From NCBI RefSeq assembly GCF_014695385.1, contig NZ_JACJOD010000031.1:248001-312000 (forward strand): a stretch of 64,000 bases of DNA. Direction: 5' to 3'. The first letter of the stretch is position 1, and every line of letters starts with the position of its first letter. The DNA comes from Trichocoleus sp. FACHB-46 (lineage in GTDB: Bacteria; Cyanobacteriota; Cyanobacteriia; FACHB-46). Below, piece after piece: positions 1-64,000 of the stretch. The translations under genes were made by a program, and so were the position numbers. The notes beneath the pieces are model-generated. The model made no database searches and had not been told where the DNA came from. It saw only the letters and a list, made by a program, of their open reading frames with translations.

Positions 1-1
1 A

Positions 2-331
2 GATGCCGCCAAAGTAGACGGTTTCAACACCTGGCAAATGCTGACCCAGATCGTGCTGCCCATGACCTTGCCTGCCCTCGTCACCACAGGCATTCTCACC
101 TTCATCTCTGCCTGGAATGAATTTATCTTTGCTCTCACCTTCATCACCCGTGAGGACATGAAAACGATTCCTGTCGCCGCTGCCCAGCTCGGTGGTGCCT
201 CCATCTTTGAAATTCCCTACGGTCCGATCGCCGCAGCCACCGTTCTCGGCACCTTACCCCTCGTCATTCTAGTGCTGTTGTTCCAACGCAAAATTGTTCA
301 AGGACTCACTGCGGGAGCGGTGAAAGGATAA
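2..331 (+). CDS. ABC sugar transporter permease, MalG-like (5' truncated)
   Basis: This is the C-terminal part of an inner-membrane permease of a CUT1 carbohydrate ABC importer; the gene begins before the window. The first readable residues form the EAA loop, DAAKVDG followed by IVLPM, which docks onto the ATPase subunit. Two hydrophobic membrane segments follow (around 'LPALVTTGILTFISA' and near the C-terminus) and the protein ends in a short basic tail (VKG). The stop lies 13 bases before the ATPase gene, so the two are almost certainly one operon. The MalG/LacG-type assignment comes from the EAA loop and from the neighbouring MalK-type ATPase. The transported sugar cannot be read from this fragment. 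Confidence 0.9.
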   Translation, partial: DAAKVDGFNTWQMLTQIVLPMTLPALVTTGILTFISAWNEFIFALTFITREDMKTIPVAAAQLGGASIFEIPYGPIAAATVLGTLPLVILVLLFQRKIVQGLTAGAVKG

Positions 332-344
332 ATCTGAAATCGTT

Positions 345-1430
345 ATGGCTAAACTTGAACTACAAAATTTAAACAAAACCTATACTCCTAAAGTTGTTCC
401 GGTTAAGGATGTCAGCGTGAGTGTAGAGGATGGTGAATTCTTGACACTCTTGGGGCCGTCGGGTTGCGGCAAATCTACGATTTTGCGGTTGATTGCGGGG
501 CTAGAAGCACCAACGCGAGGTCGCATCACGATCGCAGGTCGAGATGTCAGTCGCATGAGTCCGGGCGATCGCAATATTGCAATGGTGTTCCAGAGCTACG
601 CCCTCTACCCGCACCTCAGCGTTTACGACAACATTGCTTCTGGCTTAAAACTCCGGGGCAAGCTCTCTGGTGAGGAAATTCGCCAACGGATTAGTGAGGT
701 ATCTCATGTGCTGGGTTTGGATGAGTTGATGAGCCGCAAGCCAGGGCAACTCTCTGGGGGCCAGCGACAACGGGTGGCAGTAGGACGAGCCTTGGTGCGC
801 CGACCGGATGTGTTTTTGTTAGATGAACCGCTGAGTAATTTAGATGCTTTGCTGCGCGAGCATGTGCGAGCTGAGCTGAAGCAACTGTTTGAAGCCCAAA
901 ACACGCCAGTTGTCTACGTCACCCACGACCAAACAGAAGCCATGACCCTTTCGACCAAGGTTGCCGTACTTTCCAACGGTAGTGTGCAGCAGCTTGCCTC
1001 TCCCCAACGCATCTACACTCATCCCGCCAACCAGTTTGTCGCAGGGTTTGTCGGTAGTCCCCAAATGAACTTGCTGACGCTGCCTTGTCAGGGCCAGTAT
1101 GCCTTGTTAGGAGACACCAAAATTCCTTTACCCGCAGGCATTACTGCCCCCAAGCAAATATCGTTGGGCATCCGACCAGAGCATGTGGCCTTAGTTGGCG
1201 ATGAAGTTCCTCAAGCCGTAACGGTGCAGGGCAAGATTTTTCTAGTGGAGAATCTGGGAATGCAGAATTTGTTAAGTGTCCAGGTGCAGCATCAGCAAGC
1301 CCACCAAATTAAGCTGCGGGCTTTACTACCCGCAGATCATAAGTGGGATGGTGAGGTAGTAAGTCTCGCTTTGCCCTTGGACAGAATTCACTGGTTTGAT
1401 GTGGAAACGGGCGATCGCCTCAATCCTTAA
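345..1430 (+). CDS. ABC transporter ATP-binding protein, MalK/UgpC family
   Basis: This is the cytoplasmic ATPase subunit that powers the sugar importer whose permease lies just upstream. Its 361 residues match the usual length of MalK/UgpC proteins. Visible motifs in order are Walker A GPSGCGKST (about residue 38), the Q-loop region MVFQSYALYPH, the ABC signature LSGGQRQRVAVGRAL, Walker B VFLLDEPLSNLDA and the switch histidine in VTHDQTEA. The C-terminal third, including GIRPEH, is the TOBE/OB-fold regulatory domain of this subfamily. MalK-type ATPases can serve several sugar importers, so the substrate (maltose, glucosylglycerol, trehalose or another) is open. Confidence 0.93.
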   Translation: MAKLELQNLNKTYTPKVVPVKDVSVSVEDGEFLTLLGPSGCGKSTILRLIAGLEAPTRGRITIAGRDVSRMSPGDRNIAMVFQSYALYPHLSVYDNIASGLKLRGKLSGEEIRQRISEVSHVLGLDELMSRKPGQLSGGQRQRVAVGRALVRRPDVFLLDEPLSNLDALLREHVRAELKQLFEAQNTPVVYVTHDQTEAMTLSTKVAVLSNGSVQQLASPQRIYTHPANQFVAGFVGSPQMNLLTLPCQGQYALLGDTKIPLPAGITAPKQISLGIRPEHVALVGDEVPQAVTVQGKIFLVENLGMQNLLSVQVQHQQAHQIKLRALLPADHKWDGEVVSLALPLDRIHWFDVETGDRLNP

Positions 1431-1451
1431 ATTCTCAAACCTAACTTAGGT

Positions 1452-2318
1452 CTAAACAGGTTCCAAAATCCAGTAATACCCCTCATAAATCACTTTGAAG
1501 CCAGCCTCCCGGAAAATTTGCTGATTCGTTTCTTGATTTTCTGGCGAGGCAGGCAGGAGAGGCACACTGGTATATAGCAGGCCTTGGGGCGAAATTGCTT
1601 TTCTGAAGTTACGGAAGAAGTCAGTGATTTGCTCGGGTGAGCTGTAGGTATAGAGAAAATCAGAACGACTAAACAGATGTAGGCAGGCAATGACATCAAA
1701 CTTCTCTTCGGCAGAGGGCAACCAGTCGCCAATCTCCGAGAACTCCATGACTTTGTGCTTGTACGAAAGAGGGTGTGAGTACTCCTGTTTGTTGTGTGGT
1801 CTGGGTTCAATTCCAGTGACTTGTGCCCCTAGAATTTGCAGGATTTCGGCGGCGATCGGTGGGTGATCGTTGTAGAAGTGCACTAGTAAGTCTTCATCAT
1901 CTGGAGAAGGTGCATAAGAGGAGAGGGCACCGCAGCCAATATCTAGAACTTTAAAGCCATACAAAGGGCTGGTGTTCATGTGGTCAAAATTGCCACATAG
2001 TGTCCCAGCTAAAAATAGAATATGCGGACTCAGAATATGGTCTTTTAGATCAATCTTGAATCCCTTAAAGCTAGGATTGCTCCTCATCATTTGAATGACG
2101 ATTTGCTTGCCAAAACTATTGAGGTTATGGATCTTCGGATATTCATCAATCTGGACATCAAAGTTCTCTTTGATACCAAGCTTTGTGTGAAGTAAATCCC
2201 GTGACAAAGCTTCGATTTTAGCGGCTTCGCTCACTATTAGCTTAACGGGGGGTAATATCCTACGGTTGAGGATTTTAGAACTTCCACTTGCTTGTCTTTT
2301 AGAAGCATCAAAAGACAT
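1452..2318 (-). CDS. SAM-dependent methyltransferase-like protein
   Basis: This 288-residue protein has a Rossmann-type methyltransferase core in its second half. Motif I is VLDIGCGALSSYAP, an acidic strand end follows at VTGIEPRP, and later strands read FDVIACLHLF and GLLYTSVPL, in the order expected for class I SAM enzymes. The N-terminal ~110 residues are unlike any domain I recognise and may bind the substrate. The motif I insertion (SSYAPSPDDEDLL) is unusual. It faces the ABC transporter operon tail to tail with a 21-base gap. The methyl acceptor is unknown, and a non-catalytic role is possible because only motif I is strongly conserved. Confidence 0.72.
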   Translation of the reverse strand: MSFDASKRQASGSSKILNRRILPPVKLIVSEAAKIEALSRDLLHTKLGIKENFDVQIDEYPKIHNLNSFGKQIVIQMMRSNPSFKGFKIDLKDHILSPHILFLAGTLCGNFDHMNTSPLYGFKVLDIGCGALSSYAPSPDDEDLLVHFYNDHPPIAAEILQILGAQVTGIEPRPHNKQEYSHPLSYKHKVMEFSEIGDWLPSAEEKFDVIACLHLFSRSDFLYTYSSPEQITDFFRNFRKAISPQGLLYTSVPLLPASPENQETNQQIFREAGFKVIYEGYYWILEPV

Positions 2319-2437
2319 AAGATTCGGCCTAGACGTAGATGAATTGATCCATACGGATCATATCTGACGGAATTCAATTCTGACCTGTGTTAAGTTATTT
2401 TCCCAAATTGCCGAAGTTCAAACCATGCCTCACTAGT

Positions 2438-2722
2438 TCAGTTGACAACCTTTAGCAAGCCTCGGTGCAGCAGCTCATAAACTTGCTTGAGTAGGTTTTC
2501 TTCTTGAGTAGTTAGAGCAGCTTGGCAAGAGGCTTTCATAAGCAGGCGTTGGTCGAGGCGGCTAATTTGGCGGGAAGCGATGATTTTAGCGATGATTTGT
2601 TCGAGGGTGGCTTGGGGGGCAACAAGTTCAACTGACATCTGCGTGTGGGGAACATCGACATATTTAATATCGGTGATCCCTCGGTTGCCACAGGTGATGT
2701 GCAATCTGGGGGAATGTGACAA
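2438..2722 (-). CDS. Small conserved cyanobacterial protein, function unknown
   Basis: This encodes a 94-residue soluble protein. The C-terminal half (ISRLDQRLLMKASCQ through LLHRGLLKVV) is a predicted helical bundle that I recognise as a pattern recurring in small cyanobacterial proteins of unknown function. The N-terminal half is beta-like. There is no signal peptide or membrane segment. It sits alone between a methyltransferase gene and another small gene, both on the same strand but each with its own gap, so an operon is not obvious. Confidence 0.6.
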   Translation of the reverse strand: MSHSPRLHITCGNRGITDIKYVDVPHTQMSVELVAPQATLEQIIAKIIASRQISRLDQRLLMKASCQAALTTQEENLLKQVYELLHRGLLKVVN

Positions 2723-2801
2723 TTTGAGTGGGTGTCGGTGATTTAGATTACGAAGCTAAGCGATCGCCTCCCAGAACCCCTTTTCTGTAAACCTTTGCGG
2801 T

Positions 2802-3038
2802 TCACTCCGGTTCTCCATTTTTGCTTACACAAGGGCTAGATTCAGGCTCCAAAATACTTAAGTTGGAAGTAACAGCATCAAACATAATGGTGCAAGTGGC
2901 TGTGGGCAAAATTCGTCGCAAGATTTGCAGATGAGATTCTGCTTCACTGCGCCGCCGAAACCGAGCCACGGTGATCGATCGCGCCTGAGGTAAACACCGG
3001 ACGATGCACCAAGGATGCAATTGGTCTTTATAAGCCAT
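2802..3038 (-). CDS. Small conserved cyanobacterial protein, function unknown
   Basis: This 78-residue protein starts with MAYKDQLHPWCIVRCLP and continues into a basic stretch, VARFRRRSEAESHLQILRR, then TCTIMFD. That order (HPWCIVR, VARFR, EAxxHLxxLRR, FD) recurs in a family of small cyanobacterial proteins of unknown role, which is why I chose this frame over the longer overlapping reading frame on the same strand. The 25-residue C-terminal tail looks poorly conserved. No enzymatic motif is visible. Confidence 0.55.
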   Translation of the reverse strand: MAYKDQLHPWCIVRCLPQARSITVARFRRRSEAESHLQILRRILPTATCTIMFDAVTSNLSILEPESSPCVSKNGEPE

Positions 3039-3272
3039 AGAAACTCCTTACGATCGCCTGTTTCGCGATCGCGCTTGGGGATAATATGAGCAGGCCATTG
3101 CCTCAACACAGCCTGAACTGTCGCCAATTAGCAAAATTTTTGGCGATCGCTGGTGAGAAATGCCTACAAGTAGCGATATTGATGAGACACTTGGAAAGAA
3201 GCAAGGGACAAGCAGCCAAACCTTGGAGAAGGGGCTGTTGAAGTCACCTGCTTATTTATTGTGTAGTCAAAC

Positions 3273-3323
3273 TATAAGCCGCTTATATTTCTTGTGTCAA
3301 GCCGCTTATATAAGCCGCTTATA
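3273..3323. promoter_or_regulatory. Three copies of the TATAAGCCGCTTATA palindrome before an XRE gene
   Basis: Two full copies of the 15-base odd palindrome TATAAGC-C-GCTTATA lie at 3273-3287 and 3309-3323. A partial copy, AAGCCGCTTATA, at 3299-3310 overlaps the second full one. They end 12 bases before the ATG at 3336 of the XRE regulator. Repeated palindromes directly upstream of an HTH regulator are typical autoregulatory operators; that role is inferred from position and symmetry only. Confidence 0.65.
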
Positions 3324-3335
3324 AAAAACTTGAGT

Positions 3336-3569
3336 ATGACGGAAGAACGAGCAACTGAACAAGAATCTCCTTTGAAGCAGCGTCGAGAAGAACTGGGCCT
3401 GACGCAGAGAGATGTTGCAGTTGCGATTGATGTGTCAGTGCAGACGGTGAGTAACTGGGAAACGGGACGTTATAAGGAAGCCAAGCTCACCCTTCCTCAA
3501 GTAAAAGCCCTTTGCCGTGTGTTGAATTGGACGGTTCAGGACTTACCGGATGATCTTGGGCCGTGTTAA
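3336..3569 (+). CDS. XRE-family HTH transcriptional regulator
   Basis: This is a 77-residue DNA-binding protein made almost entirely of one Cro/C1-type helix-turn-helix. The segment LTQRDVAVAIDVSVQTVSNW gives the two recognition helices, followed by ETGR and the closing helix LTLPQVKALCRVL. I chose ATG 3336 rather than GTG 3294, because the earlier start would place the three palindromes inside the coding sequence. It converges on the NB-ARC/TPR gene with a single base between the two stop codons. It may regulate itself through the palindromes; control of the neighbouring STAND gene is possible but not shown. Confidence 0.85.
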   Translation: MTEERATEQESPLKQRREELGLTQRDVAVAIDVSVQTVSNWETGRYKEAKLTLPQVKALCRVLNWTVQDLPDDLGPC

Positions 3570-3570
3570 T

Positions 3571-5796
3571 TTACGCTTGAGGTTCAGAGGTAGAAGTTTG
3601 TTGTTGAGAGGCGATCACGATCTGTACATCGTCTAAATTCTTACGAAAAACAACGGTGTTAGGATGATTTTTTCCTAAAGACTGCTCTGCGATCTCAAGT
3701 GCCTGCTCATATAGCTGCTTTGCTTCACCATAACGCTCTTGAAAACAGCGAAGCAGAGCTAAGTTATTGAGACTAGTAGCTACATCAGGATGTTTGTCTC
3801 CTAGCAAATCTTGTCTCATTTTCAGCCCTTGCAAGAAAAGGGGTTCAGCTTCGTTGTGCTGTCCCTGATAGAGGTAGAGCGCTGCTAAGTTATTGATGCT
3901 TGTAGCGACGTCTGGGTGGTCTTCCCCTAACAAACGCTTACTCAATTCCAAACCTTGCTGATAGAGGGGTTCAGCTTTGTTGTATCGCCCCTGAGAGTAG
4001 TAAAAAGACCCTAAGTTATTAATACTTTGCGCGACGTCTGGGTGGTCTTCTCCTAATAAACGCTTACTCAATTCCAAACCTTGCTGATAGAGGGGTTCAG
4101 CTTTGTTGTACTGCCCTTGGGCTTTATAAAGCAATGCTAGATTGTTAAGACTGGCAGCTACATTAAGATGATCTTCTCCTAGTAAGTGCTTATGGAGTTC
4201 TAGGGCTTGCACTAATAGAGGCTCAGCTTGTCTATATCGACCCTGAGAATAGTAGAGCGACCCTAAATTGCCGAGGCTAGCAACTACAACAGGATGTTCT
4301 TCTCCTAGGAGATGTTTGTTAAGTTCTAGGGCTTGCACCAATAGAGGCTCAGCATCACTATAGCGTCCTTGCGCTTTATAAACTAATGCTAGATTGTTGA
4401 GGCTTTGTGCTACATCTGGATGTTTATCCTCAAACAGATATCCTCTGAGTTTTAGCGCTTGCTGATTAAGAGATTCAGCATCAATGTAACGCCCTTGAGA
4501 ATAATAGAGCAATGCTAGATTGTTTAGGCTGATAGCTACAACATAATGCTCATCCCCTAAACGTTTTTTTACTACTGCTAAGCATTGCTGATAATAAGGT
4601 TCTGCTAGTGCATAAAGTCCCTGCCGTTCATAAAACTGCGCTATCCCTCTAAAAGGCCAAACTAAGTCTTCATCTTTAACTGCTGCTATCCAATTCTGCG
4701 TTGTTTCAATTAAGTGAGGTATAGCTACGGAAAAACTATGAATGTTTTGAGAAGTTGATGAGTTTGAAATTTGTTGGGCAATGGTTACCATTGCGGCAGC
4801 AAATGCTTGCTGGAGCGCCTGAACTTGCTCTGAGCCTTCCAGCTTATCCTGCAAAAACTCTCGGATCAGAGGGTGAACTCTATAAATTCCCAGGCCTTCT
4901 CGCTGAATTAAATAATGGCTGTAGAGCTGCCGCCGAGAGGTTTCCAGAGCCGACTCATCCCAAGCCAAGTTCTGCGCTGCTAACTCCACCAATTTCCAAG
5001 GAATCACCTCTGGCGCAAACAAGCTCAGCAACCGCCCCACATTAGCTGTAAATTCATCCAGCTCTTGCCAGCTCAATTCAAAAGCAGCTCTCACGCCTCG
5101 TTGCGCTGTCACAAAAGGGGCTTCCTGCTCTGGCTGCGCCTCTAGATCAATCGCCTCATGTTTCAAACGTTGTCTTTTTAAGCGCTCTAACATTGTAGCT
5201 AGAGATAAGTCTGGGTCTTGCTTTAGATAAATCCCTACCAACTGCAATCCCAGCGGTAAATTCCCTAACCACTGGCACAATCTCTCTGCGGTTTCTCTTT
5301 CTCGCTCAATCTGCCCCGCATCCTCCACCAGACTTTTCAATAGCTCTAGAGCAATCGGCTGAGGCAACACATCCAAAGCCAGCTCAAAGAAAGTCCCTTG
5401 CAGGCGCTGTCGAGTCGTTACCAAAACCCGAAAACGACTCAAGTTTTTTGGTAGCACTGGGTGACATTCACCCCAATTGGTGACATCATCCAGCACCAAC
5501 AACACCAAGCCTTCAGGTGGCTGCCAATTTCGCCAGCACCAAGCCACTTGTTCTTCTGTCGTCAGCGATTGTCCTCGCCACTCCTGCCGTACTTTCAGTC
5601 CCAAGTCCAGCTCAGCAAGTTGCAAAATCTGAGCATCAAGCTTCCCCTCCCGCGCCTGTAACCAGCAAATTCCACCCGAATACTCAGCTATATACCGTTG
5701 CGCGTACTGAATTGCCAACTCTGTCTTGCCAACTCCACCCATTCCCTCAATGGCGGAGATCACGATCCGATCTGTCCGCTGCAAAGCTTGATGCAA
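3571..5796 (-). CDS. NB-ARC ATPase with eight C-terminal TPRs (STAND/NLR-like)
   Basis: This is a STAND signal-transduction ATPase. Motifs run in NLR order: P-loop GMGGVGKTELA, Walker B LVLLVLDDV, sensor VLVTTR, GLPL-like LPLGLQLVG, a winged-helix region, and an MHD-like YRVHPLIREFL. They are followed by about eight 42-residue kinesin-light-chain-type TPRs (roughly residues 390-725). The only usable start is TTG 5796, yet the frame stays open to 5901. That stretch encodes the family-typical KFVGRSEQLEIL just before the annotated start, with no start codon in it, and is closed only by the TGA ending the gene at 5902-6303. The protein is therefore either N-terminally truncated or originally joined to that gene. 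Ligand and effector are unknown; a defence or regulatory role is inference from the family. Confidence 0.85.
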   Translation of the reverse strand: MHQALQRTDRIVISAIEGMGGVGKTELAIQYAQRYIAEYSGGICWLQAREGKLDAQILQLAELDLGLKVRQEWRGQSLTTEEQVAWCWRNWQPPEGLVLLVLDDVTNWGECHPVLPKNLSRFRVLVTTRQRLQGTFFELALDVLPQPIALELLKSLVEDAGQIERERETAERLCQWLGNLPLGLQLVGIYLKQDPDLSLATMLERLKRQRLKHEAIDLEAQPEQEAPFVTAQRGVRAAFELSWQELDEFTANVGRLLSLFAPEVIPWKLVELAAQNLAWDESALETSRRQLYSHYLIQREGLGIYRVHPLIREFLQDKLEGSEQVQALQQAFAAAMVTIAQQISNSSTSQNIHSFSVAIPHLIETTQNWIAAVKDEDLVWPFRGIAQFYERQGLYALAEPYYQQCLAVVKKRLGDEHYVVAISLNNLALLYYSQGRYIDAESLNQQALKLRGYLFEDKHPDVAQSLNNLALVYKAQGRYSDAEPLLVQALELNKHLLGEEHPVVVASLGNLGSLYYSQGRYRQAEPLLVQALELHKHLLGEDHLNVAASLNNLALLYKAQGQYNKAEPLYQQGLELSKRLLGEDHPDVAQSINNLGSFYYSQGRYNKAEPLYQQGLELSKRLLGEDHPDVATSINNLAALYLYQGQHNEAEPLFLQGLKMRQDLLGDKHPDVATSLNNLALLRCFQERYGEAKQLYEQALEIAEQSLGKNHPNTVVFRKNLDDVQIVIASQQQTSTSEPQA
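3621..4629 (-). repeat. Eight tandem 126-bp TPR-coding units
   Basis: The 3' part of the NB-ARC gene consists of about eight in-frame units of 126 bases (42 residues), each built like G-R-Y-x-x-A-E-P-L...HP-D-V-A-x-S-L-N-N-L-A. The units around 3850-3990 and 3990-4120 are nearly identical at DNA level over long runs, while the outer units have diverged. This points to recent tandem duplication of an inner unit. The segment is coding and is not a CRISPR array. Confidence 0.85.
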
Positions 5797-5901
5797 TATC
5801 TCAAGCTGTTCTGAGCGCCCAACGAATTTGTCAGACGCTCGGCTAGTCGGAACGTTTTGTAGAGGATTTAACTTTGCCCGTTCCTGCTCAGGCGACTGTA
5901 G

Positions 5902-6303
5902 TCAGTTGAAGTTAAAAGTGTTGCCTGAAAAATTTGTCGTACCTTGATTAACGATGCCAATTCTTTCAGCAAGCTGAGCCATATTCTGAATGGTGAAAGG
6001 CTGAGCTTTTGCTGCGGTTGCCACATCTTCAACGGCTGCTTGCACTTCTGGATCTGCCTTTGCAGCCTCTTCCACTTTAGTAACCAACACTGCTGTGCCA
6101 TAATCTGCGGGCTGTTGTTCTGCCAGCCCTGGCGTTTCAGCGACCTTCTCGATCGCCAGTGCTGTTTCTGGAGCCTTATGCCTCAAAAGCTTTAACAGCT
6201 TTCCGCCCTGCTCCCAAACTTTTTCTCCAATCTGTTCACCTGTTTTCTCAAAAGCTTTGGTTACAACTAGGGTTGCGATCACAGTAGCCGTCAGCGGTTC
6301 CAT
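5902..6303 (-). CDS. N-terminal partner of the NB-ARC protein, helical with NFSGNTFNFN tail
   Basis: This 133-residue protein starts with hydrophobic MEPLTATVIATLVVTKAFE and continues as charged amphipathic helices (KTGEQIGEKVWEQGGKLL, then an Ala/Glu/Val-rich stretch). It ends in an Asn/Gly/Phe-rich tail, VNQGTTNFSGNTFNFN. Helical N-terminal modules of this kind occur in cyanobacteria ahead of NB-ARC or TPR proteins. It is in the same frame as the downstream NB-ARC gene and separated from it by one TGA (5902-5904) followed by CTA. The C-terminal tail is reminiscent of amyloid-type signalling motifs that link small effectors to bacterial NLRs, which is inference only. No enzymatic motif is visible. 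Confidence 0.7.
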   Translation of the reverse strand: MEPLTATVIATLVVTKAFEKTGEQIGEKVWEQGGKLLKLLRHKAPETALAIEKVAETPGLAEQQPADYGTAVLVTKVEEAAKADPEVQAAVEDVATAAKAQPFTIQNMAQLAERIGIVNQGTTNFSGNTFNFN

Positions 6304-6388
6304 AAATTCCTGATTTTATTCTTCCTGCATCTTTTATAGCTTTTTCAATCAAGTAACCAAGTAACTTGCAAGCGGAACTACAATAGCT

Positions 6389-6949
6389 TTACCCCAGCAC
6401 TTCATCTACAGCAAAACTACCATCTGTAAATGCCTGCACCGTTAATTCTTGCCCTTGCCGTAACTCTTCCACCTGTCCATAAACACTCAAACTTGGTTCT
6501 CGATATATCGCGATCGCATTCTGGTTCAAATCCACTAGCCACACTTCTCGCACCCCGCTCTTGGCGTAAAGAGGAATCTTGATCTCGCGATCAAACTCAA
6601 CGGTTGTATCTGCCACTTCCACCAGCAACAAAATATCCTGCGGTTGGGGATGGCCCGCTTCATAAAAATCTGGGCGAGGTTTCAGTAATGCTATATCTGG
6701 TTGAGGTTCTGAGCGATCGCTTAACTCCACCGGATTTTGCACCCGCACAATCGCCCGCTCTCGGAGGCGATCGCTAAACAAACGATTCAGGCGGTCAACA
6801 CAAGCAGCATGACGGCGACCAATCGGTGACATTTCAATAATTTCTCCCTCGAGCAATTCCACGCGATCATCCTCAGTCAAAATGCCAGCCTCAACCATTT
6901 GATGATATTGCGCCACCGTAAACTGCCGCCGGAGTAACTGAACCGCCAT
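6389..6949 (-). CDS. Uma2-family putative endonuclease (DUF820)
   Basis: This is a 186-residue PD-(D/E)XK-fold protein of the Uma2 family, which is greatly expanded in cyanobacteria. Recognisable landmarks are the N-terminal FTVAQYHQMVEAGIL, VELLEGEIIEMSPIG with its acidic residues, PQPDIALL supplying the catalytic Asp, LLLVEVADTT supplying the Glu, and IKIPLYAKSGVREVWLVD supplying the Lys. The length is normal and the active-site set looks complete. The cellular role of this family is not established. It lies upstream of the NB-ARC pair on the same strand, separated by 85 bases. Confidence 0.85.
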   Translation of the reverse strand: MAVQLLRRQFTVAQYHQMVEAGILTEDDRVELLEGEIIEMSPIGRRHAACVDRLNRLFSDRLRERAIVRVQNPVELSDRSEPQPDIALLKPRPDFYEAGHPQPQDILLLVEVADTTVEFDREIKIPLYAKSGVREVWLVDLNQNAIAIYREPSLSVYGQVEELRQGQELTVQAFTDGSFAVDEVLG

Positions 6950-7026
6950 CGCTGCTTCACCTCACGCAATTCGGGCCATGTTCCCATTATGCTTAACGTA
7001 TTTGGTAGGAAGTGCGATCGCCCAAC

Positions 7027-7052
7027 AAAAAACCCCAGCGGAGAGCTGAGGT
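7027..7052 (-). terminator. Rho-independent terminator after ndhD1
   Basis: Read on the minus strand, ACCTCAGC, a 5-base loop and GCTGGGGT form an 8-bp stem with one G-T wobble, followed at once by a T run. It lies 44 bases past the ndhD1 stop and is in the right orientation to end the ndhF1-ndhD1 transcript. Confidence 0.8.
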
Positions 7053-7095
7053 CTGTCGAAAGTTTTAGCTAATGAATTGGAGGGTTAGCGAAGGG

Positions 7096-8715
7096 TTAGC
7101 GATCGCCCAGCGTCGGAGCTTGCAGCGATTGTGCTTTGATCCCTAGCGGTAAGAAAGAAGGTAGCGTCGAAGCTGTGGTTGATTGTGGCCTTTGAGCAAC
7201 CGTAAACACAGAATCACGCAAGCGAGCCGTAAGTTGTTGGGTTTTAGCGTCGTAGACCTGTGTCAACAGCTTGGGGTAGAAGCCAATCCCGATAATAGGG
7301 ATGAGCAAGCAAGCCACGATGAACACTTCACGCGGCTCAGCATCAATCAGCGCTTCGTGAGACGTGAGTTCCTTATTTTCTGGCCCAAAGAAGATTTCTC
7401 GCAGCATCGAGAGCAGGTAAATCGGAGTCAGAATTACCCCGATCGCGGCTAAAAAGACAATGATCACCTTAAAGGTGGAGCTGTAAGCATCACTGGTAGA
7501 GAAGCCGACAAACACCATCAACTCAGCCACAAATCCACTCATCCCAGGCAGAGCCAAGGAAGCTAATGAGCAAGTGGTAAACATTGAGAAAATTTTGGGC
7601 ATTTGTTTACCCACACCACCCATCTCATCCAAAATCAGCGTATGGGTGCGATCGTAAGTAGCCCCCACTAAGAAGAAGAGACTGGCTCCAATCAGACCGT
7701 GGGAGACCATTTGCAGCACCGCGCCACTCAAGCCCAAATCGGTGAAAGAGCCAATCCCAATCAGCACAAAGCCCATGTGCGAAATCGAAGAATAGGCAAT
7801 TTTTCGCTTCAAGTTGCGCTGGGCAAACGAGGTCAGCGCTGCGTAGATGATGTTCACCACCCCTAACACCACCAAGATGGGGGCGAAGTAGGCGTGGGCA
7901 TCAGGCAACATTTCAGCATTCATCCGAATCAGGGCATAACCGCCCATCTTCAGCAGAATTCCCGCCAGCAACATGTGGACTGGAGCCGTCGCCTCCCCGT
8001 GGGCATCGGGTAGCCAAGTATGCAAGGGGAAGATCGGCAGCTTCACCGCGTAAGCAATCAAGAATGCGGCATACAGCCAGAATTGCAAGTTGACAGGCAG
8101 ATGTTTATCCATCAGCGCCCGCATGTCAAACGTGACCGTATCGCCGTAGAAGGCCATCGCCAACGCTGCCACCAAAATGAACAGCGATCCCCCAGCCGTA
8201 TAAAGGATAAACTTGGTCGCGGCATAGAGGCGCTTTTTGCCACCCCAAATCGCCAGCAGCAGGTAAACCGGGATCAGTTCCAGCTCCCACACCAGGAAGA
8301 ACAGCAGCATATCCTGTACAGCAAACACCGCAATCTGACCGCCATACATCGCCAGCAACAGGAAGTAGAACAGTTTTGGCTTCAGGGTGACAGGCCAAGC
8401 TGCCAAAGTTGCCAACGTCGTAATAAAGCCTGTGAGCAAAATCAGCGGCATGGAGAGGCCATCAGCGCCCACCGACCATTTCAGGTCTAGTTGCGGCACC
8501 CAGGAATAGCTCTCCACCAGTTGCAAGCCTGGGTTGGAGAAGTCGTATTGCGTATAAAAAGCGTAAACCAGTAGGGCAAAATCGAGCAGTCCCACAACTA
8601 GGGCATACCAGCGGACAGTGCGACCATCCTTATCTGGAATGATGGGCAAGAGCAAAGCTGCCGCGATCGGAAACAAAATGCTCGTACTGAGCCAAGGAAA
8701 ATGTGTCAAATCCAT
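7096..8715 (-). CDS. ndhD1: NAD(P)H-quinone oxidoreductase (NDH-1) subunit D1
   Basis: This is a proton-pumping antiporter-like membrane subunit of cyanobacterial NDH-1, which passes electrons from reduced ferredoxin to plastoquinone in the thylakoid. The 539 residues match NdhD1 closely, for example [28 protein letters not shown] with the conserved TM5 Glu, [16 protein letters not shown] with the TM7-8 motif, and SISHMGFV. About 14 membrane segments are visible. It follows ndhF1 in the same direction after 74 bases and precedes a terminator. No cup gene is nearby, so the pair fits the respiratory and cyclic NDH-1L form rather than the CO2-uptake forms. The C-terminal ~30 residues are Ser/Thr-rich and variable. 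Confidence 0.95.
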
Positions 8716-8762
8716 AACAGCTTAAAATCACAATCAATCAAAACTCAGTTTTAAACCGCAAA

Positions 8763-8781
8763 GGGCGGGATGGTCCCGCCC
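8763..8781. repeat. GC-rich hairpin between ndhF1 and ndhD1
   Basis: GGGCGGGA, a 3-base loop TGG and TCCCGCCC form a perfect 8-bp stem in the 74-base gap between the two ndh genes. There is no T run, so it is more likely a REP-like dispersed hairpin or an mRNA processing/stability element than a terminator. A similarly shaped hairpin occurs at 63386-63405. Confidence 0.6.
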
Positions 8782-8789
8782 CTGTCGTT

Positions 8790-10877
8790 TTAGGTAATGC
8801 CAGAGAGAATTACCAAGCCCAGCACCGCCCCAAACACAATTAAGGCGTAGAACTGTGCTCGACCATTCTCTAGATATTTCAGACCTTCGCCTGTAATTAA
8901 GGTAACGAATCCAGCTAGGTTCACAACCCCGTCTACAATCCGCACGTCTACCTCTAGCACTTGACGAGCCAGACGACGGCTGCCTTGGATGAAGACTGCG
9001 TCGTAGATTTCGTCAAAGTACCACTTATTTTTGGAGAGTTTGTAGAAGGAAGGAATCTTAGCCGCGATCGCCCCTGGATCAATTTGGTGCCGCAGATACA
9101 TCAGCGAAGCCAGCGTGATCCCAATCAGGGAAACGCCAACGGAGCCGCCTGCCAACACCAGAAACTCATTCAAGTTAAAAGCTTCTGCCGCTTCCATCAC
9201 CTCATGCGCCGCTTCCGTGGGTGGGTGAATGAACGCTTCAAAGTAGTTATTGAAGGGAGTCCCTATCAAACCAATCAGCATCGAAGGCACTGCCAACACC
9301 AACAGCGGCAGCGTCATGGTGATCGGCGATTCATGGGGAGAGCCACTATGCTCGTGCTCGTCCCCACTATGCACTTCATGATCCTCAGCTTCTCCTAGAG
9401 TTAGCTCTTGAGGATTCATCGCCCCAGGGCCAAACGCTAAACCACGAGCTTGCAGCGTTTCAATCCGAATTTTCTGGCGAATGTCAGAGTCTGCACCTCG
9501 GAATGGGCCTTCAAAGGTTGAGAAGTACATGCGGAACATGTAGAAGGCAGTGATCCCAGCGGTTAGCCAGCCGACCGCCCACAGAGCGGGATTGGCAGCA
9601 AAAGCAGCTCCCAAAATCTCATCTTTAGACCAGAAACCCGCAAAAGGCGGAATTCCAGAGATAGCTAGGGTGCCAATGAGGAAAGTTAAACCTGTGATCG
9701 GCATATACTTCCGCAGACCACCCATCAACCGCATATCCTGGGCGTAAGCTGGATCATGGCCTACCACGGCTTCCATGCCATGAATCACAGAGCCAGAACC
9801 CAAGAACAACATCGCCTTGAAGTAGGCATGAGTCATTAGGTGGAACAGCCCTGCTGTGTAAGCCCCTGCTCCCATCGCCATCACCATGTAACCCAATTGG
9901 GACATGGTGGAATAAGCTAGACCTTTTTTAATATCGTTTTGGGTAATCGCGATCGTGGCTCCTAGGAACGCTGTGAAGGCTCCTGTCCAGGCAATCACGT
10001 CCATCACGAGGGGAATGCCCTCAAATACCGGGAACATCCGTGCTATCAGGAATACACCCGCTGCCACCATCGTTGCCGCGTGAATCAGGGCAGAAATGGG
10101 AGTCGGGCCTTCCATCGCGTCGGGTAGCCAAACATGCAGCGGAAACTGAGCCGATTTCGCGACTGGTCCTAAAAAGACTAAAACCGCAAATAAAGCAGCT
10201 AGCCCTGCACTCAAAGACCCAGAAGCCGTGAGTTCATGCAGGCGATCGCCAATCACATCAAACTCGAAGCTATTGGTGGCCCAGAATAAGCCCAAAATTC
10301 CTAGCAGCAAACCAAAATCACCGACTCGGTTGGTGACAAAAGCTTTTTGGCAAGCATCGGCAGCAGCTTTGCGATCGTACCAAAATCCGATCAGCAGGTA
10401 GGAGCACATCCCTACCAGTTCCCAAAAAATGTAGACCTGCACCAAGTTTGGGCTAATGACCAGACCCAACATAGAGGAGCTGAACAAACTCAGGTAGGCG
10501 TAGAAGCGCACATATCCTGGGTCATGAGCCATATAGCCATCGGTGTAGACCATTACTAGGAAGGCCACCGTCGTCACAATCACCAGCATCAGTGATGTGA
10601 GGTGGTCAATGGTATACCCCATCGCTAGCTGGAAATTGCCAGCTGCGGCCCAATCAATCATTTGGGTATAAGTTTCGTGTCCTTGCCACTGACTCCAAAG
10701 CAACGCAAAGGAGAGCACCATTGCCGCTCCAATCAGCGACACGATGAAGACTGCGCTGACACGTCGCAGACGGGCTGTGGTTTCTCCGTAGGAGATTAGC
10801 CCTAGGCCCACTATCATCGCGCCTAGCAGCGGTAGCACTGGAATCAGCCAGGCATACTGATATATCGGTTCCATCAC
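8790..10877 (-). CDS. ndhF1: NAD(P)H-quinone oxidoreductase (NDH-1) subunit F1
   Basis: This is the large antiporter-like membrane subunit at the distal end of the NDH-1 membrane arm. The 695 residues have the right length and landmarks: YIFWELVGMCSYLLIGFWY, TNRVGDFGLLLG, PLHVWLPDAMEGPTPISALIHAATMVAAGV, and MTHAYFKAMLFLGSGSVIH. After the core antiporter fold come a His/Glu-rich cytoplasmic loop (EDHEVHSGDEHEHSGSPHES) and the C-terminal lateral helix region ending in more membrane segments. It is the first gene of the ndhF1-ndhD1 pair. The loop histidines could bind metal, though such loops vary among cyanobacteria. Confidence 0.95.
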   Translation of the reverse strand: MMEPIYQYAWLIPVLPLLGAMIVGLGLISYGETTARLRRVSAVFIVSLIGAAMVLSFALLWSQWQGHETYTQMIDWAAAGNFQLAMGYTIDHLTSLMLVIVTTVAFLVMVYTDGYMAHDPGYVRFYAYLSLFSSSMLGLVISPNLVQVYIFWELVGMCSYLLIGFWYDRKAAADACQKAFVTNRVGDFGLLLGILGLFWATNSFEFDVIGDRLHELTASGSLSAGLAALFAVLVFLGPVAKSAQFPLHVWLPDAMEGPTPISALIHAATMVAAGVFLIARMFPVFEGIPLVMDVIAWTGAFTAFLGATIAITQNDIKKGLAYSTMSQLGYMVMAMGAGAYTAGLFHLMTHAYFKAMLFLGSGSVIHGMEAVVGHDPAYAQDMRLMGGLRKYMPITGLTFLIGTLAISGIPPFAGFWSKDEILGAAFAANPALWAVGWLTAGITAFYMFRMYFSTFEGPFRGADSDIRQKIRIETLQARGLAFGPGAMNPQELTLGEAEDHEVHSGDEHEHSGSPHESPITMTLPLLVLAVPSMLIGLIGTPFNNYFEAFIHPPTEAAHEVMEAAEAFNLNEFLVLAGGSVGVSLIGITLASLMYLRHQIDPGAIAAKIPSFYKLSKNKWYFDEIYDAVFIQGSRRLARQVLEVDVRIVDGVVNLAGFVTLITGEGLKYLENGRAQFYALIVFGAVLGLVILSGIT

Positions 10878-11256
10878 TCGCGCCTACTTTAGTTTTTCTA
10901 CCTACTCTATGTTGGCAAAGCCCTTAACATTCTGGCATACACTTGGGACGGAGACTGTCAAGTAGAAATCAACGTCTTTAGCTTGAAGCAGGGCTTAGCC
11001 AAGAATTAACAGTAGATGTTTTCGACTACATCTACGGCCTTAAATGCAAAACAGTCAAGGTGCCGTCAGTATTCCCAGTTTTCATCTCAGCATAAATTTC
11101 CCCATTCAAGCATCCTGAATGGGGATTGACGCAAAGAATTAATTTGAAAAAAATAATTGAGTTAATGTGACTCGTTGGGTTGTTATACGCGCTTTTGCAA
11201 GTGTTGATAGTACCAATTAGGTTAGGTCTGTTTAAGTCTGTATCAAAGGTTTGTTG
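10878..11256. other. Intergenic region upstream of ndhF1
   Basis: No gene is visible in these 379 bases. They must hold the ndhF1 promoter on the minus strand and the 3' end of the thioredoxin transcript. The only clear structure is the hairpin at 11099-11125. Confidence 0.6.
11099..11125 (-). terminator. Hairpin downstream of the thioredoxin gene
   Basis: TCCCCATTCA, a 7-base loop and TGAATGGGGA form a perfect 10-bp stem 132 bases after the thioredoxin stop and 222 bases before ndhF1. On the minus strand it is followed by the A/T-rich AAATTTATG rather than a clean T run. It is either a weak terminator for the upstream pair or a structured part of the ndhF1 leader. Confidence 0.5.
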
Positions 11257-11616
11257 TTATGGAGAAGTCGGCAATTTACTAGCAGAGAGCGTCCGGCTCA
11301 GGGCAATTTTCTCTAAAGCCAGCCGTAGGTCGTCACGCCCATGAAAGCTGTCAATCCGATGCAGCACCTTGCCCCCTTCAAACCAAAGTAGGGTCGGCAA
11401 GGTAGTGAGTCGATAGGTGCTAGATAGCTTGAGGCTTTCGTCTGCGTTGATCCCCACTAACTTCACTTGCTCACCCCACTCCGCCTGGAAGTGGCTGAGC
11501 AGAGGATTAATCATGCGGCAAAGACCACACCAAGGAGCCCCAAAATTTACTAAAACGGGAGTTGGAGATTCTAAAACCTCTTGTTTAAACGTCCGCTCAT
11601 TCACAGACAATTGCAT
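11257..11616 (-). CDS. trxC: Atypical thioredoxin with WCGLC active site (TrxC-like)
   Basis: This is a 119-residue thioredoxin-fold protein. The redox site reads WCGLC (Cys30, Cys33) in place of the classical WCGPC. The cis-proline loop is intact (LTTLPTLLWF) and the N-terminal strand-helix pattern is normal. Cyanobacteria have a distinct thioredoxin class, TrxC, with a WCGxC site lacking the proline, and this protein fits it; the replacement should change the redox potential. The 14-residue C-terminal extension is Ser/Thr-rich. It lies 41 bases after the NnrU gene on the same strand and probably shares its transcript. The target proteins are unknown. Confidence 0.82.
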   Translation of the reverse strand: MQLSVNERTFKQEVLESPTPVLVNFGAPWCGLCRMINPLLSHFQAEWGEQVKLVGINADESLKLSSTYRLTTLPTLLWFEGGKVLHRIDSFHGRDDLRLALEKIALSRTLSASKLPTSP

Positions 11617-11657
11617 GATCCCTCAAGGTTTGTTATTTGATCTCGTTTGGGATCATG

Positions 11658-12371
11658 CTACCAGCCTACGCTCCCCGTGGCACGCATTAAAAGTGGATGT
11701 GCCCACCAAAAAATTAGGACAAATCCTGCTACTCCTACATAAGCAGGACGCATAAACTCCCGCCAACTAAGGGTTTGATGACCTTGCCAGACCGCTAAAA
11801 AAGGAATTACGGAAGTGCGGGATTTTAGGGTTTCAAAAGATTCACCATAGCGCGCTTGGAGACGGCGATCGCCATGCCACACGGCAAAGAGATGATGCGC
11901 CATTAGACCCACCGAGGTCAAAAGTGTAAAGGTAGTGCCCAACCATAGCGTATGAGCAATACACCAAATTAGCTGCCCTACCATTTGCGGATGGCGGGTA
12001 ACCCGCATGATCCCCGTCTCAAACAAATGGACTTGAGGTTTTTGGATGGCTGCAACTTCCAACAAGTTAAATGTCGCTGGATAAAGAAACAAAAAGGAAA
12101 TAGCCGAGAGAATCCAAACTGTTTCTTTGACGCCAGGGACCCCTTGCACCTGCCAAAGCTGCAACCCGTCGTAGCGGTGATTAAAGAAGTAAATAATTAG
12201 CACTGAGGCGAAGGGCAAACTCACCAGCGCAAATAAAACTCGATAGAGGCGAGGGCCAATCAATTTCTCGCCACGGGATCGCAGGGCTGCCAAGCCACTA
12301 TGGGCGATCGCAAATCCCAAGAGCAGCCCCAGCATAATCAAGTGGCTAGAGGTCAACCAATCGTAGGACAT
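11658..12371 (-). CDS. NnrU-domain integral membrane protein, possible zeta-carotene isomerase (Z-ISO)
   Basis: This is a 237-residue membrane protein with about six hydrophobic segments. Family landmarks are FAIAHSGLAALR in the first segment, RVTRHPQMVGQLIWCIAHTLWLG in the middle, and LMAHHLFAVWHGDRRL, which carry several membrane-embedded histidines. NnrU proteins are related to the haem-containing 15-cis-zeta-carotene isomerase of plants. The histidines here are compatible with that, so a carotenoid isomerase role is plausible but unproven. It precedes the atypical thioredoxin gene. Confidence 0.8.
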   Translation of the reverse strand: MSYDWLTSSHLIMLGLLLGFAIAHSGLAALRSRGEKLIGPRLYRVLFALVSLPFASVLIIYFFNHRYDGLQLWQVQGVPGVKETVWILSAISFLFLYPATFNLLEVAAIQKPQVHLFETGIMRVTRHPQMVGQLIWCIAHTLWLGTTFTLLTSVGLMAHHLFAVWHGDRRLQARYGESFETLKSRTSVIPFLAVWQGHQTLSWREFMRPAYVGVAGFVLIFWWAHPLLMRATGSVGW

Positions 12372-12477
12372 TCTAAAGTTGGAGAGAGCAAATTTAGTTA
12401 CCAGGTTATAGGGTATCGTTTTTTGCCAACTGCCTTACGCTCTAACCTTGCCCCTCTATAGCCGTGCCCCTTAACTG

Positions 12478-14475
12478 CTAAAACATCAAATCTAGGTCAA
12501 ACTCTCTCAAGTCAATCGTATGAATGTGCCCTTGCTGAGTCGCTTGCTGCCAGGTCGCCAGCAAAACCCCAAAATTGCTAAAAGTAGCGATCGCTGTAGC
12601 TAACGTGGGGGAATCCGCAGAAGTAACGGTGGGGGCAGCGATTTGACCTAATTGTTGGCCTTCTTCGTCTAATAAAACTAGTTGTCCCTGGCGATCGGCC
12701 AAAACATAACCCCAAGCTGTAGCAACAAATATGGCTGGCTCTAGATTGACTCTAATTCGCCGTACTCGCAGCGGCTTGAGATCGATTAGCACCATTGAGT
12801 CTGTACAACCTGCCTCTTTTCCCAAGACGCGGTAGGGAATCGCACTCGAAATGAGTGAGTCAACCGCCAAAGGCAGTAACCAAGAACCCAGCCGCTGTCC
12901 CCGTCGGGTGTAACCGACAATTAAGGTTCCAGTAGACACACCAGATTGGCCGCTTCCACTTAATGGCTTGCTACTGCTAGAGAGTACGCCTGTGGAGGAG
13001 CTTTCTGTGGAGTTGTCACCTAGGGTAGAGATCACCGCAAGATGTCGCGAATCTAATGCCAGGATTTGGCAGGAACTAGCGGATTGATGCTCGATCGCCG
13101 CTTGAGCGACAAATTGTTGGTCTGGTTGTCCAAGCTGATGACGCCAAATCGTGATTGCTGTTGCCATCGTCTCATGCTGATGAGCCGCTGTTGCTAACCA
13201 ATTGCCTTGGGGTGCGATAGTAGCCACAAATTCGGAATCGAGCTGCACTAGTAGTCGAGTTAAGAGACGTCCATCATCACTAGCAGCAGGAATCACCGGA
13301 TTTAAGGGCAACAGGTAAATCGAGCGAGACGCGATCGCAAAACAGCCCTGCGGACGAGCTACCAAAGCCTGAATCCTCTCCGGAACTGCGATCGCACCCA
13401 CCCGTTGTTTCCGAATGGCTAGAGGGATGGTTGGAGAAGCCATCAACTGATCAGCAATAATCTCTCCATTACAAGCGAGGTTTGTGCTGCGATAAAGCCA
13501 TTGGCCTGCGGAAGAAGCTATCACTGCCAAGCTAGCCATCGAAGCGATTAAAGGCTCCTGCTCTACGCTATGAAAGGTGCATTGGGGCGTTGAGGAGTGA
13601 GGAGAGGGCAAGAGGGGCAAGTAAATCGACTCTAGCGGCAACCTAGCACCTAGTTCTTCCACAGCCAACTGAGCAGCAGCCAACATTTCTTCAGCCGTCT
13701 GGAAGCGTCGAGCTGGCAGTTTTTGTAGCGCAGTCAGCACGACTTGACTAAGTTCGGCTGGGACAACCTCTGAAATATTGACGGGTGAGTTCAAATGAGC
13801 CGACATCAACTCCACAGGCGAGCCAGAAAAAGGGCGATAACCGAGCAGCAGCTCGAAAAATAAAATACCCAACGCGTAGAGATCAGAAGAGAGAAAGTAC
13901 TGCCCATAGAAGCGCTCAGGAGCCATATAGGCAGGCGAACCCGTATTCCCCGCTTCTTGAGCGAGTTCTCGACTTAAGCGAGCAATGCCAAAATCTGAGA
14001 TCCTTGCCGTCCAGCCGCGAGGTTGGGTATTGAGTAAAATGTTTTCTGGCTTAATATCACAATGCACAATGCTGCGCTGATGGGCATGAGATAGCCCCGC
14101 CAGAATATCTAGCATCAGCTTTAGACCTTGGGCCAAAGTTAGGGGTGCCGCCCCCTCCATTAAGCTGCGTAGTGTGCCACCCTCGCAATAATCCATGACT
14201 AGGTAGCGACCGCGACGAGTATGCTCCAAAGCTTGGCAGGTCACAATGTTGGCATGCTGTAAGCTCAGCAGAAAACGCAACTCGCGGAGGAATTTATGCG
14301 TAGGAAAGCGTTGATGATCTAGCTCTTTGAGCGCAACCAAACGACCTGTTTTACGATGACTGGCGCAAAAGACACGACCAAATTGCCCCTGACCTACCAA
14401 CCCAAGCAATCGATACTTGGAGCGTTTTAGGGGTTGGGAAGCAGGTGGATCAGGACGGGCTAACCGATTTGACAC
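12478..14475 (-). CDS. Ser/Thr protein kinase with large C-terminal domain (SpkG-like position)
   Basis: The N-terminal ~280 residues are a Hanks-type kinase: G-loop VGQGQFGRVF, catalytic Lys in VALKEL, HCDIKPEN catalytic loop, DFGIAR and YMAPERF. The catalytic Asp, Lys and Asn are intact, but the HRD arginine is cysteine, so activation-loop control may differ. The remaining ~380 residues have no Walker or WD signature that I can name; they alternate short beta-like stretches, as a beta-propeller might. It is the last gene of a leftward cluster that matches the slr0144-slr0152 region of Synechocystis, which also ends in a Ser/Thr kinase (SpkG). It starts 13 bases after the preceding V4R gene. 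Its substrates are unknown. Confidence 0.88.
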   Translation of the reverse strand: MSNRLARPDPPASQPLKRSKYRLLGLVGQGQFGRVFCASHRKTGRLVALKELDHQRFPTHKFLRELRFLLSLQHANIVTCQALEHTRRGRYLVMDYCEGGTLRSLMEGAAPLTLAQGLKLMLDILAGLSHAHQRSIVHCDIKPENILLNTQPRGWTARISDFGIARLSRELAQEAGNTGSPAYMAPERFYGQYFLSSDLYALGILFFELLLGYRPFSGSPVELMSAHLNSPVNISEVVPAELSQVVLTALQKLPARRFQTAEEMLAAAQLAVEELGARLPLESIYLPLLPSPHSSTPQCTFHSVEQEPLIASMASLAVIASSAGQWLYRSTNLACNGEIIADQLMASPTIPLAIRKQRVGAIAVPERIQALVARPQGCFAIASRSIYLLPLNPVIPAASDDGRLLTRLLVQLDSEFVATIAPQGNWLATAAHQHETMATAITIWRHQLGQPDQQFVAQAAIEHQSASSCQILALDSRHLAVISTLGDNSTESSSTGVLSSSSKPLSGSGQSGVSTGTLIVGYTRRGQRLGSWLLPLAVDSLISSAIPYRVLGKEAGCTDSMVLIDLKPLRVRRIRVNLEPAIFVATAWGYVLADRQGQLVLLDEEGQQLGQIAAPTVTSADSPTLATAIATFSNFGVLLATWQQATQQGHIHTIDLREFDLDLMF

Positions 14476-14488
14476 AAGTTAAGCCAAT

Positions 14489-15145
14489 TTAAGCGCAAAG
14501 TTTTTGCATAATCGCTTCATGGTCTAGCTGATTCTCTACCATAGCTTCTGCTGGCTCCAGCCGCTTGGCTAAGCCTAAGATAAAACGATTGCGATCAGCG
14601 CCCATTGATTCACAGGTCGTCTGCACACAGTAAAGGTCTTTATTGGTTAGCTGGCTGAAGAACGAGCTGAGAATTCCAGCTTCTAAAAAGCAGACCGGAC
14701 GATTGAGTTTAGGAGCATGCTGAGCAAAGGGAGAATTCACGATCTCTACCACCAAAAATCCTCGGTTTTGATGGGATTGATCTAAATCAATTTTCCCCCA
14801 ACCGTGAGTCAGCCAACATTGCTGTAGAGATTGCAAAAACTCAACCATTGCCATGTCAGCTAAGGCAGTGCCGTAATAATCGTTCAGCTCTTCGCAAAAG
14901 CGAGCATAAAAGTTTTTACCCCACCAGCGACCACAGTTCATTAAAACTAAACGAGTCGCTTGGCCTGTTTCTTTATCTAGGCCCGCATAAATGCCTTGAA
15001 TCAAAGTCTCAGGCAAGGCCAATAAGCGATCGCCTCGACGGTTTTCCAGTAGGCCCAGTTCTAGGTCGCCCTGAACATAAGCATCGGTCGCAAAATAATT
15101 GCCAGGAATACGATTATCAATCAGTAGATCAGCAACAGAAATCAT
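14489..15145 (-). CDS. V4R-domain protein, second copy
   Basis: This 218-residue soluble protein is homologous to the one at 16136-16819. Shared landmarks are GRWWGKNFYARFCEELNDYYG (compare CEWGQKDSFFFEKWFEKEF), the Trp/Gly-rich HGWGKIDLDQ, and the closing QTTCESMGADRNRFILG. The last matches the ligand end of the V4R (4-vinyl reductase-like) fold, but the second cysteine present in the other copy is arginine here. V4R domains bind small hydrophobic ligands, and bilin or tetrapyrrole partners have been suggested for this cluster in Synechocystis. It lies 91 bases after the globin-like gene and 13 bases before the kinase. It is probably cytoplasmic and associated with photosystem II assembly. 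Confidence 0.75.
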   Translation of the reverse strand: MISVADLLIDNRIPGNYFATDAYVQGDLELGLLENRRGDRLLALPETLIQGIYAGLDKETGQATRLVLMNCGRWWGKNFYARFCEELNDYYGTALADMAMVEFLQSLQQCWLTHGWGKIDLDQSHQNRGFLVVEIVNSPFAQHAPKLNRPVCFLEAGILSSFFSQLTNKDLYCVQTTCESMGADRNRFILGLAKRLEPAEAMVENQLDHEAIMQKLCA

Positions 15146-15236
15146 AAAAACTGCTCTAAAGAAATTCAGTGACGAATGGCTAGAAGTTTGTCAGAAAGTG
15201 AAGAGAATCGCGATCGCTTCAGGCTATCTCAAAACT

Positions 15237-15707
15237 TTAAGCCTTACCCTGGTTTAGTAACGTATTTTGAGCCAACGCTAGCGGCGGTTTCAACAAGTTC
15301 AACTGCTGGGGAGTGAGAACTTGGCTTAAACGCTGATTCAGGAACCGATACAGCGTCATGTCAACCGTTTGCGTATTATAGGTTTGGACCGTGCGAGTCA
15401 GCCAACTCAGCAAGCGATTCTGCACGAAAGAATTGTCATTAAGCAACATCGACATGGCACAGTAACGCAGCAGCAGCAAAGCATGCTTGATGCTCCGCTC
15501 TAGAGTTTCTGTTTCTTCCTGGGGCAGCGCTGCCTGCAATTGATTAGCGACCTGTTGCATCACGTCCAATTCCTGATCCCGCAGATGCCGATAGGCTTCT
15601 AGTCGTTGAGGCAAAGAGTCCACATACTGGCTTAAGACACCTAGTTCTTCAGGTTTTAAGTAACGACTCTCAGCTTCATCGAAAAGCGATTCAATTTGTT
15701 GGTGCAT
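15237..15707 (-). CDS. Phycobiliprotein-like globin without chromophore cysteine, copy B
   Basis: This is a 156-residue all-helical protein. The segment HALLLLRYCAMSMLLNDN matches the RYV-x-YA-x-x-x-GD helix of phycocyanin and allophycocyanin subunits, and the flanking helices fit the phycobiliprotein globin fold. The cysteine that carries the bilin just before that helix is absent, so covalent pigment binding at the usual site is unlikely. The protein is paralogous to the gene at 17187-17669. It lies between two V4R genes in the pap-like cluster. A structural or adaptor role in photosystem II or phycobilisome assembly is inferred from the neighbours. Confidence 0.72.
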   Translation of the reverse strand: MHQQIESLFDEAESRYLKPEELGVLSQYVDSLPQRLEAYRHLRDQELDVMQQVANQLQAALPQEETETLERSIKHALLLLRYCAMSMLLNDNSFVQNRLLSWLTRTVQTYNTQTVDMTLYRFLNQRLSQVLTPQQLNLLKPPLALAQNTLLNQGKA

Positions 15708-15818
15708 AATTACAGGCCAGATTTAGAAGTTGCAAGAAAGCGCTCACCCAAAAGCGAGCTGAGAGTGGCAAGCTAAGCTAACTATGAGAAGCCAAAGGGA
15801 CAAGCTAAAAGCGGCAGC

Positions 15819-16139
15819 CTAAAAAAGGCTAGAGAAATCATCCAGGGTCAAGTCATTCGCTACCGATACAGGTTGCGATGTGGGAGCTAAAACTGCCACA
15901 GGAGCCGCTGCCACCACACCTTCCCAGTTGATGGCACCAAAGAATTGGTTCACACTCAGAGTCAAGCTCAAAGGAGTGTTGGTTCCTTGTAATCCCTGAA
16001 GTTTCAGCTCTTGCACTTCAGCTGACTGGTCTTCCCAATTAAAACCTGTAAAAAAAGTTTGAACTGAGGACTGCAACCAACTCTTGGATTGGGTTTCAGG
16101 TTTAGTGCCATTGGGTGGAGCAACAGTGATAGCAGTCAT
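15819..16139 (-). CDS. Small protein with two FFxxxNWE motifs (pap-like cluster)
   Basis: This is a 106-residue protein with two copies of a short aromatic motif, FFTGFNWED and FFGAINWEG, about 45 residues apart. It has an acidic, Phe-rich end (LTLDDFSSLF) and an otherwise Pro/Ala/Thr-rich, probably disordered sequence. Its start codon overlaps the stop of the upstream V4R gene in ATGA (16136-16139), so translation is likely coupled. The repeated aromatic motifs in a flexible chain suggest a two-site peptide linker that holds two partner proteins together; that is inference. The gene at the equivalent place in Synechocystis (slr0145) is also small and uncharacterised. Confidence 0.75.
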   Translation of the reverse strand: MTAITVAPPNGTKPETQSKSWLQSSVQTFFTGFNWEDQSAEVQELKLQGLQGTNTPLSLTLSVNQFFGAINWEGVVAAAPVAVLAPTSQPVSVANDLTLDDFSSLF

Positions 16140-16819
16140 CCCAATCTATCCCCCAAACGTAGACGCTTCTCAATATCTCGTGCTGTAGCACCTTCATTGA
16201 GCCAGAAGGCAGCTGCATCAATCCGATCTTGTCCACCCAACAAAAACTTGCAGTAGGTCTCGCCCATTGAGTAGCACTGAATTTCAATGCAGCTCAGTTG
16301 CTTTTTCACCATTTCTGTAAAGAAGCCCGCAAATAAGCCTGCGTACAAATAACAAACAGGCTTGCCAACGTCCCCTAGGGAGCGAGCGACGGCTGAGTCA
16401 AACAGGTTGATGAACATAAATCCCTGTTTGCGATCGCCCAAGTCTACTTCCCAGCGTCCCCAACCTTGCGAGGTAAAAGGCCACCACCAAGTTTCTAGGA
16501 GGAACAATAAGTTAGTTTGGCGCATGTTGCGTTCAAACTCTTTCTCAAACCATTTTTCAAAGAAAAAAGAATCTTTCTGCCCCCACTCACAACCAATGGT
16601 GTACATGATGGCGGCAGAAGCATCACCGACTTCCTCTTCCAGACCTTCGACCAAGCCAATAATAAAGTCTTCACTGGTCAGAAGATTTTGACTACCGTTC
16701 CAATCTACGATCGTGCCGCGATCAGGATCAAACTGAAAGAAGTCTTTGAAGCCGTAGTGATTATGCTTCTTAGCAATTTTGTTTTTAAGGGCTTGGGAGC
16801 TGTTAGCTGCGATCACCAT
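16136..16819 (-). CDS. V4R-domain protein, first copy (Slr0144/Slr0147-like)
   Basis: This is a 227-residue soluble protein of the V4R type. Visible landmarks are AIMYTIGCEWGQKDSFFF, TWWWPFTSQGWGRWEVDLGD, GLFAGFFTEMV and the terminal ligand motif CIEIQCYSMGETYCKFLLGG with several cysteines. In bacteriochlorophyll biosynthesis and sensor proteins this fold binds hydrophobic small molecules. Here it belongs to the cluster resembling slr0144-slr0152, whose loss in Synechocystis reduces photosystem II assembly. Its stop overlaps the start of the next small gene by four bases. A 367-base gap upstream suggests an additional internal promoter. The ligand is unknown. Confidence 0.8.
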   Translation of the reverse strand: MVIAANSSQALKNKIAKKHNHYGFKDFFQFDPDRGTIVDWNGSQNLLTSEDFIIGLVEGLEEEVGDASAAIMYTIGCEWGQKDSFFFEKWFEKEFERNMRQTNLLFLLETWWWPFTSQGWGRWEVDLGDRKQGFMFINLFDSAVARSLGDVGKPVCYLYAGLFAGFFTEMVKKQLSCIEIQCYSMGETYCKFLLGGQDRIDAAAFWLNEGATARDIEKRLRLGDRLG

Positions 16820-17186
16820 AGGATGCTCTTGGCAAAGTGCAAATGGACTGAAATAGAAACAAACGTAAGGGTTTTAATTTGCGCTCTCACTCAGCTCACT
16901 GATCCGCAAAAATGGCTAGAGCAATGCGGCAGGCTGATGTTTAACAAAACTGCGTTCCTATTTTAAGGGCTGGCGAAACTAGAGGTTGTTGGGTCTTTAC
17001 AATGCTTAGTCTCTTAGGATCACCCACGGAGCATTCCAATCTGAAACAGTCTGCAACGGTCCGGGAAAATCCCAGCTTCCCCACTGATCAATATTCCCTA
17101 AATGCTATAAATCTAACAGTTATAAATCTATAGCAGCCCTAAATCATTGGAAAACCAGCCTAGTTTGTCAGAGTTGTGCTTCTCAC
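16820..17186. other. Intergenic gap inside the pap-like cluster, with a 10-bp direct repeat
   Basis: There is no convincing gene in these 367 bases; a plus-strand reading frame here only shadows the V4R gene. TATAAATCTA occurs twice, at 17106-17115 and 17121-17130, an A/T-rich direct repeat with a 15-base period. A promoter for the second half of the cluster could lie here on the minus strand. Confidence 0.5.
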
Positions 17187-17669
17187 CTAAGAATCCGGCG
17201 AGCCCCCTAGCAAAGCACGATTTAGCTCTAGGATGGGACAAAACAAACGGGCTTCTGGAGGAGTTAAGTGTTGCTGCACCACCTCTTGCATGATCTGATA
17301 GGTGGCATCGCAACTCCGTTGGGCTCCAAACGCTTTCATCACTGTTTGCATCCAATACAGTAGGCGATCGCGCAGCCAATCGGCATCATTGAGCAACATT
17401 GCGATCGCAGAGTAACGCAATACTCGGATGGTATCTCGTCGCCATTTCCCAGTTACATCTTCCGAGCCATTTTGAAGCAATGAGGGGTCGAGCGATCGCA
17501 GCTTGGCTTGTACCTGTTGAACAATGGTAGCCTCAGCTACTTGGAGTCTGGCATAAGCACTCAGGCGAAGATTAAAAGACTGAAGATAGTCACTGATGAA
17601 CTGTAGCTCTTCATCCGTGGCATATCGACCATCTACTGCTTGGCTCAGATATTGAATTTGACTCAGCAT
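17187..17669 (-). CDS. Phycobiliprotein-like globin without chromophore cysteine, copy A
   Basis: This is a 160-residue helical protein paralogous to the gene at 15237. KWRRDTIRVLRYSAIAMLLND aligns with the bilin-binding helix CLRDMDLILRYVTYAL of allophycocyanin, with the chromophore Cys replaced by a Trp/Arg context. The rest (DRLLYWMQTVMKAFG, then MQEVVQQHLTPPEARLF) follows the phycobiliprotein helix order. Two cysteines elsewhere (SCDATYQ and LFCPI) are not at the usual attachment sites. It is preceded on the same strand by the 2Fe-2S ferredoxin gene after a 174-base gap. Confidence 0.72.
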   Translation of the reverse strand: MLSQIQYLSQAVDGRYATDEELQFISDYLQSFNLRLSAYARLQVAEATIVQQVQAKLRSLDPSLLQNGSEDVTGKWRRDTIRVLRYSAIAMLLNDADWLRDRLLYWMQTVMKAFGAQRSCDATYQIMQEVVQQHLTPPEARLFCPILELNRALLGGSPDS

Positions 17670-17843
17670 GGGTGTGGAGCGTTGGCCAAAGGCTTAAGTT
17701 CTCTTAATAATGCCCCAGGTTTGAAGATTAGGAACACAACCAACCCCAACCTATGCGCTAAAGCGAGGAAAAGCTAAGGCAAAAAAGCTAGATCAATAGG
17801 GTCACTAAGTTGAAGATCGGATTCACTCCCCTTAGAACAGCCC

Positions 17844-18326
17844 TTAAACATCAGTGGTATGAGGGAAATATTCTCCGACTTTGAAACTCGTGTCTTCTAG
17901 TTGCTTCAGCATAGAACGAGTAATCAATTTTCCGACTTCAACTAGGACTTGGCCTGTAATCGGGTGGAGTAAATCTTGCTCGGCTCGTCGCCCGATTAGC
18001 GCCTCAATATCCTGTAACGAGTTGATGTACATACCAGGTGGTAGCTCCACCACCACACCATTGCCTAACACTCGCGATTGACAAGCGAGGCGGGAGTTAG
18101 GTTTGCATGTAGTAATGATTTCTAAAGTTCGCTGCTCCCGGCGGTTCATGGGGGAGAGGGAGTCCATCCCCTGGCTCACATAAACGTGACAGGTGGCACA
18201 CATGCCTCGCCCACCGCATTCTTTGAGCACGTCTAAGTCTTTGTTGATCAAAATTGAGAGCAGACTGCCGTTGGTTTCAACCGAAGTTTGCTGGGCGATC
18301 GGTTCTAGTCGAACAATTTTAGCCAT
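17844..18326 (-). CDS. 2Fe-2S ferredoxin, adrenodoxin-type cysteine spacing
   Basis: This is a 160-residue electron carrier. The cluster ligands are Cys37-x5-Cys43-x2-Cys46 (ECGGRGMCATC) and Cys82 (SRLACQ). That spacing belongs to adrenodoxin/Isc-type ferredoxins rather than the plant-type photosynthetic C-x4-C-x2-C pattern. A C-terminal extension of about 60 residues follows the ferredoxin fold. It begins 29 bases after the roadblock-like gene, so they are co-transcribed. It corresponds in position and type to the ferredoxin-like proteins of the Synechocystis slr0144-slr0152 operon. A role in redox steps of photosystem II assembly is inferred from that context. Confidence 0.87.
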   Translation of the reverse strand: MAKIVRLEPIAQQTSVETNGSLLSILINKDLDVLKECGGRGMCATCHVYVSQGMDSLSPMNRREQRTLEIITTCKPNSRLACQSRVLGNGVVVELPPGMYINSLQDIEALIGRRAEQDLLHPITGQVLVEVGKLITRSMLKQLEDTSFKVGEYFPHTTDV

Positions 18327-18355
18327 ATTTTTAACACCGAATTCTGTAGAAAAAC

Positions 18356-19309
18356 TTATGGAGATTGCTGTAATAAGATTTGTTTTTGGCGGTCATTTAA
18401 GGCTCTTTGCTCAACAATGGTGGGAAAGTCACGAATAACTTGAGAACACCGTTTGATGAACGCAACCACCCACTGCTGAATCCATTGCTGTTGTTCAGTC
18501 GTAATTGGTTGGTTGGTGCCTTGAGCCAGTGGGCTAGAAAAGGTGAGCTGAGCTGAGCGATCGACCTGGAAGTTATGCAACCAATCCAAATCCGGACGAC
18601 TAGATTTCCAATAGTTGGTGATCACTGCCGTACCAAGGTACTGGGTGGTGAACTGGCTCAGGTGATTGAGTGTTGTCAGTAGCTCCTTTAGATCTACAGG
18701 GGCATAACTAGGGGCATGGGACTCTAGGCCAACCGGAGGTGGAGTCTGCGGGGGTGTAGATGAACTTTGTTTACCATTTAAGGGTGTAACAGCAGGCTCT
18801 AAGTCTGAAAGGGATGGATTGATAGCAGCGGGTGAGTCGCGACTAAAAGAGCGAGCACCTGTGGTTAGGCTGGAGTCTAGAGTGCTGGTGGGGTTGCCAT
18901 CAATCCGCTGTTTCCAGTAGTTGTGGCCTGACATGGTGACATCGCTGGCTAATAAGCGGAAAGTTGCGATCGCGGTGGTGATGTCTTCTTGCAAAGCGGC
19001 TTTGAGGTTGACGATCGCTTCTAAATAGTCTGCATAAACTAGCTGTGAGCGTGCTAACACCAACAAAATAATGCCGTGCTCAAGTTTATAGATGAAAACT
19101 TGGTGCCCCGTGAATTGAAAGACGAAAGATTCAAATCCATCTGGGGTCGTTTCAACTACTTGCCGAATTCCTTGAGCGAGTGCTTCTTTCTGTTGAAAGT
19201 TTAATGTTTGATCGACGCCACAAAAGTAAGGGCGCGATCGCCCATCCATTAGGGCAACACCCGCAATTCCTGGTAAATTCAGAAAGTCCCGGACAACCTC
19301 CCGCTTCAT
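18356..19309 (-). CDS. Roadblock/LC7-like protein, first gene of the pap-like cluster
   Basis: This is a 317-residue soluble protein. The N-terminal ~125 residues look like a roadblock/LC7 fold: DFLNLPGIAGVALMDGRS with a strand turn, then HQVFIYKLEHGIILLVLAR and a long final helix. A Pro/Ser/Thr-rich linker (about residues 140-205) leads to a C-terminal domain with many Gln and Trp residues (QYLGTAVITNYWKS, PITTEQQQWIQQWVVAFI) that I do not recognise. The fold assignment is from the pattern only. As the first gene after the intergenic region shared with rbcR, it should carry the main promoter of the cluster. Confidence 0.62.
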   Translation of the reverse strand: MKREVVRDFLNLPGIAGVALMDGRSRPYFCGVDQTLNFQQKEALAQGIRQVVETTPDGFESFVFQFTGHQVFIYKLEHGIILLVLARSQLVYADYLEAIVNLKAALQEDITTAIATFRLLASDVTMSGHNYWKQRIDGNPTSTLDSSLTTGARSFSRDSPAAINPSLSDLEPAVTPLNGKQSSSTPPQTPPPVGLESHAPSYAPVDLKELLTTLNHLSQFTTQYLGTAVITNYWKSSRPDLDWLHNFQVDRSAQLTFSSPLAQGTNQPITTEQQQWIQQWVVAFIKRCSQVIRDFPTIVEQRALNDRQKQILLQQSP

Positions 19310-19556
19310 AAATGCTTCAAACGCTAAGTTTCATTTATTTTCAATTTCGCTGCAATGGATCCGGTTTAATTTGTGCCACAAAGTAGTGTGGGGAAGAAAT
19401 CTGGTTTCCGATTGCCTAACTAGCATCATCCTAGAATCCATACAATACATGCACCCACCGTCGCAAATTTTACATTTCCCTAAATTCTGTAAATTCTGTT
19501 AATTTCTGTTCATTGACTTGGTGCTACTAGGCTCCTTTTTCGCAGGTTTAGCCGTT
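19310..19556. promoter_or_regulatory. Divergent promoter region, pap-like cluster / rbcR, with 9-bp tandem repeats
   Basis: The 247 bases between two divergent genes must hold both promoters. Three tandem copies of a near-9-mer lie at 19481-19489, 19490-19498 (both TAAATTCTG) and 19499-19508 (TTAATTTCTG), ending about 48 bases before the rbcR ATG. LysR genes often bind their own divergent promoter, so these repeats are candidate operator or promoter elements; binding is inferred. Confidence 0.5.
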
Positions 19557-20564
19557 ATGTCTGACCTTCCTTTTACCTTGGATCAACTCCGTATTCTCAA
19601 AGCGATCGCCGCTGAGGGAAGTTTTAAGCGAGCCGCTGACAGCTTGTATGTCTCTCAACCCGCCGTCAGTTTGCAGGTACAGAATCTAGAGCGGCAACTC
19701 GATGTGCCGTTGTTCGATCGTGGTGGTCGTCGGGCTCAACTGACTGAAGCAGGTCACCTACTCCTCAGTTATGGGGAAAAAATCTTAACGCTGTGTCAAG
19801 AAACCTGTCGCGCGATCGAAGATCTGCAAAATCTTCAAGGTGGCACCCTAATTATTGGCGCGAGTCAGACGACGGGAACTTACCTACTTCCTCGCATGAT
19901 TGGCTTATTTCGGCAACAATACCCTGATGTCTCGGTGCAGTTGCATGTTCATTCCACCCGTCGAACCTCCTGGAGTGTAGCGAATGGACAAATTGACCTA
20001 GCGATCATTGGAGGTGAGGTTCCTCCTGAACTGCAAGATTCATTAGAAATTATTCCCTACGCTGAAGACGAACTCGCACTCATCTTACCTGTGTTTCACC
20101 CTTTTGCTAGGGTGAGCACGATTCAGAAAGAAGACCTTTATAAACTGCAATTTATTGCCTTAGACTCTCAATCCACGATTCGCAAGGTGATTGATCAAGT
20201 TTTAACGCGCTGTGGGATTGAAACTCGTCGCCTCAAGATTGAGATGGAACTCAATTCGATAGAGGCGATTAAAAATGCGGTGCAGTCGGGCTTAGGAGCT
20301 GCCTTCGTCTCAGTTTCTGCCATCGAGAAAGAACTTCAGATGGGGGTCCTCCATCGAGCCAGGATTGATGAGGTCGTCGTTCAACGGATGCTCTCTGTCA
20401 TTCTCAATCCCAATCGTTACCGCTCGAAAGCCGCTGAAGCGTTTCTCAATGAGGTTTTGCCTCGATTCAGCAACCCAAATCAGGCTATGAAGCAGCACGA
20501 GGCTGAACTTTTAGGATCACCTGCTTTGACAACCGTGGTTCCTAGCTCTAGTGGTATGGATTAG
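19557..20564 (+). CDS. rbcR: RbcR, LysR-family regulator
   Basis: This is a LysR-type transcription factor of the cyanobacterial and plastid RbcR/Ycf30 group, which controls Rubisco and carbon-fixation genes. The N-terminal winged HTH reads [20 protein letters not shown] then [13 protein letters not shown]. The effector domain begins at [15 protein letters not shown] and includes the strongly conserved [22 protein letters not shown] chose ATG 19557 because [14 protein letters not shown] is the invariant start of this group; the 13 codons before it are not part of the family. The protein has 335 residues. It is divergent from the pap-like cluster and 25 bases ahead of a Ser/Thr kinase gene. 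Confidence 0.94.
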
Positions 20565-20589
20565 CCCAATTGCCATCACTTGAAAGCTC

Positions 20590-22023
20590 ATGGATCTTTA
20601 CTGCACCCGTCCAGGCTGCCTAAGACCGCAAAATTCGTTTGCTGATTTAGATAACACCCAAGTTTTGAAAACAGTGCCACAAAAGTATTGCACCACTTGT
20701 GGCATGTCTTTAATTTTGCTGGGTCGTTACTTGCCACTGAAGCTCTTAGGCAAAGGTGGCTTCGGGGCTGCATTTCTGGCTCGCGATCGCTACACCCCAG
20801 CAATGCGCCAATGTGTGGTTAAGCAGTTCCAGCCGTCAGGTGACTTGAGTGCTGATCAGATTGAAGTAGCTAAAAATCTTTTTGAGCGTGAGGCCGAAGT
20901 TCTAGAGCAACTAGGCAACAACCACCCCCAGATTCCTGATCTATTTGCTTTTTTCTCCTTGACGGTGCCGAGCCGCACTTCTAATAAGCAAGACGAATTT
21001 TTCTACTTGGTGCAGGAGTTTATAGACGGCCAGAATATGGAGGAGGAGCTAGCTCAGAAGGGGCAGCTTTCCCAGGATGAGGTGGTGGAAGTTTTGGTGG
21101 AAGTACTGAAGATTTTGCGGTTTGTGCATGACAATCATTCCATCCATCGCGACATTAAACCCTCCAACATCATGAGGCACCGCAATGGTCGTATTTATTT
21201 GCTAGACTTTGGCGCGGTTAAGAAGGCGGCAGGCGCTACCTCAAAATCCTCAACTGGAATCTACTCCACTGGCTATGCCCCACCCGAACAAACCTCCGGC
21301 GGCCAAGTGTACCCCGCTACAGATTTATACGCCCTTGCGGTCACTTGTATTCATTTATTGACAGGCAAAGAACCTGGTGACCTCTTTGACTCTTACAGCA
21401 ATTCCTGGAATTGGCGATCGCAGGTAACGCTTAGCGCTCGCCTGGCTGATGTTTTAGATCGGATGCTCTTAGCCACACCAAGCCAGCGCTTCCAATCTGT
21501 AGCCGAGGTCACGGCAGCACTGGCACTAGGGGCTACCCCGTCAGTTTCTCCCCCGCCGCCTGTTTCCCCAGGTACTGCAGCAACTCCCCCGCCGCCTGTT
21601 CCAGTTTCCACTTCCCCGACTCCTCCACCACCACCTGTTGTTAGTCCTCCTGCCCCACCCTCGATGACTCGGCCTCGCTTCTCCACGCTGGAACTACTAG
21701 GTGGCGCGGCATTTACAGGGTTTGAGGGAGGACTAATTGCGATCGCGCTTACGAGCTTGTTCCAACCGCTTTGGATTGGGGTTGGAGTCTCGCTGTTGGT
21801 TTTGAGTGTCTTGGTGTGGGCTCAATCTCGGCGTGTGATCGAAAAGGTGGATCTGGTGATTATTACCGGAATTACGCTGGCTCTAATGTATCTGCTTAGG
21901 GGGTTCTGGACGTTGACGTTCTTCCCCAACATTTTAATTGTCGTGACCTTTGCTGGACTGATCGCGATCGCAGTGGCCGCTCTATTTCGTCTGGTTTACA
22001 CCCTATTGTCTCGTTTTCTGTAG
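20590..22023 (+). CDS. Membrane-anchored 4-Cys Ser/Thr protein kinase
   Basis: This is a 477-residue Hanks-type kinase of the cyanobacterial 4-Cys class. The N-terminal zinc-ribbon-like module has Cys5-x4-Cys10 and Cys34-x2-Cys37. The kinase domain shows LGKGGFGAAFLAR, VVKQF, HRDIKPSNI, DFGAVK and YAPPEQ, all catalytic residues present. A Pro-rich linker (PPPP and TPPPP runs, about residues 315-365) joins it to a C-terminal region with about four membrane segments. The architecture places the kinase in the cytoplasm and the end in the membrane. The next two genes follow at 9 and 6 bases and encode membrane-anchored solute-binding proteins, so the three probably work together as a sensor. Confidence 0.9.
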   Translation: MDLYCTRPGCLRPQNSFADLDNTQVLKTVPQKYCTTCGMSLILLGRYLPLKLLGKGGFGAAFLARDRYTPAMRQCVVKQFQPSGDLSADQIEVAKNLFEREAEVLEQLGNNHPQIPDLFAFFSLTVPSRTSNKQDEFFYLVQEFIDGQNMEEELAQKGQLSQDEVVEVLVEVLKILRFVHDNHSIHRDIKPSNIMRHRNGRIYLLDFGAVKKAAGATSKSSTGIYSTGYAPPEQTSGGQVYPATDLYALAVTCIHLLTGKEPGDLFDSYSNSWNWRSQVTLSARLADVLDRMLLATPSQRFQSVAEVTAALALGATPSVSPPPPVSPGTAATPPPPVPVSTSPTPPPPPVVSPPAPPSMTRPRFSTLELLGGAAFTGFEGGLIAIALTSLFQPLWIGVGVSLLVLSVLVWAQSRRVIEKVDLVIITGITLALMYLLRGFWTLTFFPNILIVVTFAGLIAIAVAALFRLVYTLLSRFL

Positions 22024-22032
22024 GCAGGATTC

Positions 22033-23109
22033 ATGGCTCAGAAAAATGAAACGGCTACACTCGTCTTGGCGCTTTTAATTACCCTTGGTTTAGTCGGCGG
22101 GGGTACTGTGTGGCTCATGAGACGCTCTGGCGCTCCATTAGGTGGGTTGCTACAGCCAACGTCACAAAAGAAATCTGACTCACGTAGTGATTTGCCACCA
22201 GCCGTTGCTAGCCAGCCAGGAAGCAAACTTCAAGGCTTTGCAGACGTTCAAAATATACCCTCTGGGTCCTTTAAGTACGGGGGCAGCACTTCGTGGGCTC
22301 CTCTGCGTTTAACCGTTGACTCCGCAGTTCAAGCAGCCAGACCTGAATTTCAACTGCGTTACTTGGGACCTGATTCAGGCTCGGCCAGTTCGGGTAGTGG
22401 CATTCGCATGTTAATCAACGATCGCTTGGCCTTTGCTCAGTCTTCTCGACCGATTTTGGAGTCAGAGGCAAATAAGGCAGAGCAACAAGGGAAAGAACTC
22501 AAGCAGATTCCAGTTGCGATCGATGGGATTGCCGTTGCGGTGAATCCAGGACTCAACTTGCCAGGGCTAACACTGGCGCAACTCAAAGCCATTTACACAG
22601 GCCAAACTACCAATTGGAATCAGGTGGGAGGCCCTAACCTTAGTATCACACCATACACCCGCCCCACGAACTCCGGTGGTACAGTTGAACTGTTTGTCGA
22701 AGATGTGTTGGGAGGGCAAACGTTCGGCCCTACTGTAGAATTTGTTTCTACGACCACACAAGCGATTCGCAAGTTGGCGGAAGATCCTGGGGGAGTGTAC
22801 TTTGCTTCCGCTCCCGAAGTAGTGCCCCAATGCACAATTAAGCCTTTACCTTTGTCTCGTCAGGGCAGCAGCTTCATCGCTCCCTATCAAGCGCCACTGG
22901 TTACCTCCTCGCAATGCCCCGCTCAGAGAAATCGGCTGAACACAGATGGATTTCAACAGGGACAGTATCCTTTAATCCGAAATTTGTACGTGGTGATTCA
23001 ACAAAATGGTCAAGCTGAAGAAAAAGCAGGCGAGGCTTATGCCAATTTTTTATTGACAGAAGAAGGCCAAAATCTAATTGCCAGAGCAGGTTTTGTCAGG
23101 ATTCGCTAA
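22033..23109 (+). CDS. Membrane-anchored PstS-like periplasmic binding protein
   Basis: This 358-residue protein starts with a membrane anchor (KNETATLVLALLITLGLVGGG), then a Ser/Pro-rich spacer, then a type II periplasmic binding fold of the PstS phosphate-binding family. Landmarks are YGGSTSWAPL, DSGSASSGSGI, GIAVAVNPGLNLPGLTLAQLKAIYTGQTTNWNQVGG and PTNSGGT, the last two matching the PstS ligand loops. No pstC, pstA or pstB is nearby. The gene sits between a membrane kinase and a second anchored binding protein whose N-terminal anchor is similar. A sensor role rather than transport is the better reading, by inference. Anion specificity is not certain. Confidence 0.87.
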   Translation: MAQKNETATLVLALLITLGLVGGGTVWLMRRSGAPLGGLLQPTSQKKSDSRSDLPPAVASQPGSKLQGFADVQNIPSGSFKYGGSTSWAPLRLTVDSAVQAARPEFQLRYLGPDSGSASSGSGIRMLINDRLAFAQSSRPILESEANKAEQQGKELKQIPVAIDGIAVAVNPGLNLPGLTLAQLKAIYTGQTTNWNQVGGPNLSITPYTRPTNSGGTVELFVEDVLGGQTFGPTVEFVSTTTQAIRKLAEDPGGVYFASAPEVVPQCTIKPLPLSRQGSSFIAPYQAPLVTSSQCPAQRNRLNTDGFQQGQYPLIRNLYVVIQQNGQAEEKAGEAYANFLLTEEGQNLIARAGFVRIR

Positions 23110-23115
23110 GCCGCT

Positions 23116-24534
23116 ATGTCACCCAAAAATGAAACTGCCGTTCTTGCTGCCTCATTGTTAATCACTCTAGGTCTTCTGGGGGCTGGTGCTTGGTGGATGA
23201 CGCATCGCACCCCTGGTTCTGGCATCAGCACGCTGCTCAATCCTAAAGCGGGTGAGTCTCCTGATGCCAAACTGGATTCCCAGCAACCCATCATTAGTTT
23301 TGGGGAACAGACGCTGAGCCCAGGAGCACCCAGCCCCCGCAAAGAGAACGGCATGAAAGCCCTTGCTCAGGAAAGCTATGACCAAGCAATTGGTAGTTTT
23401 ACGGCGGCTTTGAAAGAGCAGCGCAATGACCCCGAGACTTTAATTTTTCTGAATAATGCTCGTGTTGGTCAGCGCAAAAGCTATGCGATCGCAGTTGTAG
23501 CTCCTGTGAACACGGACCTAAATGGAGCTTTAGAAATTTTTCGCGGGGTAGCTCAAGCGCAAACTGAAATTAATCGGGCTGGAGGCATTAACGGCACATT
23601 GCTCAGGGTCGCGATCGCCAATGACGACAACAATCCAGAGCTTGCCAAACGAGTTGCTGCGGCCTTAGCAGAAAACAATCAAATCTTAGGGGTGGTGGGT
23701 CACTTTGCTAGTGACGCTTCTTTAGCAGCAGGCTCCGTTTATGAAGCTGAAGAGCTGGTTGCCATTTCTCCTGTCAGCACTTCTGTAAAACTATCAGGCT
23801 TTAGCAATTATGTTTTTCGCACTGTCCCTAGCGACTATGTGGCAGCCAGAGCATTAGCAGATTACATGCTGAGCAAGTTACAGCAAAAGAATGCCGCGGT
23901 TTTCTTCAATTCTCAGAGTAACTACAGCAAATCTCTCAAATCTGAATTTGTCAGCTCGGTTCTGACGCGAGGTGGACAAGTAACCGCAGAATTTGATCTG
24001 GCTGAGGCCAACTTTAGTGCGGCCAAAAGTATTGAGCAAGCCGTGAAGCAAAATGCTGAAGTGCTCATGTTAGCCGCTACGACCGATAGCCTAGACAGAG
24101 CGCTCCAAGTTGTTCAGCTCAATCGCAAACGCCTTGATGTTTTAGGTGGTGATGATGTTTACACCCCTAAAACCTTAGAAATCGGGGGCGATGCCGCCGC
24201 AGAAATGGTCTTGGCTGTGCCGTGGCATATTAACACTGATCCAACTTCTCCCTTTCCCCAGGAATCTCAAAAACTGTGGGGTGGTGATGTCAACTGGCGG
24301 ACTGCCCTGGCTTATGATGCGACGCAAGCGCTCTTTGCAGCCTTAAGGCAAAGCCCAACCCGAGCAGGCATCCAACAGGCGTTATCTAGTGCCGACTTCT
24401 CTACGACAGGCGCTTCAGGCACCATTCGATTTCTGCCTTCTGGCGATCGCAATGCTTCGGTTCAACTCGTCAAAATTGCTCCTGGCTCGCGATCGGGAAC
24501 GGGTTATGATTTTGTCCCTGTGCCATCACAGTAG
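23116..24534 (+). CDS. Membrane-anchored type I binding protein (branched-chain amino acid receptor-like)
   Basis: This is a 472-residue protein. Its anchor (KNETAVLAASLLITLGLLGAG) resembles that of the preceding gene. A short helical TPR-like segment follows (ALAQESYDQAIGSFTAAL, about residues 78-105), then a Leu/Ile/Val-binding-type receptor fold: YAIAVVAPVNTDLNGA, AQTEINRAGGINGTLLRVAIANDDNNPELA, LGVVGHFASDASLAA and VAISPVSTS. No permease genes are close. The shared anchor with the PstS-like gene implies duplication of the N-terminal module onto two unrelated binding domains. It is the end of the kinase set. The ligand is unknown. Confidence 0.87.
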   Translation: MSPKNETAVLAASLLITLGLLGAGAWWMTHRTPGSGISTLLNPKAGESPDAKLDSQQPIISFGEQTLSPGAPSPRKENGMKALAQESYDQAIGSFTAALKEQRNDPETLIFLNNARVGQRKSYAIAVVAPVNTDLNGALEIFRGVAQAQTEINRAGGINGTLLRVAIANDDNNPELAKRVAAALAENNQILGVVGHFASDASLAAGSVYEAEELVAISPVSTSVKLSGFSNYVFRTVPSDYVAARALADYMLSKLQQKNAAVFFNSQSNYSKSLKSEFVSSVLTRGGQVTAEFDLAEANFSAAKSIEQAVKQNAEVLMLAATTDSLDRALQVVQLNRKRLDVLGGDDVYTPKTLEIGGDAAAEMVLAVPWHINTDPTSPFPQESQKLWGGDVNWRTALAYDATQALFAALRQSPTRAGIQQALSSADFSTTGASGTIRFLPSGDRNASVQLVKIAPGSRSGTGYDFVPVPSQ

Positions 24535-25106
24535 TTGCCCACTCAGTTCCCGCAGTAATATTCCACCTCACTAATTTTGGCTTCGCCTGCCTAGGAGCAC
24601 CCTAAGTTTAATCTGGCGAAGTAATATAGCAATCCAAATGGGTTGTGCCTGTTATAGCAAGCAATTAATTTTGATTTCACTGTCAATTTAGCGAAATCAA
24701 CTGGATTTACACTGATATTTTCTGGCTTAACTAAAGATATACTGCTGTGGCAATCAGTACGAGATAATACTAAAACTGGACCTTGTCGCCTGCCAATTAA
24801 CTTAGTAAACAAGTTAACAATATTAATCATTTTATTCTTGTATAGCAGTTTCCAAGAATTTGGGAATAAATAGGATTTGGGACAGATATATCCTTTACGC
24901 GCATCACTCATTCACTACTTTAGGATAGCTATATATTTTTTTATTGAAGAACTAGTTAAAGTCCGGATTGAACAAAGAATTATTCCTACACTAGAATGAG
25001 TGGACTTCACCACTCTCAAGCCATCTTTACTAAATCCACTGCTTTCGCAGGGAATTAAAATAACAAGAGCTTGAAACAATAATTTTACAGCTTAGCTTTG
25101 CTGCCG
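24535..25106. other. Intergenic region, A/T-rich, no convincing gene
   Basis: These 572 bases separate the kinase/binding-protein set from the histidine kinase. A minus-strand frame at 24591-24911 has no recognisable domain and an A/T-rich composition, so I do not call it. Around 24626 the text TATAGCAATCC resembles one arm of the inverted repeat at 42759. The histidine kinase promoter should lie in the last ~150 bases. Confidence 0.5.
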
Positions 25107-27797
25107 ATGGATAGTGTAAATCAGCTATTAAAGCATGCGCCAATTGGCATTCTCTACGAAAGTTTAGAGGGTGGTATTTTAAAGGCTAACTCAGTTTTTT
25201 GTCGCTTGATTGGTTATAGCGAAGCTGAACTACGACGGCTAGATTATCGCAGCATTACTCATCCAGAAGATTTACCCTTAGAACTTAATTTACTACAGCA
25301 AATCATTCAAGGCCAGCCAAGTGAAACGGTAATAAAAAAACGCTTTTTCTCTCAGGATGGCTCGCTTATCTGGGCAGAAGTGAAACTGGCTTTAGTTGGT
25401 GAGCCAGTAGATGAAGACAGTTACCTGATGATTTTTGTCACAGACTTGAGCGATCGCCAGCGTGTAGCGGAAGAAATTCAACAGCGACGAGAACGCGAGG
25501 CCTTACTAAGTGACATTTCGGCCCAAATTCGCACTACGTTTGATTTCTCAGCGATCGTCCAGCTTGCCGTAGTCCGACTACAACAGGCCCTAGACACAGA
25601 TCGCGTCTTAGCTTATCAGTTGCTACCAGATCAAAGCGGCACCTGTATTGCCGAGTCAGTTAGCTTGTGCTATCCAGCAATGCTGGGGCAAAGTTTTCCA
25701 GCGGAGTGCATCCCTCCGCCTTATATAGAGGCATACCGTCTAGGCAAGCTTTGGTGTGTAGCCAATGTAGAGCAAGAACCTTTGGCAGACTGCCACCGAG
25801 CCATGCTCAAACAAGTGCAGACTCGCAGCATGATTGCCGTTTCTATTCAACGCATTCAGGAAACAGTAGATCCACAAAAGCGGACCTTGTGGGGCTTGCT
25901 GGTCGTCCACCACTGTCGAACTCCGCGAAACTGGACGACCGATGAGCAGCAATTAGTTCAAGCGGTCGCCGACCAAGTCACGATCGCGCTAGAGCAAGCT
26001 AGCTTACTGCAACAGTTGCAAACCTATGCTCAAGAATTAGAAGATCACGTCAACCAACGCACTCGATCTCTAGAGCGATCGCTGCAATTTGAGCAACTCA
26101 TCCGCAGCTTAACCGAAACCCTCCGCAAAGACTTATCAGAAGATCAAGTCCTCAAAGCCGCTGTAGAAGGCTTAGTCCAAACTTTAGCAATCGATGGCTG
26201 TTATGCCAGCCTGTTTCACCCCCGTCAGCGATCGCTAGAAGTTCGCTATGAACACTCCTCCCCTCCCTCAGATCAGTCCTTAGTCGGGCAACGCTTTGCA
26301 ATCCAAAGTTGGCCAGAACCATGCCGTCAAAAGCTCTTAGCGGGCGAAGCCTGTATTCATGAAGTTTCCTGGGCATCCCTTCGAGAGTTACCTTTACCCA
26401 TATTGGTTCGCAGCGATCGCGCTGCCTCAGAACCGTTAAACTCTGACTCAACAGTGATTACCCAACTGATTAGCCCCATCCTGGATAATCAAGGTTTGAT
26501 TGGAGCCTTGTGTGTCTACCACACTCAACCCCGCCACTTTGAGCCAGCCGAAATCAAGCTGATAGAGCAGGTAGCCAACCAATGCGCGATCGCCTTACGC
26601 CAAGCCTATTTGTATCGCCAAGAACATGAGCAACGCGCTAGCGCTGAGCATTTCCGTTTATTTCTAGAGAAATCGATTGATATCTTTGTCGAATACGACC
26701 AAGAGCAGCGGTATATAGCCATCAATTCCGCTGGCCTCGCCTTGTTGGGATACCCGCTACCCGAAGTTTTGGGTAAAACCAACCGAGAGCTGCTAGGTTC
26801 CTCCGGGCAGGAGCTTGATCAACTCATTGCCCAAGCCTTCAAAACCGGAGAACCCGTTTTCGTCGATCACGAGCTTTCTCTACCATCAGGCACCAGACTG
26901 TTTGAAACAATCTATACACCCATCGCTGATCCAGCCGGAGTTGTGCAGCGAGTCGTGGGAGTCTGTCGAGACATCAGCGATTTTAGAAGACAGTGGCAAC
27001 TCTTAGAAACTCAAAATCATCAACTCACTGAAACAACTCGGCTAAAAGAAGAATTCATTGCGACTACTAGCCATGAATTGCGGACCCCTCTGACCGCGAT
27101 TTTGGGGTTCTCCAACGTTCTATTGCAAGAATTTTTTGGCCAGCTCAATCCCAAACAAAAAGACTATATCGAGCGCATCCACCTGAGCGGGCAGCACCTG
27201 CTCGACTTAATTAATGACATTTTGGATTTGTCACGCTTAGAGGCCGATCGCCTAGAACTCGAACCTCAGCAGATTTTTATCAATGATATTTGTGAAAGCG
27301 TCATTAGTTTGATTCAAGAGCATGTCGAGAATCAAAATCTGAGCTTAGAAATGGAAGTTGAGCCAGAACTAGAATATATCGTGGCTGATCCTAGACGCCT
27401 CAAACAGATGTTGCTTAACCTACTGACCAATGCCGTGAAGTTCACTCCAGCGGGGGCAGTGGGAATGAAAGTCTACCGCTCTCACCAGCAACAATCCGAT
27501 AGTATCCCAGATACCGTTAATTTTCTGGTGTGGGACACAGGAATTGGCATCGCCAAAGCCGAGCAAGATCTACTATTTACGCCATTCTCACAAATTGACA
27601 ACTCTCTGTCTCGGCAACACCAAGGCAGCGGACTAGGGCTGGTAATTACCCGCAAGTTAGCAGAACTCCATGGCGGCTCCATTACACTGGAGTCTGAGAG
27701 CGGAAACGGGTCACGCTTTATCCTGTCCTTGCCACTACAAGAGTCTGCGCAGCCCTTGCTAGGCTTGAATTACATAGCCATAAAGCCCATGACCTAG
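25107..27797 (+). CDS. PAS-GAF-GAF-PAS hybrid sensor histidine kinase with possible dual-Cys bilin GAF
   Basis: This is an 896-residue soluble kinase. Domains in order are PAS (about 5-115), GAF1 (140-295), a coiled coil, GAF2 (335-505), PAS (515-635), HisKA with phosphoacceptor His656 in SHELRTPL, and HATPase with N-box, DTGIGI and GSGLGLVI. GAF1 has the phytochrome/cyanobacteriochrome signature: Cys229-His230 (DCHRAML) and LWGLLVVHHC. It also has Cys201 exactly 28 residues earlier, at the place of the DXCF second cysteine, here written AECI. It may therefore bind a bilin and respond to violet, blue or green light. GAF2 has no such cysteine. No response regulator is adjacent. ATG 25107 is preferred to the TTG nine bases upstream. 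Confidence 0.85.
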   Translation: MDSVNQLLKHAPIGILYESLEGGILKANSVFCRLIGYSEAELRRLDYRSITHPEDLPLELNLLQQIIQGQPSETVIKKRFFSQDGSLIWAEVKLALVGEPVDEDSYLMIFVTDLSDRQRVAEEIQQRREREALLSDISAQIRTTFDFSAIVQLAVVRLQQALDTDRVLAYQLLPDQSGTCIAESVSLCYPAMLGQSFPAECIPPPYIEAYRLGKLWCVANVEQEPLADCHRAMLKQVQTRSMIAVSIQRIQETVDPQKRTLWGLLVVHHCRTPRNWTTDEQQLVQAVADQVTIALEQASLLQQLQTYAQELEDHVNQRTRSLERSLQFEQLIRSLTETLRKDLSEDQVLKAAVEGLVQTLAIDGCYASLFHPRQRSLEVRYEHSSPPSDQSLVGQRFAIQSWPEPCRQKLLAGEACIHEVSWASLRELPLPILVRSDRAASEPLNSDSTVITQLISPILDNQGLIGALCVYHTQPRHFEPAEIKLIEQVANQCAIALRQAYLYRQEHEQRASAEHFRLFLEKSIDIFVEYDQEQRYIAINSAGLALLGYPLPEVLGKTNRELLGSSGQELDQLIAQAFKTGEPVFVDHELSLPSGTRLFETIYTPIADPAGVVQRVVGVCRDISDFRRQWQLLETQNHQLTETTRLKEEFIATTSHELRTPLTAILGFSNVLLQEFFGQLNPKQKDYIERIHLSGQHLLDLINDILDLSRLEADRLELEPQQIFINDICESVISLIQEHVENQNLSLEMEVEPELEYIVADPRRLKQMLLNLLTNAVKFTPAGAVGMKVYRSHQQQSDSIPDTVNFLVWDTGIGIAKAEQDLLFTPFSQIDNSLSRQHQGSGLGLVITRKLAELHGGSITLESESGNGSRFILSLPLQESAQPLLGLNYIAIKPMT

Positions 27798-27917
27798 CGT
27801 GACCGCATTGGGCTCAAACCACAACTGGCATGAGCGACTAGCTAGCACCAACTGGGCTAGTTAGCCCTCATACTCAGCACCCTAAGAATAGATTGTCAAC
27901 AGAAATAATAAATAGTT

Positions 27918-28601
27918 TTAGCGATGCGCGATAGATTCGGCAGGCAAGCACAGCAGATTATCGCCTTGGGTGTAGATCAAGCCCTTCTGTCGCAGCTTAC
28001 CCATCAAGCGGGTTACCGTGACGCGAGTAGAGCCGATCGCACTCCCAATCTGAGCATGGGTAAGAGACCAAGGAAGGAAATAACCATTCTCGCAGGGTTC
28101 ACCAAACTCTTCAATTAGCAAAGTCAGAAACCCTAACAAACGGTCAATGGTCCGACGCTGGCCCAAAGTACTCAACCACAGCAATTTGCGTTGGTGTTGG
28201 TAGCGGAAGGCGTCTAGTACTTCTCGGCGAAAATGTGGCCAATTATCTAGATCGTGCCAATACATCCAAACCACCGAGGTTTGGTCTACGTGAGCATAGC
28301 TTTGCAGTGTGAATGGAGACTGAGCTACAATCTCAAATGGCTGTCCGGCACCCACAAAACCTAGAAAAGCTTCTTCTGGACTAATGCGGGGAAGGCGCGA
28401 ATTGCCTGTGGCACTGACTTGAGCACTTCCCACTAGGCGGACAGAGCCCTTTTGTACTAGATACAGTAAACCAGGACGAGCAGGGATTTTCTCGTCTTTG
28501 CTGAAGACACGACAGCGGTAGTGCTCCTGAGACCAATCTAAGATGCGCTGCCAGGTTAGGAAAGGTCGAGATGCTTCTGAAGGTGAGGATACTGAGTACA
28601 T
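27918..28601 (-). CDS. Crp/Fnr-family transcriptional regulator
   Basis: This is a 227-residue regulator with an N-terminal cyclic-nucleotide-binding-type beta roll (LYLVQKGSVRLVG, GFVGAGQPFEIV), a long dimerisation helix and a C-terminal winged HTH. The HTH reads LTHAQIGSAIGSTRVTVTRLMGKLRQKGLI, very close to the NtcA recognition helix. The effector site lacks the arginine and serine that hold cAMP in Crp, so cAMP is an unlikely ligand. It converges on the hybrid kinase gene with 120 bases between. Targets are unknown. Confidence 0.88.
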   Translation of the reverse strand: MYSVSSPSEASRPFLTWQRILDWSQEHYRCRVFSKDEKIPARPGLLYLVQKGSVRLVGSAQVSATGNSRLPRISPEEAFLGFVGAGQPFEIVAQSPFTLQSYAHVDQTSVVWMYWHDLDNWPHFRREVLDAFRYQHQRKLLWLSTLGQRRTIDRLLGFLTLLIEEFGEPCENGYFLPWSLTHAQIGSAIGSTRVTVTRLMGKLRQKGLIYTQGDNLLCLPAESIAHR

Positions 28602-28860
28602 AAGACCAGGCTTTTAGAAACTAAACAGATAAGGACCTAAGACAGCAAACTTGTTAAGGGGGGCACGGACGATTAAGCTCAAATTAACTCCTCAGGCTAG
28701 GTCAATTTTATACAGCTAGCTTGGCTTGACTCTGTTCAGTGTTTCCATCTCTGTACTAACAATCGTACATGAAGAAATGTATAAACACGGAGAAGGTCAA
28801 ATGCCATGAACTCTCATTTTTCAAGAAAGTTCCGACGCTCTGCTGACCTATTAGCCTAAA

Positions 28861-29925
28861 GTGAGCAGGTTAAACCTGGTTATCCTCGTACCATACGTGA
28901 GTAAGAGTTTACCGATCGTTACCTACCCTGCGCTGCAATTATTGTTACTGAGGCAGTTACAAGAGGTAATCTGCCTACGGAGTGATGTTTTCCCAAAAGT
29001 TTGCTCTTTAACAACACCAACGATAGAATCCAGCCTGCTACCAAATGGAGAGCCAAAACTGGTGATTTCTGTACAGCGGGTCAAGGGAAAAATGCCGATT
29101 TTGTACAGTTCGGCGATCGCTTTACAACTCGCCAAGCATTGCCAGAAGCCAGCTATAGAGCTTGCAAGGCTAATCACTGAGCACTTTTCCCAAGCAGCGC
29201 TCGTTCAGAATTCACCTGACGAACCTCTCTTAGCAGGCGTGAGTTTTAGCTTAAGGAATTTTACGGTGAAGTTTGAACCGTCTGGTTGGCTTTATTTTGA
29301 ACTGATACCCCAAGGCTTGGCTGATTGGTTACAGTGCATGACGTATCATTCGACCCCGCAATTGCAACAGTCAGTTGAGGGGGTTAGGCAAGAACTGAGC
29401 CCAGTAGTAGCTCCACAAAAGTCATCAAAGGTTAATCAAGGTCATATTTTTGACCCGTTTGCAGTTCAGTATACTCACGCTCGCTGTTGCTCTTTGCTAC
29501 GTTTAGCGCGGGAGCAGGGATTACTAGCTGAGGAGTCTGTCTATATAAATAGCTTGACTTCAAGCGCGATCGCAGCCCCAAGGAATCCTTGGTTAAACTC
29601 ACAGAGCGAACTACGTTTAGTGCATCCCGCTGAACAAAGTTTGATTTTTGCCCTGATTGATACAGTCGATGAGTTACAGAGCCTGTTAGCCGCAGCGATC
29701 GCATTGCCTTTAGAGCCCAAAGGGTACCGCATGGTTGAGAGGTTAGTCGCAGTCTTGGCAAAAGCGTTTCTAAGTTTCTACGATGCTTGCCGTTTTTGGG
29801 GGCATGTTCAGCAGAGCGATCAAGCTTTGGTGCAAGCGCGGCTAGGTTTGGTCTTGGCGACTCAGCCTCTCTTGCAAGTACTAATACAAGAGGTGTTGGG
29901 CTTAGTAGCCCCTACCGAACTATAG
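28861..29925 (+). CDS. ArgRS-like DALR anticodon-binding-domain protein without catalytic core
   Basis: This is a 354-residue protein. The last ~160 residues, beginning QYTHARCCSLLRLAREQG and ending in the helical QARLGLVLATQPLLQVLIQEVLGL, match the DALR anticodon-binding domain of arginyl-tRNA synthetase. The first ~170 residues resemble the ArgRS N-terminal additional domain (YSSAIALQLAKHCQKPAIELARLI, FSLRNFTVKFEPSGWLYFEL). The HIGH and KMSKS catalytic region is absent. It is thus a shortened ArgRS paralogue of a kind seen in other cyanobacteria. The start is GTG 28861, with a stop three codons upstream; a GTG ~36 bases inside is an alternative. tRNA binding without aminoacylation is inferred. 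Confidence 0.75.
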   Translation: MSRLNLVILVPYVSKSLPIVTYPALQLLLLRQLQEVICLRSDVFPKVCSLTTPTIESSLLPNGEPKLVISVQRVKGKMPILYSSAIALQLAKHCQKPAIELARLITEHFSQAALVQNSPDEPLLAGVSFSLRNFTVKFEPSGWLYFELIPQGLADWLQCMTYHSTPQLQQSVEGVRQELSPVVAPQKSSKVNQGHIFDPFAVQYTHARCCSLLRLAREQGLLAEESVYINSLTSSAIAAPRNPWLNSQSELRLVHPAEQSLIFALIDTVDELQSLLAAAIALPLEPKGYRMVERLVAVLAKAFLSFYDACRFWGHVQQSDQALVQARLGLVLATQPLLQVLIQEVLGLVAPTEL

Positions 29926-30130
29926 AAGTATGCTCAGCGCTAAGTCAGCACTAAGACAGAATTTTGGCTCAAAAGCGGTTGGCTAAAGCGTTCAAGTCCT
30001 AAGGTTATTACCATAAAACTCTCATATTGTGGATATCAAATGTAGTATCTTATGAAATTTGTTTGAAGAGGGGGTGACAAAGCTGTGTCAGTCAGTTATA
30101 TTAAATCTTGTGTGAGGAGCGAACCAGTCA

Positions 30131-30167
30131 GGGCACCGAGACGAAACACGGCCAGTCGTCGGTGCCC
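30131..30167. terminator. Strong hairpin between convergent genes
   Basis: GGGCACCGA at 30131-30139 pairs perfectly with TCGGTGCCC at 30159-30167, extended by further partly paired bases in the loop. It lies between the DALR gene (+) and the HAD phosphatase gene (-) and can serve both strands as a terminator, though the following T run is broken (TTTCTGACTTTTA). Confidence 0.65.
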
Positions 30168-30202
30168 TTTCTGACTTTTAAACCAGCATTTCCCCATCCA
30201 AA

Positions 30203-31075
30203 TTACAGAACAAACTCTTCGATCGCAGCGGCAGCTCCATCCAACTCTACGCTGGGAGCAACCCAACTCGCGATCGCTTTTACGTCATCTGGTGCATCTC
30301 CCATCGCCACACCAACTCCGGCGTATTCCAGCATTTCTAGATCATTAAAGTTGTCGCCTACGGTCATCACATTTTCGGCTTTAAGACCTAGCATCTCTTC
30401 GGTGAGGTATTTCACAGCAATGCCTTTATTCACTAAAGGATTAGTCGCCTCAAAGAAAGTCGCCACTGATTTGGTCAGGTAAAGTTCTGCGGGGGTGTAA
30501 CGTTGGCGCAACCCACCAAATAATCGCTCAATCACTTCTGTGTCATCGCTCAAGGCCAATACTTTTGTGGGTTCATCGGTCAGCGCTCGACGCAAATCTC
30601 CCACCACAATCGGCTCTACTTCGGAGCGCTCAGCATAAATCTTGGTTTCTGGCGTCAGTTCTCGAACATAGAGCTGATCATTGATATAGAAATGCACCGA
30701 TAGCAGCGATCGCAACTCTGGCTGCTCGAAATAATCTAATAAATGGTGGGCTGTTTCCTTAGAGACAGGCCAATGACGGAGCGTTTGTTGAGTCGATACA
30801 TCTTTAATCAAGGCTCCTTGATAAGCTAGGAGCGGCAAGTCAGAGCCAACAGCTTGGTGGAAACGCACCGCTGAACAAAACATCCGCCCTGTGGCGATCG
30901 CCACCTTTACACCTTTGGCTTGGGCGGCCCGAATCGCTTGCTTGACAGGTTCACGAACTTGGTTGGAAGTTCCAGCGATCGTGCCATCAATATCCAAAAC
31001 CAATAACTGAATGTCTTTGGGCGTTACCTCGGTAGACTTTGCTGAAGCGGGTGGAGTGGCTGTAGATTCCTGCAT
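30203..31075 (-). CDS. Cof-type HAD-IIB family phosphatase
   Basis: This is a 290-residue hydrolase with HAD motif I LLVLDIDGTIAG, motif II in AIATGR, a type IIB cap, the lysine in LVNKGIAVKYL and motif IV VMTVGDNFNDLEML. All catalytic residues are present, so it should be an active Mg-dependent phosphatase. Family members act on sugar phosphates, flavin mononucleotide or pyridoxal phosphate; the substrate cannot be chosen here. The N-terminal ~20 residues are a low-complexity Ser/Thr/Ala stretch. The gene is divergent from the chromate transporter. Confidence 0.92.
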   Translation of the reverse strand: MQESTATPPASAKSTEVTPKDIQLLVLDIDGTIAGTSNQVREPVKQAIRAAQAKGVKVAIATGRMFCSAVRFHQAVGSDLPLLAYQGALIKDVSTQQTLRHWPVSKETAHHLLDYFEQPELRSLLSVHFYINDQLYVRELTPETKIYAERSEVEPIVVGDLRRALTDEPTKVLALSDDTEVIERLFGGLRQRYTPAELYLTKSVATFFEATNPLVNKGIAVKYLTEEMLGLKAENVMTVGDNFNDLEMLEYAGVGVAMGDAPDDVKAIASWVAPSVELDGAAAAIEEFVL

Positions 31076-31263
31076 CGTGACTTCCTCAGGTGCTAGCTGG
31101 TAAAGGCTGAACTGTTGTGTTGGTATTCAATCCTCAGGGTATCAGGCTCAGCCGACCTGCCTTCAGGTAACAGCGAAAGTGCAATCGCCCGTCTTAGATT
31201 GACACAAATGCAGCGCTTAATCTGGCACGATCCTGATCTAACCATCAACACAGGAGAGTTGCG

Positions 31264-32475
31264 GTGACGCAGGAACCTGAGGAGTTTCAGGGACAGGCAG
31301 CAGAGAGCGATCGCGCTCCAACTACGAAACAAGAGCGACTAACAGAACTCGCAATCGTGTTTTTGCGACTGGGGACGATCGCTTTTGGCGGGCCTGCTGC
31401 CCACATCGCCATGATGGACCATGAGGTGGTCAGTCGCCGTCAATGGATGAGCCGGGAGAAACTGCTCGATTTACTCGGGGTCACGAATTTGATTCCTGGT
31501 CCCAATTCGACAGAGTTAGCCATTCATATCGGTTACGAACGAGCCGGATGGCGAGGCTTATTGGTAGCAGGAACTTGCTTTATTCTGCCTGCCATGCTGA
31601 TTGTTTGGGCATTGGCTGCTATTTATGCTCGCTATCAAACTGTGGCCCAAGTGTCATGGCTACTCTATGGCATCAAACCGGTCATTATTGCCATCGTGAT
31701 ACAGGCGGTGTGGAATCTAGGAAAAAAGGCAGCCAAGGACAGGCCCACCATTATTGCAGGGGTAAGCGCGATCGCGGCCTACTTAGCGGGCTGGAACGAA
31801 ATTTTGGTGCTCGTTTCGTTAGGTATCGCGGTCATGCTTGTGAAAAACGGGCTAAGTAAAGGCAAGCCTTGGGGAGCATTCTTCTTGCCGTTGTCGGGAG
31901 TCGTGTCTCAAATCAGTGCCCCTGCAACGACCGTCACCTCAGTGGGTTGGGTGAGTGTCTTTCTATTCTTTCTCAAGCTTGGCTGTGTGCTTTATGGCAG
32001 TGGTTACGTCTTACTGGCATTTTTACAACGGGATTTAGTCGAGCGTAACCATTGGCTAACATCCCAGCAGCTTTTAGATGCCGTTGCCATTGGTCAAATT
32101 ACACCAGGTCCAGTCTTCACCACGGCGACGTTCATTGGCTATCTGCTGGCAGGAAATGCAGGAGCGATCGCTGCGACTCTCGGCATCTTTTTACCTGCTT
32201 TTTTGCTGGTGTGGGTGGTTAACCCTTGGGTGCCCAAGTTGCGTCAATCTCCCTACGCTAGCGGATTTCTCGATGGGGTAAATGTGGCTTCTTTAGGACT
32301 CATGGCAGGAGTGACCTATACCTTGGCGCAAGCGGCATTGATGGATTGGCTCACAGTAATCGTGGCAATTTTGAGTGCGATCGCGGTGTTTCGCTTCAAA
32401 ATCAACTCTATGTGGTTAGTGCTAGCAGGAGGAGCGATCGGATTTGCCTCACATCAACTAGGATTTATCGGCTGA
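31264..32475 (+). CDS. chrA: Chromate ion transporter, CHR family (two-domain)
   Basis: This is a 403-residue membrane protein made of two homologous halves. The first half reads LRLGTIAFGGPAAHIAMM then NLIPGPNSTELAIHIGY; the second half reads LKLGCVLYGSGYVLLAFL then ITPGPVFTTATFIGY. These are the paired (F/L)GGP-like and PGP motifs of ChrA. About ten membrane segments are visible. It exports chromate, or acts as an oxyanion antiporter. The GTG start at 31264 has AGGAG eight bases before it. A CDF transporter gene follows after 70 bases in the same direction. The natural substrate in a cyanobacterium may be sulfate or another oxyanion. Confidence 0.92.
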   Translation: MTQEPEEFQGQAAESDRAPTTKQERLTELAIVFLRLGTIAFGGPAAHIAMMDHEVVSRRQWMSREKLLDLLGVTNLIPGPNSTELAIHIGYERAGWRGLLVAGTCFILPAMLIVWALAAIYARYQTVAQVSWLLYGIKPVIIAIVIQAVWNLGKKAAKDRPTIIAGVSAIAAYLAGWNEILVLVSLGIAVMLVKNGLSKGKPWGAFFLPLSGVVSQISAPATTVTSVGWVSVFLFFLKLGCVLYGSGYVLLAFLQRDLVERNHWLTSQQLLDAVAIGQITPGPVFTTATFIGYLLAGNAGAIAATLGIFLPAFLLVWVVNPWVPKLRQSPYASGFLDGVNVASLGLMAGVTYTLAQAALMDWLTVIVAILSAIAVFRFKINSMWLVLAGGAIGFASHQLGFIG

Positions 32476-32545
32476 GGATGCTCAAACCCCTAGAGACAGA
32501 ATTTCCCTAAGTCCTTAGAATCATTCACTGAGGCAGGAATAAATT

Positions 32546-33508
32546 GTGATAGCCTTTGGGTCTATGGCAGAGGCATACAGTCGCCGTCGAGCGATTCATC
32601 AAGTTTTATTGGCTACTCTTTGGTTGACACTGCTAATTTTTGCAGTGAAGGTTTGGGCTGGCTGGGCAGCTAAATCCCTTAGTCTTTTAGCGGAATCGGT
32701 ACACACCTTAATCAATGGTTTTAGTACACTTCTCAGCCTCTTAGCAGTCACTTCTCCCCATCGCACTTCCGGGCGAGAAGTCTGGGGGCATGGGCGGTTA
32801 GAGTCAATCGGAGCTCTCTTCCTCGTAGCCTTACTAGGGTTTTCTAGCCTGAGCTTGCTGGGTGGGGCGTTGAAACAGTTAGAAGCTTCGACGCGCAACG
32901 CCGCTGTTCCCTTTGAAGTCAGTATTAATTTGCCGCTGATTCAACTTTTGGGTGTAGCGATCGCCATTGGGATTTGTTTGGCCTTTTTCGAGCGCTACGA
33001 AGCTAGAGTGTTAGAGAGTGCGGCTCTCCGGCTGAATGCCAACCATATTTTGCAAGATGCTTGGCTGAGTGTGGTCGTGTTGATTGGCTTAGTAGGGGTC
33101 TGGCGCGGTTATGTGTGGCTTGATCCCCTGCTGGCGATCATAGTGATCTTCGTCGCGATCCGCAGTTGCTGGCGCGTGCTGAACTGGCAATTACCTTTAC
33201 TAGTACGGCAAGTGGCGATCGCCCCAGAGATTTTGGCACAACTGGCACGGCAAGTCGAAGGCGTTACTCATTGCTACCGGATTCAGTCGCGTGGAATTGT
33301 GGGTCGGCAAGTGTTTGTTGAAATGTATTTGGTCTTGCACCCAGAATTTCTCGGAGCCGCCCGTGTGATTGCAGAACGAGTGGAGGGCACAATTCGGGAA
33401 CGCTACGGCCCGGTGCAAACCATTATTCATATAGACACTGATCAATCGTCGGCAGAAAATCCCTACGACTCTTTAGGGGCCAACAACACCAACGACAAAC
33501 CCAGGTGA
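32546..33508 (+). CDS. Cation diffusion facilitator (CDF) family transporter, altered metal site
   Basis: This is a 320-residue divalent-metal/proton antiporter with six membrane segments and a C-terminal ferredoxin-like cytoplasmic domain (VEGVTHCYRIQSRGIVGRQVFVEMYL). In segment 2 the metal site H-x3-D reads His53-x3-Asn57 (HTLIN); segment 5 keeps H-x3-D (NHILQDA). Loss of the segment 2 Asp leaves three of the four usual ligands, so specificity or activity may differ. GTG 32546 has AGG upstream; ATG 32564 is an alternative start. It lies between chrA and polA in one direction. Confidence 0.85.
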   Translation: MIAFGSMAEAYSRRRAIHQVLLATLWLTLLIFAVKVWAGWAAKSLSLLAESVHTLINGFSTLLSLLAVTSPHRTSGREVWGHGRLESIGALFLVALLGFSSLSLLGGALKQLEASTRNAAVPFEVSINLPLIQLLGVAIAIGICLAFFERYEARVLESAALRLNANHILQDAWLSVVVLIGLVGVWRGYVWLDPLLAIIVIFVAIRSCWRVLNWQLPLLVRQVAIAPEILAQLARQVEGVTHCYRIQSRGIVGRQVFVEMYLVLHPEFLGAARVIAERVEGTIRERYGPVQTIIHIDTDQSSAENPYDSLGANNTNDKPR

Positions 33509-33537
33509 GAACCAGGTAAGGAGCGGAACTCGCTAGA

Positions 33538-36500
33538 ATGGGATCTATGGCTCAATCTACTTCTGCTTCTGATTTGTCTACTCACAATTCCCTCCCAGAA
33601 AAGCACCCCAAAGTGATTCTGATTGATGGTCACTCTTTAGCTTTTCGCTCGTATTTTGCTTTCGCCAAAGGGCGAGATGGCGGGTTACGCACGTCCACTG
33701 GCATTCCCACGAGCGTGAGTTATGGCTTTCTCAAAGCGTTGCTAGAAGTGATGGAATCTGAGCAGCCAGATTATGTAGCGATCGCCTTTGACCTGAGTGC
33801 GCCCACGTTTCGCCACGATGCCGACGAAACCTACAAGGCAGGTCGTCCAGAAACGCCAGAAGATTTTAAGCCCGATTTGCAAAACCTGAAGGAATTGCTC
33901 CAAGCCCTCAACTTGCCCGTAGTCACTGCTCCCGGTTATGAAGCCGACGATGTGATTGGCACATTAGCGCGGCGAGCTAGTGCGGCGGGGTACCCTGTCA
34001 AAATTTTGAGTGGTGACCAAGACTTATTCCAACTGATTGATCCCGATCAAAAAATCAAGGTGCTGCATCTGGGCAATCCTTTCGCCCGCGGCACCACTGG
34101 CCACCCCAACGAATTTGGCGCTGAGCAAGTGCAAGCCAAATTGGGCGTCTTACCTAGCCAAGTTGTCGATTACAAAGCCCTCTGTGGAGATTCTTCCGAC
34201 AACATCCCAGGGGTAAAGGGCATTGGCGCGAAAACTGCGGTGCAGTTGCTGAGTACCTATGGCTCTTTAGAACAGATCTATGCCTCCTTAGACGAAATCA
34301 AGGGAGCCGTAAAGCAAAAGCTGGAAGCAGGACGGGAAGAGGCGCGGCACTCGCAATGGATGGCCCAAATCCATCTGGATGTGCCCCTGGAAATCAGCTT
34401 AGAAGACTGCCAACTCAAGGGGTTCGATCGCGAAGCAGTAGTGCCATTGCTCGAGAAACTAGAGTTTCAGTCTCTGATGAAGAAGACGCTACAACTGCAA
34501 AAACTTTTTGGTGGCGCAGAGGCTGACAATGATGCCACCCCTGACTTCTCAGAAACCGACGGAGCCAAAGCTGCATCAGCGATCGCTACAGGAACTCCTA
34601 ATAACCCGTTTCTCTCAGACTTTGAAAGCGAGGATCTGGCTTTCTTCAGTGCCGAGGAAACCGATGCAGCTCAGCAGCAAAAGCAAGGCCCTGCCCTAAT
34701 CCACCCCCAAATCATTCAATCGTCAGAGCAGTTAGCCGAACTGGTACAGCGGTTACAAGCCTTGACCGATCCAGCAACCCCCGTGGCTTGGGATACTGAA
34801 ACCAGTGACCTAGAGCCACGCGACGCCGAACTAGTGGGAATCGGATGCTGCTGGGGAGCGGGTGAAAGTGACATGGCTTATCTGCCCGTAGGACATAAAA
34901 CCGGTGCCAACCTGGATAAAGCCACCGTTTTAGAAGCATTACGACCCTTCCTAGAAAGCACTAAATACCCAAAAGCCCTACAAAACGCCAAATTCGATCG
35001 CCTGGTGTTCCGTTGCCAAGGCATTGAGCTAGCGGGTGTAGTGTTTGATTCCATGCTGGCTAGCTACGTGCTTGACCCAGACAACAGCCATAATTTGACC
35101 GATTTAAGCCGCCGCTACCTGGGCATCACACCACAAAGTTATACCGAACTTGTTCCCAAAGGCCAAACGATCGCAGATATTGATATTGCGAGCGTCGCCA
35201 ACTACTGTGGCATGGATGTCTATACTACGTTCCATTTGGTCGCCAAGCTGAGAGACGAGTTAGCACCCGTTCCAGAAATACACCGCTTGCTACTAGAGAT
35301 CGAACAGCCCCTAGAACCCGTGTTAGCCGAGATGGAATACTGCGGGGTTCGCATCGACCAGGAATATTTGCGGGACTTTTCGCGATCGCTGGAAAAAGAG
35401 CTAGCTTTGATCGAGGCCCGAGCCTACGAAGCTGCGGGTGAGAAATTCAACCTTGGATCACCGAAGCAATTGAGTGAGCTGCTATTCGAAAAACTCGGTC
35501 TCGATCGCAAAAAATCCCGCAAAACTAAAACAGGCTACTCCACGGATGCCGCCACATTAGAAAAGCTGCAAGGTGATCACCCTGTCGTCGATGCCATGTT
35601 GGAGTCTCGGACTCTGTCCAAGCTCAAGTCTACCTATGTCGATGCGCTGCCTAATCTAGTGCGGCCTGACACCCACCGAGTCCATACCAACTTTAACCAA
35701 ACAGGCACCACTACGGGCCGACTTTCTTCCTCCAACCCCAACCTGCAAAACATTCCGATTCGGACTGCCTTTAGTCGGCAAATTCGCAAAGCCTTTATTC
35801 CAGAGGAAGGCTGGCTTCTCGCAGCGGCTGATTACTCCCAGATTGAGTTGCGGATTCTGGCCCACCTCAGCCAAGAACCTGTTCTAGTGGAAACCTACCG
35901 CAATAATGAGGATGTCCATACCCTCACCGCCCGGTTGTTGTTGGAAAAAGATACCATCACCTCCGAAGAACGCCGCTTGGGTAAGATCATCAACTTTGGC
36001 GTCATCTACGGCATGGGTGCGCAACGGTTTGCCCGCGAGTCCGGCGTAAAAGCCTCAGAAGCCAAGCTTTTTATCGATCGCTTTAACCAACGCTACCCCA
36101 AGGTTTTTGCCTATTTGCAAACCATGCAACAACAGGCGATCGCACGAGGCTATGTTGAAACTATTTTTGGGCGTCGGCGCTATTTCAACTTTACGAACGA
36201 CAATTTATTGAAGTTGCGCGGTCGGAAACCAGAAGAGATTGATCTTGATAGCTTGCGGCCTGGTCAGTACGATGCAGGTTTGCTGCGAGCTGCCGCCAAT
36301 GCCCCAATCCAAGGCTCCAGCGCCGACATCATCAAAATCGCGATGGCAAAACTGCACGAGATTCTCCGCTCTTATCAAGCCAATCTGTTACTACAAGTCC
36401 ACGACGAACTGATCTTTGAACTACCTCCAGAAGAATGGGAGTCACTAAAACCTCAAATTAAATCCACTATGGAAACTGCTGTTCAACTCAGCGTGCCGCT

Positions 36501-36546
36501 TCTAGTGGAAATTAATGCAGGTAAGAACTGGATGGAAACCAAATAG
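33538..36546 (+). CDS. polA: DNA polymerase I
   Basis: This is a 1002-residue replication and repair polymerase that removes RNA primers and fills gaps. The N-terminal 5' nuclease is complete (ILIDGHSLAFRSYFA, DFKPDLQNLKELL, GYEADDVIGTLA, GDQDLFQL, LCGDSSDNIPGVKGIGAKTA). The 3'-5' exonuclease domain keeps DTETSDL, NAKFDRLVF and YCGMDVYTT, so proofreading is probably active. The polymerase domain has DYSQIELRILAHLS (motif A), RRLGKIINFGVIYGM (O helix) and QVHDELIFELP (motif C). A Ser/Ala/Asp-rich linker of about 80 residues separates nuclease from exonuclease. The length is typical of cyanobacterial PolA. The start ATG is followed 9 bases later by a second in-frame ATG, either possible. Confidence 0.97.
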   Translation: MGSMAQSTSASDLSTHNSLPEKHPKVILIDGHSLAFRSYFAFAKGRDGGLRTSTGIPTSVSYGFLKALLEVMESEQPDYVAIAFDLSAPTFRHDADETYKAGRPETPEDFKPDLQNLKELLQALNLPVVTAPGYEADDVIGTLARRASAAGYPVKILSGDQDLFQLIDPDQKIKVLHLGNPFARGTTGHPNEFGAEQVQAKLGVLPSQVVDYKALCGDSSDNIPGVKGIGAKTAVQLLSTYGSLEQIYASLDEIKGAVKQKLEAGREEARHSQWMAQIHLDVPLEISLEDCQLKGFDREAVVPLLEKLEFQSLMKKTLQLQKLFGGAEADNDATPDFSETDGAKAASAIATGTPNNPFLSDFESEDLAFFSAEETDAAQQQKQGPALIHPQIIQSSEQLAELVQRLQALTDPATPVAWDTETSDLEPRDAELVGIGCCWGAGESDMAYLPVGHKTGANLDKATVLEALRPFLESTKYPKALQNAKFDRLVFRCQGIELAGVVFDSMLASYVLDPDNSHNLTDLSRRYLGITPQSYTELVPKGQTIADIDIASVANYCGMDVYTTFHLVAKLRDELAPVPEIHRLLLEIEQPLEPVLAEMEYCGVRIDQEYLRDFSRSLEKELALIEARAYEAAGEKFNLGSPKQLSELLFEKLGLDRKKSRKTKTGYSTDAATLEKLQGDHPVVDAMLESRTLSKLKSTYVDALPNLVRPDTHRVHTNFNQTGTTTGRLSSSNPNLQNIPIRTAFSRQIRKAFIPEEGWLLAAADYSQIELRILAHLSQEPVLVETYRNNEDVHTLTARLLLEKDTITSEERRLGKIINFGVIYGMGAQRFARESGVKASEAKLFIDRFNQRYPKVFAYLQTMQQQAIARGYVETIFGRRRYFNFTNDNLLKLRGRKPEEIDLDSLRPGQYDAGLLRAAANAPIQGSSADIIKIAMAKLHEILRSYQANLLLQVHDELIFELPPEEWESLKPQIKSTMETAVQLSVPLLVEINAGKNWMETK

Positions 36547-36597
36547 CAAGTTAGTTTGAATTAGCAATTCCTCCTTTCCGACTCAAGGAGCCTTAGC

Positions 36598-36909
36598 GTG
36601 GCCTTCCGGAAACCAATTACCACTTTGGGTGGCCTCATGTGGTGGCAAAACATCAAGCAGGACATGTATTTCTTGATGCAAGAGCACAAAGTTGGTTTAC
36701 CAATGTGGCCTTATAAATATCGCATCCTGCTGCGGGAGAACAGAATGGAGATTGCTAACTCTAACGATCTTCAAGACATTGAGTTGGATTGGGAATATTT
36801 ACAGGTTCATGCAGTACCTCAACTGAATCAAAAGATTGACTTAGGAGCGATAAATCCTGTTGATACGATGACAGTTTTGGCAGGAGTGCTCAAAATCCTG
36901 GTTCTATAA
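36598..36909 (+). CDS. Small conserved protein of unknown function
   Basis: This is a 103-residue protein with a GTG start supported by AAGGAG at 36585-36590, seven bases upstream. It reads like a membrane-associated or secreted-free protein with a Trp/Tyr-rich middle (LMWWQNIKQDMYFLMQ, YKYRILLRENRMEIANS) and a hydrophobic C-terminus (MTVLAGVLKILVL) that may be a short membrane segment. I do not recognise a domain. It follows polA by 51 bases in the same direction. Confidence 0.65.
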   Translation: MAFRKPITTLGGLMWWQNIKQDMYFLMQEHKVGLPMWPYKYRILLRENRMEIANSNDLQDIELDWEYLQVHAVPQLNQKIDLGAINPVDTMTVLAGVLKILVL

Positions 36910-36979
36910 AATAAAGTGATGAGCGTCACAAGCAGCCCTAGGGAACCTTGATAAAGGATGTTGCTGTAGCTTTGAAGGT

Positions 36980-37861
36980 ATGACCATTCGGAGACGATTT
37001 TTCCTTCAAGCTGGCGCAGGAATGCTACTGACCTCAGCGGCTCATGGTTGTATTCAATCGCCACAAAGCGGCTCAACCCTCAAAGCCAGCAATGCTTTGC
37101 TGACCCAAATCAAGCAACGAGGACATTTATTAGTTGCTACTGAGGATGACTATCCTCCTTTCGAGTTTTTGGTCAATGAAAAGCCGATTGGTTTCGATCA
37201 CGAGTTACTAGCACAGCTTAGAAAGACCGTTGCATTTGAGATTCACCAAGAAATTCTGCCTTGGCAGGGCATTCTTCCGGGAGTAGCGGACGGTAAGTAT
37301 GACTTAGCCCTAACCGCAGTGGGTATCACCGACGATCGCGCCAAAACTTTAGACTTCACCATGCCGATCGCCGAATCCACCGTTGCTTACATCAAACGCA
37401 AAGATGATCTCACCATCAAAACCCTTGCGGACCTCTCAGGCAAAGTTTTGGGAGTCCAGCAAGGGGGAGTTTCTCTAGCAGCCATCCCTGACCTTGCCGC
37501 TCAACTAAAGCAGCAGGGCGGCACCCTGGGTCAAATTAAGCAGTATCGCGGCTTCGCACAGGCTTATCAAGATTTGCTGAATCAGCAACTGGATGCAGTC
37601 CTCCACAACATTGTCTCCCTGTCGGTATTGGTCAGCGAAAAACCCGCCATTTTTGAGTTAGGTGAGCGAGTCAGCCGCAAATCTTATGCAGCCTGGGCTG
37701 TGAAAAAAGGCAATCAAGATCTACTCGATCTCCTCAACCGTTTCTTGGGTGATTTGCGTACCCAAGGAGAGCTTAAACGCCTTCAGGAAAAGTGGTTCAA
37801 GATTACCTTTGCCAATTTACCGACTCAACCCCTTCTCCCCGGCGATCGCCCTCTGTCATAA
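36980..37861 (+). CDS. Family 3 (polar amino acid-type) solute-binding lipoprotein
   Basis: This is a 293-residue periplasmic binding protein. The N-terminus has an Arg pair, a hydrophobic core and a lipobox-like SAAHGC, suggesting a lipoprotein, possibly Tat-exported because of MTIRRRFF. The binding fold shows LLVATEDDYPPFEF, GFDHELLAQL, WQGILPGVADGKYDLALTAVGIT, and D-R-A-K-T-L-D-F, the classical family 3 order. No permease or ATPase is adjacent; instead a histidine kinase gene with a Cache sensor starts 23 bases downstream. It may supply ligand to that kinase. Confidence 0.9.
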   Translation: MTIRRRFFLQAGAGMLLTSAAHGCIQSPQSGSTLKASNALLTQIKQRGHLLVATEDDYPPFEFLVNEKPIGFDHELLAQLRKTVAFEIHQEILPWQGILPGVADGKYDLALTAVGITDDRAKTLDFTMPIAESTVAYIKRKDDLTIKTLADLSGKVLGVQQGGVSLAAIPDLAAQLKQQGGTLGQIKQYRGFAQAYQDLLNQQLDAVLHNIVSLSVLVSEKPAIFELGERVSRKSYAAWAVKKGNQDLLDLLNRFLGDLRTQGELKRLQEKWFKITFANLPTQPLLPGDRPLS

Positions 37862-37884
37862 GCAATTCTCTGCTGCCGCGCACT

Positions 37885-39789
37885 ATGAAAATTTTTAGAA
37901 AATACTTTAAGCCCCAACGTTATTTAATGAATCTCGTGATTGGCGGCACAACCCTGATTGTGAGTTTAGGAGCTTATTACAGCTACCAACTGGTCCGCCA
38001 TGTGATGTTGGAGAGTTTGCAGCAAAACGCTTTTTTGGAAGTAGAGCAGGGTGTAGACGAGATCGATCGCTGGCTGGCAACTTTAAAGGTTCATATAGAG
38101 ACACTGGCCAATACCACAGTCGTCAAATCAATGGATTGGTCGAGCGCTGAACCGTACTTGAAAACTGAAGTTTTGCGCTTTAACGATGTTTATGCCATTG
38201 CGATCGCCCAGGCTGACGGTCAGCGCCAAGTGATCGGCGGGAAACCTGCAAATGTCAAAGATCGCGAGTACTTCCAAAAGGCAATGGCAGGACAGACCAA
38301 TGTCAGTGATCCCCTCATCAGTCGAGCCGCCAAAATCCCCACCATCTCAGTGGCGACTCCGATCCGACGAGGATTTGATACGACCAGTCCTCCCATTGGA
38401 GAAATTCATAATTTAGTACGGCTCGATCGTATTGCTTATGTGGTGGATAGCCTCCACTATGGCGACAATAGCTATGCCTTTGCGCTTGACTCCAAAGGAC
38501 AAGTCATCGCACATCCCAACTCGGAGCTGATGTTTACATCAGAGCAGCCATCTGCCAACCTGCTAAAGTCAGCGGACAAAAGCTTAACCGCGATCGCCCA
38601 ACAAATGGTGAGCCAACAAGAGGGAATCAAGCTATTTCCCGTTGATGGCACCTGGAAATATGTCGCTTACCTCCCCCTCAAAGAAGCCAATTGGTCAGTG
38701 GCACTGGTGATTCCACGCGAAAATATTGAGTCACAACTGCGATCGCTAGATGTAATTGCCCTAGTGATTGTAGGGTTGACCGGAGCCATGATTGTCGTGC
38801 TCTGGCAGGTACAGGCTCGCGAACAAGGCCAACTAAAAAAATCCAACGAACTTCTAGAGCAACGGGTCGCCGAACGCACCGCCAAGCTCTCCACCACCTT
38901 AGACCAACTCCAACAATCGCAACTCCGACTCGTGCAAAACGAGAAAATGTCGGCTCTAGGCAGTTTGGTTGCTGGAGTGGCTCATGAAATCAATAACCCT
39001 GTCAACTTCATCTCTGGCAATATTAGCCATGCCAACGAGTATGCGCGAGACTTGCTCCAACTGCTTCAGCTTTATCAAAAACACTACCCTCATCCGCACC
39101 CAGAGGTGAGCGACTGTGCAGACACGATTGATATCGATTTTTTGGCTGAAGACCTGCTAAAAATTCTTACCTCAATGCGTATGGGGGCTAACCGGATTCA
39201 GCAGATTGTCCTCTCCCTCAGAAATTTTTCTCGCCTCGATCAAGCAGAAGTCAAGCCTGTGGATATTCATGAAGGCATTGGCAGCACGCTATTGATTTTG
39301 CAACACCGCTGCAAGGCAAATTCTCAGCGTCCTGCGATAGAAATCATTAAGGAATACAGCCCGCTACCCCTCGTAGAATGCTATGCGGGCCAGCTCAATC
39401 AGGTATTTATGAACATTCTTAGCAATGCTTTAGATGCCCTAGAGGAGCGGGAGAACCAAAGCCACGCAGCGACCCTACAGCAATCCCCCAGCACGATTCG
39501 GATTACTACTCACCAGCAGAGCAGAGATCGTATTGCCGTTTGTATTTCTGATAATGGTTTAGGAATGACTCCAGAGGTGCAGCAGCGGATTTTTGATCCC
39601 TTCTTTACGACCAAATCTGTTGGCAAGGGCACAGGCATGGGCATGTCGATCAGCTACCAAATTGTCACAGCGAAGCATCAAGGGCAAATTTGGTGTGAAT
39701 CGTTCTTAGGAGAAGGCACTAAATTTTGGGTTGAGATTCCGATCAAACAAGCTGCTAGCTTAGTCACTCAAGGCGTTGCTCAAAATTAG
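37885..39789 (+). CDS. Sensor histidine kinase with extracytoplasmic Cache domain
   Basis: This is a 634-residue membrane kinase. A first membrane segment (about residues 14-32) is followed by a periplasmic double-Cache sensor with DREYFQKAMAGQTNVSDPL and NSYAFALDSKGQVIAHP. Then come a second membrane segment (about 290-310), a coiled coil (LEQRVAERTAKLSTTL), HisKA with His367 in GVAHEINNPVNF, and HATPase with VFMNILSNALDAL, DNGLGM and GTGMGMSI. The catalytic residues are complete. I chose ATG 37885 because the 31 codons before it overlap the upstream gene and lack family similarity. Its stop abuts the cobS stop with no gap. The cognate response regulator is not in view. Confidence 0.9.
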   Translation: MKIFRKYFKPQRYLMNLVIGGTTLIVSLGAYYSYQLVRHVMLESLQQNAFLEVEQGVDEIDRWLATLKVHIETLANTTVVKSMDWSSAEPYLKTEVLRFNDVYAIAIAQADGQRQVIGGKPANVKDREYFQKAMAGQTNVSDPLISRAAKIPTISVATPIRRGFDTTSPPIGEIHNLVRLDRIAYVVDSLHYGDNSYAFALDSKGQVIAHPNSELMFTSEQPSANLLKSADKSLTAIAQQMVSQQEGIKLFPVDGTWKYVAYLPLKEANWSVALVIPRENIESQLRSLDVIALVIVGLTGAMIVVLWQVQAREQGQLKKSNELLEQRVAERTAKLSTTLDQLQQSQLRLVQNEKMSALGSLVAGVAHEINNPVNFISGNISHANEYARDLLQLLQLYQKHYPHPHPEVSDCADTIDIDFLAEDLLKILTSMRMGANRIQQIVLSLRNFSRLDQAEVKPVDIHEGIGSTLLILQHRCKANSQRPAIEIIKEYSPLPLVECYAGQLNQVFMNILSNALDALEERENQSHAATLQQSPSTIRITTHQQSRDRIAVCISDNGLGMTPEVQQRIFDPFFTTKSVGKGTGMGMSISYQIVTAKHQGQIWCESFLGEGTKFWVEIPIKQAASLVTQGVAQN

Positions 39790-40569
39790 TTAGAGTCCAG
39801 CAAGTAAGCATAGTAAACCAGCTTCGGTCCACTCCACGGTGGCTCCGTACGTATCACCCGTATGACCGCCGAGCTTGTGGTTGAACCATGTGCCAGTTAG
39901 CCAAGCGATCGCAATGCCTCCCGTAGCCATCCCCAAAGCAACAGGCCAGTGAGCTGGATTGAGCAAGACTTGTAGCCCACTCAGGCTGAACAACAAAAAT
40001 AAGCTAGGCACTGCCTCCCAGAGCGAACGAATGGCTTGCTTGTGAAAGGCTCCTTTCCCCGTGGGTTTGAGGTAAGGGTAACGGGCGATCGCCACGAGTT
40101 GTCCCCAACGGCCCCAACCTGCCGCCGCCATTAAAGCCAGCCATCGATCCCCTTCTAAGTCATTCAAAGCTGCGGTTTTGAGCAAGACGAGCGCGATCGC
40201 CGCCATTACCCCAAAAGCTCCAGAGCGACTATCCGCCATTACCTCCAGCCGACGTTCTGGGTCTAAAACTGCCAAGCCGTCGGCGGTGTCCATTGCTCCA
40301 TCTAAATGCAAGCCCCCTGTCACAGCCGTCCAAGTCACTACAATCAAGGCACTGCGAGTCAAAACGGGCATCGCGATCGCCTGTAGCCCCAGATCCAACG
40401 CGCCCAACAGCCCTCCGATTAGCAACCCTATGTAAGGCGCGAGACGAGCTACACCCTGAAACTCCAACGCCCAAGTCGGAGGAACAGGTAAACAGGTATA
40501 GAAGGCGATCGCCGCTGCGACTCTAGAACCAATTCTCATAGCTTTCTCACTCTGCTTTACTTGTGCCAC
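39790..40569 (-). CDS. cobS: Adenosylcobinamide-GDP ribazoletransferase (cobalamin synthase)
   Basis: This enzyme joins adenosylcobinamide-GDP to alpha-ribazole in the last steps of cobalamin (or pseudocobalamin) assembly at the membrane. The 259 residues contain the family's FYTCLPVP near the start, [16 protein letters not shown] with the Asp-rich catalytic motif, [10 protein letters not shown] and [14 protein letters not shown], plus about seven membrane segments. A GTG at 40569 or ATG at 40539 could start it. No cobalamin riboswitch signature is evident upstream. It is convergent and directly abutting the Cache kinase gene. Other cob genes are not in this window. Confidence 0.93.
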
Positions 40570-41096
40570 AGCCCTTGCTCTCCAATGCTCCCAATCAGAT
40601 AGCTGATGCTTGAGAGCAGATTTTCAGCCTTTTGACCGAACTCATACCTTACTAGACCAAGCACAATTAAAGAACAGCCTAAATCTTGCCTCTGTGACAG
40701 ATTCCTTAACGCCATCTACCCGGTGCAGCTAGGTCAGCGACCGAATCTATAACTGGTCCAGTCTCAGCCTTAAAACAGGCATAGATTTATTAAAGTGAAA
40801 TATATTAATCAATCACTCAAGAGGGTGTTGCTAAACTAGGTCAGACCAGTCCATCCCCTGAAATTTTGTTAGTAGCGAACCGAAAATCTTGAGCTAAGAT
40901 TGTTTCGTACACAACCATTTTCTACATCCAGCGATTACCCTCTCAGGGGTTAGCTGTCCTGAAGTCGTCCCATTAGCGCCTCTTAAGAACTTCTCTGGCT
41001 TTGGTTAACCAGCCTTGGTTGCCCAATCCTTGCCAAGTTCTACCGTCAAATTCGATCACTGCATCCCGCTATAAGGCCCATTTGAGGCTGTTTCCC
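40570..41096. other. Intergenic region, no gene visible
   Basis: These 527 bases lie between the divergent cobS and the small gene at 41097. An A/T-rich stretch near 40785-40825 (TATTAAAGTGAAATATATTAAT) could contain a promoter. No RNA gene, riboswitch or repeat was recognised. Confidence 0.5.
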
Positions 41097-41555
41097 ATGA
41101 GTCATGATCCCCTGCCTAGAGATATGAGGTTGCCAGCGCCCTGTATTGTTGACACTGGCATCATTGTGAGTAAACAAGACATGCAGCGGCTGTTAGCTGA
41201 CTTGGGCCGAGTTCGCTATATCTATACCCAAGATGACAATCTCCTCAGCGAAGGGGAAGGGTGCGTGTTAGAGGTTTTTGCCGACCCTCAACAATCAACC
41301 TTAGTTGCCAATCACGCCCTGTATCTAAACGTTTGTAGCTTCGATTATTTAGAACTTAAGAAATCAGCTGAACAGGAACCTTGTTTTGATTTAATTCAAG
41401 ATTCAAGACAACTCCGGTTGATTCCAGTCTCCAATCCTCTGCAAGAGCAAACTACCCGCACCTTAAATGCAGCCGCCCTAGAAGCAGTCGTGGCCGAGGT
41501 ACTGTCTGCTAACTGGGATGTCAGAATTGACGATGAAGAAAACTTTTCGTTTTAA
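41097..41555 (+). CDS. Conserved hypothetical protein
   Basis: This is a 152-residue soluble protein. ATG 41097 (MSHDPLPRDMRLPAPCIVD) is chosen; the upstream in-frame codons look non-coding. The body has LLADLGRVRYIYTQDDNLLSEGEGCVLEVFADPQQSTLVANHALYL in which strands and turns alternate, ending in NWDVRIDDEENFSF. I cannot name a family with certainty; it resembles uncharacterised cyanobacterial proteins of similar size. No signal peptide or catalytic motif is evident. Confidence 0.65.
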   Translation: MSHDPLPRDMRLPAPCIVDTGIIVSKQDMQRLLADLGRVRYIYTQDDNLLSEGEGCVLEVFADPQQSTLVANHALYLNVCSFDYLELKKSAEQEPCFDLIQDSRQLRLIPVSNPLQEQTTRTLNAAALEAVVAEVLSANWDVRIDDEENFSF

Positions 41556-41582
41556 GTTCTATTCACTGTTAGGTCTTGCTGG

Positions 41583-42004
41583 ATGAAGGTTACGGTTCTT
41601 CAGCAGCAAAATCTAGGACCAAGCATTTCTAGCAACTGCCAACGATCTACATGGTCACGAGCGGCAATCATCGCTCTATATAATGCTGGCTTTAACCATG
41701 TAGATGTACCAGTGCAGAGAAACTTAGCTTAACAATAGTCCGAGCGCTTGCTTGCTTTCCTGATGCGATCGCAGAGTATCCAGTTGACTTAATTCTGGTG
41801 CTCAACTGTAAGATTCATCGAGCTTACTCGCGTAGCAGACTTACTCGCTGCGGCCAAATCATCACGCTGGATGCGCCCATCACCCGTGATACCGTCACTT
41901 AGCGCCAATCGAGTCAGCTTCCCAAACAACCCAACCTAAGACAGATTCAGGCAGGAATTTCTGATTCTAGTCTTATGGGATGCTGTAAGCAATCGTTTAA
42001 CTGA
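41583..42004 (+). pseudogene. Probable frameshifted gene remnant
   Basis: ATG 41583 begins a 49-codon frame (MKVTVLQQQNLGPSI, then STWSRAAIIALYNAGFNHVD) closed by TAA at 41730. From about 41729 a second frame continues as coherent coding-like sequence (TIVRALACFPDAIAEYPVDL, then LILVLNCKIHRAYS), is broken by TAG at 41900-41902, and runs on to TGA at 42002. The pieces join end to end in protein-like composition, including a HIP1 site, as a gene with one frameshift and one nonsense change would. I do not recognise the product. Confidence 0.4.
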
Positions 42005-42186
42005 AACTTTACTTAACAAATTTTGAAGTCGCAGTTGTTAACTATCTTGCAATTTGTGAAGCTCTGCTTTAGTGTCAGATATGTTTGAAAACTAGCAAAA
42101 ACAGTTCTATAACTCTGCTACTGTCTGCCGTTAGTTGGAGCTTCCCAAAGCTATATTACCCAGGTTGTCGTTCTCGAGATATTCAT

Positions 42187-42651
42187 ATGAATCCCGAACT
42201 GAAAACATCTGATTATACTGATTCCAGCACCCCTGAGTTTGCTGACGTAGAAGGTAGAGCAGACATTGAAGTAACTTCTACTGAACCTGCTCCGCTCGTT
42301 GTTCAACCTCATCAGCAGTCTCAGTCTTCTGAGCAATGGTCACAAATTGGCGATCGCGTTTCTTACTATTTAGGACAGTTGCCCGACCTGCTATCGGATT
42401 TCTTTAATCAGAATCAGCGCCTTCTGATTAACTTAGGCCTTCTATTTGGGGGCATTGTTACTGTCAAAATCACCCTAGCGATTTTAGACGCCATCAACGA
42501 TATCCCTCTTCTAGCTCCTACTTTTGAACTAGTTGGAATTGGCTACTCAGCTTGGTTTGTTTACAGATATCTATTGAAGGTTGAGAATCGCCAAGAGCTA
42601 TCTCAAGAAATTGATGTGCTGAAACAACAAGTTGTCGGCGGTCAGAAATAG
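42187..42651 (+). CDS. curT: CAAD-domain thylakoid-curvature (CURT1-like) protein
   Basis: This is a 154-residue protein with a Ser/Thr/Glu-rich, disordered N-terminal ~75 residues and a CAAD domain. The domain has an amphipathic helix (LPDLLSDFFNQNQRLLINL), two adjacent membrane segments (LGLLFGGIVTVKITLAIL and LVGIGYSAWFVYRYLL) and a terminal amphipathic helix with Lys and Glu. This is the architecture of CURT1/CurT, which bends thylakoid membranes and affects photosystem II repair. ATG 42187 is chosen because the residues before it are hydrophobic with no family match. A strong terminator follows. Confidence 0.85.
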   Translation: MNPELKTSDYTDSSTPEFADVEGRADIEVTSTEPAPLVVQPHQQSQSSEQWSQIGDRVSYYLGQLPDLLSDFFNQNQRLLINLGLLFGGIVTVKITLAILDAINDIPLLAPTFELVGIGYSAWFVYRYLLKVENRQELSQEIDVLKQQVVGGQK

Positions 42652-42721
42652 GTAGCCTGAGCAGTGTTGAATCTGTTGGGTCTGCTGATTTAACTTCAAA
42701 GATTTATCCATTGATTTAGCT

Positions 42722-42754
42722 AAAAAGCCCACTATTAAAATTAGTGGGCTTTTT
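42722..42754 (+). terminator. Rho-independent terminator after the CAAD gene
   Basis: AAAAAGCCCACTA, a 7-base A/T-rich loop and TAGTGGGCTTTTT form a perfect 13-bp stem whose 3' arm runs into a T run. It is about 70 bases past the CAAD stop and is the clearest intrinsic terminator in the window. Confidence 0.9.
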
Positions 42755-42758
42755 TATG

Positions 42759-42834
42759 TAGCAATCCTGAATGATTTATGAAATTGACCGGTTGGAGAAG
42801 CACACCCCTCCATCTACCCTATTTAGGATTGCTA
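42759..42834. repeat. Inverted repeat with 14-bp arms, MITE-like
   Basis: TAGCAATCCTGAAT at 42759-42772 is the reverse complement, with one mismatch, of ATTTAGGATTGCTA at 42821-42834. The 48-base core encodes nothing. TAGCAATCC also occurs near 24628, so this looks like a dispersed element; mobility or RNA folding is inference. Confidence 0.6.
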
Positions 42835-42898
42835 TATCAGGTCAGGGACGTGAGAACGGGCGCTATAAGGAAAAGAGTTGAACGATTAAGTTAAGGGG

Positions 42899-44485
42899 TT
42901 AGAGGGCTGAGACGGTTAGTTGGTTAGGTTGGGCAGGGTTGCCGTGGAGGGTGACGGTGCGTTGGTTGGCGGCTAGGTGGCGGACGATTTTGTAGATGGG
43001 CTCGATTTGGTCTGGGGCACCTGCTTTCTCAGCGATCGCCTGTAAAGACAGAGGTTGACCAGATTGTTGCAACGCCTTGACCACTTGTTTTTGCAAGTCA
43101 AGTACGGAAGCGGCGGCTTTTTTGCCTGCTTCTACACCGGGTTGGTGGTAAGCGTTGACGTTGACGAGAAAGCCGTAGAAACCCACAGCTCTTTCGTACA
43201 GAGCAATCAAAGCTCCAACGTTGTAGGGATCAACTTGGGGAATAGTAACGGTGATGGAGTCCCGCTGGTTTTCGTAGAGGGCGCGGCGAGTGCCTTGCAG
43301 CAAACCAGAGAGGTAGTCACCTGAGGTAACGCCGGGCTCAACTTCTACAGAAGGGCCTTGGCGATCGCGTAGTACTTCGATAAAGGTAACGAAGAAATTA
43401 GCGACACCTTCGCGCAACTGCTGCACATAGGCATGCTGATCGGTCGAGCCTTTATTGCCATAAACGGCGATCCCCTGATGCACCACTTGGCCGTTTAAGT
43501 CTTTCTCTTTGCCCAGAGATTCCATGACTAGCTGTTGCAGATAGCGACTAAACAGCAGCAGGCTGTCTTTGTAGGGCAGCACTACCATGTCTTTTTCGCC
43601 TCGACCATTCCCAGCGTAATACCACGCCAGAGCTAGGAGAGCAGCTGGATTGCTTTTGAGGTTGGGAATCCGAGTCGCGGCATCCATCTCTTTCGCACCC
43701 TCTAGCATCGTGCGGATATCAATTCCTTGCAGGGCCGCAGGTAGCAAGCCGACTGACGAAAGCTCGGAGGTGCGTCCACCGACCCAGTCGTGCATGGGAA
43801 AAGTGGCTAACCACTCTTCTGACTTGGCGAGTTTATCCAAGCTGCTATCTTGCCCTGTAATGGCGATCGCATATTGCGGAAAGTTGAGCCCTTGGTCGTT
43901 GTAGGCTTTTTGCACTTCCAGCATGCCATTACGTGTTTCTGGGGTACCGCCAGACTTGGAAATCGTAATTACCAGCGTGCTAGAGAGCCGATCTTGAAGC
44001 TGAGTCAAGACGCGATCGATGCCTGCGGGATCAGTGTTGTCAATGAAGTGAAGGTTGAGGGGCGGAAAATCTGGTGCTAGTGCTGCGGCAACAAACTGCG
44101 GCCCTAATGCCGAACCCCCAATCCCGATGGAAAGGACATCAGTGAATTTTTCAGCTTGGGGAGGACGAATGGCCCCGCTATGAACTTTTTGAGTAAACGC
44201 TTCAATCTGCCCTAGCGTTTCTACAATGTCTTGCTTGAGTTCCGCTGTGGGAGCTAAGTCGGGGTCGCGGAGCCAATAATGCCCCACCATGCGATTTTCA
44301 TCCGGGTTGGCGAGCGCGCCTTTTTCTAGCTCAGCCATGTCCCGAAAGGCCCGCTCAAACTTAGGCTGTAGTGCTGCGACGAAGGCATCATCAAACCGCA
44401 TGCGGCTGATATCTAGATAAAATCCCAAGCCCTCGTGGTAGTAAAGCCAGTCTTGGTAACGTTGCCAAAGTGCAGCGGCATCCAT
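42899..44485 (-). CDS. pgi: Glucose-6-phosphate isomerase
   Basis: This cytoplasmic enzyme interconverts glucose-6-phosphate and fructose-6-phosphate, linking glycogen, the oxidative pentose phosphate route and glycolysis. It has 528 residues from ATG 44485; a GTG 15 bases upstream is possible. Landmarks include [56 protein letters not shown], the catalytic-region [38 protein letters not shown] and a C-terminal region with KQVVKAL. The cyanobacterial PGI length is typical. It faces the CAAD gene tail to tail across the terminator and the inverted repeat. Confidence 0.95.
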
Positions 44486-44557
44486 AAACAGTATTTCCAC
44501 CTATTGTCTTTACCATTCATCAGTTTACCGATGGAGTTTAGAGTCTGTCTGAGTCCT

Positions 44558-44854
44558 CTAAACATTCGGCTTTGGAAGGATACGCAGAAACTTAATAATT
44601 TGACCTGTGACTTCGATGCCGACGAAGTGATGATCGAGGGTGAACCGATAGAAAATTGCTCTAGAACCCATTTGTCGAAGTTCTGGCAAGTCTTGCAATT
44701 GCGTTATCTGTAAAAACTCCACAAAGACAAATTGGCACACCTGCTGATACACAGTCGGCTCTAGCTCTTTTAGGTCTAAGAGAAAAGACCTCTCGTAACG
44801 AATTTCCAACTTCAAAGGTTTATGCAATCTACTCTTTAGTGGTAATTCACGCAT
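44558..44854 (-). CDS. RelE/ParE-like toxin candidate
   Basis: This is a protein of up to 98 residues: EIRYERSFLLDLKELEPTVYQQV has the RelE/ParE opening strand-helix, the middle gives LPELRQMGSRAIFYRFTLDH, and the end reads HHFVGIEVTGQIIKFLRIL. This is the fold and size of RelE-family mRNA interferases or ParE toxins. ATG 44854 is taken; a TTG at 44809 would start directly at MEIRYERSF, as many toxins do. A small gene for a likely antitoxin ends 35 bases upstream. Activity is unproven; ribosome-dependent catalytic residues cannot be confirmed by eye. Confidence 0.68.
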   Translation of the reverse strand: MRELPLKSRLHKPLKLEIRYERSFLLDLKELEPTVYQQVCQFVFVEFLQITQLQDLPELRQMGSRAIFYRFTLDHHFVGIEVTGQIIKFLRILPKPNV

Positions 44855-44889
44855 GTTGGCACTGCCACAGCATTGGATTACAGCGTTTT

Positions 44890-45087
44890 TTACAGTAAAG
44901 GCAGCGATCGCAACGCTTCTTCACGAGTGAGCGTGTCACCGGGTTGCAGGGTTTGCTTCGATTCTTCGATCGCCCGGAGCATATAAAAATCGTAATAAAG
45001 CGCTTCTAATACTGGCCATATACTTTCTATCTCCTCATCCGACAGTTGATCAATTAAGCGATGTACCCTACTTCTCAGAGGATTCAT
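44890..45087 (-). CDS. Antitoxin candidate of the RelE/ParE-like pair
   Basis: This is a 65-residue acidic, helical protein: RVHRLIDQLSDEEIESIWPVLEALYYDFYML, then AIEESKQTLQPGDTLTREEALRSLPLL. The final part (PGDTLTREEALRSL) is the kind of flexible tail with which small cyanobacterial antitoxins cover a RelE-type toxin, and the size and order (antitoxin before toxin) are typical. No clear DNA-binding motif is visible in the N-terminus. Pairing with the downstream gene is inferred from spacing and size. Confidence 0.6.
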   Translation of the reverse strand: MNPLRSRVHRLIDQLSDEEIESIWPVLEALYYDFYMLRAIEESKQTLQPGDTLTREEALRSLPLL

Positions 45088-45307
45088 ACTTCAAATCTGC
45101 TGTAGTTACCGAGTAGCCAGCGATCGCGCCGCCACTTTTACAACACACAATACTGCATTGGCTCAATTTAATGGCGAAACTACCCTGAGAGATGTTGTTC
45201 GTCCCAAACCTTGAAGCCAAGCATTTTTAACAACACCTGTTGGCAACACTTGTTGACTGAAGACACCGAGATGATGCAGATTGCTTAATGCAGCGATCGC
45301 AGAGTTC

Positions 45308-45790
45308 ATGAATATTCGCATTGGCAACGGCTACGACATTCACCGCCTCGTAGAGGGACGAGCCTTAATTCTGGGTGGTGTCAACATTCCCCACAAACTC
45401 GGCTTACTGGGCCATAGTGATGCCGATGTGCTCACCCACGCCATTATGGATGCCATGCTAGGGGCGCTCAGCTTGGGCGACATTGGCCTTTACTTTCCCC
45501 CATCCGATCCCCAATGGGCGGGAGCCGACAGCCTCAAGCTACTTGAGCAAGTGCATCAATTAATCCGGAACGAAGGTTGGCAGATTGGCAACATTGACTC
45601 GGTGATTGTGGCAGAGCGGCCCAAGCTCAAGCTCCACATCTCAGCCATGCGCGATCGCCTTGCCACCGTTTTAGAACTCAACCCCAATCAAGTCGGCATC
45701 AAAGCCACAACCAACGAGAAGCTAGGCCCAGAAGGCCGAGAGGAAGGGATTTCCTCTTATGCAGTCGTACTATTGCAGCAAGCAACGTAG
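45308..45790 (+). CDS. ispF: 2-C-methyl-D-erythritol 2,4-cyclodiphosphate synthase
   Basis: This is the fifth enzyme of the plastid/bacterial MEP isoprenoid pathway, forming the cyclic diphosphate. The 160 residues from ATG 45308 start [19 protein letters not shown] with the metal-binding Asp and His, then [24 protein letters not shown] and the closing [23 protein letters not shown]. Length and motifs are complete. The small membrane protein gene follows after 36 bases. It supplies precursors for carotenoids, chlorophyll tails and quinones. Confidence 0.96.
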
Positions 45791-45826
45791 CAAGTAGAAT
45801 CGAGGCAATTAGCTGCCCCTTTAAAC

Positions 45827-46240
45827 ATGTTCGATCCATTGCGCCGCTTAAAGTTTTTGCCTTGGCGATCGCTCGCCTTACTGACACTTGCCACTTTAGC
45901 GATCGTGGCAGTGATAGAAGTGGCCTTAGGAATGGGTTACACCCAAGTGGGTTTGCTCAGAGCGGTCTTAAACGCTTTATTTAGTCCACCTTGGGTAGTG
46001 ATTATGCAGGTGGCTGCTGGCATTGGCATCGGAGGGTTAGCAGTTTTCCTACTAGAAACAAAATGGCAGCAAGTATCCATCAACGCTGGCGTGCTGTGGG
46101 CATTAGTGCTGTGTTTGATTTTGGGATCACTGGTTCGCTCCTTCATTCCGTTGCCAGCAATCCTAGTCAATCCTGGGGAAACGCTGTTTATGGGCTTCAT
46201 TGTGGGGGTATTTTGGCGAGGCCGCCCTTACTGGCGCTAA
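45827..46240 (+). CDS. Small integral membrane protein, unknown function
   Basis: This is a 137-residue protein with four clear hydrophobic segments: SLALLTLATLAIVAVIEVAL, VIMQVAAGIGIGGLAVFLL, NAGVLWALVLCLILGSLV and a last one near GETLFMGFIVGVFW. The ends are basic (RRLKF at the start, GRPYWR at the end). I do not recognise a family. It may be co-transcribed with ispF. Confidence 0.7.
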   Translation: MFDPLRRLKFLPWRSLALLTLATLAIVAVIEVALGMGYTQVGLLRAVLNALFSPPWVVIMQVAAGIGIGGLAVFLLETKWQQVSINAGVLWALVLCLILGSLVRSFIPLPAILVNPGETLFMGFIVGVFWRGRPYWR

Positions 46241-46364
46241 ACCAGCCACATCATTGAGGTAGCCTCAAGCAGACTTCAGCCAGAAAATCTGACTTTTGGC
46301 TTTACCTACCTACTTCAGAGAAATTGAGATCTATGATGGCAAAGAAGCTTGATGTTCGTGCAAC

Positions 46365-48146
46365 ATGTTCTCTGCTGCTTTTTTGACTGTACCGCTGCGT
46401 CGCTGGGGTTTAGTTGCCTTGGTCGCTATGTTGGCGATCGCCCTAAGTGCTTGCAATCTCACCAACTTTAAGACTGAAGCAGCTCAGGTGCCTCAGATTG
46501 TGGTTAGCACCCTCAGTGATCCCAAAACTTTTAACTATCCCCTCAACCAAGAAGCTCCTAACGTTTTCACCTACATTTACGAAGGGTTGGTCACCGAAAA
46601 CGGCAACAGTGAAATTGAGCCAGCTCTGGCGGAATCCTGGGAGATTTCGGAGGATAAGCGGCGGATTGTCTTTACGCTCCGTGAGGGCTTGAAGTGGTCG
46701 GATGGAGCACCTCTGACAGCAGACGACATTACGTTTACTTACAACGACCTTTACTTCAACGAAAAAATCCCCACTGATACGAGGGATGTTTTGCGAATAG
46801 GCGAAAGTGGCGCTTTACCAACGGTTCGCAAGCTGAGCGATCGCCGGATTGAATTTACGGTACCAGAACCATTTGCGCCGTTCCTCCGCATCACTGGTTT
46901 ACCGATTCTGCCTCGTCACGCTCTGATTGATTCTGTCAAAACCCTAGGTTCAGATGGTAATCCCAAGTTCTTATCGACTTGGGGCGTGGATACAGATCCC
47001 AGCAAGATTATTGCCAATGGTCCTTATATGCTGGCAGGCTATGTTCCTAGTCAGCGAGTGATTTTTCAGCGCAACCCTCATTACTGGCGTAAGGATGCTC
47101 AGGGCAACGCGCTGCCCTATATTGAGCGCTTTATTTGGCAGATTGTTGAGTCTACCGATACCTCACTGCTCCAGTTTCGCTCTGGGGGCTTAGATGCTTT
47201 AGGAGTTCAGCCCGAAAATTTCTCGCTGCTGAAGGGAGAAGAAAAGCGTGGCAAGTTCACAATTTACAATGGCGGTCCCGCAGCAGGCACCAACTTTATT
47301 TCCTTTAATCTCAATAAAGCTCGGCGCTCAGATGGTCGCCCGATTGTAGACCCGATTAGGTCCAAGTGGTTTAATACCCTGGCATTTCGGCAGGCAGTTG
47401 CCTATGCGCTCGATCGCCAAACCATGATCAACAACACCTTTCGGGGAATCGGTCAGCCGCAGAACTCTCCCATCTCCTTGCAAAGCCCCTACTATCTCTC
47501 GGCTGAGGAAGGGTTGAAGGTTTATAACTACAATCCCGAAAAAGCCAAACAGTTATTGCGAGGGGCGGGGTTCAAATACAGCGCCCAGGGACAGTTGCAA
47601 GATGCCGAAGGCCATCCGGTGCGGTTCACTTTGATTACTAACTCTGGCAACAAAATTCGGGAGGCAATGGGGGCACAGGTAAAGCAAGACCTCCAGAAGA
47701 TTGGCATTCAAGTGGATTTCAATCCGATTAACTTCAACACGTTGGTGGAAAAACTCTCCACGACCAGAGATTGGGACTGCTATCTTTTGGGCTTAACCGG
47801 AGGGGTAGAACCTAATGATGGCGCGAACGTATGGTTAAGCCAAGGCGGATTACACAGCTTTAATCAAGGTCCATCACCGGGACAACCTCCCATTCAGGGT
47901 TGGGAAGTAACGGAGTGGGAAAAAGAAATCGATCGCCTTTATATCCAAGGTGCTCAAGAGCTAGACGAGGCCAAGCGCAAAGCTATTTATGCCAAAACGC
48001 AGCAGATTACTCAGGAGCAAGTGCCTGTGATTTATCTGGTCAATCCACTGTCGTTGTCGGCGGTACGCGATCGCGTTGAAGGGGTGAAATTCACGGCTTT
48101 GGGTGGCTCGCTCTGGAACATCTACGAACTCAAGTTAAGCGAGTAA
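46365..48146 (+). CDS. Peptide/nickel-type (family 5) solute-binding lipoprotein, copy 1
   Basis: This is a 593-residue lipoprotein: signal RRWGLVALVAMLAIALSAC ends in a lipobox with cysteine. The DppA/OppA-type fold is evident from STLSDPKTFNYPLNQEAPN, the signature ALAESWEISEDKRRIVFTLREGLKWSDGAPLTADD, NGPYMLAGY, AVAYALDRQTM and LTGGVEPNDG. A second, clearly homologous gene follows directly. No permease or ATPase genes of an oligopeptide transporter are nearby, so the pair may feed a distantly encoded transporter. The ligand is unknown. Confidence 0.9.
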   Translation: MFSAAFLTVPLRRWGLVALVAMLAIALSACNLTNFKTEAAQVPQIVVSTLSDPKTFNYPLNQEAPNVFTYIYEGLVTENGNSEIEPALAESWEISEDKRRIVFTLREGLKWSDGAPLTADDITFTYNDLYFNEKIPTDTRDVLRIGESGALPTVRKLSDRRIEFTVPEPFAPFLRITGLPILPRHALIDSVKTLGSDGNPKFLSTWGVDTDPSKIIANGPYMLAGYVPSQRVIFQRNPHYWRKDAQGNALPYIERFIWQIVESTDTSLLQFRSGGLDALGVQPENFSLLKGEEKRGKFTIYNGGPAAGTNFISFNLNKARRSDGRPIVDPIRSKWFNTLAFRQAVAYALDRQTMINNTFRGIGQPQNSPISLQSPYYLSAEEGLKVYNYNPEKAKQLLRGAGFKYSAQGQLQDAEGHPVRFTLITNSGNKIREAMGAQVKQDLQKIGIQVDFNPINFNTLVEKLSTTRDWDCYLLGLTGGVEPNDGANVWLSQGGLHSFNQGPSPGQPPIQGWEVTEWEKEIDRLYIQGAQELDEAKRKAIYAKTQQITQEQVPVIYLVNPLSLSAVRDRVEGVKFTALGGSLWNIYELKLSE

Positions 48147-48222
48147 TTTGTTCAGAACTAGCCATCATTCAGACACAAATAACATAGCGGTTTATGATGC
48201 TGAAAAGCTTTGCAACGTCTCC

Positions 48223-50055
48223 ATGACCGCTATTTCTTTTGGGATGAAATTGCTCCGTCGTTGGCTCTCTGTCCTGCTGGTATTGAGTTTGGCGATCGCG
48301 CCCTCTCTACTCTTAACTGGGTGTCGTCCAACGGAGTTCCGCACTGCTGCCGCCCAAGTGCCGCAATTAGTTCTGACATCCTTGAGCGATCCCAAAACGT
48401 TTAATCCCACCTTTAACCAAGAATTTCCCAATGTGTTTCTCTTTACCGAGGAGCATCTGCTGCGAGAAAACGGGGTGACGGGTGAGGTAGAACCTGCTCT
48501 GGCAGAATCTTGGAGCATTTCAGCTAATAAACAGCGGGTCATCTTCAATTTAAGGCCAAATCTGCAATGGTCGGATGGTCAACCGCTGACGGCGGCAGAT
48601 GTCGTCTTTACCTTTCAGCAGGTCATCTTCAACCCAGAAATTCCCACGGATTATGCCGATAGCTTACGGATTGGTGGTAACCGAGCTTTCCCGCAGGTAC
48701 AGCAACTAGACGATCGCCGGGTAGAATTTATTTTGCCTGAACCGTTTGCGCCGTTGCTGCGATCGCTGGCAGGACATGATGGTGCGCCGATTTTGCCTAA
48801 ACATGCTTTAGAGCGATCGGTGCAGACACTCAGTTCCGATGGCAACCCCCAGTTCATTTCCACTTGGAGTACAGCTACCAATCCCAAGCAACTAGTCGTC
48901 AACGGTCCCTACCAAGTCGAAAGTTACGTTTCGGGACAGCGGATTGTGTTTCGTCGCAACCCTTACTACTGGCGGCGCGATCCTCAAGGCCAACCCCTAC
49001 CCTATATCGAGCGGCTTGTTTGGCAATTTATCGAAAACACCGACACTCAACTGCTACGATTTCGCTCTGGCGATTTGGATGTGATGGGTGATGTGCGACC
49101 TCTACGCCCAGAGTATTTTTCGTTGTTAAAACGGGAAGAAAAGCGGGGCAAATTTAAGCTTTACAATGGTGGCCCTTGGTCGGGTACTACCTATCTCACC
49201 TTTAACCTAACGGAAGCGAGAGACAAAAATAATCGGCCCTTTGTAGACCCCATTAAGTCTAAGTGGTTCAACACCTTGGCCTTTCGGCAAGCGATCGCCC
49301 ACGCCATCGATCGCCCCCGCATGAATAACAACCTGTTTCGGGGCATTAGTGAGCTGCAAGATTCGCCCATTTCGGTGCAAAGCCCTTACTATCTCTCACC
49401 CCAAGAAGGGCTAAAAACCTACGATTACAATCTGCAAAAAGCGCGACAGCTCTTGAAAAGCGCAGGCTTTAAGTACAACGCCCAAGGCCAGTTGCTTGAT
49501 GCGGAAAACCACCCAATCCGTTTTACATTGCTCACTAACGCAGAAAATCGTCAGCGAGTTGCGATGGGAGCGCAGATCAAGCAAGACCTAGCTGCTATTG
49601 GCATTCAAGTTGATTTCACTCCAATTAGCTTCAACACTTTGCTAGATAAAGTTTCTAGCTCGCGGGATTGGGAAGCTCATATGATCGGCTTTACGGGTGG
49701 CATTGAACCCCACGGAGCGGCGAATCTGTGGCTGAGTAGTGGTGGGTCGCATTCCTTAAACCTGAAGCAACAGCCAGGACAACCACCGATTCAAGGCTGG
49801 CAACCGAAAGATTGGGAGCTAGAAATCGATCGCCTGTATACTGCTGGTGCCAGAGAGCTAGACGAAACTAAGCGCAAAGCGATTTACGGCGATTTTCAGC
49901 GAATTGTGCAGGAGCAATTGCCCGTGATTTACCTGGTGAATGAAATTGCCATCGTGGCGGTGCGCGATCGCATCCAGGGAATTCAGTACACAGGTTTACC
50001 CAGTTGGGGATTGTGGAATATCGCAGAACTTAAAATTGAAGACAACAAAGATTAA
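48223..50055 (+). CDS. Peptide/nickel-type (family 5) solute-binding lipoprotein, copy 2
   Basis: This is a paralogue of the preceding gene, with the same landmarks (LTSLSDPKTFNPTFNQEFPN, ALAESWSISANKQRVIFNLRP, VESYVSGQRIVFRRNPYYWRRD). From ATG 48223 it has 610 residues; ATG 48244 is another choice, while the TTG at 48148 is unlikely. The signal peptide ends in LLTGC, a lipobox. It has a short insertion relative to copy 1 near residue 190 (AGHDG) and extra residues in DVMGDVRPLRPE. Adjacent paralogues argue for local duplication and possible division of ligands. larB starts 15 bases after it. Confidence 0.9.
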   Translation: MTAISFGMKLLRRWLSVLLVLSLAIAPSLLLTGCRPTEFRTAAAQVPQLVLTSLSDPKTFNPTFNQEFPNVFLFTEEHLLRENGVTGEVEPALAESWSISANKQRVIFNLRPNLQWSDGQPLTAADVVFTFQQVIFNPEIPTDYADSLRIGGNRAFPQVQQLDDRRVEFILPEPFAPLLRSLAGHDGAPILPKHALERSVQTLSSDGNPQFISTWSTATNPKQLVVNGPYQVESYVSGQRIVFRRNPYYWRRDPQGQPLPYIERLVWQFIENTDTQLLRFRSGDLDVMGDVRPLRPEYFSLLKREEKRGKFKLYNGGPWSGTTYLTFNLTEARDKNNRPFVDPIKSKWFNTLAFRQAIAHAIDRPRMNNNLFRGISELQDSPISVQSPYYLSPQEGLKTYDYNLQKARQLLKSAGFKYNAQGQLLDAENHPIRFTLLTNAENRQRVAMGAQIKQDLAAIGIQVDFTPISFNTLLDKVSSSRDWEAHMIGFTGGIEPHGAANLWLSSGGSHSLNLKQQPGQPPIQGWQPKDWELEIDRLYTAGARELDETKRKAIYGDFQRIVQEQLPVIYLVNEIAIVAVRDRIQGIQYTGLPSWGLWNIAELKIEDNKD

Positions 50056-50070
50056 CTAATTCTGAATCCT

Positions 50071-50841
50071 GTGACCCAACCCGAAGCCATCCGTCTCCTC
50101 CTGCAAGCTGTAGCTCACGGTGAAGTCAGCCCTGACTCAGCCCTAGAAAAACTCAAGCATTTTGATTTTGAACCTGTTGAAGATTTTGCTCGCATTGATC
50201 ACCACCGCACCCTGCGAACAGGATTCCCTGAGGTGATTTGGGGTCCGGGCAAAACCCCAGAGCAAATTATTGAAATTATCAAGGTGATGCGCGATCGCAA
50301 TCCAGTCGTCATGGCGACTCGGATCGAACCTAATGTGTACGCTCAATTGCGAGAGCAGATTCCAGAATTGCATTACTACGCCCTGGCTCGGATTTGCGCC
50401 TTAGTGCCTGCCCGTTTAGAACCTCGCCATTCTGGGACGATTGGTTTGCTGTCAGCGGGTACAGCCGATCTGCCTGTAGCTGAAGAAGCCGCCATCACCG
50501 CCGAACTGTCTGGTTTTCAAGTCAAGCGGTTTTGGGATGTCGGAGTGGCGGGCATTCATCGTTTGCTCAGTAACCGTCAGGCGATCGCGGAAGCAGACGT
50601 GTTGATTGTGGTAGCAGGTATGGAAGGAGCCTTACCCAGCGTGGTCGGTGGCTTGACCGATTGCCCTGTGATCGCAGTACCCACAAGTATTGGCTATGGC
50701 GCTAGTTTCAATGGCTTAGCTGCTTTGCTCACCATGCTCAACTCCTGTGCCGCTGGGATTGGTGTGGTGAATATTGACAATGGTTTCGGCGCAGCAGTTC
50801 TGGCAGGGCAAATTCTCCGCACGGCGCAGAAGCTGCGATAA
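50071..50841 (+). CDS. larB: LarB, nickel-pincer nucleotide cofactor biosynthesis
   Basis: This enzyme carboxylates and hydrolyses nicotinic acid adenine dinucleotide, the first step towards the nickel-pincer cofactor of lactate racemase and related enzymes. The 256 residues (GTG start) show the PurE-like core: SAGTADLPVAEEAAITAELSG, VLIVVAGMEGALPSVVGGLTDCPVIAVPTSIGYGASFNG and LLTMLNSCAAGIGVVNIDNGFGAA. The motif order is that of LarB rather than PurE. LarC and LarE are not in the window. It is the last gene of the run with the peptide-binding proteins, though that link may be accidental. Confidence 0.93.
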   Translation: MTQPEAIRLLLQAVAHGEVSPDSALEKLKHFDFEPVEDFARIDHHRTLRTGFPEVIWGPGKTPEQIIEIIKVMRDRNPVVMATRIEPNVYAQLREQIPELHYYALARICALVPARLEPRHSGTIGLLSAGTADLPVAEEAAITAELSGFQVKRFWDVGVAGIHRLLSNRQAIAEADVLIVVAGMEGALPSVVGGLTDCPVIAVPTSIGYGASFNGLAALLTMLNSCAAGIGVVNIDNGFGAAVLAGQILRTAQKLR

Positions 50842-50972
50842 AGATTTGCAAGTCTGCCTGGAACCCTGCACAACTCTGATGAATTCTACAGTAGCTATTT
50901 CATAGTCCTGGTATAGGCTGACACTGCTGCCTGTATCAATTCCTTGAGCTTCTGAGTTGAAATTCGCCTGCA

Positions 50973-51479
50973 ATGGAAACGTCAATCCCTGATCTTTGGC
51001 TTCGTCAAGCAGCGGCCAGTGCGATCGCTGGGTACCAAAAACATCTCTCCCCCCGCAAAGGTTTCTCCTGTGCCCATCGGGTGCTGCATGGAGGTGAATC
51101 CTGCTCACAATATGTGAAGCGGGTGATTCTAGAGCAAGGCTTGTGGACTGCCATTCCAGCCACGCGATCGCGCTTCGCTGAATGCAAGGTTGCTAACCAG
51201 ATTTTGCAAGCTCGGAGAAACCATTGCAGACTGCAAGCGGCCAGCAAGATCGAGCAAGAGGGGGAAGAGAAAAGGCGCGATCGCAGCTCCCAGCCACAAA
51301 ACGACTGTTATGGAGTAGACGGGTTACTGTCCTGTATTGATTGCGCCGATTGCATGAACTTTAAATGGGGAGAGCAGGCCAATTGCGCTGACCTGGATTG
51401 CGGCTCTGGTCTAGACTGCTCTAGCTGCGATTGTAGTGGGGGTGACTGTGGCAGTGGTGATTGTGGCAGTTGTAGCTAA
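50973..51479 (+). CDS. yidD: YidD-family protein with 12-cysteine C-terminal tail
   Basis: This is a 168-residue protein. The first ~80 residues are YidD-like, an accessory of membrane-protein insertion: GYQKHLSPRKGFSCAHRV, then GGESCSQYVKRVILEQGLW. A basic linker (ARRNHCRLQAASK) is followed by a tail with 12 cysteines in the last ~60 residues, arranged in DC-x-x-C and GDCGS repeats. The tail is absent from classical YidD (about 70-85 residues) and could bind a metal or form disulfides; that is inference. The two YidD cysteines are present. The gene stands alone, with a 130-base gap upstream. Confidence 0.82.
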   Translation: METSIPDLWLRQAAASAIAGYQKHLSPRKGFSCAHRVLHGGESCSQYVKRVILEQGLWTAIPATRSRFAECKVANQILQARRNHCRLQAASKIEQEGEEKRRDRSSQPQNDCYGVDGLLSCIDCADCMNFKWGEQANCADLDCGSGLDCSSCDCSGGDCGSGDCGSCS

Positions 51480-51610
51480 ACGATTTAGCTTGGCAATACT
51501 TCCTGCTGCCGAATTCCCCCTAAATGAGACAATAAAGGCACAAAACCACGGAGCCAGTAAGTTCTTGAATTAACTTCACGGACTCTTTGGTTAGTACATC
51601 GGGGAAGGGT

Positions 51611-52159
51611 ATGGCAATGCTGAGAAAAATCGCAGCACTCTTGATCGTTTTATGTCTCAGCCTCTCTGGTTGTGCCGCTTCAGCCACCAGCGGCATGACT
51701 AGCTATGTGGACAGCATTGATGGTTACCAATTTCTGTATCCACTCGGTTGGAGCGAAGTTAAAGTCACCAACGGTCCAGATGTCGTGCTGCACGATTTGA
51801 TTGAGCCGACTGAGAACGTCAGCATTGTGATCAATCCTGTCCCCAACCAGAAAACGCTACAGGATTTAGGCAGTCCGGGTGAAGTCGGCTATCAACTCTC
51901 CAAAAGTGCGATCGCTCCCACAGGGTCTAAGCGCAAAGCCGAACTAGTCACCGCCGATTCCCGCGAGTTCAATGGCAAAACCTATTACACCTTGGAATAT
52001 GCAGTGCAGTTGCCCAACAACCAACAACGGCACAATCTCGCTAGTGTAGTGGTGAGCAATGGTCGGCTTTACACATTAAACGCTTCCACTACCGAGCAAC
52101 GGTGGCCCAAAGTGCGTAGTTTATTTTCAAACGTCGTCAACTCTTTTTCAGTTAATTAA
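51611..52159 (+). CDS. psbP2: PsbP-like lipoprotein (CyanoP)
   Basis: This is a 182-residue lipoprotein (signal IAALLIVLCLSLSGC). The PsbP fold shows SYVDSIDGYQFLYPLGWSEV, VLHDLIEPTENVSIVINPV, LGSPGEVGYQL and GKTYYTLEYAVQLP. CyanoP is a lumenal assembly factor of photosystem II. ATG 51611 is taken, with GGGGAAGGG just upstream; ATG 51617 would also give the signal peptide, while the TTG at 51587 is unlikely. maf follows after 29 bases, an arrangement common in cyanobacteria. Confidence 0.9.
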   Translation: MAMLRKIAALLIVLCLSLSGCAASATSGMTSYVDSIDGYQFLYPLGWSEVKVTNGPDVVLHDLIEPTENVSIVINPVPNQKTLQDLGSPGEVGYQLSKSAIAPTGSKRKAELVTADSREFNGKTYYTLEYAVQLPNNQQRHNLASVVVSNGRLYTLNASTTEQRWPKVRSLFSNVVNSFSVN

Positions 52160-52188
52160 GTCCAGTAAGTCCAGTTAATTAAGGTTGG

Positions 52189-52794
52189 ATGGGTATCCCA
52201 CAGTTTGTTTTAGCCTCCGCTTCTCCCGCTCGTCGTCGCTTGCTACAGAATGCTGGCATTCAGCCACTTGTCAGTCAGAGCAATTTTGACGAGTCTCAGG
52301 TACAGCTATCAAATCCAGCAGACTTGGTGCAAACGCTGGCGCTGCGTAAAGCTGAAACCGTCACCCCTTACTTTACAGAAGCCCTGATTCTAGGCTGCGA
52401 CTCTGTCTTAGCGATTGACGGAGAAATTCACGGCAAACCCGCTGATGCAGCCGATGCGATCGCCCGTTGGCAACAAATGCGGGGAAAAATTGGTGATTTA
52501 TACACAGGCCACGCCCTGATTGACCTCACCCGAAACCAATCCCTAGTCCGCTGCCGTGTGACTCGCGTCTACTTTGCCAATGTCAGCGATCGCCAAATTG
52601 AGGCATACGTGGCGACAGGTGAACCGTTGAATTGTGCGGGCTGTTTTGCCTTGGAAGGAAAAGGCAGCGCTTTTGTCGAGAAGCTAGAAGGCTGTCATAC
52701 CAACGTGATCGGCTTGAGCATGCCACTGCTCCGACAAATGGTGAGCGACTTAGGCTATGACATTACCGACTTTTGGGGTAGGACTATTAGCTGA
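52189..52794 (+). CDS. maf: Maf-family nucleoside triphosphate pyrophosphatase
   Basis: This is a 201-residue pyrophosphatase that cleans non-canonical or modified nucleotides. The N-terminal motif [19 protein letters not shown], the acidic FDESQVQ, the catalytic [49 protein letters not shown] and [12 protein letters not shown] are all complete. Length is normal. The gene shares a transcript direction with psbP2. Confidence 0.94.
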
Positions 52795-52988
52795 TAACTA
52801 AACCCAATATTCTAACTAAGGTAGTATAAAGATTTCAACAAAATCGAGACATCTCTGACTAGACTGTAAATAGCAAGCAAATCCTTTGGTGGTCTGTCCT
52901 AGATCACATTGCTAAGGCTCCATACCAGTTAAAGTTTGTATGAAGCTGGCTTGGAATCTTTTATTCCAGCAGTCATGAGTAAAGTCTG

Positions 52989-54119
52989 ATGGCTCCTTCA
53001 TTAGCAGATCTATCTAATTTTCGCGCTAACATCTTGAACCAAACGGCACCAGGCCAAGTTTGTGGTTCAATCCAGTTGTTTCGCGATCGCTACAAGGTTT
53101 TGCGTGTTCTAGGTCGCGGTGGCTTTGGGGTCACTTTCCTAGCGCGGGATGTCTCCTTGCCATATCACCCACTCTGTGTCATTAAGCAACTGTGTCCCAA
53201 AGTCAACGATCCTGTGACGTTGGATCGAGCCCGGAAGCGATTTGAGCAAGAAGCCAAAACTCTTAGCAAATTAGGCAGTCACGCGCAAATCCCTCAATTA
53301 TTGGACTACTTTGAGGCGGACGGCGAGTTCTATCTCGTGCAAGAATACGTCCGTGGCTCTACCCTCGCCCGGGAGATTCGGCGCTACGGTCCCCAATCTG
53401 AGGTAGTGGTCAAGCGATTTCTGGTAGAGATGCTGCCGCTTCTGCGCTACGTCCACAGCCACCGAGTCATCCACCGAGACATTAAACCCCAAAATATTAT
53501 TCGTTGCCGAGATGACGGTCGGCTCGTTCTGATTGACTTCGGTGCTGTCAAGGAGCAGATTGCACGATTGGAAGACACCAGTCAGCGAGCCCCTACTACG
53601 CATTTTATTGGTACTGTTGGCTTCGCTCCGCCAGAGCAACTGTCGATGCGCCCAGTCTTTGCTAGTGATATCTACGCTTTGGGCGTTACTTGCGTGTATC
53701 TGCTCACAGGCAAGTCCCCGTTCGATTTTGACTACGACCCCAGTACAGGGGAAATCGACTGGCAAGGCTCAGCTCAAGTCAGTGAGCATTTTGGTCGCGT
53801 GCTCACCAAGATGTTGCACCATGCGCCACGCGATCGCTACCCATCAGCCGAGGCTTTACTCCGGGCACTCAATCTAGAGCCCTATCTGGATAGCCTTTCC
53901 AATTGCATGACGGTACAACCCCACCGCCCTGAACCAGAACATTCAAGTACCGCTGGAGCGGCTGATGGTTATCAGTCTCCGATTACCAGAACGGCGATCG
54001 CTATTCGCGAATGGAAGACAAAGTTACAAAACCGAAATTTGATCAAACAGAAGCACCTAGTTCCGGTCGGTGCTGTGACTACCCCAGCTCGGACTCAGTT
54101 TCGTCACCAAGACACTTGA
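52989..54119 (+). CDS. Ser/Thr protein kinase, soluble
   Basis: This is a 376-residue Hanks-type kinase. Motifs are VLGRGGFGVTFLAR, CVIKQL, VIHRDIKPQNIIR, LVLIDFGAVKEQ and VGFAPPEQ, all catalytic residues present, with the final SPSAEALLRAL-type helix (RYPSAEALLRALNL) closing the domain. The N-terminal 20-30 residues contain a single cysteine rather than the 4-Cys module of the kinase at 20590. The C-terminal ~75 residues are polar and carry no domain I recognise. No membrane segment is visible. Substrate unknown; it stands between maf and an anchored low-complexity protein. Confidence 0.92.
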   Translation: MAPSLADLSNFRANILNQTAPGQVCGSIQLFRDRYKVLRVLGRGGFGVTFLARDVSLPYHPLCVIKQLCPKVNDPVTLDRARKRFEQEAKTLSKLGSHAQIPQLLDYFEADGEFYLVQEYVRGSTLAREIRRYGPQSEVVVKRFLVEMLPLLRYVHSHRVIHRDIKPQNIIRCRDDGRLVLIDFGAVKEQIARLEDTSQRAPTTHFIGTVGFAPPEQLSMRPVFASDIYALGVTCVYLLTGKSPFDFDYDPSTGEIDWQGSAQVSEHFGRVLTKMLHHAPRDRYPSAEALLRALNLEPYLDSLSNCMTVQPHRPEPEHSSTAGAADGYQSPITRTAIAIREWKTKLQNRNLIKQKHLVPVGAVTTPARTQFRHQDT

Positions 54120-54172
54120 GGCAGCAACTCAAGTAAAGTTGGTTGGTATCAGCATCAAAACTTTCATGAAGT

Positions 54173-54200
54173 GCTCCGGACGTTAGAGGCGTTCCGGAGC
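54173..54200. terminator. Hairpin after the Ser/Thr kinase gene
   Basis: GCTCCGGA at 54173-54180 pairs perfectly with TCCGGAGC at 54193-54200 around a 12-base loop, about 55 bases after the kinase stop. No T run follows, so it is a weak terminator candidate or an RNA-stability element. Confidence 0.5.
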
Positions 54201-54338
54201 TAATTGAACTTAGATTGAACGTAAACAGGTTTTAGTTAAAGTTAAACTCAGACTCGTTATCCCAAGCTTGGATATCTGAGCAACTGAAGTTATTCTGACT
54301 GTAACAACCTGCGACTATTCACTTTGCTGCGTAGTGCC

Positions 54339-55472
54339 ATGCCATTTTCGAAACAGCTTCCTGCTCCAGTTAGTCACCTGAAAGCCAGACTACGGGCTCT
54401 AAAGCAGCCTATGGTATGGGGACCTGGCATCATCTTGATGCTGATTGTGCTATTTACCCTGGAATATTGGTTGCATCCAGAGTGGTTTGAAAATACTCAG
54501 AGCGCTACGAATGTTGAGGGTGGGTTTAATCCTGCCGTCTCATCGGAAGATGGAGCCATTGGCGCGGATATTGACAGTTTGCCGCTACTACTAAACCAAC
54601 TTAACAGCGCTCCTGCTGACCAAGCCCAAAATAAGCAGGAAGGCGGCAAGGACAAGGTAGCTACCAAGCCGAGCCTGTTTAGTGAGCTGCTGAAACCTAA
54701 GAACCCAGCCACTACTCAGAACGGCAACAGCACGCCCAGCAACAGTTTATCTGCTCCCGGATCGGCTACATCACCCCTGCTCAGCTCTAACGGGGGTTTA
54801 CCCAGTCAACCCGGAGACGGGGCAACGCCTGGATTTACAGGGCTTAACGCGCCTGGCTTGCCCACTACAGCGCCAAGTGCTTTATTAGCTCCCCCTAAAG
54901 CTTCCACTATCCCTAGTTTAAATTTGCCGAACACCTCTAGTACCCCTGCTTCAGCCCCTGTTAGTGCCCTTCAAACCGCAATAGAGCAGGCTCAATTACA
55001 GAAAAATGCCGCAGGCGCTTCTCCATCAAGCCCGACGACGGGACTGGACAATAACACCACTTCGCCTAGCTCCACTCAGCCCTCTGCTCAACCCAATGCG
55101 ATCGCTCCTGGTTTTAGTAATGGCGGCATCAACTACAGTTCCACTCCAGGGGTGAGTAGTGCTCCTCCTAGCAACTCCTTTAACTATCTGACTCAGCCCC
55201 AGCCAGATAGCAGCCTTCCCTCTGGGATTGCGCCTGTTGTCCCTGATGCCCCAGCGATCGCCCCAGTGGTGCCGAGCACTAACTTAAACCCCAACTTCGG
55301 GCAGTCTTCTTTTTCAGGATCTCAAAACAACAACGGCTTCAACAACTCTGGCTTTTCTGGCAATGCAGGCATTCAGCCCAGCCAACTGAATCAACAGCCC
55401 TTCTCCACGCCGCGTCGGGTTCCAGGACGAAACATTGGAGGCGGACAAATTAACACCTTCTCTAATCCGTAA
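54339..55472 (+). CDS. Membrane-anchored Pro/Ser/Asn-rich low-complexity protein
   Basis: This is a 377-residue protein. A basic start (KARLRALKQ) leads into one membrane segment (GPGIILMLIVLFTLEYW, about residues 28-45). The remaining 330 residues are rich in Pro, Ser, Thr, Asn, Gln and Gly with no folded domain visible (runs such as TSTPASAPVSALQ, NFGQSSFSGSQNNNGFNN). It probably spans a flexible extracytoplasmic stretch, as wall- or surface-associated linkers do. I do not recognise a family. ATG 54339 is taken; a TTG 15 bases before it is possible. Codon usage and HIP1 sites resemble the neighbours. Confidence 0.7.
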   Translation: MPFSKQLPAPVSHLKARLRALKQPMVWGPGIILMLIVLFTLEYWLHPEWFENTQSATNVEGGFNPAVSSEDGAIGADIDSLPLLLNQLNSAPADQAQNKQEGGKDKVATKPSLFSELLKPKNPATTQNGNSTPSNSLSAPGSATSPLLSSNGGLPSQPGDGATPGFTGLNAPGLPTTAPSALLAPPKASTIPSLNLPNTSSTPASAPVSALQTAIEQAQLQKNAAGASPSSPTTGLDNNTTSPSSTQPSAQPNAIAPGFSNGGINYSSTPGVSSAPPSNSFNYLTQPQPDSSLPSGIAPVVPDAPAIAPVVPSTNLNPNFGQSSFSGSQNNNGFNNSGFSGNAGIQPSQLNQQPFSTPRRVPGRNIGGGQINTFSNP

Positions 55473-55495
55473 ATCATTGAGTCAAATCTTACAGG

Positions 55496-55540
55496 GAAGG
55501 CAGGAACCAAGAAAACTATAAAGTTCTGGCTCTTGCCTTC
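55496..55540. terminator. Imperfect hairpin between two converging genes
   Basis: GAAGGCAGGAACCA and TGGCTCTTGCCTTC pair over 14 positions with two mismatches around a 17-base loop. It lies between the low-complexity gene (+) and icd (-), where a shared terminator would be placed. There is no long T run on either side. Confidence 0.5.
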
Positions 55541-55568
55541 TAGCTCCTAGGCTGCTCTTTCTAGTCGC

Positions 55569-56993
55569 TTAGTCATTAAAGTGCTGAATAATTGCTTCAG
55601 CAAATTCCGAACACTTTAGTGGTTCTACTGGAGGCTCCATCATGCGAGCCAAGTCATAGGTGACTTCACCCTGAGAAATTGCCGCACCAATTCCCCTCTT
55701 AATCAGGTCGGCTGCTTCTTGCCAGCCCATATATTCCAGCATCATCACCCCAGATAAAATCACCGACCCAGGATTAATGCGATCGAGCCCAGCATGCTTA
55801 GGAGCCGTGCCATGAGTCGCCTCAAAGATGGCACAACTATCCCCAATATTGGCCCCGGGTCCCATCCCCAAGCCCCCGACGATCGCCGCTGCCGCATCAG
55901 ATAAGTAGTCTCCATTCAGATTCATCGTGGCCAGAATCGAGTATTCATCCGGTCGAGTCTGGATCTGCTGGAAAATGCTATCTGCAATGCGGTCATTCAC
56001 CATCACTTTGGTCTTCCACTGACCGTTGCCGTGGGTATCCCAAATAGCGTTAAGCACTGTTTCCACTTCTTGACGAATCTGCGCTTGCTTTTCCTCAGTC
56101 AGAGCGTCGTAACCTGGTTCAATTTGGCGAGCATTGTCTTCTACAGAAAGGTTAGGGTTGCCTTCTTTGTTACCCAGAATCCAAGACTCTCGCTCTGTCA
56201 CGCATTCATGACGAAACTCAGTTGTAGCTAACTCATAACCCCAATCCCGGAATGCACCTTCGGTGTACTTCATAATGTTGCCTTTGTGCACTAAAGTCAC
56301 CATTTGCTTTTTCGCGGGAAGTCGTAGCGCATGTTTAATGGCTCGTCGCACGAGACGCTGAGAGCCTGTCTTACTGATAGGCTTAATGCCAATCCCCGAA
56401 TCTAAGGGAATTTGTTTGTTGCGGTGCTCTGGAGTCGCAGGAATCAAATCGGTGTTTAGCAACTTAATCAAGCGATCGCCGATTTCACTGCCCTGCCGCC
56501 ACTCAATGCCTAGGTAAATGTCTTCAGTATTCTCCCGATAGACAATCACATCCAGCTTTTCTGGGCTTTTGTGTGGCGAAGGGGTACCTGGATAATACTT
56601 ACAAGGACGTACACAGGCATAAAGGTCGTGAATTTGACGTAGAGCCACGTTGAGCGAGCGAATACCACCACCCACGGGAGTTGTGAGCGGTCCTTTAATC
56701 GCAACTCCATACTCCTTGATGGCGTTTAAAGTGTCTTCTGGTAAGTACTGATAGGTACCATACTTCTCGCAAGCTTCATCGCCAGCATAAATCTTGAACC
56801 AAGCAATTTGGCGCTTGCCACCATAAGCCGCTTGTACTGCGGCATCAAACACCTTTTGGGCTGCTGGCCAAATATCAATTCCCGTACCATCTCCCCGAAT
56901 AAACGGCACAATCGGGTTGTCAGGAACAATGGGTTCTCCGTTCTCAAACGTAATGCGGCTTCCAGTTTCGGGGGGCGTAAGCTTTTCGTACAT
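55569..56993 (-). CDS. icd: Isocitrate dehydrogenase, NADP-dependent
   Basis: This enzyme oxidises isocitrate to 2-oxoglutarate in the cytoplasm, supplying the carbon skeleton for nitrogen assimilation and the 2-oxoglutarate signal read by NtcA and PII. The 474 residues have [17 protein letters not shown], the substrate motif [27 protein letters not shown], the catalytic [45 protein letters not shown] and [15 protein letters not shown]. Length and motifs are those of the bacterial homodimeric NADP enzyme. NtcA often controls icd in cyanobacteria; I did not find a clear GTA-N8-TAC site by eye. Confidence 0.96.
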
Positions 56994-57514
56994 AACCTAA
57001 CAGCGGCTCCTGATTACCACACAGCAAAAGGGTTCAGGGGAATATGCTAAGCGATCGCGCGGGTAAAAAAACACTCAATCTGAACCAAGTTACTTTTGTT
57101 GACGTGGCTATCCATGCTCCATATTTCTCTGGTAGGCTATCAGGCTTGTGGCACTGCTAGGACGCAACCAGCTCTGGTTGGCTCCAAATTCTTGAATGAA
57201 TTAGCAACATTCCTAGAGTACACAACCTAAATAGTGAGCTGATAGGAGGGAATTCTTACAATAGAAGTGGCAATAGAATTTAGTTTTACTAAATCAAGGC
57301 AGCATTATAGCGATCTCCAATGGGTTGTCAGAGTCGCATTCCCGAGGGTGGGCTTTTCACAACCCGCCAATTACATAAATTATTTAAGACTGCTGTATCA
57401 ACAAAAATCATTCCTAGTTTGCTTCAGCAATCTTAAGCAAACTGATATACAACCCATATTAGGAATAGATTGAGTGCCTGTTAAGCTGTTTGTACTGCGT
57501 GCGTGAGAGCTTGG
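56994..57514. other. Intergenic region between icd and a response regulator
   Basis: Divergent promoters must lie in these 521 bases. A plus-strand reading frame at 57267-57473 shows no recognisable protein and I do not call it. No repeat, RNA gene or terminator was seen. Confidence 0.5.
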
Positions 57515-58171
57515 ATGAAAAGAATTTTAGTCGTCGATGACGATACTACTTTACGAATCGCTTTAACACGCTACCTCCAAAATCGTGGATACGTGGTTCA
57601 AGACGCTGGCTCTGGAGTCGAAGGACTATCAGCTTTTGAACAAAGCTCTCCGGATTTAGTTGTATCGGATGTCATGATGCCAGAAATGGACGGGTTCGAA
57701 TTTTGTCGCCGTCTTCGGGCCATGCGCTCTGGTCAGCTTGTACCCTTTATCTTTCTGTCTAGCCGAGGAGAAGTTGAAGACCGCATTCAAGGGCATGACA
57801 TTGGCGCAGATGACTACTTAATCAAACCGTTTGAGCCGAGGGAACTAGTCGCCAAAATTGAGGCCCAGTTAGAGCGATCGCGCCGCACTCATGCTGAGAT
57901 CATTCGCTTAATTCAGCAATCCAACGTTACTACTGAAGCCAGTCCCACCCCCCTACCGCTCACTCCCGCTGAGGAAAAAGTCTTTTGGGAAGTGATTCAA
58001 GGCTATACCAACAAGCAAATTGGCGATCGCTTATTTGTCAGTCCCCGCACTGTGCAAACTCACCTCAGCAATATCCTGAGTAAGTTGCAGCTGGAAAATC
58101 GTTCCCAGCTCGTTCGCTTTGCCTTTGAGAGAGGCTATCATCCCCCCACGGAAGCGAAAGAGGCAGAGTAA
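57515..58171 (+). CDS. Response regulator, REC + LuxR-type HTH (Ycf29-like)
   Basis: This is a 218-residue two-component regulator. The receiver has VVDDD, phosphoacceptor Asp52 (VSDVMMPEMDGFEF), SSRGEVEDRI and LIKPFEP with the conserved lysine. The output HTH reads LTPAEEKVFWEVIQGYTNKQIGDRLFVSPRTVQTHLSNILSKL. The combination and length resemble Ycf29 of plastid and cyanobacterial genomes. ATG 57515 is taken; a GTG 12 bases upstream is possible. No histidine kinase is adjacent. The cognate kinase and target genes are unknown. Confidence 0.9.
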   Translation: MKRILVVDDDTTLRIALTRYLQNRGYVVQDAGSGVEGLSAFEQSSPDLVVSDVMMPEMDGFEFCRRLRAMRSGQLVPFIFLSSRGEVEDRIQGHDIGADDYLIKPFEPRELVAKIEAQLERSRRTHAEIIRLIQQSNVTTEASPTPLPLTPAEEKVFWEVIQGYTNKQIGDRLFVSPRTVQTHLSNILSKLQLENRSQLVRFAFERGYHPPTEAKEAE

Positions 58172-58282
58172 CTAAGCCGAATCCAGGCTCAGCAGAGTTA
58201 CGGAGTGATTTGTTGGTACCATAAGGGTTGGGCGGAGCATCTCCGCAGGAAATTGATTGACTGCTGAGAGCAAAGCTAAGTG

Positions 58283-58777
58283 ATGATTCCTGGCGTTTAT
58301 ACCTTGACTGAACTACAGCAAGCAATTGCCGCAGCGCCAAACCGCTGGCGACCTTTAGTGTTCACTAACGGTTGCTTCGATCTACTCCACGTTGGACATA
58401 TCCGCTACCTCCAGTCGGCAAAAACTCTAGGGCGATCGCTAGTGGTTGGTCTCAATCATGACGCTTCTGTTGCCGCCATTAAACCTCACACACCAGGACA
58501 GCCACCTCGACCAATTGTTCCAGCAGAGCAGCGAGCCGAACTCTTAGCAGCGCTCAAACCTGTAGATGCAGTCGTTGTCTTTGCAGAAACCACTGCTGAT
58601 CCCCTAATTGCCGCCCTTAAACCTGATGTCTATGTCAAAGGCGGAGACTATCAGCTGGAGACTTTACCAGAAGCGTCCAGTGTCCGAGCCTGTGGGGGTC
58701 AGATAGAGTTTGTTCCTGTAGAAGTACCTACCTCTTCCACAGCCATCATCAATCGAATTTTGCAGTCCAGCGGATAA
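58283..58777 (+). CDS. rfaE2: RfaE/HldE-type nucleotidyltransferase domain protein
   Basis: This is a 164-residue cytidylyltransferase-fold enzyme. The signature is VFTNGCFDLLHVGHIRYL with the HxGH nucleotide motif, then LVVGLNHDASV, PIVPAEQRAELLAALKPVDAVVVF and PDVYVKGGDYQ. This corresponds to the adenylyltransferase half of HldE, which activates heptose 1-phosphate for lipopolysaccharide. The sugar kinase half is absent, as in the stand-alone RfaE2 form. A GTG three bases upstream is an alternative start. The gene lies between the response regulator and gun4. Confidence 0.88.
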   Translation: MIPGVYTLTELQQAIAAAPNRWRPLVFTNGCFDLLHVGHIRYLQSAKTLGRSLVVGLNHDASVAAIKPHTPGQPPRPIVPAEQRAELLAALKPVDAVVVFAETTADPLIAALKPDVYVKGGDYQLETLPEASSVRACGGQIEFVPVEVPTSSTAIINRILQSSG

Positions 58778-58873
58778 AATGAGCTTTCTGAGGCGCGGCT
58801 ATCCAGCAGCGATCGGGGGCATTTAGATTCCAGCTAATTTTTCCAGCCTGCGTTGGGCAAGAGCTTCCAGTCC

Positions 58874-59647
58874 ATGAATGAATTGCAGCAACTTGACATG
58901 AGCGGTTTCACTACTGATTCAAATCTCTCTTCTGCAACCCATACCGCGAGTCACCTAGACGACCTCCGGCTCAAGTTAAAGTCGGACTCTCCTAAGACTC
59001 AGTTGCAAGCCTTGCAAGACATCATTCAGGCAGACGAAGTAGGGCTAGCCTTATTGATGGAGTTTCTGCTAGAGCGCCGTGCTGCCGTTCCAAGCTTCGT
59101 TGAAGGCACAGCGTATCAAGCGCTTTATGCAGCCAATTCTCCCAAAGCCGCAGAATTTCTTCAAACCCACTTCCCTACAGGTATTGTTCCTCTGCGCTCT
59201 GAGGGCAACATTGACTACAGCGAACTGCAAAAGTTACTGGCTCAACAAGAACTAGAAGCAGCCGATCGCCTTACCTTAGAGAAACTCTGTGAATTAGCGG
59301 GTCCTGCCGCAGCCCAACGTAAATGGGTCTACTTTACAGAAGTTGGTAGCCTACCAATCACAGACTTACAAACCATTAACAGCCTCTGGCTTGTGCATTC
59401 CGAAGGCAAATTTGGCTTTTCTGTGCAACGAGAAATTTGGCTGAGCGTTGGCAAAGACTGGGACAAGCTTTGGCCTAAAATTGGCTGGAAAGCTGCCAAC
59501 AACTGGACTCGCTATCCTCAAGGGTTTACCTGGAACCTTAGCGCTCCTAGAGGCCATCTACCCCTGTCTAACCAGCTACGAGGCGTGCGAGTGATGGCCG
59601 CCCTCCTAGCTCACCCTGCGTGGCTTAGCGCTCCTACCGCCAAATAG
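58874..59647 (+). CDS. gun4: Gun4, porphyrin-binding activator of Mg-chelatase
   Basis: This is a 257-residue soluble protein that binds protoporphyrin IX and Mg-protoporphyrin and stimulates Mg-chelatase at the start of chlorophyll synthesis. The N-terminal helical bundle (LDDLRLKLKSDSPKTQLQALQDI) is followed by the GUN4 core: KLCELAGPAAAQRKWVYFTEV, INSLWLVHSEGKFGFSVQREIW, LWPKIGWKAANNWTRYPQGFTWNLSAPRGHLPLSNQLRG. All core tryptophans and the loop are present, so it is the canonical Gun4 rather than a fusion. ATG 58874 is taken over a TTG at 58853. Confidence 0.94.
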   Translation: MNELQQLDMSGFTTDSNLSSATHTASHLDDLRLKLKSDSPKTQLQALQDIIQADEVGLALLMEFLLERRAAVPSFVEGTAYQALYAANSPKAAEFLQTHFPTGIVPLRSEGNIDYSELQKLLAQQELEAADRLTLEKLCELAGPAAAQRKWVYFTEVGSLPITDLQTINSLWLVHSEGKFGFSVQREIWLSVGKDWDKLWPKIGWKAANNWTRYPQGFTWNLSAPRGHLPLSNQLRGVRVMAALLAHPAWLSAPTAK

Positions 59648-60279
59648 CACTGGCAAAAGTGCGCTCAGTCACCCAAACAGTTAGCACTCCAGTCTAAGGC
59701 ATACGCAGGGATAAATCCTGGCTGAATCCAGAAATATGTAACACGCCAGAGGTACTATAGCCTTGTATTTAACAGCTTAATTTGATACTGCAGCTTTATA
59801 AAATTTTTACTTTTTCCGGGAATTTTTCTACTACACCTGAAAACTGTAGCGTAGCCAAGAGTTGTAGGCTCAAATCATGCCTTCGTCTTGGGTCGCCCTA
59901 CTTATCGAGAAGTCCTGAATTGATTTCTCTCCCTGTCTAATATGTCCTATTTCGAATTCTAGATAGTTTCATGGTTGGCATCAGTATATTCTCTGAGGTA
60001 TGGCATCAATTTACATCTCATAGCATCATCCAGATACCTGATTCAACGGACTCTAGAATGTTGATTGCATCCTAGGTTTGGGCATAGTGATGGCAGAGAC
60101 GATTGTGAGCCAAGTGCAGCAGATTTTAGGGTTGGTTCATTAATCATTCAATTCGTTAATCTTTCACTTCACCACGTTTGTCATGCACAGAGTTAGGGCA
60201 TTCTCTGTATAGTTGACTACCCTTGGTAAGAGCTAGATGAGTCACATGGTCAACACATATGGGGGTAGGGGTTAGAATA
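59648..60279. other. Intergenic region before the GAF protein gene
   Basis: No gene is visible in these 632 bases, the longest empty stretch of the window. A 17-codon frame at about 60090 is too short to support. The composition is more A/T-rich than the coding neighbours. No repeat or RNA gene recognised. Confidence 0.55.
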
Positions 60280-61836
60280 ATGAACCCTGAAAACAGACTA
60301 TTTTTTCATCACAACAGCTTGGCAAGCTCAGCTCAAGAACAGCAACGCTTGTTAGCGTTGGTAGACTTGGGGCTGCTAGAGGCAGAAAGTGTTCCAGTTT
60401 TTGAAGAGGCTACGCAAACAGCTGCCCTCTTTTTAGACATCCCTGTTTGTATGTTGGGTGTTATTGATCAGGACCGCCAATGGATTAAGTCAGCGGTAGG
60501 CTTGTCTCGGCTAGGTCTGATGAATGAGTTGGCCGCCTCTCGCCAGATGCTACGCAGTGATTCTTTCTGTAGCAAGGTGATTGAGAACCAGCAAGTCTTA
60601 GCGATTAATGACACTAGTGCCGATCCAGACCTTGCCACTAGTTTGCTAGCACAACGTTATCGTATCCGGGCTTACTTAGGCGTTCCCTTAGTAGACTCCG
60701 CTGGCAATTGCCTAGGTACCTTAGCTGTGATGGATTTAGTCCCCCGTAATTTCACTAGCCGGGAGATTCAGTTCTTAGAACTCACAGCCCGATGGAGTAT
60801 GAGTGAGTTTGAGCGCAATCGTCTTGTCAAAGCGCAGCAAATAGCTCCTCACATTCAGGCTCTCCCAGGCTCCGTTGGTGAGTTGGGCTATGAAATCAAT
60901 GTCGCCTCTACCAGTGCTCTTGCCATTTCACTAGAGCAAGCGGCCCGGAATGTTAGTCAGGCAGAAAAATTAGCGTTAGTCCAAGCGCCCTTCAACAATC
61001 CAGTCAAAATTCAGTTGTTGGCCCAACTGACTCAAGAACTACGCACCCCCTTAACCTCAGTGATGGGAATGGCGAGTGTGTTGAATCGGGAGATTTACGG
61101 CCCGCTTACGACTAAGCAAAAAGAATATCTCAACATTATTTATCAGAGCGGACAGTATCTCCTCTCGCTAGTGAATGAAATTCTAGAGTTAGGAACACTA
61201 GACGATCGCGCTGAAACGCTCAACCTGGCTTCTGTAGATATTGAGATGTTGTGCCAGCAAGCGATCAATACTTTGGAGCAGGCTGCCAACCGACGGGAAC
61301 AACAAATTCGCCTAAGCATTGAGCCAGGTTCTCGCATTTGGTTGTTAGACAAAAATAAAGTCAGACAGATTCTGTATCACTTAGTGTTTGGTGTTATCCA
61401 GGCATCAAGTGCCGGAAGCATTGTCCGGATTCATGTTTCTCGGAAGCAAAATCGACTAAATATTGCAATTTGGGTTTCTCATCCTTGGTTAGGAGATAGT
61501 CTGCCCAACACGGAACTCTATACTTATCAAGCTCCTACTCCTGCCGGAATTAATGGCTCTGAGACAGCCTATTCTGGGCATCAGACCTGGAATAATAATG
61601 CAGACAATGGCTTAGCGATCGGGACTACGAGCACCAGTGCTTTAACTGCCGCAGAAACGACAGAAGCCGTAGAATCTAGTCAAGAAATTGGTTCTCGCGA
61701 AAGTTTGGGAGTGCTTTTGAGCCGCCAGCTAGCAGAGATGCATGGTGGGCAAGTCTCGATCCAAGGGACCCCGGAGTCAGGATATCGTTATGTGGTCAGT
61801 TTGCCGCAAATGACTGAACTGGAGGAAGTCCTCTAA
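60280..61836 (+). CDS. GAF-domain histidine-kinase-like protein with degenerate catalytic sites
   Basis: This is a 518-residue protein. The N-terminal GAF (about 25-190) has the order FLDIPVCMLGVIDQDRQWIKSAVG, LAINDTSADPDL, RAYLGVPLVDSAGNCLGTLAVMD. A HisKA-like segment follows, but the H box reads LTQELRTPLTS: the phosphoacceptor histidine is Gln252. In the ATP-binding part the N box is KVRQILYHLVFGVIQ without its Asn, the DxGxG box is replaced by WVSHPWLGDSLP, and the GxG lid reads ESLGVLLSRQLAEMHGG. It is thus probably unable to autophosphorylate and may act as a sensor or partner of another kinase. ATG 60280, behind GGGG, is preferred to the ATG at 60259. Confidence 0.85.
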   Translation: MNPENRLFFHHNSLASSAQEQQRLLALVDLGLLEAESVPVFEEATQTAALFLDIPVCMLGVIDQDRQWIKSAVGLSRLGLMNELAASRQMLRSDSFCSKVIENQQVLAINDTSADPDLATSLLAQRYRIRAYLGVPLVDSAGNCLGTLAVMDLVPRNFTSREIQFLELTARWSMSEFERNRLVKAQQIAPHIQALPGSVGELGYEINVASTSALAISLEQAARNVSQAEKLALVQAPFNNPVKIQLLAQLTQELRTPLTSVMGMASVLNREIYGPLTTKQKEYLNIIYQSGQYLLSLVNEILELGTLDDRAETLNLASVDIEMLCQQAINTLEQAANRREQQIRLSIEPGSRIWLLDKNKVRQILYHLVFGVIQASSAGSIVRIHVSRKQNRLNIAIWVSHPWLGDSLPNTELYTYQAPTPAGINGSETAYSGHQTWNNNADNGLAIGTTSTSALTAAETTEAVESSQEIGSRESLGVLLSRQLAEMHGGQVSIQGTPESGYRYVVSLPQMTELEEVL

Positions 61837-61943
61837 TCGGGATTCTTCCGGACCGAGCTTGCTGAGGGGTTGTTTTTAGGGATAATGGCAATGACCTTTG
61901 CGGTAGCTACAGCCGTTTCCCTTTGACCGACAGAAAACAGCCT

Positions 61944-63374
61944 ATGAACTCAGCGTGGCAACAGCTTACTCTCGCCAATTTGTCCCTGGCGCAGTGGCGG
62001 GGTGGAAGCTATTTATATCGACTGGTCGGCCCATTACAAGCATGGCGGCAAAGTAGTTGGCTGATGCAATGGTCGGAACCCATTGGAGCCTTACTGCTGA
62101 GTTTTGTCTTTGGCCTCGCTCCGTTCGTCTCTAATGGCTTGATCGGCATGCTGCTGGCTGCCTGTCTGGGCTATTGGGCACTCCTGACAATTTCAGACTC
62201 AGCTGAGTCAAAATTTAGCACCCCCATTCACTTATTAGTCTTGTTGTACTGGGGTGTTTCGACAGTTGCAACGGCTCTATCTCCGGTGAAGCAAGCCGCG
62301 TTGGTGGGTTGGGGCAAGCTAACCCTTTATCTGGTGCTGTTTGCTCTGATGGCCCGTATACTGCGATCGCCTAGACTCCGCTCTTGGGTGATTACGCTCT
62401 ACTTACACGTATCGTTGATTGTCAGTGTGTACGGCTTACAACAGTGGCGTCTAGGCACGACTGCCTTGGCTACTTGGGTTGATCCAGAATCACCCCTGGC
62501 TAAGACAACGCGGGTATATAGCTATCTAGGCAATCCCAACTTGCTAGCAGGATATTTAGTTCCAGCAGTCGCTTTTAGTTTGGCAGCTTGCTTTGCTTGG
62601 CGACGATGGCCCGCGAAGGCTTTGGCCGCGACCATGACTTTAGTCAACACGAGCTGCTTGATGTTGACCTTTAGTCGGGGTGGCTGGATTGGAGTCGTGG
62701 CCGCTGGCTTTGTCTTGTTGATGCTCTTAACCCATTGGTTGAGTACACGGCTACCTCGCTTCTGGCAAACTTGGCTGCTACCCATGGTTTTGGGGGGAGT
62801 CACAGGCTTTCTAGTGCTGGCTGTGCTGTTGGTGGAGCCATTGCGCGATCGCGTGGCTAGTATCTTTGCAGGTAGGGGAGACAGTAGCAATAATTTTCGG
62901 ATCAACGTGTGGGCTGGGGTGATTCGGCTGATCCAAGATGATCCAGATAATCGTTTGTTGCCTAACTACATCTTGGGAGTGGGTCCAGGCAATACCGTCT
63001 TTAACAAAATCTATCCCACCTACATGGTGTCGCCCCGCTACAGTGCCTTGAGCGCTTACTCGATTCTCCTGGAAATCATAGTAGAGACGGGGCTTATTGG
63101 CCTAACCTGTTTTGCTTGGTTGTTATTAACTACGTTTACTCAAGGATGGCTGCAACTGCAACGTCTACGCAACATAGGCAGCCGAGAGGGCTTTTGGCTA
63201 ATGGCTGCGATCGCCAGCCTTGTCGGTATGTTGGTGCATGGCCTTGTCGATACGGTTTGGTATCGGCCTCAAATCAGTACGCTTTGGTGGCTGATGATCG
63301 CGATTATTGCTAGTTACTATGTACCTCAACCCTTGGCAGACAAAAACTCATCTGCTGAGTTACCCCAAACCTAA
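61944..63374 (+). CDS. ictB: IctB, O-antigen ligase-family membrane protein
   Basis: This is a 476-residue membrane protein with about ten segments, of the IctB/O-antigen ligase group. Landmarks are GYWALLTISD, WGVSTVATALSPVKQAALVGWGKLTLYL, YSYLGNPNLLAGYLVPAVAFSL, LTFSRGGWIGVVAAG, NFRINVWAGVI, GVGPGNTVFNKIYPTYMV and GLVDTVWYRPQ. IctB was first described in a mutant affected in inorganic-carbon accumulation, but the true role is debated because of the ligase similarity. ATG 61944 is taken over the TTG at 61923. It ends next to the hairpin before smpB. Confidence 0.9.
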   Translation: MNSAWQQLTLANLSLAQWRGGSYLYRLVGPLQAWRQSSWLMQWSEPIGALLLSFVFGLAPFVSNGLIGMLLAACLGYWALLTISDSAESKFSTPIHLLVLLYWGVSTVATALSPVKQAALVGWGKLTLYLVLFALMARILRSPRLRSWVITLYLHVSLIVSVYGLQQWRLGTTALATWVDPESPLAKTTRVYSYLGNPNLLAGYLVPAVAFSLAACFAWRRWPAKALAATMTLVNTSCLMLTFSRGGWIGVVAAGFVLLMLLTHWLSTRLPRFWQTWLLPMVLGGVTGFLVLAVLLVEPLRDRVASIFAGRGDSSNNFRINVWAGVIRLIQDDPDNRLLPNYILGVGPGNTVFNKIYPTYMVSPRYSALSAYSILLEIIVETGLIGLTCFAWLLLTTFTQGWLQLQRLRNIGSREGFWLMAAIASLVGMLVHGLVDTVWYRPQISTLWWLMIAIIASYYVPQPLADKNSSAELPQT

Positions 63375-63385
63375 TCTGACTGTAG

Positions 63386-63405
63386 GGGCGAACGGCTGTT
63401 CGCCC
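63386..63405. repeat. GC-rich hairpin between ictB and smpB
   Basis: GGGCGAAC, a 4-base loop GGCT and GTTCGCCC form a perfect 8-bp stem between converging genes. Hairpins starting TAGGGGCGAAC recur in cyanobacterial genomes as dispersed repeats; here it may also serve as a shared terminator. The other hairpin of this style is at 8763-8781. Confidence 0.65.
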
Positions 63406-63448
63406 TTGTTGGCTTTGTGAAACAAACCGTTGCGAAATAGTAAGGGCT

Positions 63449-63913
63449 TTAGCGCTTCATTGCTCGTTCCATGTCTCGCTTGTCGTCTCGGCGCTTGAGA
63501 TCTTCCCGCTTGTCGTGCAACTTCTTGCCTTTCACGAGGGCCAAATCAACTTTGACCCAACCCCGCTTCATATACATTTTTAGCGGCACTAAAGTTAATC
63601 CTTGCTGCTCTACCTTGCCAATCAGCTTGCGAATTTCTTCGCGATGCATCAGTAGCTTGCGGGTGCGGCGAGGGTCGTGGTTAAACGCTTGGTTAGTGGT
63701 TTCATGAGGAGAGATATGGACATTGAGCAACACCACTTCTCCATCTCGCACCAAAGCAAATCCATCTCGCAAGTTGACTTGTCCGGCTCGAATAGATTTG
63801 ACTTCGGTTCCCCTTAGCTCAATCCCTGTTTCATAGGTTTCAAGAATCTCGTACTGAAACCGAGCTTGACGGTTATCACTAACGATTTTGTAGCCTGTAC
63901 TATCCTTACTCAT
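63449..63913 (-). CDS. smpB: SsrA-binding protein SmpB
   Basis: This is a 154-residue partner of tmRNA in rescuing stalled ribosomes. The OB-fold core has [33 protein letters not shown], then [33 protein letters not shown], and the basic tail ends [26 protein letters not shown], which inserts into the ribosomal decoding site. Length and motifs are complete. tmRNA itself is not in the window. The gene converges on ictB. Confidence 0.97.
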
Positions 63914-64000
63914 AATTTACGCTTCAATAAAAAATAAAACTTTGTGACTGCCAGCAATTAATTTAACTACAGCTTATTCAACTACAACTCGCCACTCGTA

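Follow-up and report, generated by a model that had tools for sequence, protein, structure and literature searches.

What are two solute-binding proteins doing directly behind a membrane Ser/Thr kinase if no transporter gene adjoins them? This question is raised by a stretch of 64,000 nucleotides from the cyanobacterium Trichocoleus sp. FACHB-46 (contig NZ_JACJOD010000031.1, positions 248,001 to 312,000), which is referred to as the window in the following. An earlier note on this DNA had described a kinase gene, then, after a gap of 9 bases, a PstS-like gene and, after another 6, a branched-chain-receptor-like gene, an order and spacing that agree exactly with the open reading frames, all of which lie on the + strand. 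It had missed a LysR-type regulator gene that also belongs to the conserved block. The features are as follows (window coordinates):

19518-20564, +, RbcR/CcmR-type LysR regulator (LysR domains), 25 bases 5' of the kinase
20590-22023, +, 4-Cys Ser/Thr kinase, 477 aa (ORF and domain matches)
21670-22020, +, C-terminal membrane bundle of the kinase (residue conservation, AF2 helices)
22033-23109, +, PST, PstS-type (type II PBP) anchored binding protein, 358 aa, 9 bases after the kinase
22033-22119, +, KNET anchor of PST, residues 1-29 (anchor comparison and profile)
23116-24534, +, LIV, Leu/Ile/Val-receptor-type (type I PBP) anchored protein, 472 aa, 6 bases after PST
23116-23202, +, KNET anchor of LIV, residues 1-29 (anchor comparison and profile)

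The nearest solved relative of the LysR protein is 5Y2V, a 'Rubisco operon transcriptional regulator', and in 40 of 47 orthologous loci the gene directly 5' of the kinase is likewise of the RbcR type. Promoter and terminator scans of the locus gave nothing above shuffles, with no terminator-like site between the genes; operon status is assigned from gene spacing only. On the 3' side, the block is followed by a PAS/GAF-type hybrid sensor histidine kinase (25098-27797), and a similar gene comes after the block in two other loci (L084, L116).

The kinase and its two binding proteins

The kinase matches the 4-Cys prefix model NF045510 (43 bits, cut-off 24) and Pkinase PF00069 (115 bits), and is organized into a Cys motif (residues 1-43), the kinase domain (~44-311), a Pro-rich linker and a four-helix membrane region (~361-477). 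Cys 5, 10, 34 and 37 are invariant or nearly so among 54 kinase orthologues, as are the G-loop, K78, HRD 186-188 and D206, and by these motifs the enzyme appears to be catalytically competent. Beyond the kinase domain, the orthologues mostly carry three to four hydrophobic segments, and the AF2 model places helices at residues 366-390, 394-413, 419-441 and 445-476 with moderate confidence. Together with the domain matches, this bears out the previously claimed 4-Cys kinase with C-terminal membrane segments. The mean identity to the window kinase is 44% in the membrane region versus 21% in the variable Pro-rich linker, and the bundle harbors the conserved polar residues E379, Q412, R415, E418, D421 and R467. 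Foldseek recovered only the PknB-type kinase fold with the AF2 model, and none of its top results matched the four-helix bundle.

The two proteins encoded downstream are both complete periplasmic binding protein folds that are unrelated to each other. PST is matched by PBP_like_2 PF12849 (115 bits, profile positions 10-267 of 267) and by TIGR02136, the latter with a score under its own cut-off, and is related to Sll0540 (9L8J). It keeps the GGST and SSR motifs and lacks the phosphate loop RxDGSGT of PstS. This loop reads RPTNSGGT in the window protein, and its Ser is replaced by Gly in 45 of 48 orthologues. Since GGT stands in place of SGT, phosphate is not to be assumed as the ligand. LIV is matched by Peripla_BP_6 PF13458 (114 bits, 23-327 of 343) as well as PF01094, and has LivJ proteins among its relatives. 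Its residues S199, T222 and D346 are conserved in 99%, 86% and 90% of the orthologues, respectively, and correspond in a pairwise alignment to LivJ S79, T102 and E226, presumably the ligand-contact residues, while the equivalent of Y202 is lost. An amino-acid-like ligand is plausible for LIV, because the residues matching S79 and T102 are kept and E226 is represented by Asp.

Complete folds of this kind could also serve transport. In that case, PST and LIV would be auxiliary binding proteins that serve Pst and Leu/Ile/Val or urea permeases encoded far away, with the kinase as a mere neighbor. Complete Pst and BPD_transp_2 permeases are indeed encoded elsewhere in the same genome (Pst on contigs C13 and C21; LIV/urea-type on C40, C8, C24, C6 and C34). 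Yet, the Pst set on C21 already has its own PstS-like gene alongside, as the LIV-type set on C6 has a LIV-like gene, and the N-terminal anchors of PST and LIV contain no Cys and hence no lipobox Cys. The neighboring ORFs confirm the claimed absence of transporter genes next to the kinase-PST-LIV block, and among the 20 examined PST or LIV loci that are not linked to the kinase, just one (L126) has a permease-like neighbor. Considering also the fusions of these sensor domains to kinase, CHAT and caspase effectors described below, a role in transport appears improbable.

The KNET anchor and linkage to the kinase

PST and LIV begin with closely similar membrane anchors, MAQKNETATLVLALLITLGLVGGGTVWL and MSPKNETAVLAASLLITLGLLGAGAWWM, respectively, that follow the motif MxxKNETxxLxxSLLITxGLxGGGxWW. 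The same motif recurs across 49 PST and 70 LIV proteins. Anchor identity between the two families amounts to 52.5%, compared to 53% and 57% within them and 13% for composition-preserving shuffles, so that the match, as judged from sequence, is far beyond chance and the matching anchors proposed in the earlier note are real. Anchors from the same locus are slightly more similar than permuted pairs (0.642 versus 0.604), a value reached in none of 2000 permutations. Recent gene conversion was considered as the source of the anchor similarity and rejected as unlikely, since codon identity at identical anchor residues is no higher within loci (48% in the same locus versus 46% between different loci).

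The anchor is in wider use than in this operon. Of 116 cyanobacterial genomes, 68 contain sequences that match a 33-residue profile of it, and all examined full-length carriers have binding domains, i.e. LIV, PST, Sll0540-type PBP_like_2 or NMT1-type combined with OmpA. The Sll0540-type and NMT1-OmpA proteins do not adjoin the kinase, and the anchor is therefore not exclusive to it. Three proteins (L185:2874-4442, L187:2559-4136 and L188:2688-4289) combine a KNET-like anchor with an NMT1-type domain and a C-terminal OmpA domain; such proteins could bridge the inner membrane and the cell wall.

Physical linkage was assessed in a survey of 340 cyanobacterial genomes, for 150 of which the best kinase matches were listed; PST and/or LIV had to lie on the same strand at most 6 kb downstream of the kinase. 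At least 82 of the 150 listed orthologues, from 10 family-level groups (uncorrected for relatedness), are linked in this way, split into 17 loci with both sensors, 33 with PST and 32 with LIV, and inspection revealed two further linked loci (L090, L097). The orders PST-LIV, LIV-PST, PST-LIV-PST and LIV-LIV-PST all occur with varying copy number, and the kinase often stands without either sensor. Thus, the recurrent neighborhood expected for the three genes holds for the adjacency of kinase and sensor, whereas the complete set of three genes is found at few loci (17 of the 150 listed) and is hence not obligatory.

How much does the anchor reveal about the kinase? It might be a general sorting or clustering tag of surface binding proteins that is uninformative in this respect, leaving the operon as a loose nutrient-response cluster. 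The carriers far from the kinase would fit this idea, as would some anchored proteins that are retained in genomes lacking the kinase or carrying a broken copy. In two genomes, for example, the kinase is damaged by internal deletion or truncation next to an intact PST gene (L121:3330-4013 and L122:4765-5349). The former locus had at first looked like an independent gene for the membrane bundle only; since a remnant covering kinase residues 7-76 is still encoded upstream, it represents a decayed kinase. Against a general tag, KNET-anchored proteins track the kinase, being present in 62 of 75 genomes with it versus 6 of 41 without (raw counts, uncorrected for relatedness). The recurrent kinase-sensor adjacency and the loss of both anchor tail and bundle from 4-Cys fusions (see below) also speak against it. 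We therefore regard the tag explanation as rather unlikely, though it deserves more weight than an auxiliary function in transport.

Fusions of sensor domains to effectors

Strong support for a signal from the binding domains to the kinase comes from natural fusions. The genome of the window itself encodes a 770-aa kinase-TM-LIV protein (L053), in which the sensor part shares 50% identity with LIV. Four further proteins join a 4-Cys kinase, a membrane segment and LIV in one frame (L062, L069, L070 and L074), with 51-55% identity to the window kinase and 45-49% to the window LIV, and additional kinase-TM-LIV (L071-L073, L075, L076, L079) as well as kinase-TM-PST proteins (L065, L066, L067) were found. 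As the kinase domain is inside and a single membrane segment follows, the sensor must lie outside in these fusions.

The same sensors occur on other effectors. These include CHAT-TM-LIV (L055 from the window's own genome, L040, L041 and L043), CHAT-TM-PST (L064) and a 2963-aa frame with open 5' end (L077:3108-11999) that comprises caspase domains, an nSTAND ATPase, a lipase-like domain and a C-terminal LIV domain. Two proteins look by eye like receiver-like-TM-PST fusions (L063:1430-3121 and L068:208-1977), the front part of L063 being without Pfam match. In the window's own genome, L055 lies ~5 kb from the gene of another anchored LIV protein (L054) on contig C22, and a 680-aa protein encoded on C21 (L056) combines a front that looks PIN-like by eye, although Pfam has no match for it, with a membrane segment, a TPR and a LIV domain.

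The occurrence of the sensors on CHAT and caspase-nSTAND proteins may suggest that the kinase acts in an anti-phage or conflict system whose binding domains sense attack, and PADLOC models of the PD-T4-6 kinase match it strongly (300 bits). The same models also match the paralogue L053, however, and the signal is therefore a non-specific effect of the kinase family; PST and LIV match no defence model. As the kinase is moreover linked to a regulator gene of the RbcR type at a locus that is conserved, a role in defence is very unlikely.

The 4-Cys-kinase-TM-LIV fusions have neither the four-helix bundle nor the KNET tail. The simplest reading is that bundle and tail would serve to join separate chains and become dispensable once these are covalently one. 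The membrane segment of the fusions is not claimed to derive from the KNET anchor: it is similar by eye, and scores only 0-8 bits compared to 31-50 for true anchors (shuffles up to 5.7). Because both sensor types are fused to kinases, the linkage is conserved and linked permeases are lacking, the assignment of PST and LIV as putative sensors of the kinase rather than transporter parts is well supported on sequence grounds. This speaks strongly for the central proposal of the earlier note, in which anchored binding domains signal to the kinase.

Known systems and the proposed receptor

The accompanying statement that no comparable system had been characterized turned out to be wrong. In Actinobacteria, GlnH-GlnX-PknG constitutes a characterized pathway from a binding protein to a kinase (PMC6069109, PMC9769921), for which direct contact of GlnX with either GlnH or PknG had yet to be demonstrated (PMC9769921). 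It resembles the window block in the operon-like combination of a Ser/Thr kinase with a solute-binding protein, in the presence of a four-TM component and in the signalling use of the binding protein there. The N-terminal part of PknG is also Cys-rich and rubredoxin-like. The substrate in PknG systems is an FHA-domain protein (OdhI/GarA). In contrast, PknG is soluble, whereas the window kinase has four C-terminal helices; GlnH is a lipoprotein, whereas the window anchors lack Cys; and GlnX is a separate four-TM protein with two periplasmic domains, for which the window block has no gene, its bundle being part of the kinase. Moreover, the window system features a pair of anchored binding proteins that differ in fold. 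By analogy, it may work like GlnH-GlnX-PknG and the other systems below.

Closer at hand, a cyanobacterial survey from 2007 described the STK-ANF kinases alr0344, Ava_2791 and CwatDRAFT_0902 as well as the cbSTKI-TM kinases, in which the kinase domain is followed by 3-6 TM segments and for which no partners were described (PMC2176072). The former unite a kinase with an ANF_receptor (Leu/Ile/Val-type) domain, as in the paralogue L053. Unlike the separate genes of the window, they are single chains, and a PST partner, a four-helix bundle or a KNET anchor is unreported for them. The cbSTKI-TM kinases resemble the window kinase by domain layout alone, with TM segments after the kinase domain and no other domain. 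In Mycobacterium tuberculosis, pstS2 and pknD form a predicted operon (PMC3322341), so that here, too, a gene of the PstS type is paired with one for a membrane Ser/Thr kinase. The gene pstS2 lies 5' of pknD, whose product has one TM segment and an extracellular propeller of its own, and we know of no common anchor in this pair. Within partial literature coverage, nothing beyond the 2007 survey was found on cyanobacterial kinases with binding-protein sensors or on CHAT proteins with binding domains. Both the division into a kinase with several separate sensors and the anchor that these sensors have in common hence look new, being undescribed in the literature searched.

Taken together, the operon most likely encodes a receptor Ser/Thr kinase in split form, in which the membrane bundle of the kinase associates with anchored binding proteins that are interchangeable, a reading to which we assign a probability of roughly 0.74. 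The kinase domain would be cytoplasmic and tied to the membrane through its own four-helix bundle, while two signal-anchored proteins would present PstS-type and Leu/Ile/Val-type clamshells outside. We infer that the common KNET anchor docks on the kinase bundle. Closure of either clamshell upon ligand binding could then alter the contact between anchor and bundle and thus kinase activity. The kinase may relay this nutrient signal to cytoplasmic targets, and one might speculate that the neighboring RbcR-type regulator is among them. Complex formation, signal direction, ligands and substrate are all putative in this scheme. An extended version, in which KNET is a dedicated plug for interchangeable binding-protein subunits, making the kinase a modular receptor with multiple inputs and the RbcR-type regulator its output, connecting external nutrients to CO2 fixation, is tentative and on balance rather doubtful.

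Few stimuli of bacterial Ser/Thr kinases are known, and here two candidate sensors are identified by gene. Their role is directly testable through the fusions in culturable cyanobacteria, and the conserved anchor may represent an interaction code. If the receptor reading is true, binding-protein sensors and cytoplasmic effectors such as kinase, CHAT and caspase domains would be swapped as modules, either fused or split, across the cyanobacteria.

Follow-up and report, generated by a model that had tools for sequence, protein, structure and literature searches.

Two-cysteine photosensors are already well known among the cyanobacteriochromes. In the known two-Cys sensors the second Cys adds to C10 of the bilin; the conjugation becomes shorter, the resulting state absorbs blue light, and illumination cleaves the bond again (PMC6628166, PMC10296107). 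The DXCF type (TePixJ, Tlr0924) combines the canonical Cys with a second Cys 28 residues earlier. The CIP motif is also known, from the DXCIP lineage (Fushimi 2016, as cited in PMC5578081 and PMC6628166), which has an Asp-Xaa-Cys-Ile-Pro motif and is without the canonical Cys (PMC5578081). In the red/blue dual-Cys sensor AM1_1186g2, of the extended red/green lineage, the second Cys lies in helix alpha-3 and adds to C10 (PMC6628166). The second Cys of the DXCF motif has been regained in the extended red/green lineage (PMC11284453), so there is a precedent for another lineage acquiring a Cys of this kind. In green/red sensors the dark state is a deprotonated green state (PMC5578081), and the residue after the canonical Cys is Leu in CcaS and RcaE (PMC9415938). 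The blue/orange sensor Oscil6304_2705 has been proposed to return by way of a green intermediate (PMC10296107). Taken with the green dark state of the green/red sensors, this intermediate suggests that a thiol at C10 would bring a green/red-like pocket close to a blue/orange or blue/red sensor.

In this study we focus on GAF1, the first GAF domain of a sensor histidine kinase from Trichocoleus sp. FACHB-46, encoded in the 64,000-nucleotide stretch of DNA that was analysed as a whole (hereafter the window). Pfam domains follow in the order PAS, GAF, GAF_2, PAS_4, HisKA and HATPase_c (Table 1). No receiver domain was found by Pfam in the kinase of the window (E ≤ 0.001) or in eight orthologues (E ≤ 1e-5); the protein is therefore a plain sensor kinase and not a hybrid kinase, as it had been called in a reading made from the DNA letters before this analysis (the sequence-only reading). 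The ATG start, on which that reading based its numbering, is more likely than the upstream TTG; the two GAF1 cysteines it described are residues 201 and 229 from the ATG, and 204 and 232 from the TTG. The frame is open and the codons could be located: Cys201 precedes Cys229-His230 by exactly 28 residues and stands within AECI (AECIPP), and the Y-x-E-x-Y-x-x-G-K pattern reads YIEAYRLGK, both as first described.

Table 1. Positions in the window of the sensor kinase, its domains, key GAF1 codons and neighbouring genes.
Feature	Position	Strand	Basis or remark
Sensor histidine kinase ORF	25098..27797	+	899 aa from TTG 25098, 896 aa from ATG 25107
N-terminal PAS	25122..25445	+	Pfam PF00989, residues 9-116 numbered from TTG
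GAF1, bilin-GAF type	25545..25991	+	Pfam PF01590, residues 150-298
Cys180 codon, third invariant Cys, putative beta-2 Phe column	25644..25646	+	Alignment of 21 orthologues
Glu200 codon, aligned with Glu of RcaE protochromic triad	25704..25706	+	RcaE alignment
Cys201 codon, second-Cys position, 28 before Cys229	25707..25709	+	ORF translation, 21/21 orthologues
Trp216 codon, clade mark	25752..25754	+	21/21 members vs 1/94 other GAF rows
Cys229-His230 codons, canonical bilin Cys with the residue after it	25791..25796	+	Cys229 codon 25791-25793
GAF2, poorly conserved, without bilin Cys pair	26133..26597	+	Pfam PF13185, residues 346-500
Second PAS	26664..26990	+	Pfam PF08448, residues 523-631
HisKA and HATPase_c kinase core	27045..27740	+	Pfam PF00512 650-716, PF02518 764-881
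V4R-domain protein	14489-15145		Only weak NCBIfam match of the same kind
V4R-domain protein	16136-16819		Pfam
Phycobiliprotein-like protein	17187-17669		
2Fe-2S protein	17844-18326		

A search with GAF1 in 388 genomes of the class gave matches at E ≤ 1e-32 in 15 genomes, that of the window included, and a profile search recovered the same 15 at E ≤ 7e-78, well separated from the next match at 5.6e-50; either the best 9 (GAF1 search) or the best 8 (profile search) candidates per genome were scored. The scan of the named genome contigs kept 80 of 93 relatives, 15 of which (loci L025-L039) are members by motif and score; Leptolyngbyaceae, Oscillatoria, Microcoleus, Stenomitos and Lyngbya are represented among others. 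With L001, L009, L010, L012, L017 and L018 they make up 21 distinct members, which are partly kin, three coming from one genus and three being close Oscillatoria; L011, L015, L016 and L019-L024 repeat loci already counted and were left out. Whole-kinase identity to the window protein is 46-62% in L025-L039, over 800-936 aligned residues in 14 of these loci and 597 in L036, and by these alignments they are a clean orthologue group, orthologous along the length of the kinase. Furthermore, ten of the fifteen loci hold a homologue of a gene neighbouring the window kinase, either upstream (L025, L026, L029, L031, L033, L037) or downstream (L028, L030, L033, L036, L039); among the remaining five, some loci come from contigs of short length.

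The window kinase contains 14 cysteines. Five are invariant in the 21 members, namely Cys32 in the PAS domain, Cys180, Cys201 and Cys229 in GAF1, and Cys729 in the kinase region. Since Cys201 never varies in the 21 distinct orthologues, the idea that it is a chance cysteine is rejected. The residue at its -2 position is Ala (13 members), Ser (6), Gly (1) or Val (1), the one at +1 is Ile (19), Leu (1) or Val (1), and Pro occupies +2 in every member. The Glu200 column, at -1, holds Glu in 14, Asp in 6 and Gln in 1, and the Met242 column, thirteen residues after the canonical Cys, holds Met in 16, Ile in 2, and Ala, Leu and Thr in one each. Tyr210, Gly213, Arg/Lys214 and His268 are retained throughout. 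The sequence-only reading had named orthologues lacking the Cys-His pair as evidence that would speak against it: the cysteine of the pair stands in all 21, but the histidine gives way in three (His 18, Tyr 2, Phe 1). GAF1 has 27 invariant columns and GAF2 only 1, a figure lowered by L036, in which Pfam finds no GAF2. This member (L036:6837-9713) does carry a GAF1, and because of it GAF2 is, on domain matches, dispensable for the architecture, with GAF1 retained.

Cys180, absent from the sequence-only reading, is as invariant as Cys201 and Cys229. Of 94 other GAF rows, none has a Cys at the 180 column, 35 have one at the 201 column and 46 at the 229 column. These rows were left after dropping 30 clade copies, 9 weak or short rows and 5 duplicates; among them are five PDB rows, a large number of near-identical Nostocaceae rows and some dozen GAF2-like rows whose fit at the compared columns is poor. 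The fairer control for Cys180 is the set of 46 rows with the canonical Cys rather than all 94, and here the column holds Val (26), Ile (13), Phe (5), Pro (1) or Thr (1), and no Cys. In the GAF1 model Cys180 belongs to the second strand (residue 55 of 53-60), and the alignment places it on a Phe in 6bhn and on a Val in TePixJ, in a column that we take, from NpR6012g4 residue numbers, to be the beta-2 Phe position of red/green cyanobacteriochromes. The beta-2 Phe is described as trapping ring D (PMC5578081).

The comparison rows also brought out a conserved cyanobacteriochrome-like GAF group in Nostocaceae loci (L044, L048, L054, L056-L060 and others). Its second-Cys column is Tyr and its canonical-Cys column Ser (or Thr, Asn, Lys), in most cases with His as the next residue. 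Such domains may hold a bilin non-covalently or not at all.

In the alignment, Cys201 shares its column with the Cys of the DPCF motif of TePixJ. GAF1 thus resembles the DXCF sensors in having the canonical Cys and a second Cys with the 28-residue spacing, but neither their Asp at -2 nor their Phe at +1 occurs in any of the 21 members, which have the extra Cys180. The Cys-Ile-Pro at the second-Cys position of the window protein is shared with DXCIP sensors, but these have Asp at -2 and no canonical Cys, and the window clade is the reverse in 21/21; membership of DXCIP was accordingly rejected, the two being set apart by the description of that lineage. A DNA pattern for D-x-C-I-P GAFs matched in 3 of the 388 genomes, all of one genus of small genomes, and its reversed control matched once. 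AM1_1186g2 is alike in that its second Cys lies outside a DXCF motif, and unlike in the helix position of that Cys and in its lineage.

The model of GAF1 (44 sequences) has a pLDDT of 89.1 and a pTM of 0.86. The 50 rows listed by Foldseek and VIA-align are phytochrome-family structures, the top VIA-align row listed being 6oaq_A (Z 26.0, rmsd 1.3, 166 aligned). The best solved sequence match is RcaE (8k9o, E 3.8e-24). By sequence, predicted fold and canonical Cys, GAF1 is a GAF domain of bilin type and a candidate member of the cyanobacteriochrome superfamily. The alignment with RcaE places Glu200 and Cys201 on the Glu and Val of FPQEVFP; it pairs His230 with the Leu that follows the canonical Cys, and Met242 with the Lys thirteen positions past that Cys; the Glu, Leu and Lys are presumably the protochromic triad Glu217, Leu249 and Lys261. 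Moreover, 15 of the 16 highest-ranking non-member rows from the profile search were retrieved and inspected, and 14 of these 15 are of the green/red type, with FP[AEQ]EVFP, Cys-Leu, the Lys, and Val at the Cys201 position; the remaining one, L136, has DPCF with Cys-His. The AECI site looks like a green/red-type FPxEVFP motif in which Val has become Cys, the triad acid being kept and the other two triad residues changed. The sequence-only reading had seen in it a changed DXCF motif: the changed surroundings of the second Cys are real, but the FPxEVFP motif with Val replaced by Cys fits better, and a worn-down DXCF, given the absence of Asp at -2 and the motif of the near loci, is not the best reading. 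GAF1 is like RcaE and CcaS in FPxE-(V/C)-(F/I)-P, the acid at -1, the canonical Cys and its best sequence match, and unlike them in having Cys for Val, His for Leu, Met for the triad Lys, and Cys180 in addition; across the members the protochromic Glu column is largely kept, whereas Leu after the Cys and the triad Lys are not found.

Two trees were built with the three Cys columns blanked. The 71-row tree, drawn from the clade, the PDB set, rows that have the canonical Cys and four that lack it, places the clade in a single group (100/100) and joins it to three RcaE-like rows at 97/67. The 82-row tree takes in the clade, the PDB set, rows that have the canonical Cys, and L124-L138, which bring 14 further green/red rows. 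Here too the clade comes out as a single group (100/99), and 17 green/red rows cluster at 86/72, but the clade and this cluster are not sisters; the bootstrap of this tree had not settled; when it is rooted on TePixJ, the smallest group holding both comprises 46 of the 82 rows, 8 others among them, at 48/81. A firm sister relation to RcaE/CcaS, suggested by the smaller tree, was dropped on this ground. The tie between the clade and the green/red sensors thus rests on scores and the common motif, and the tree does not firmly join them. A single clade for all rows with Cys at the 201 column was also rejected (p-AU 0.0006, 55 of the 71 rows), this column changing 6 times on the tree, a count in which losses and regains are indistinguishable.

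Several genes beside the kinase (window 14489-19309 on the minus strand and 20590-22023 on the plus strand) encode two V4R-domain proteins, a phycobiliprotein-like protein, a 2Fe-2S protein, a 317-aa protein without a family, and a Ser/Thr kinase, which carries a 4-Cys prefix. This neighbourhood resembles the slr0144-slr0152 operon of Synechocystis. That operon is described as acting in photosystem II assembly (PMC9145668). In L025, L026, L029 and L037, too, the sensor kinase is flanked by homologues of the genes for the 2Fe-2S protein, the 317-aa protein, the LysR regulator and the Ser/Thr kinase. The LysR-family regulator (19557-20564) is 86-92% identical to its homologues in these four loci, far above the conservation of its neighbours, and no NCBIfam equivalog above cut-off was found for it among the 25 matches listed. 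Directly upstream of the sensor kinase (22033-24534) lie genes for two solute-binding proteins of extracytoplasmic type, a PstS-like PBP_like_2 and a Peripla_BP_6 protein, the first of which has homologues beside the kinase in L025, L029, L031 and L033; the two might feed the same pathway as the sensor kinase. In its own genome GAF1 has 37 matches at E ≤ 0.001, several of them of DXCF type (L003-L008), and the organism is thus rich in such sensors.

On balance we consider it rather probable that GAF1 senses light through a covalently bound bilin and goes through a two-Cys photocycle in a green/red-like pocket; the photochemistry that we infer would run as follows. Cys229 would bind phycocyanobilin at ring A; the genome has one bilin reductase match, PcyA (phycocyanobilin:ferredoxin oxidoreductase, 343.9 bits against a cut-off of 206). 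Cys201, at the second-Cys place of DXCF sensors on an FPxE-(V>C) motif, would add reversibly to C10, and the 15Z dark state would absorb in the violet-blue. Light would flip C15=C16 and the C10 thioether would break, giving an orange-to-red 15E state, or a green one if the bilin were converted to phycoviolobilin. Glu200 and His230 may steer the protonation of the bilin, Cys180 would pack near ring D, where other sensors carry Phe or Val, and the signal would pass to the HisKA/HATPase core and from there to a separate response regulator. The claim of the sequence-only reading, a dual-Cys bilin GAF in which the surroundings of the second Cys have changed, is well supported by conservation, predicted fold and family matches, and its further suggestion of a new spectral variant is plausible. 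Two features speak most strongly against a standard two-Cys cycle: Asp is missing at -2, and Cys229 is followed by Tyr or Phe in 3 of the 21 aligned members. Sato's 2019 work reportedly found the Asp at -2 to be needed for adduct formation in one blue/orange sensor. The change of two of the three protochromic-triad residues also counts against our explanation, as does the lack of a firm junction with the green/red sensors in the tree.

A bilin sensor without the C10 adduct, in which Cys201 would shape the pocket and the photocycle would use a single Cys (green/red or red/orange, as in the RcaE/CcaS-type relatives), could account for the top scores to green/red GAFs, for the acid at -1, which is that of the green/red lineage, and for the missing Asp; we hold it to be unlikely, since Cys201 is fixed in all members where the near loci almost always have Val, and since two triad residues are replaced. 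That Cys180 and Cys201 are both invariant, and both in the bilin pocket by alignment and by the beta-2 Phe positions, is consistent with a redox-gated light sensor, in which a disulfide between them, or another exchange, would decide whether the C10 adduct can form, a reading that seems to us quite improbable. Several conserved Cys and His in one domain could likewise belong to a thiol, metal or redox sensor reusing the GAF pocket without a bilin; this we find very improbable, given that the canonical Cys, Arg/Lys214, Tyr210 and His268 are retained, that the best fold matches listed are phytochrome-family structures, and that PcyA is encoded in the genome. A bolder proposal, which we rate as unlikely, is that all three cysteines are active, Cys229 at ring A, Cys201 at C10 and Cys180 at ring D, the last taking part in the photocycle through a reversible bilin bond of its own or a disulfide with Cys201; light colour and redox would then be read together by a domain that would have arisen on a green/red-like pocket when the Val next to the protochromic Glu became Cys.

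In the literature searched, which covers few of the journals of the field, we found no account of a lineage in which the canonical Cys goes together with both a second Cys that has an acid at its -1 position and a third, invariant Cys at the beta-2 column. Our comparison suggests that the window clade is a distinct sub-type of a known light-sensor family. If the spectra of the two-Cys bilin sensor proposed here follow its sequence, the clade would represent another route to a two-Cys photocycle, in which the acid stands at -1 and not, as Asp, at -2, and would offer a direct test of a protochromic Glu working with a C10 thiol. Moreover, a Cys fixed at the column of the beta-2 Phe, which faces ring D, would provide a means of studying how ring D is tuned in small photosensors and how thiols or redox state may gate them.
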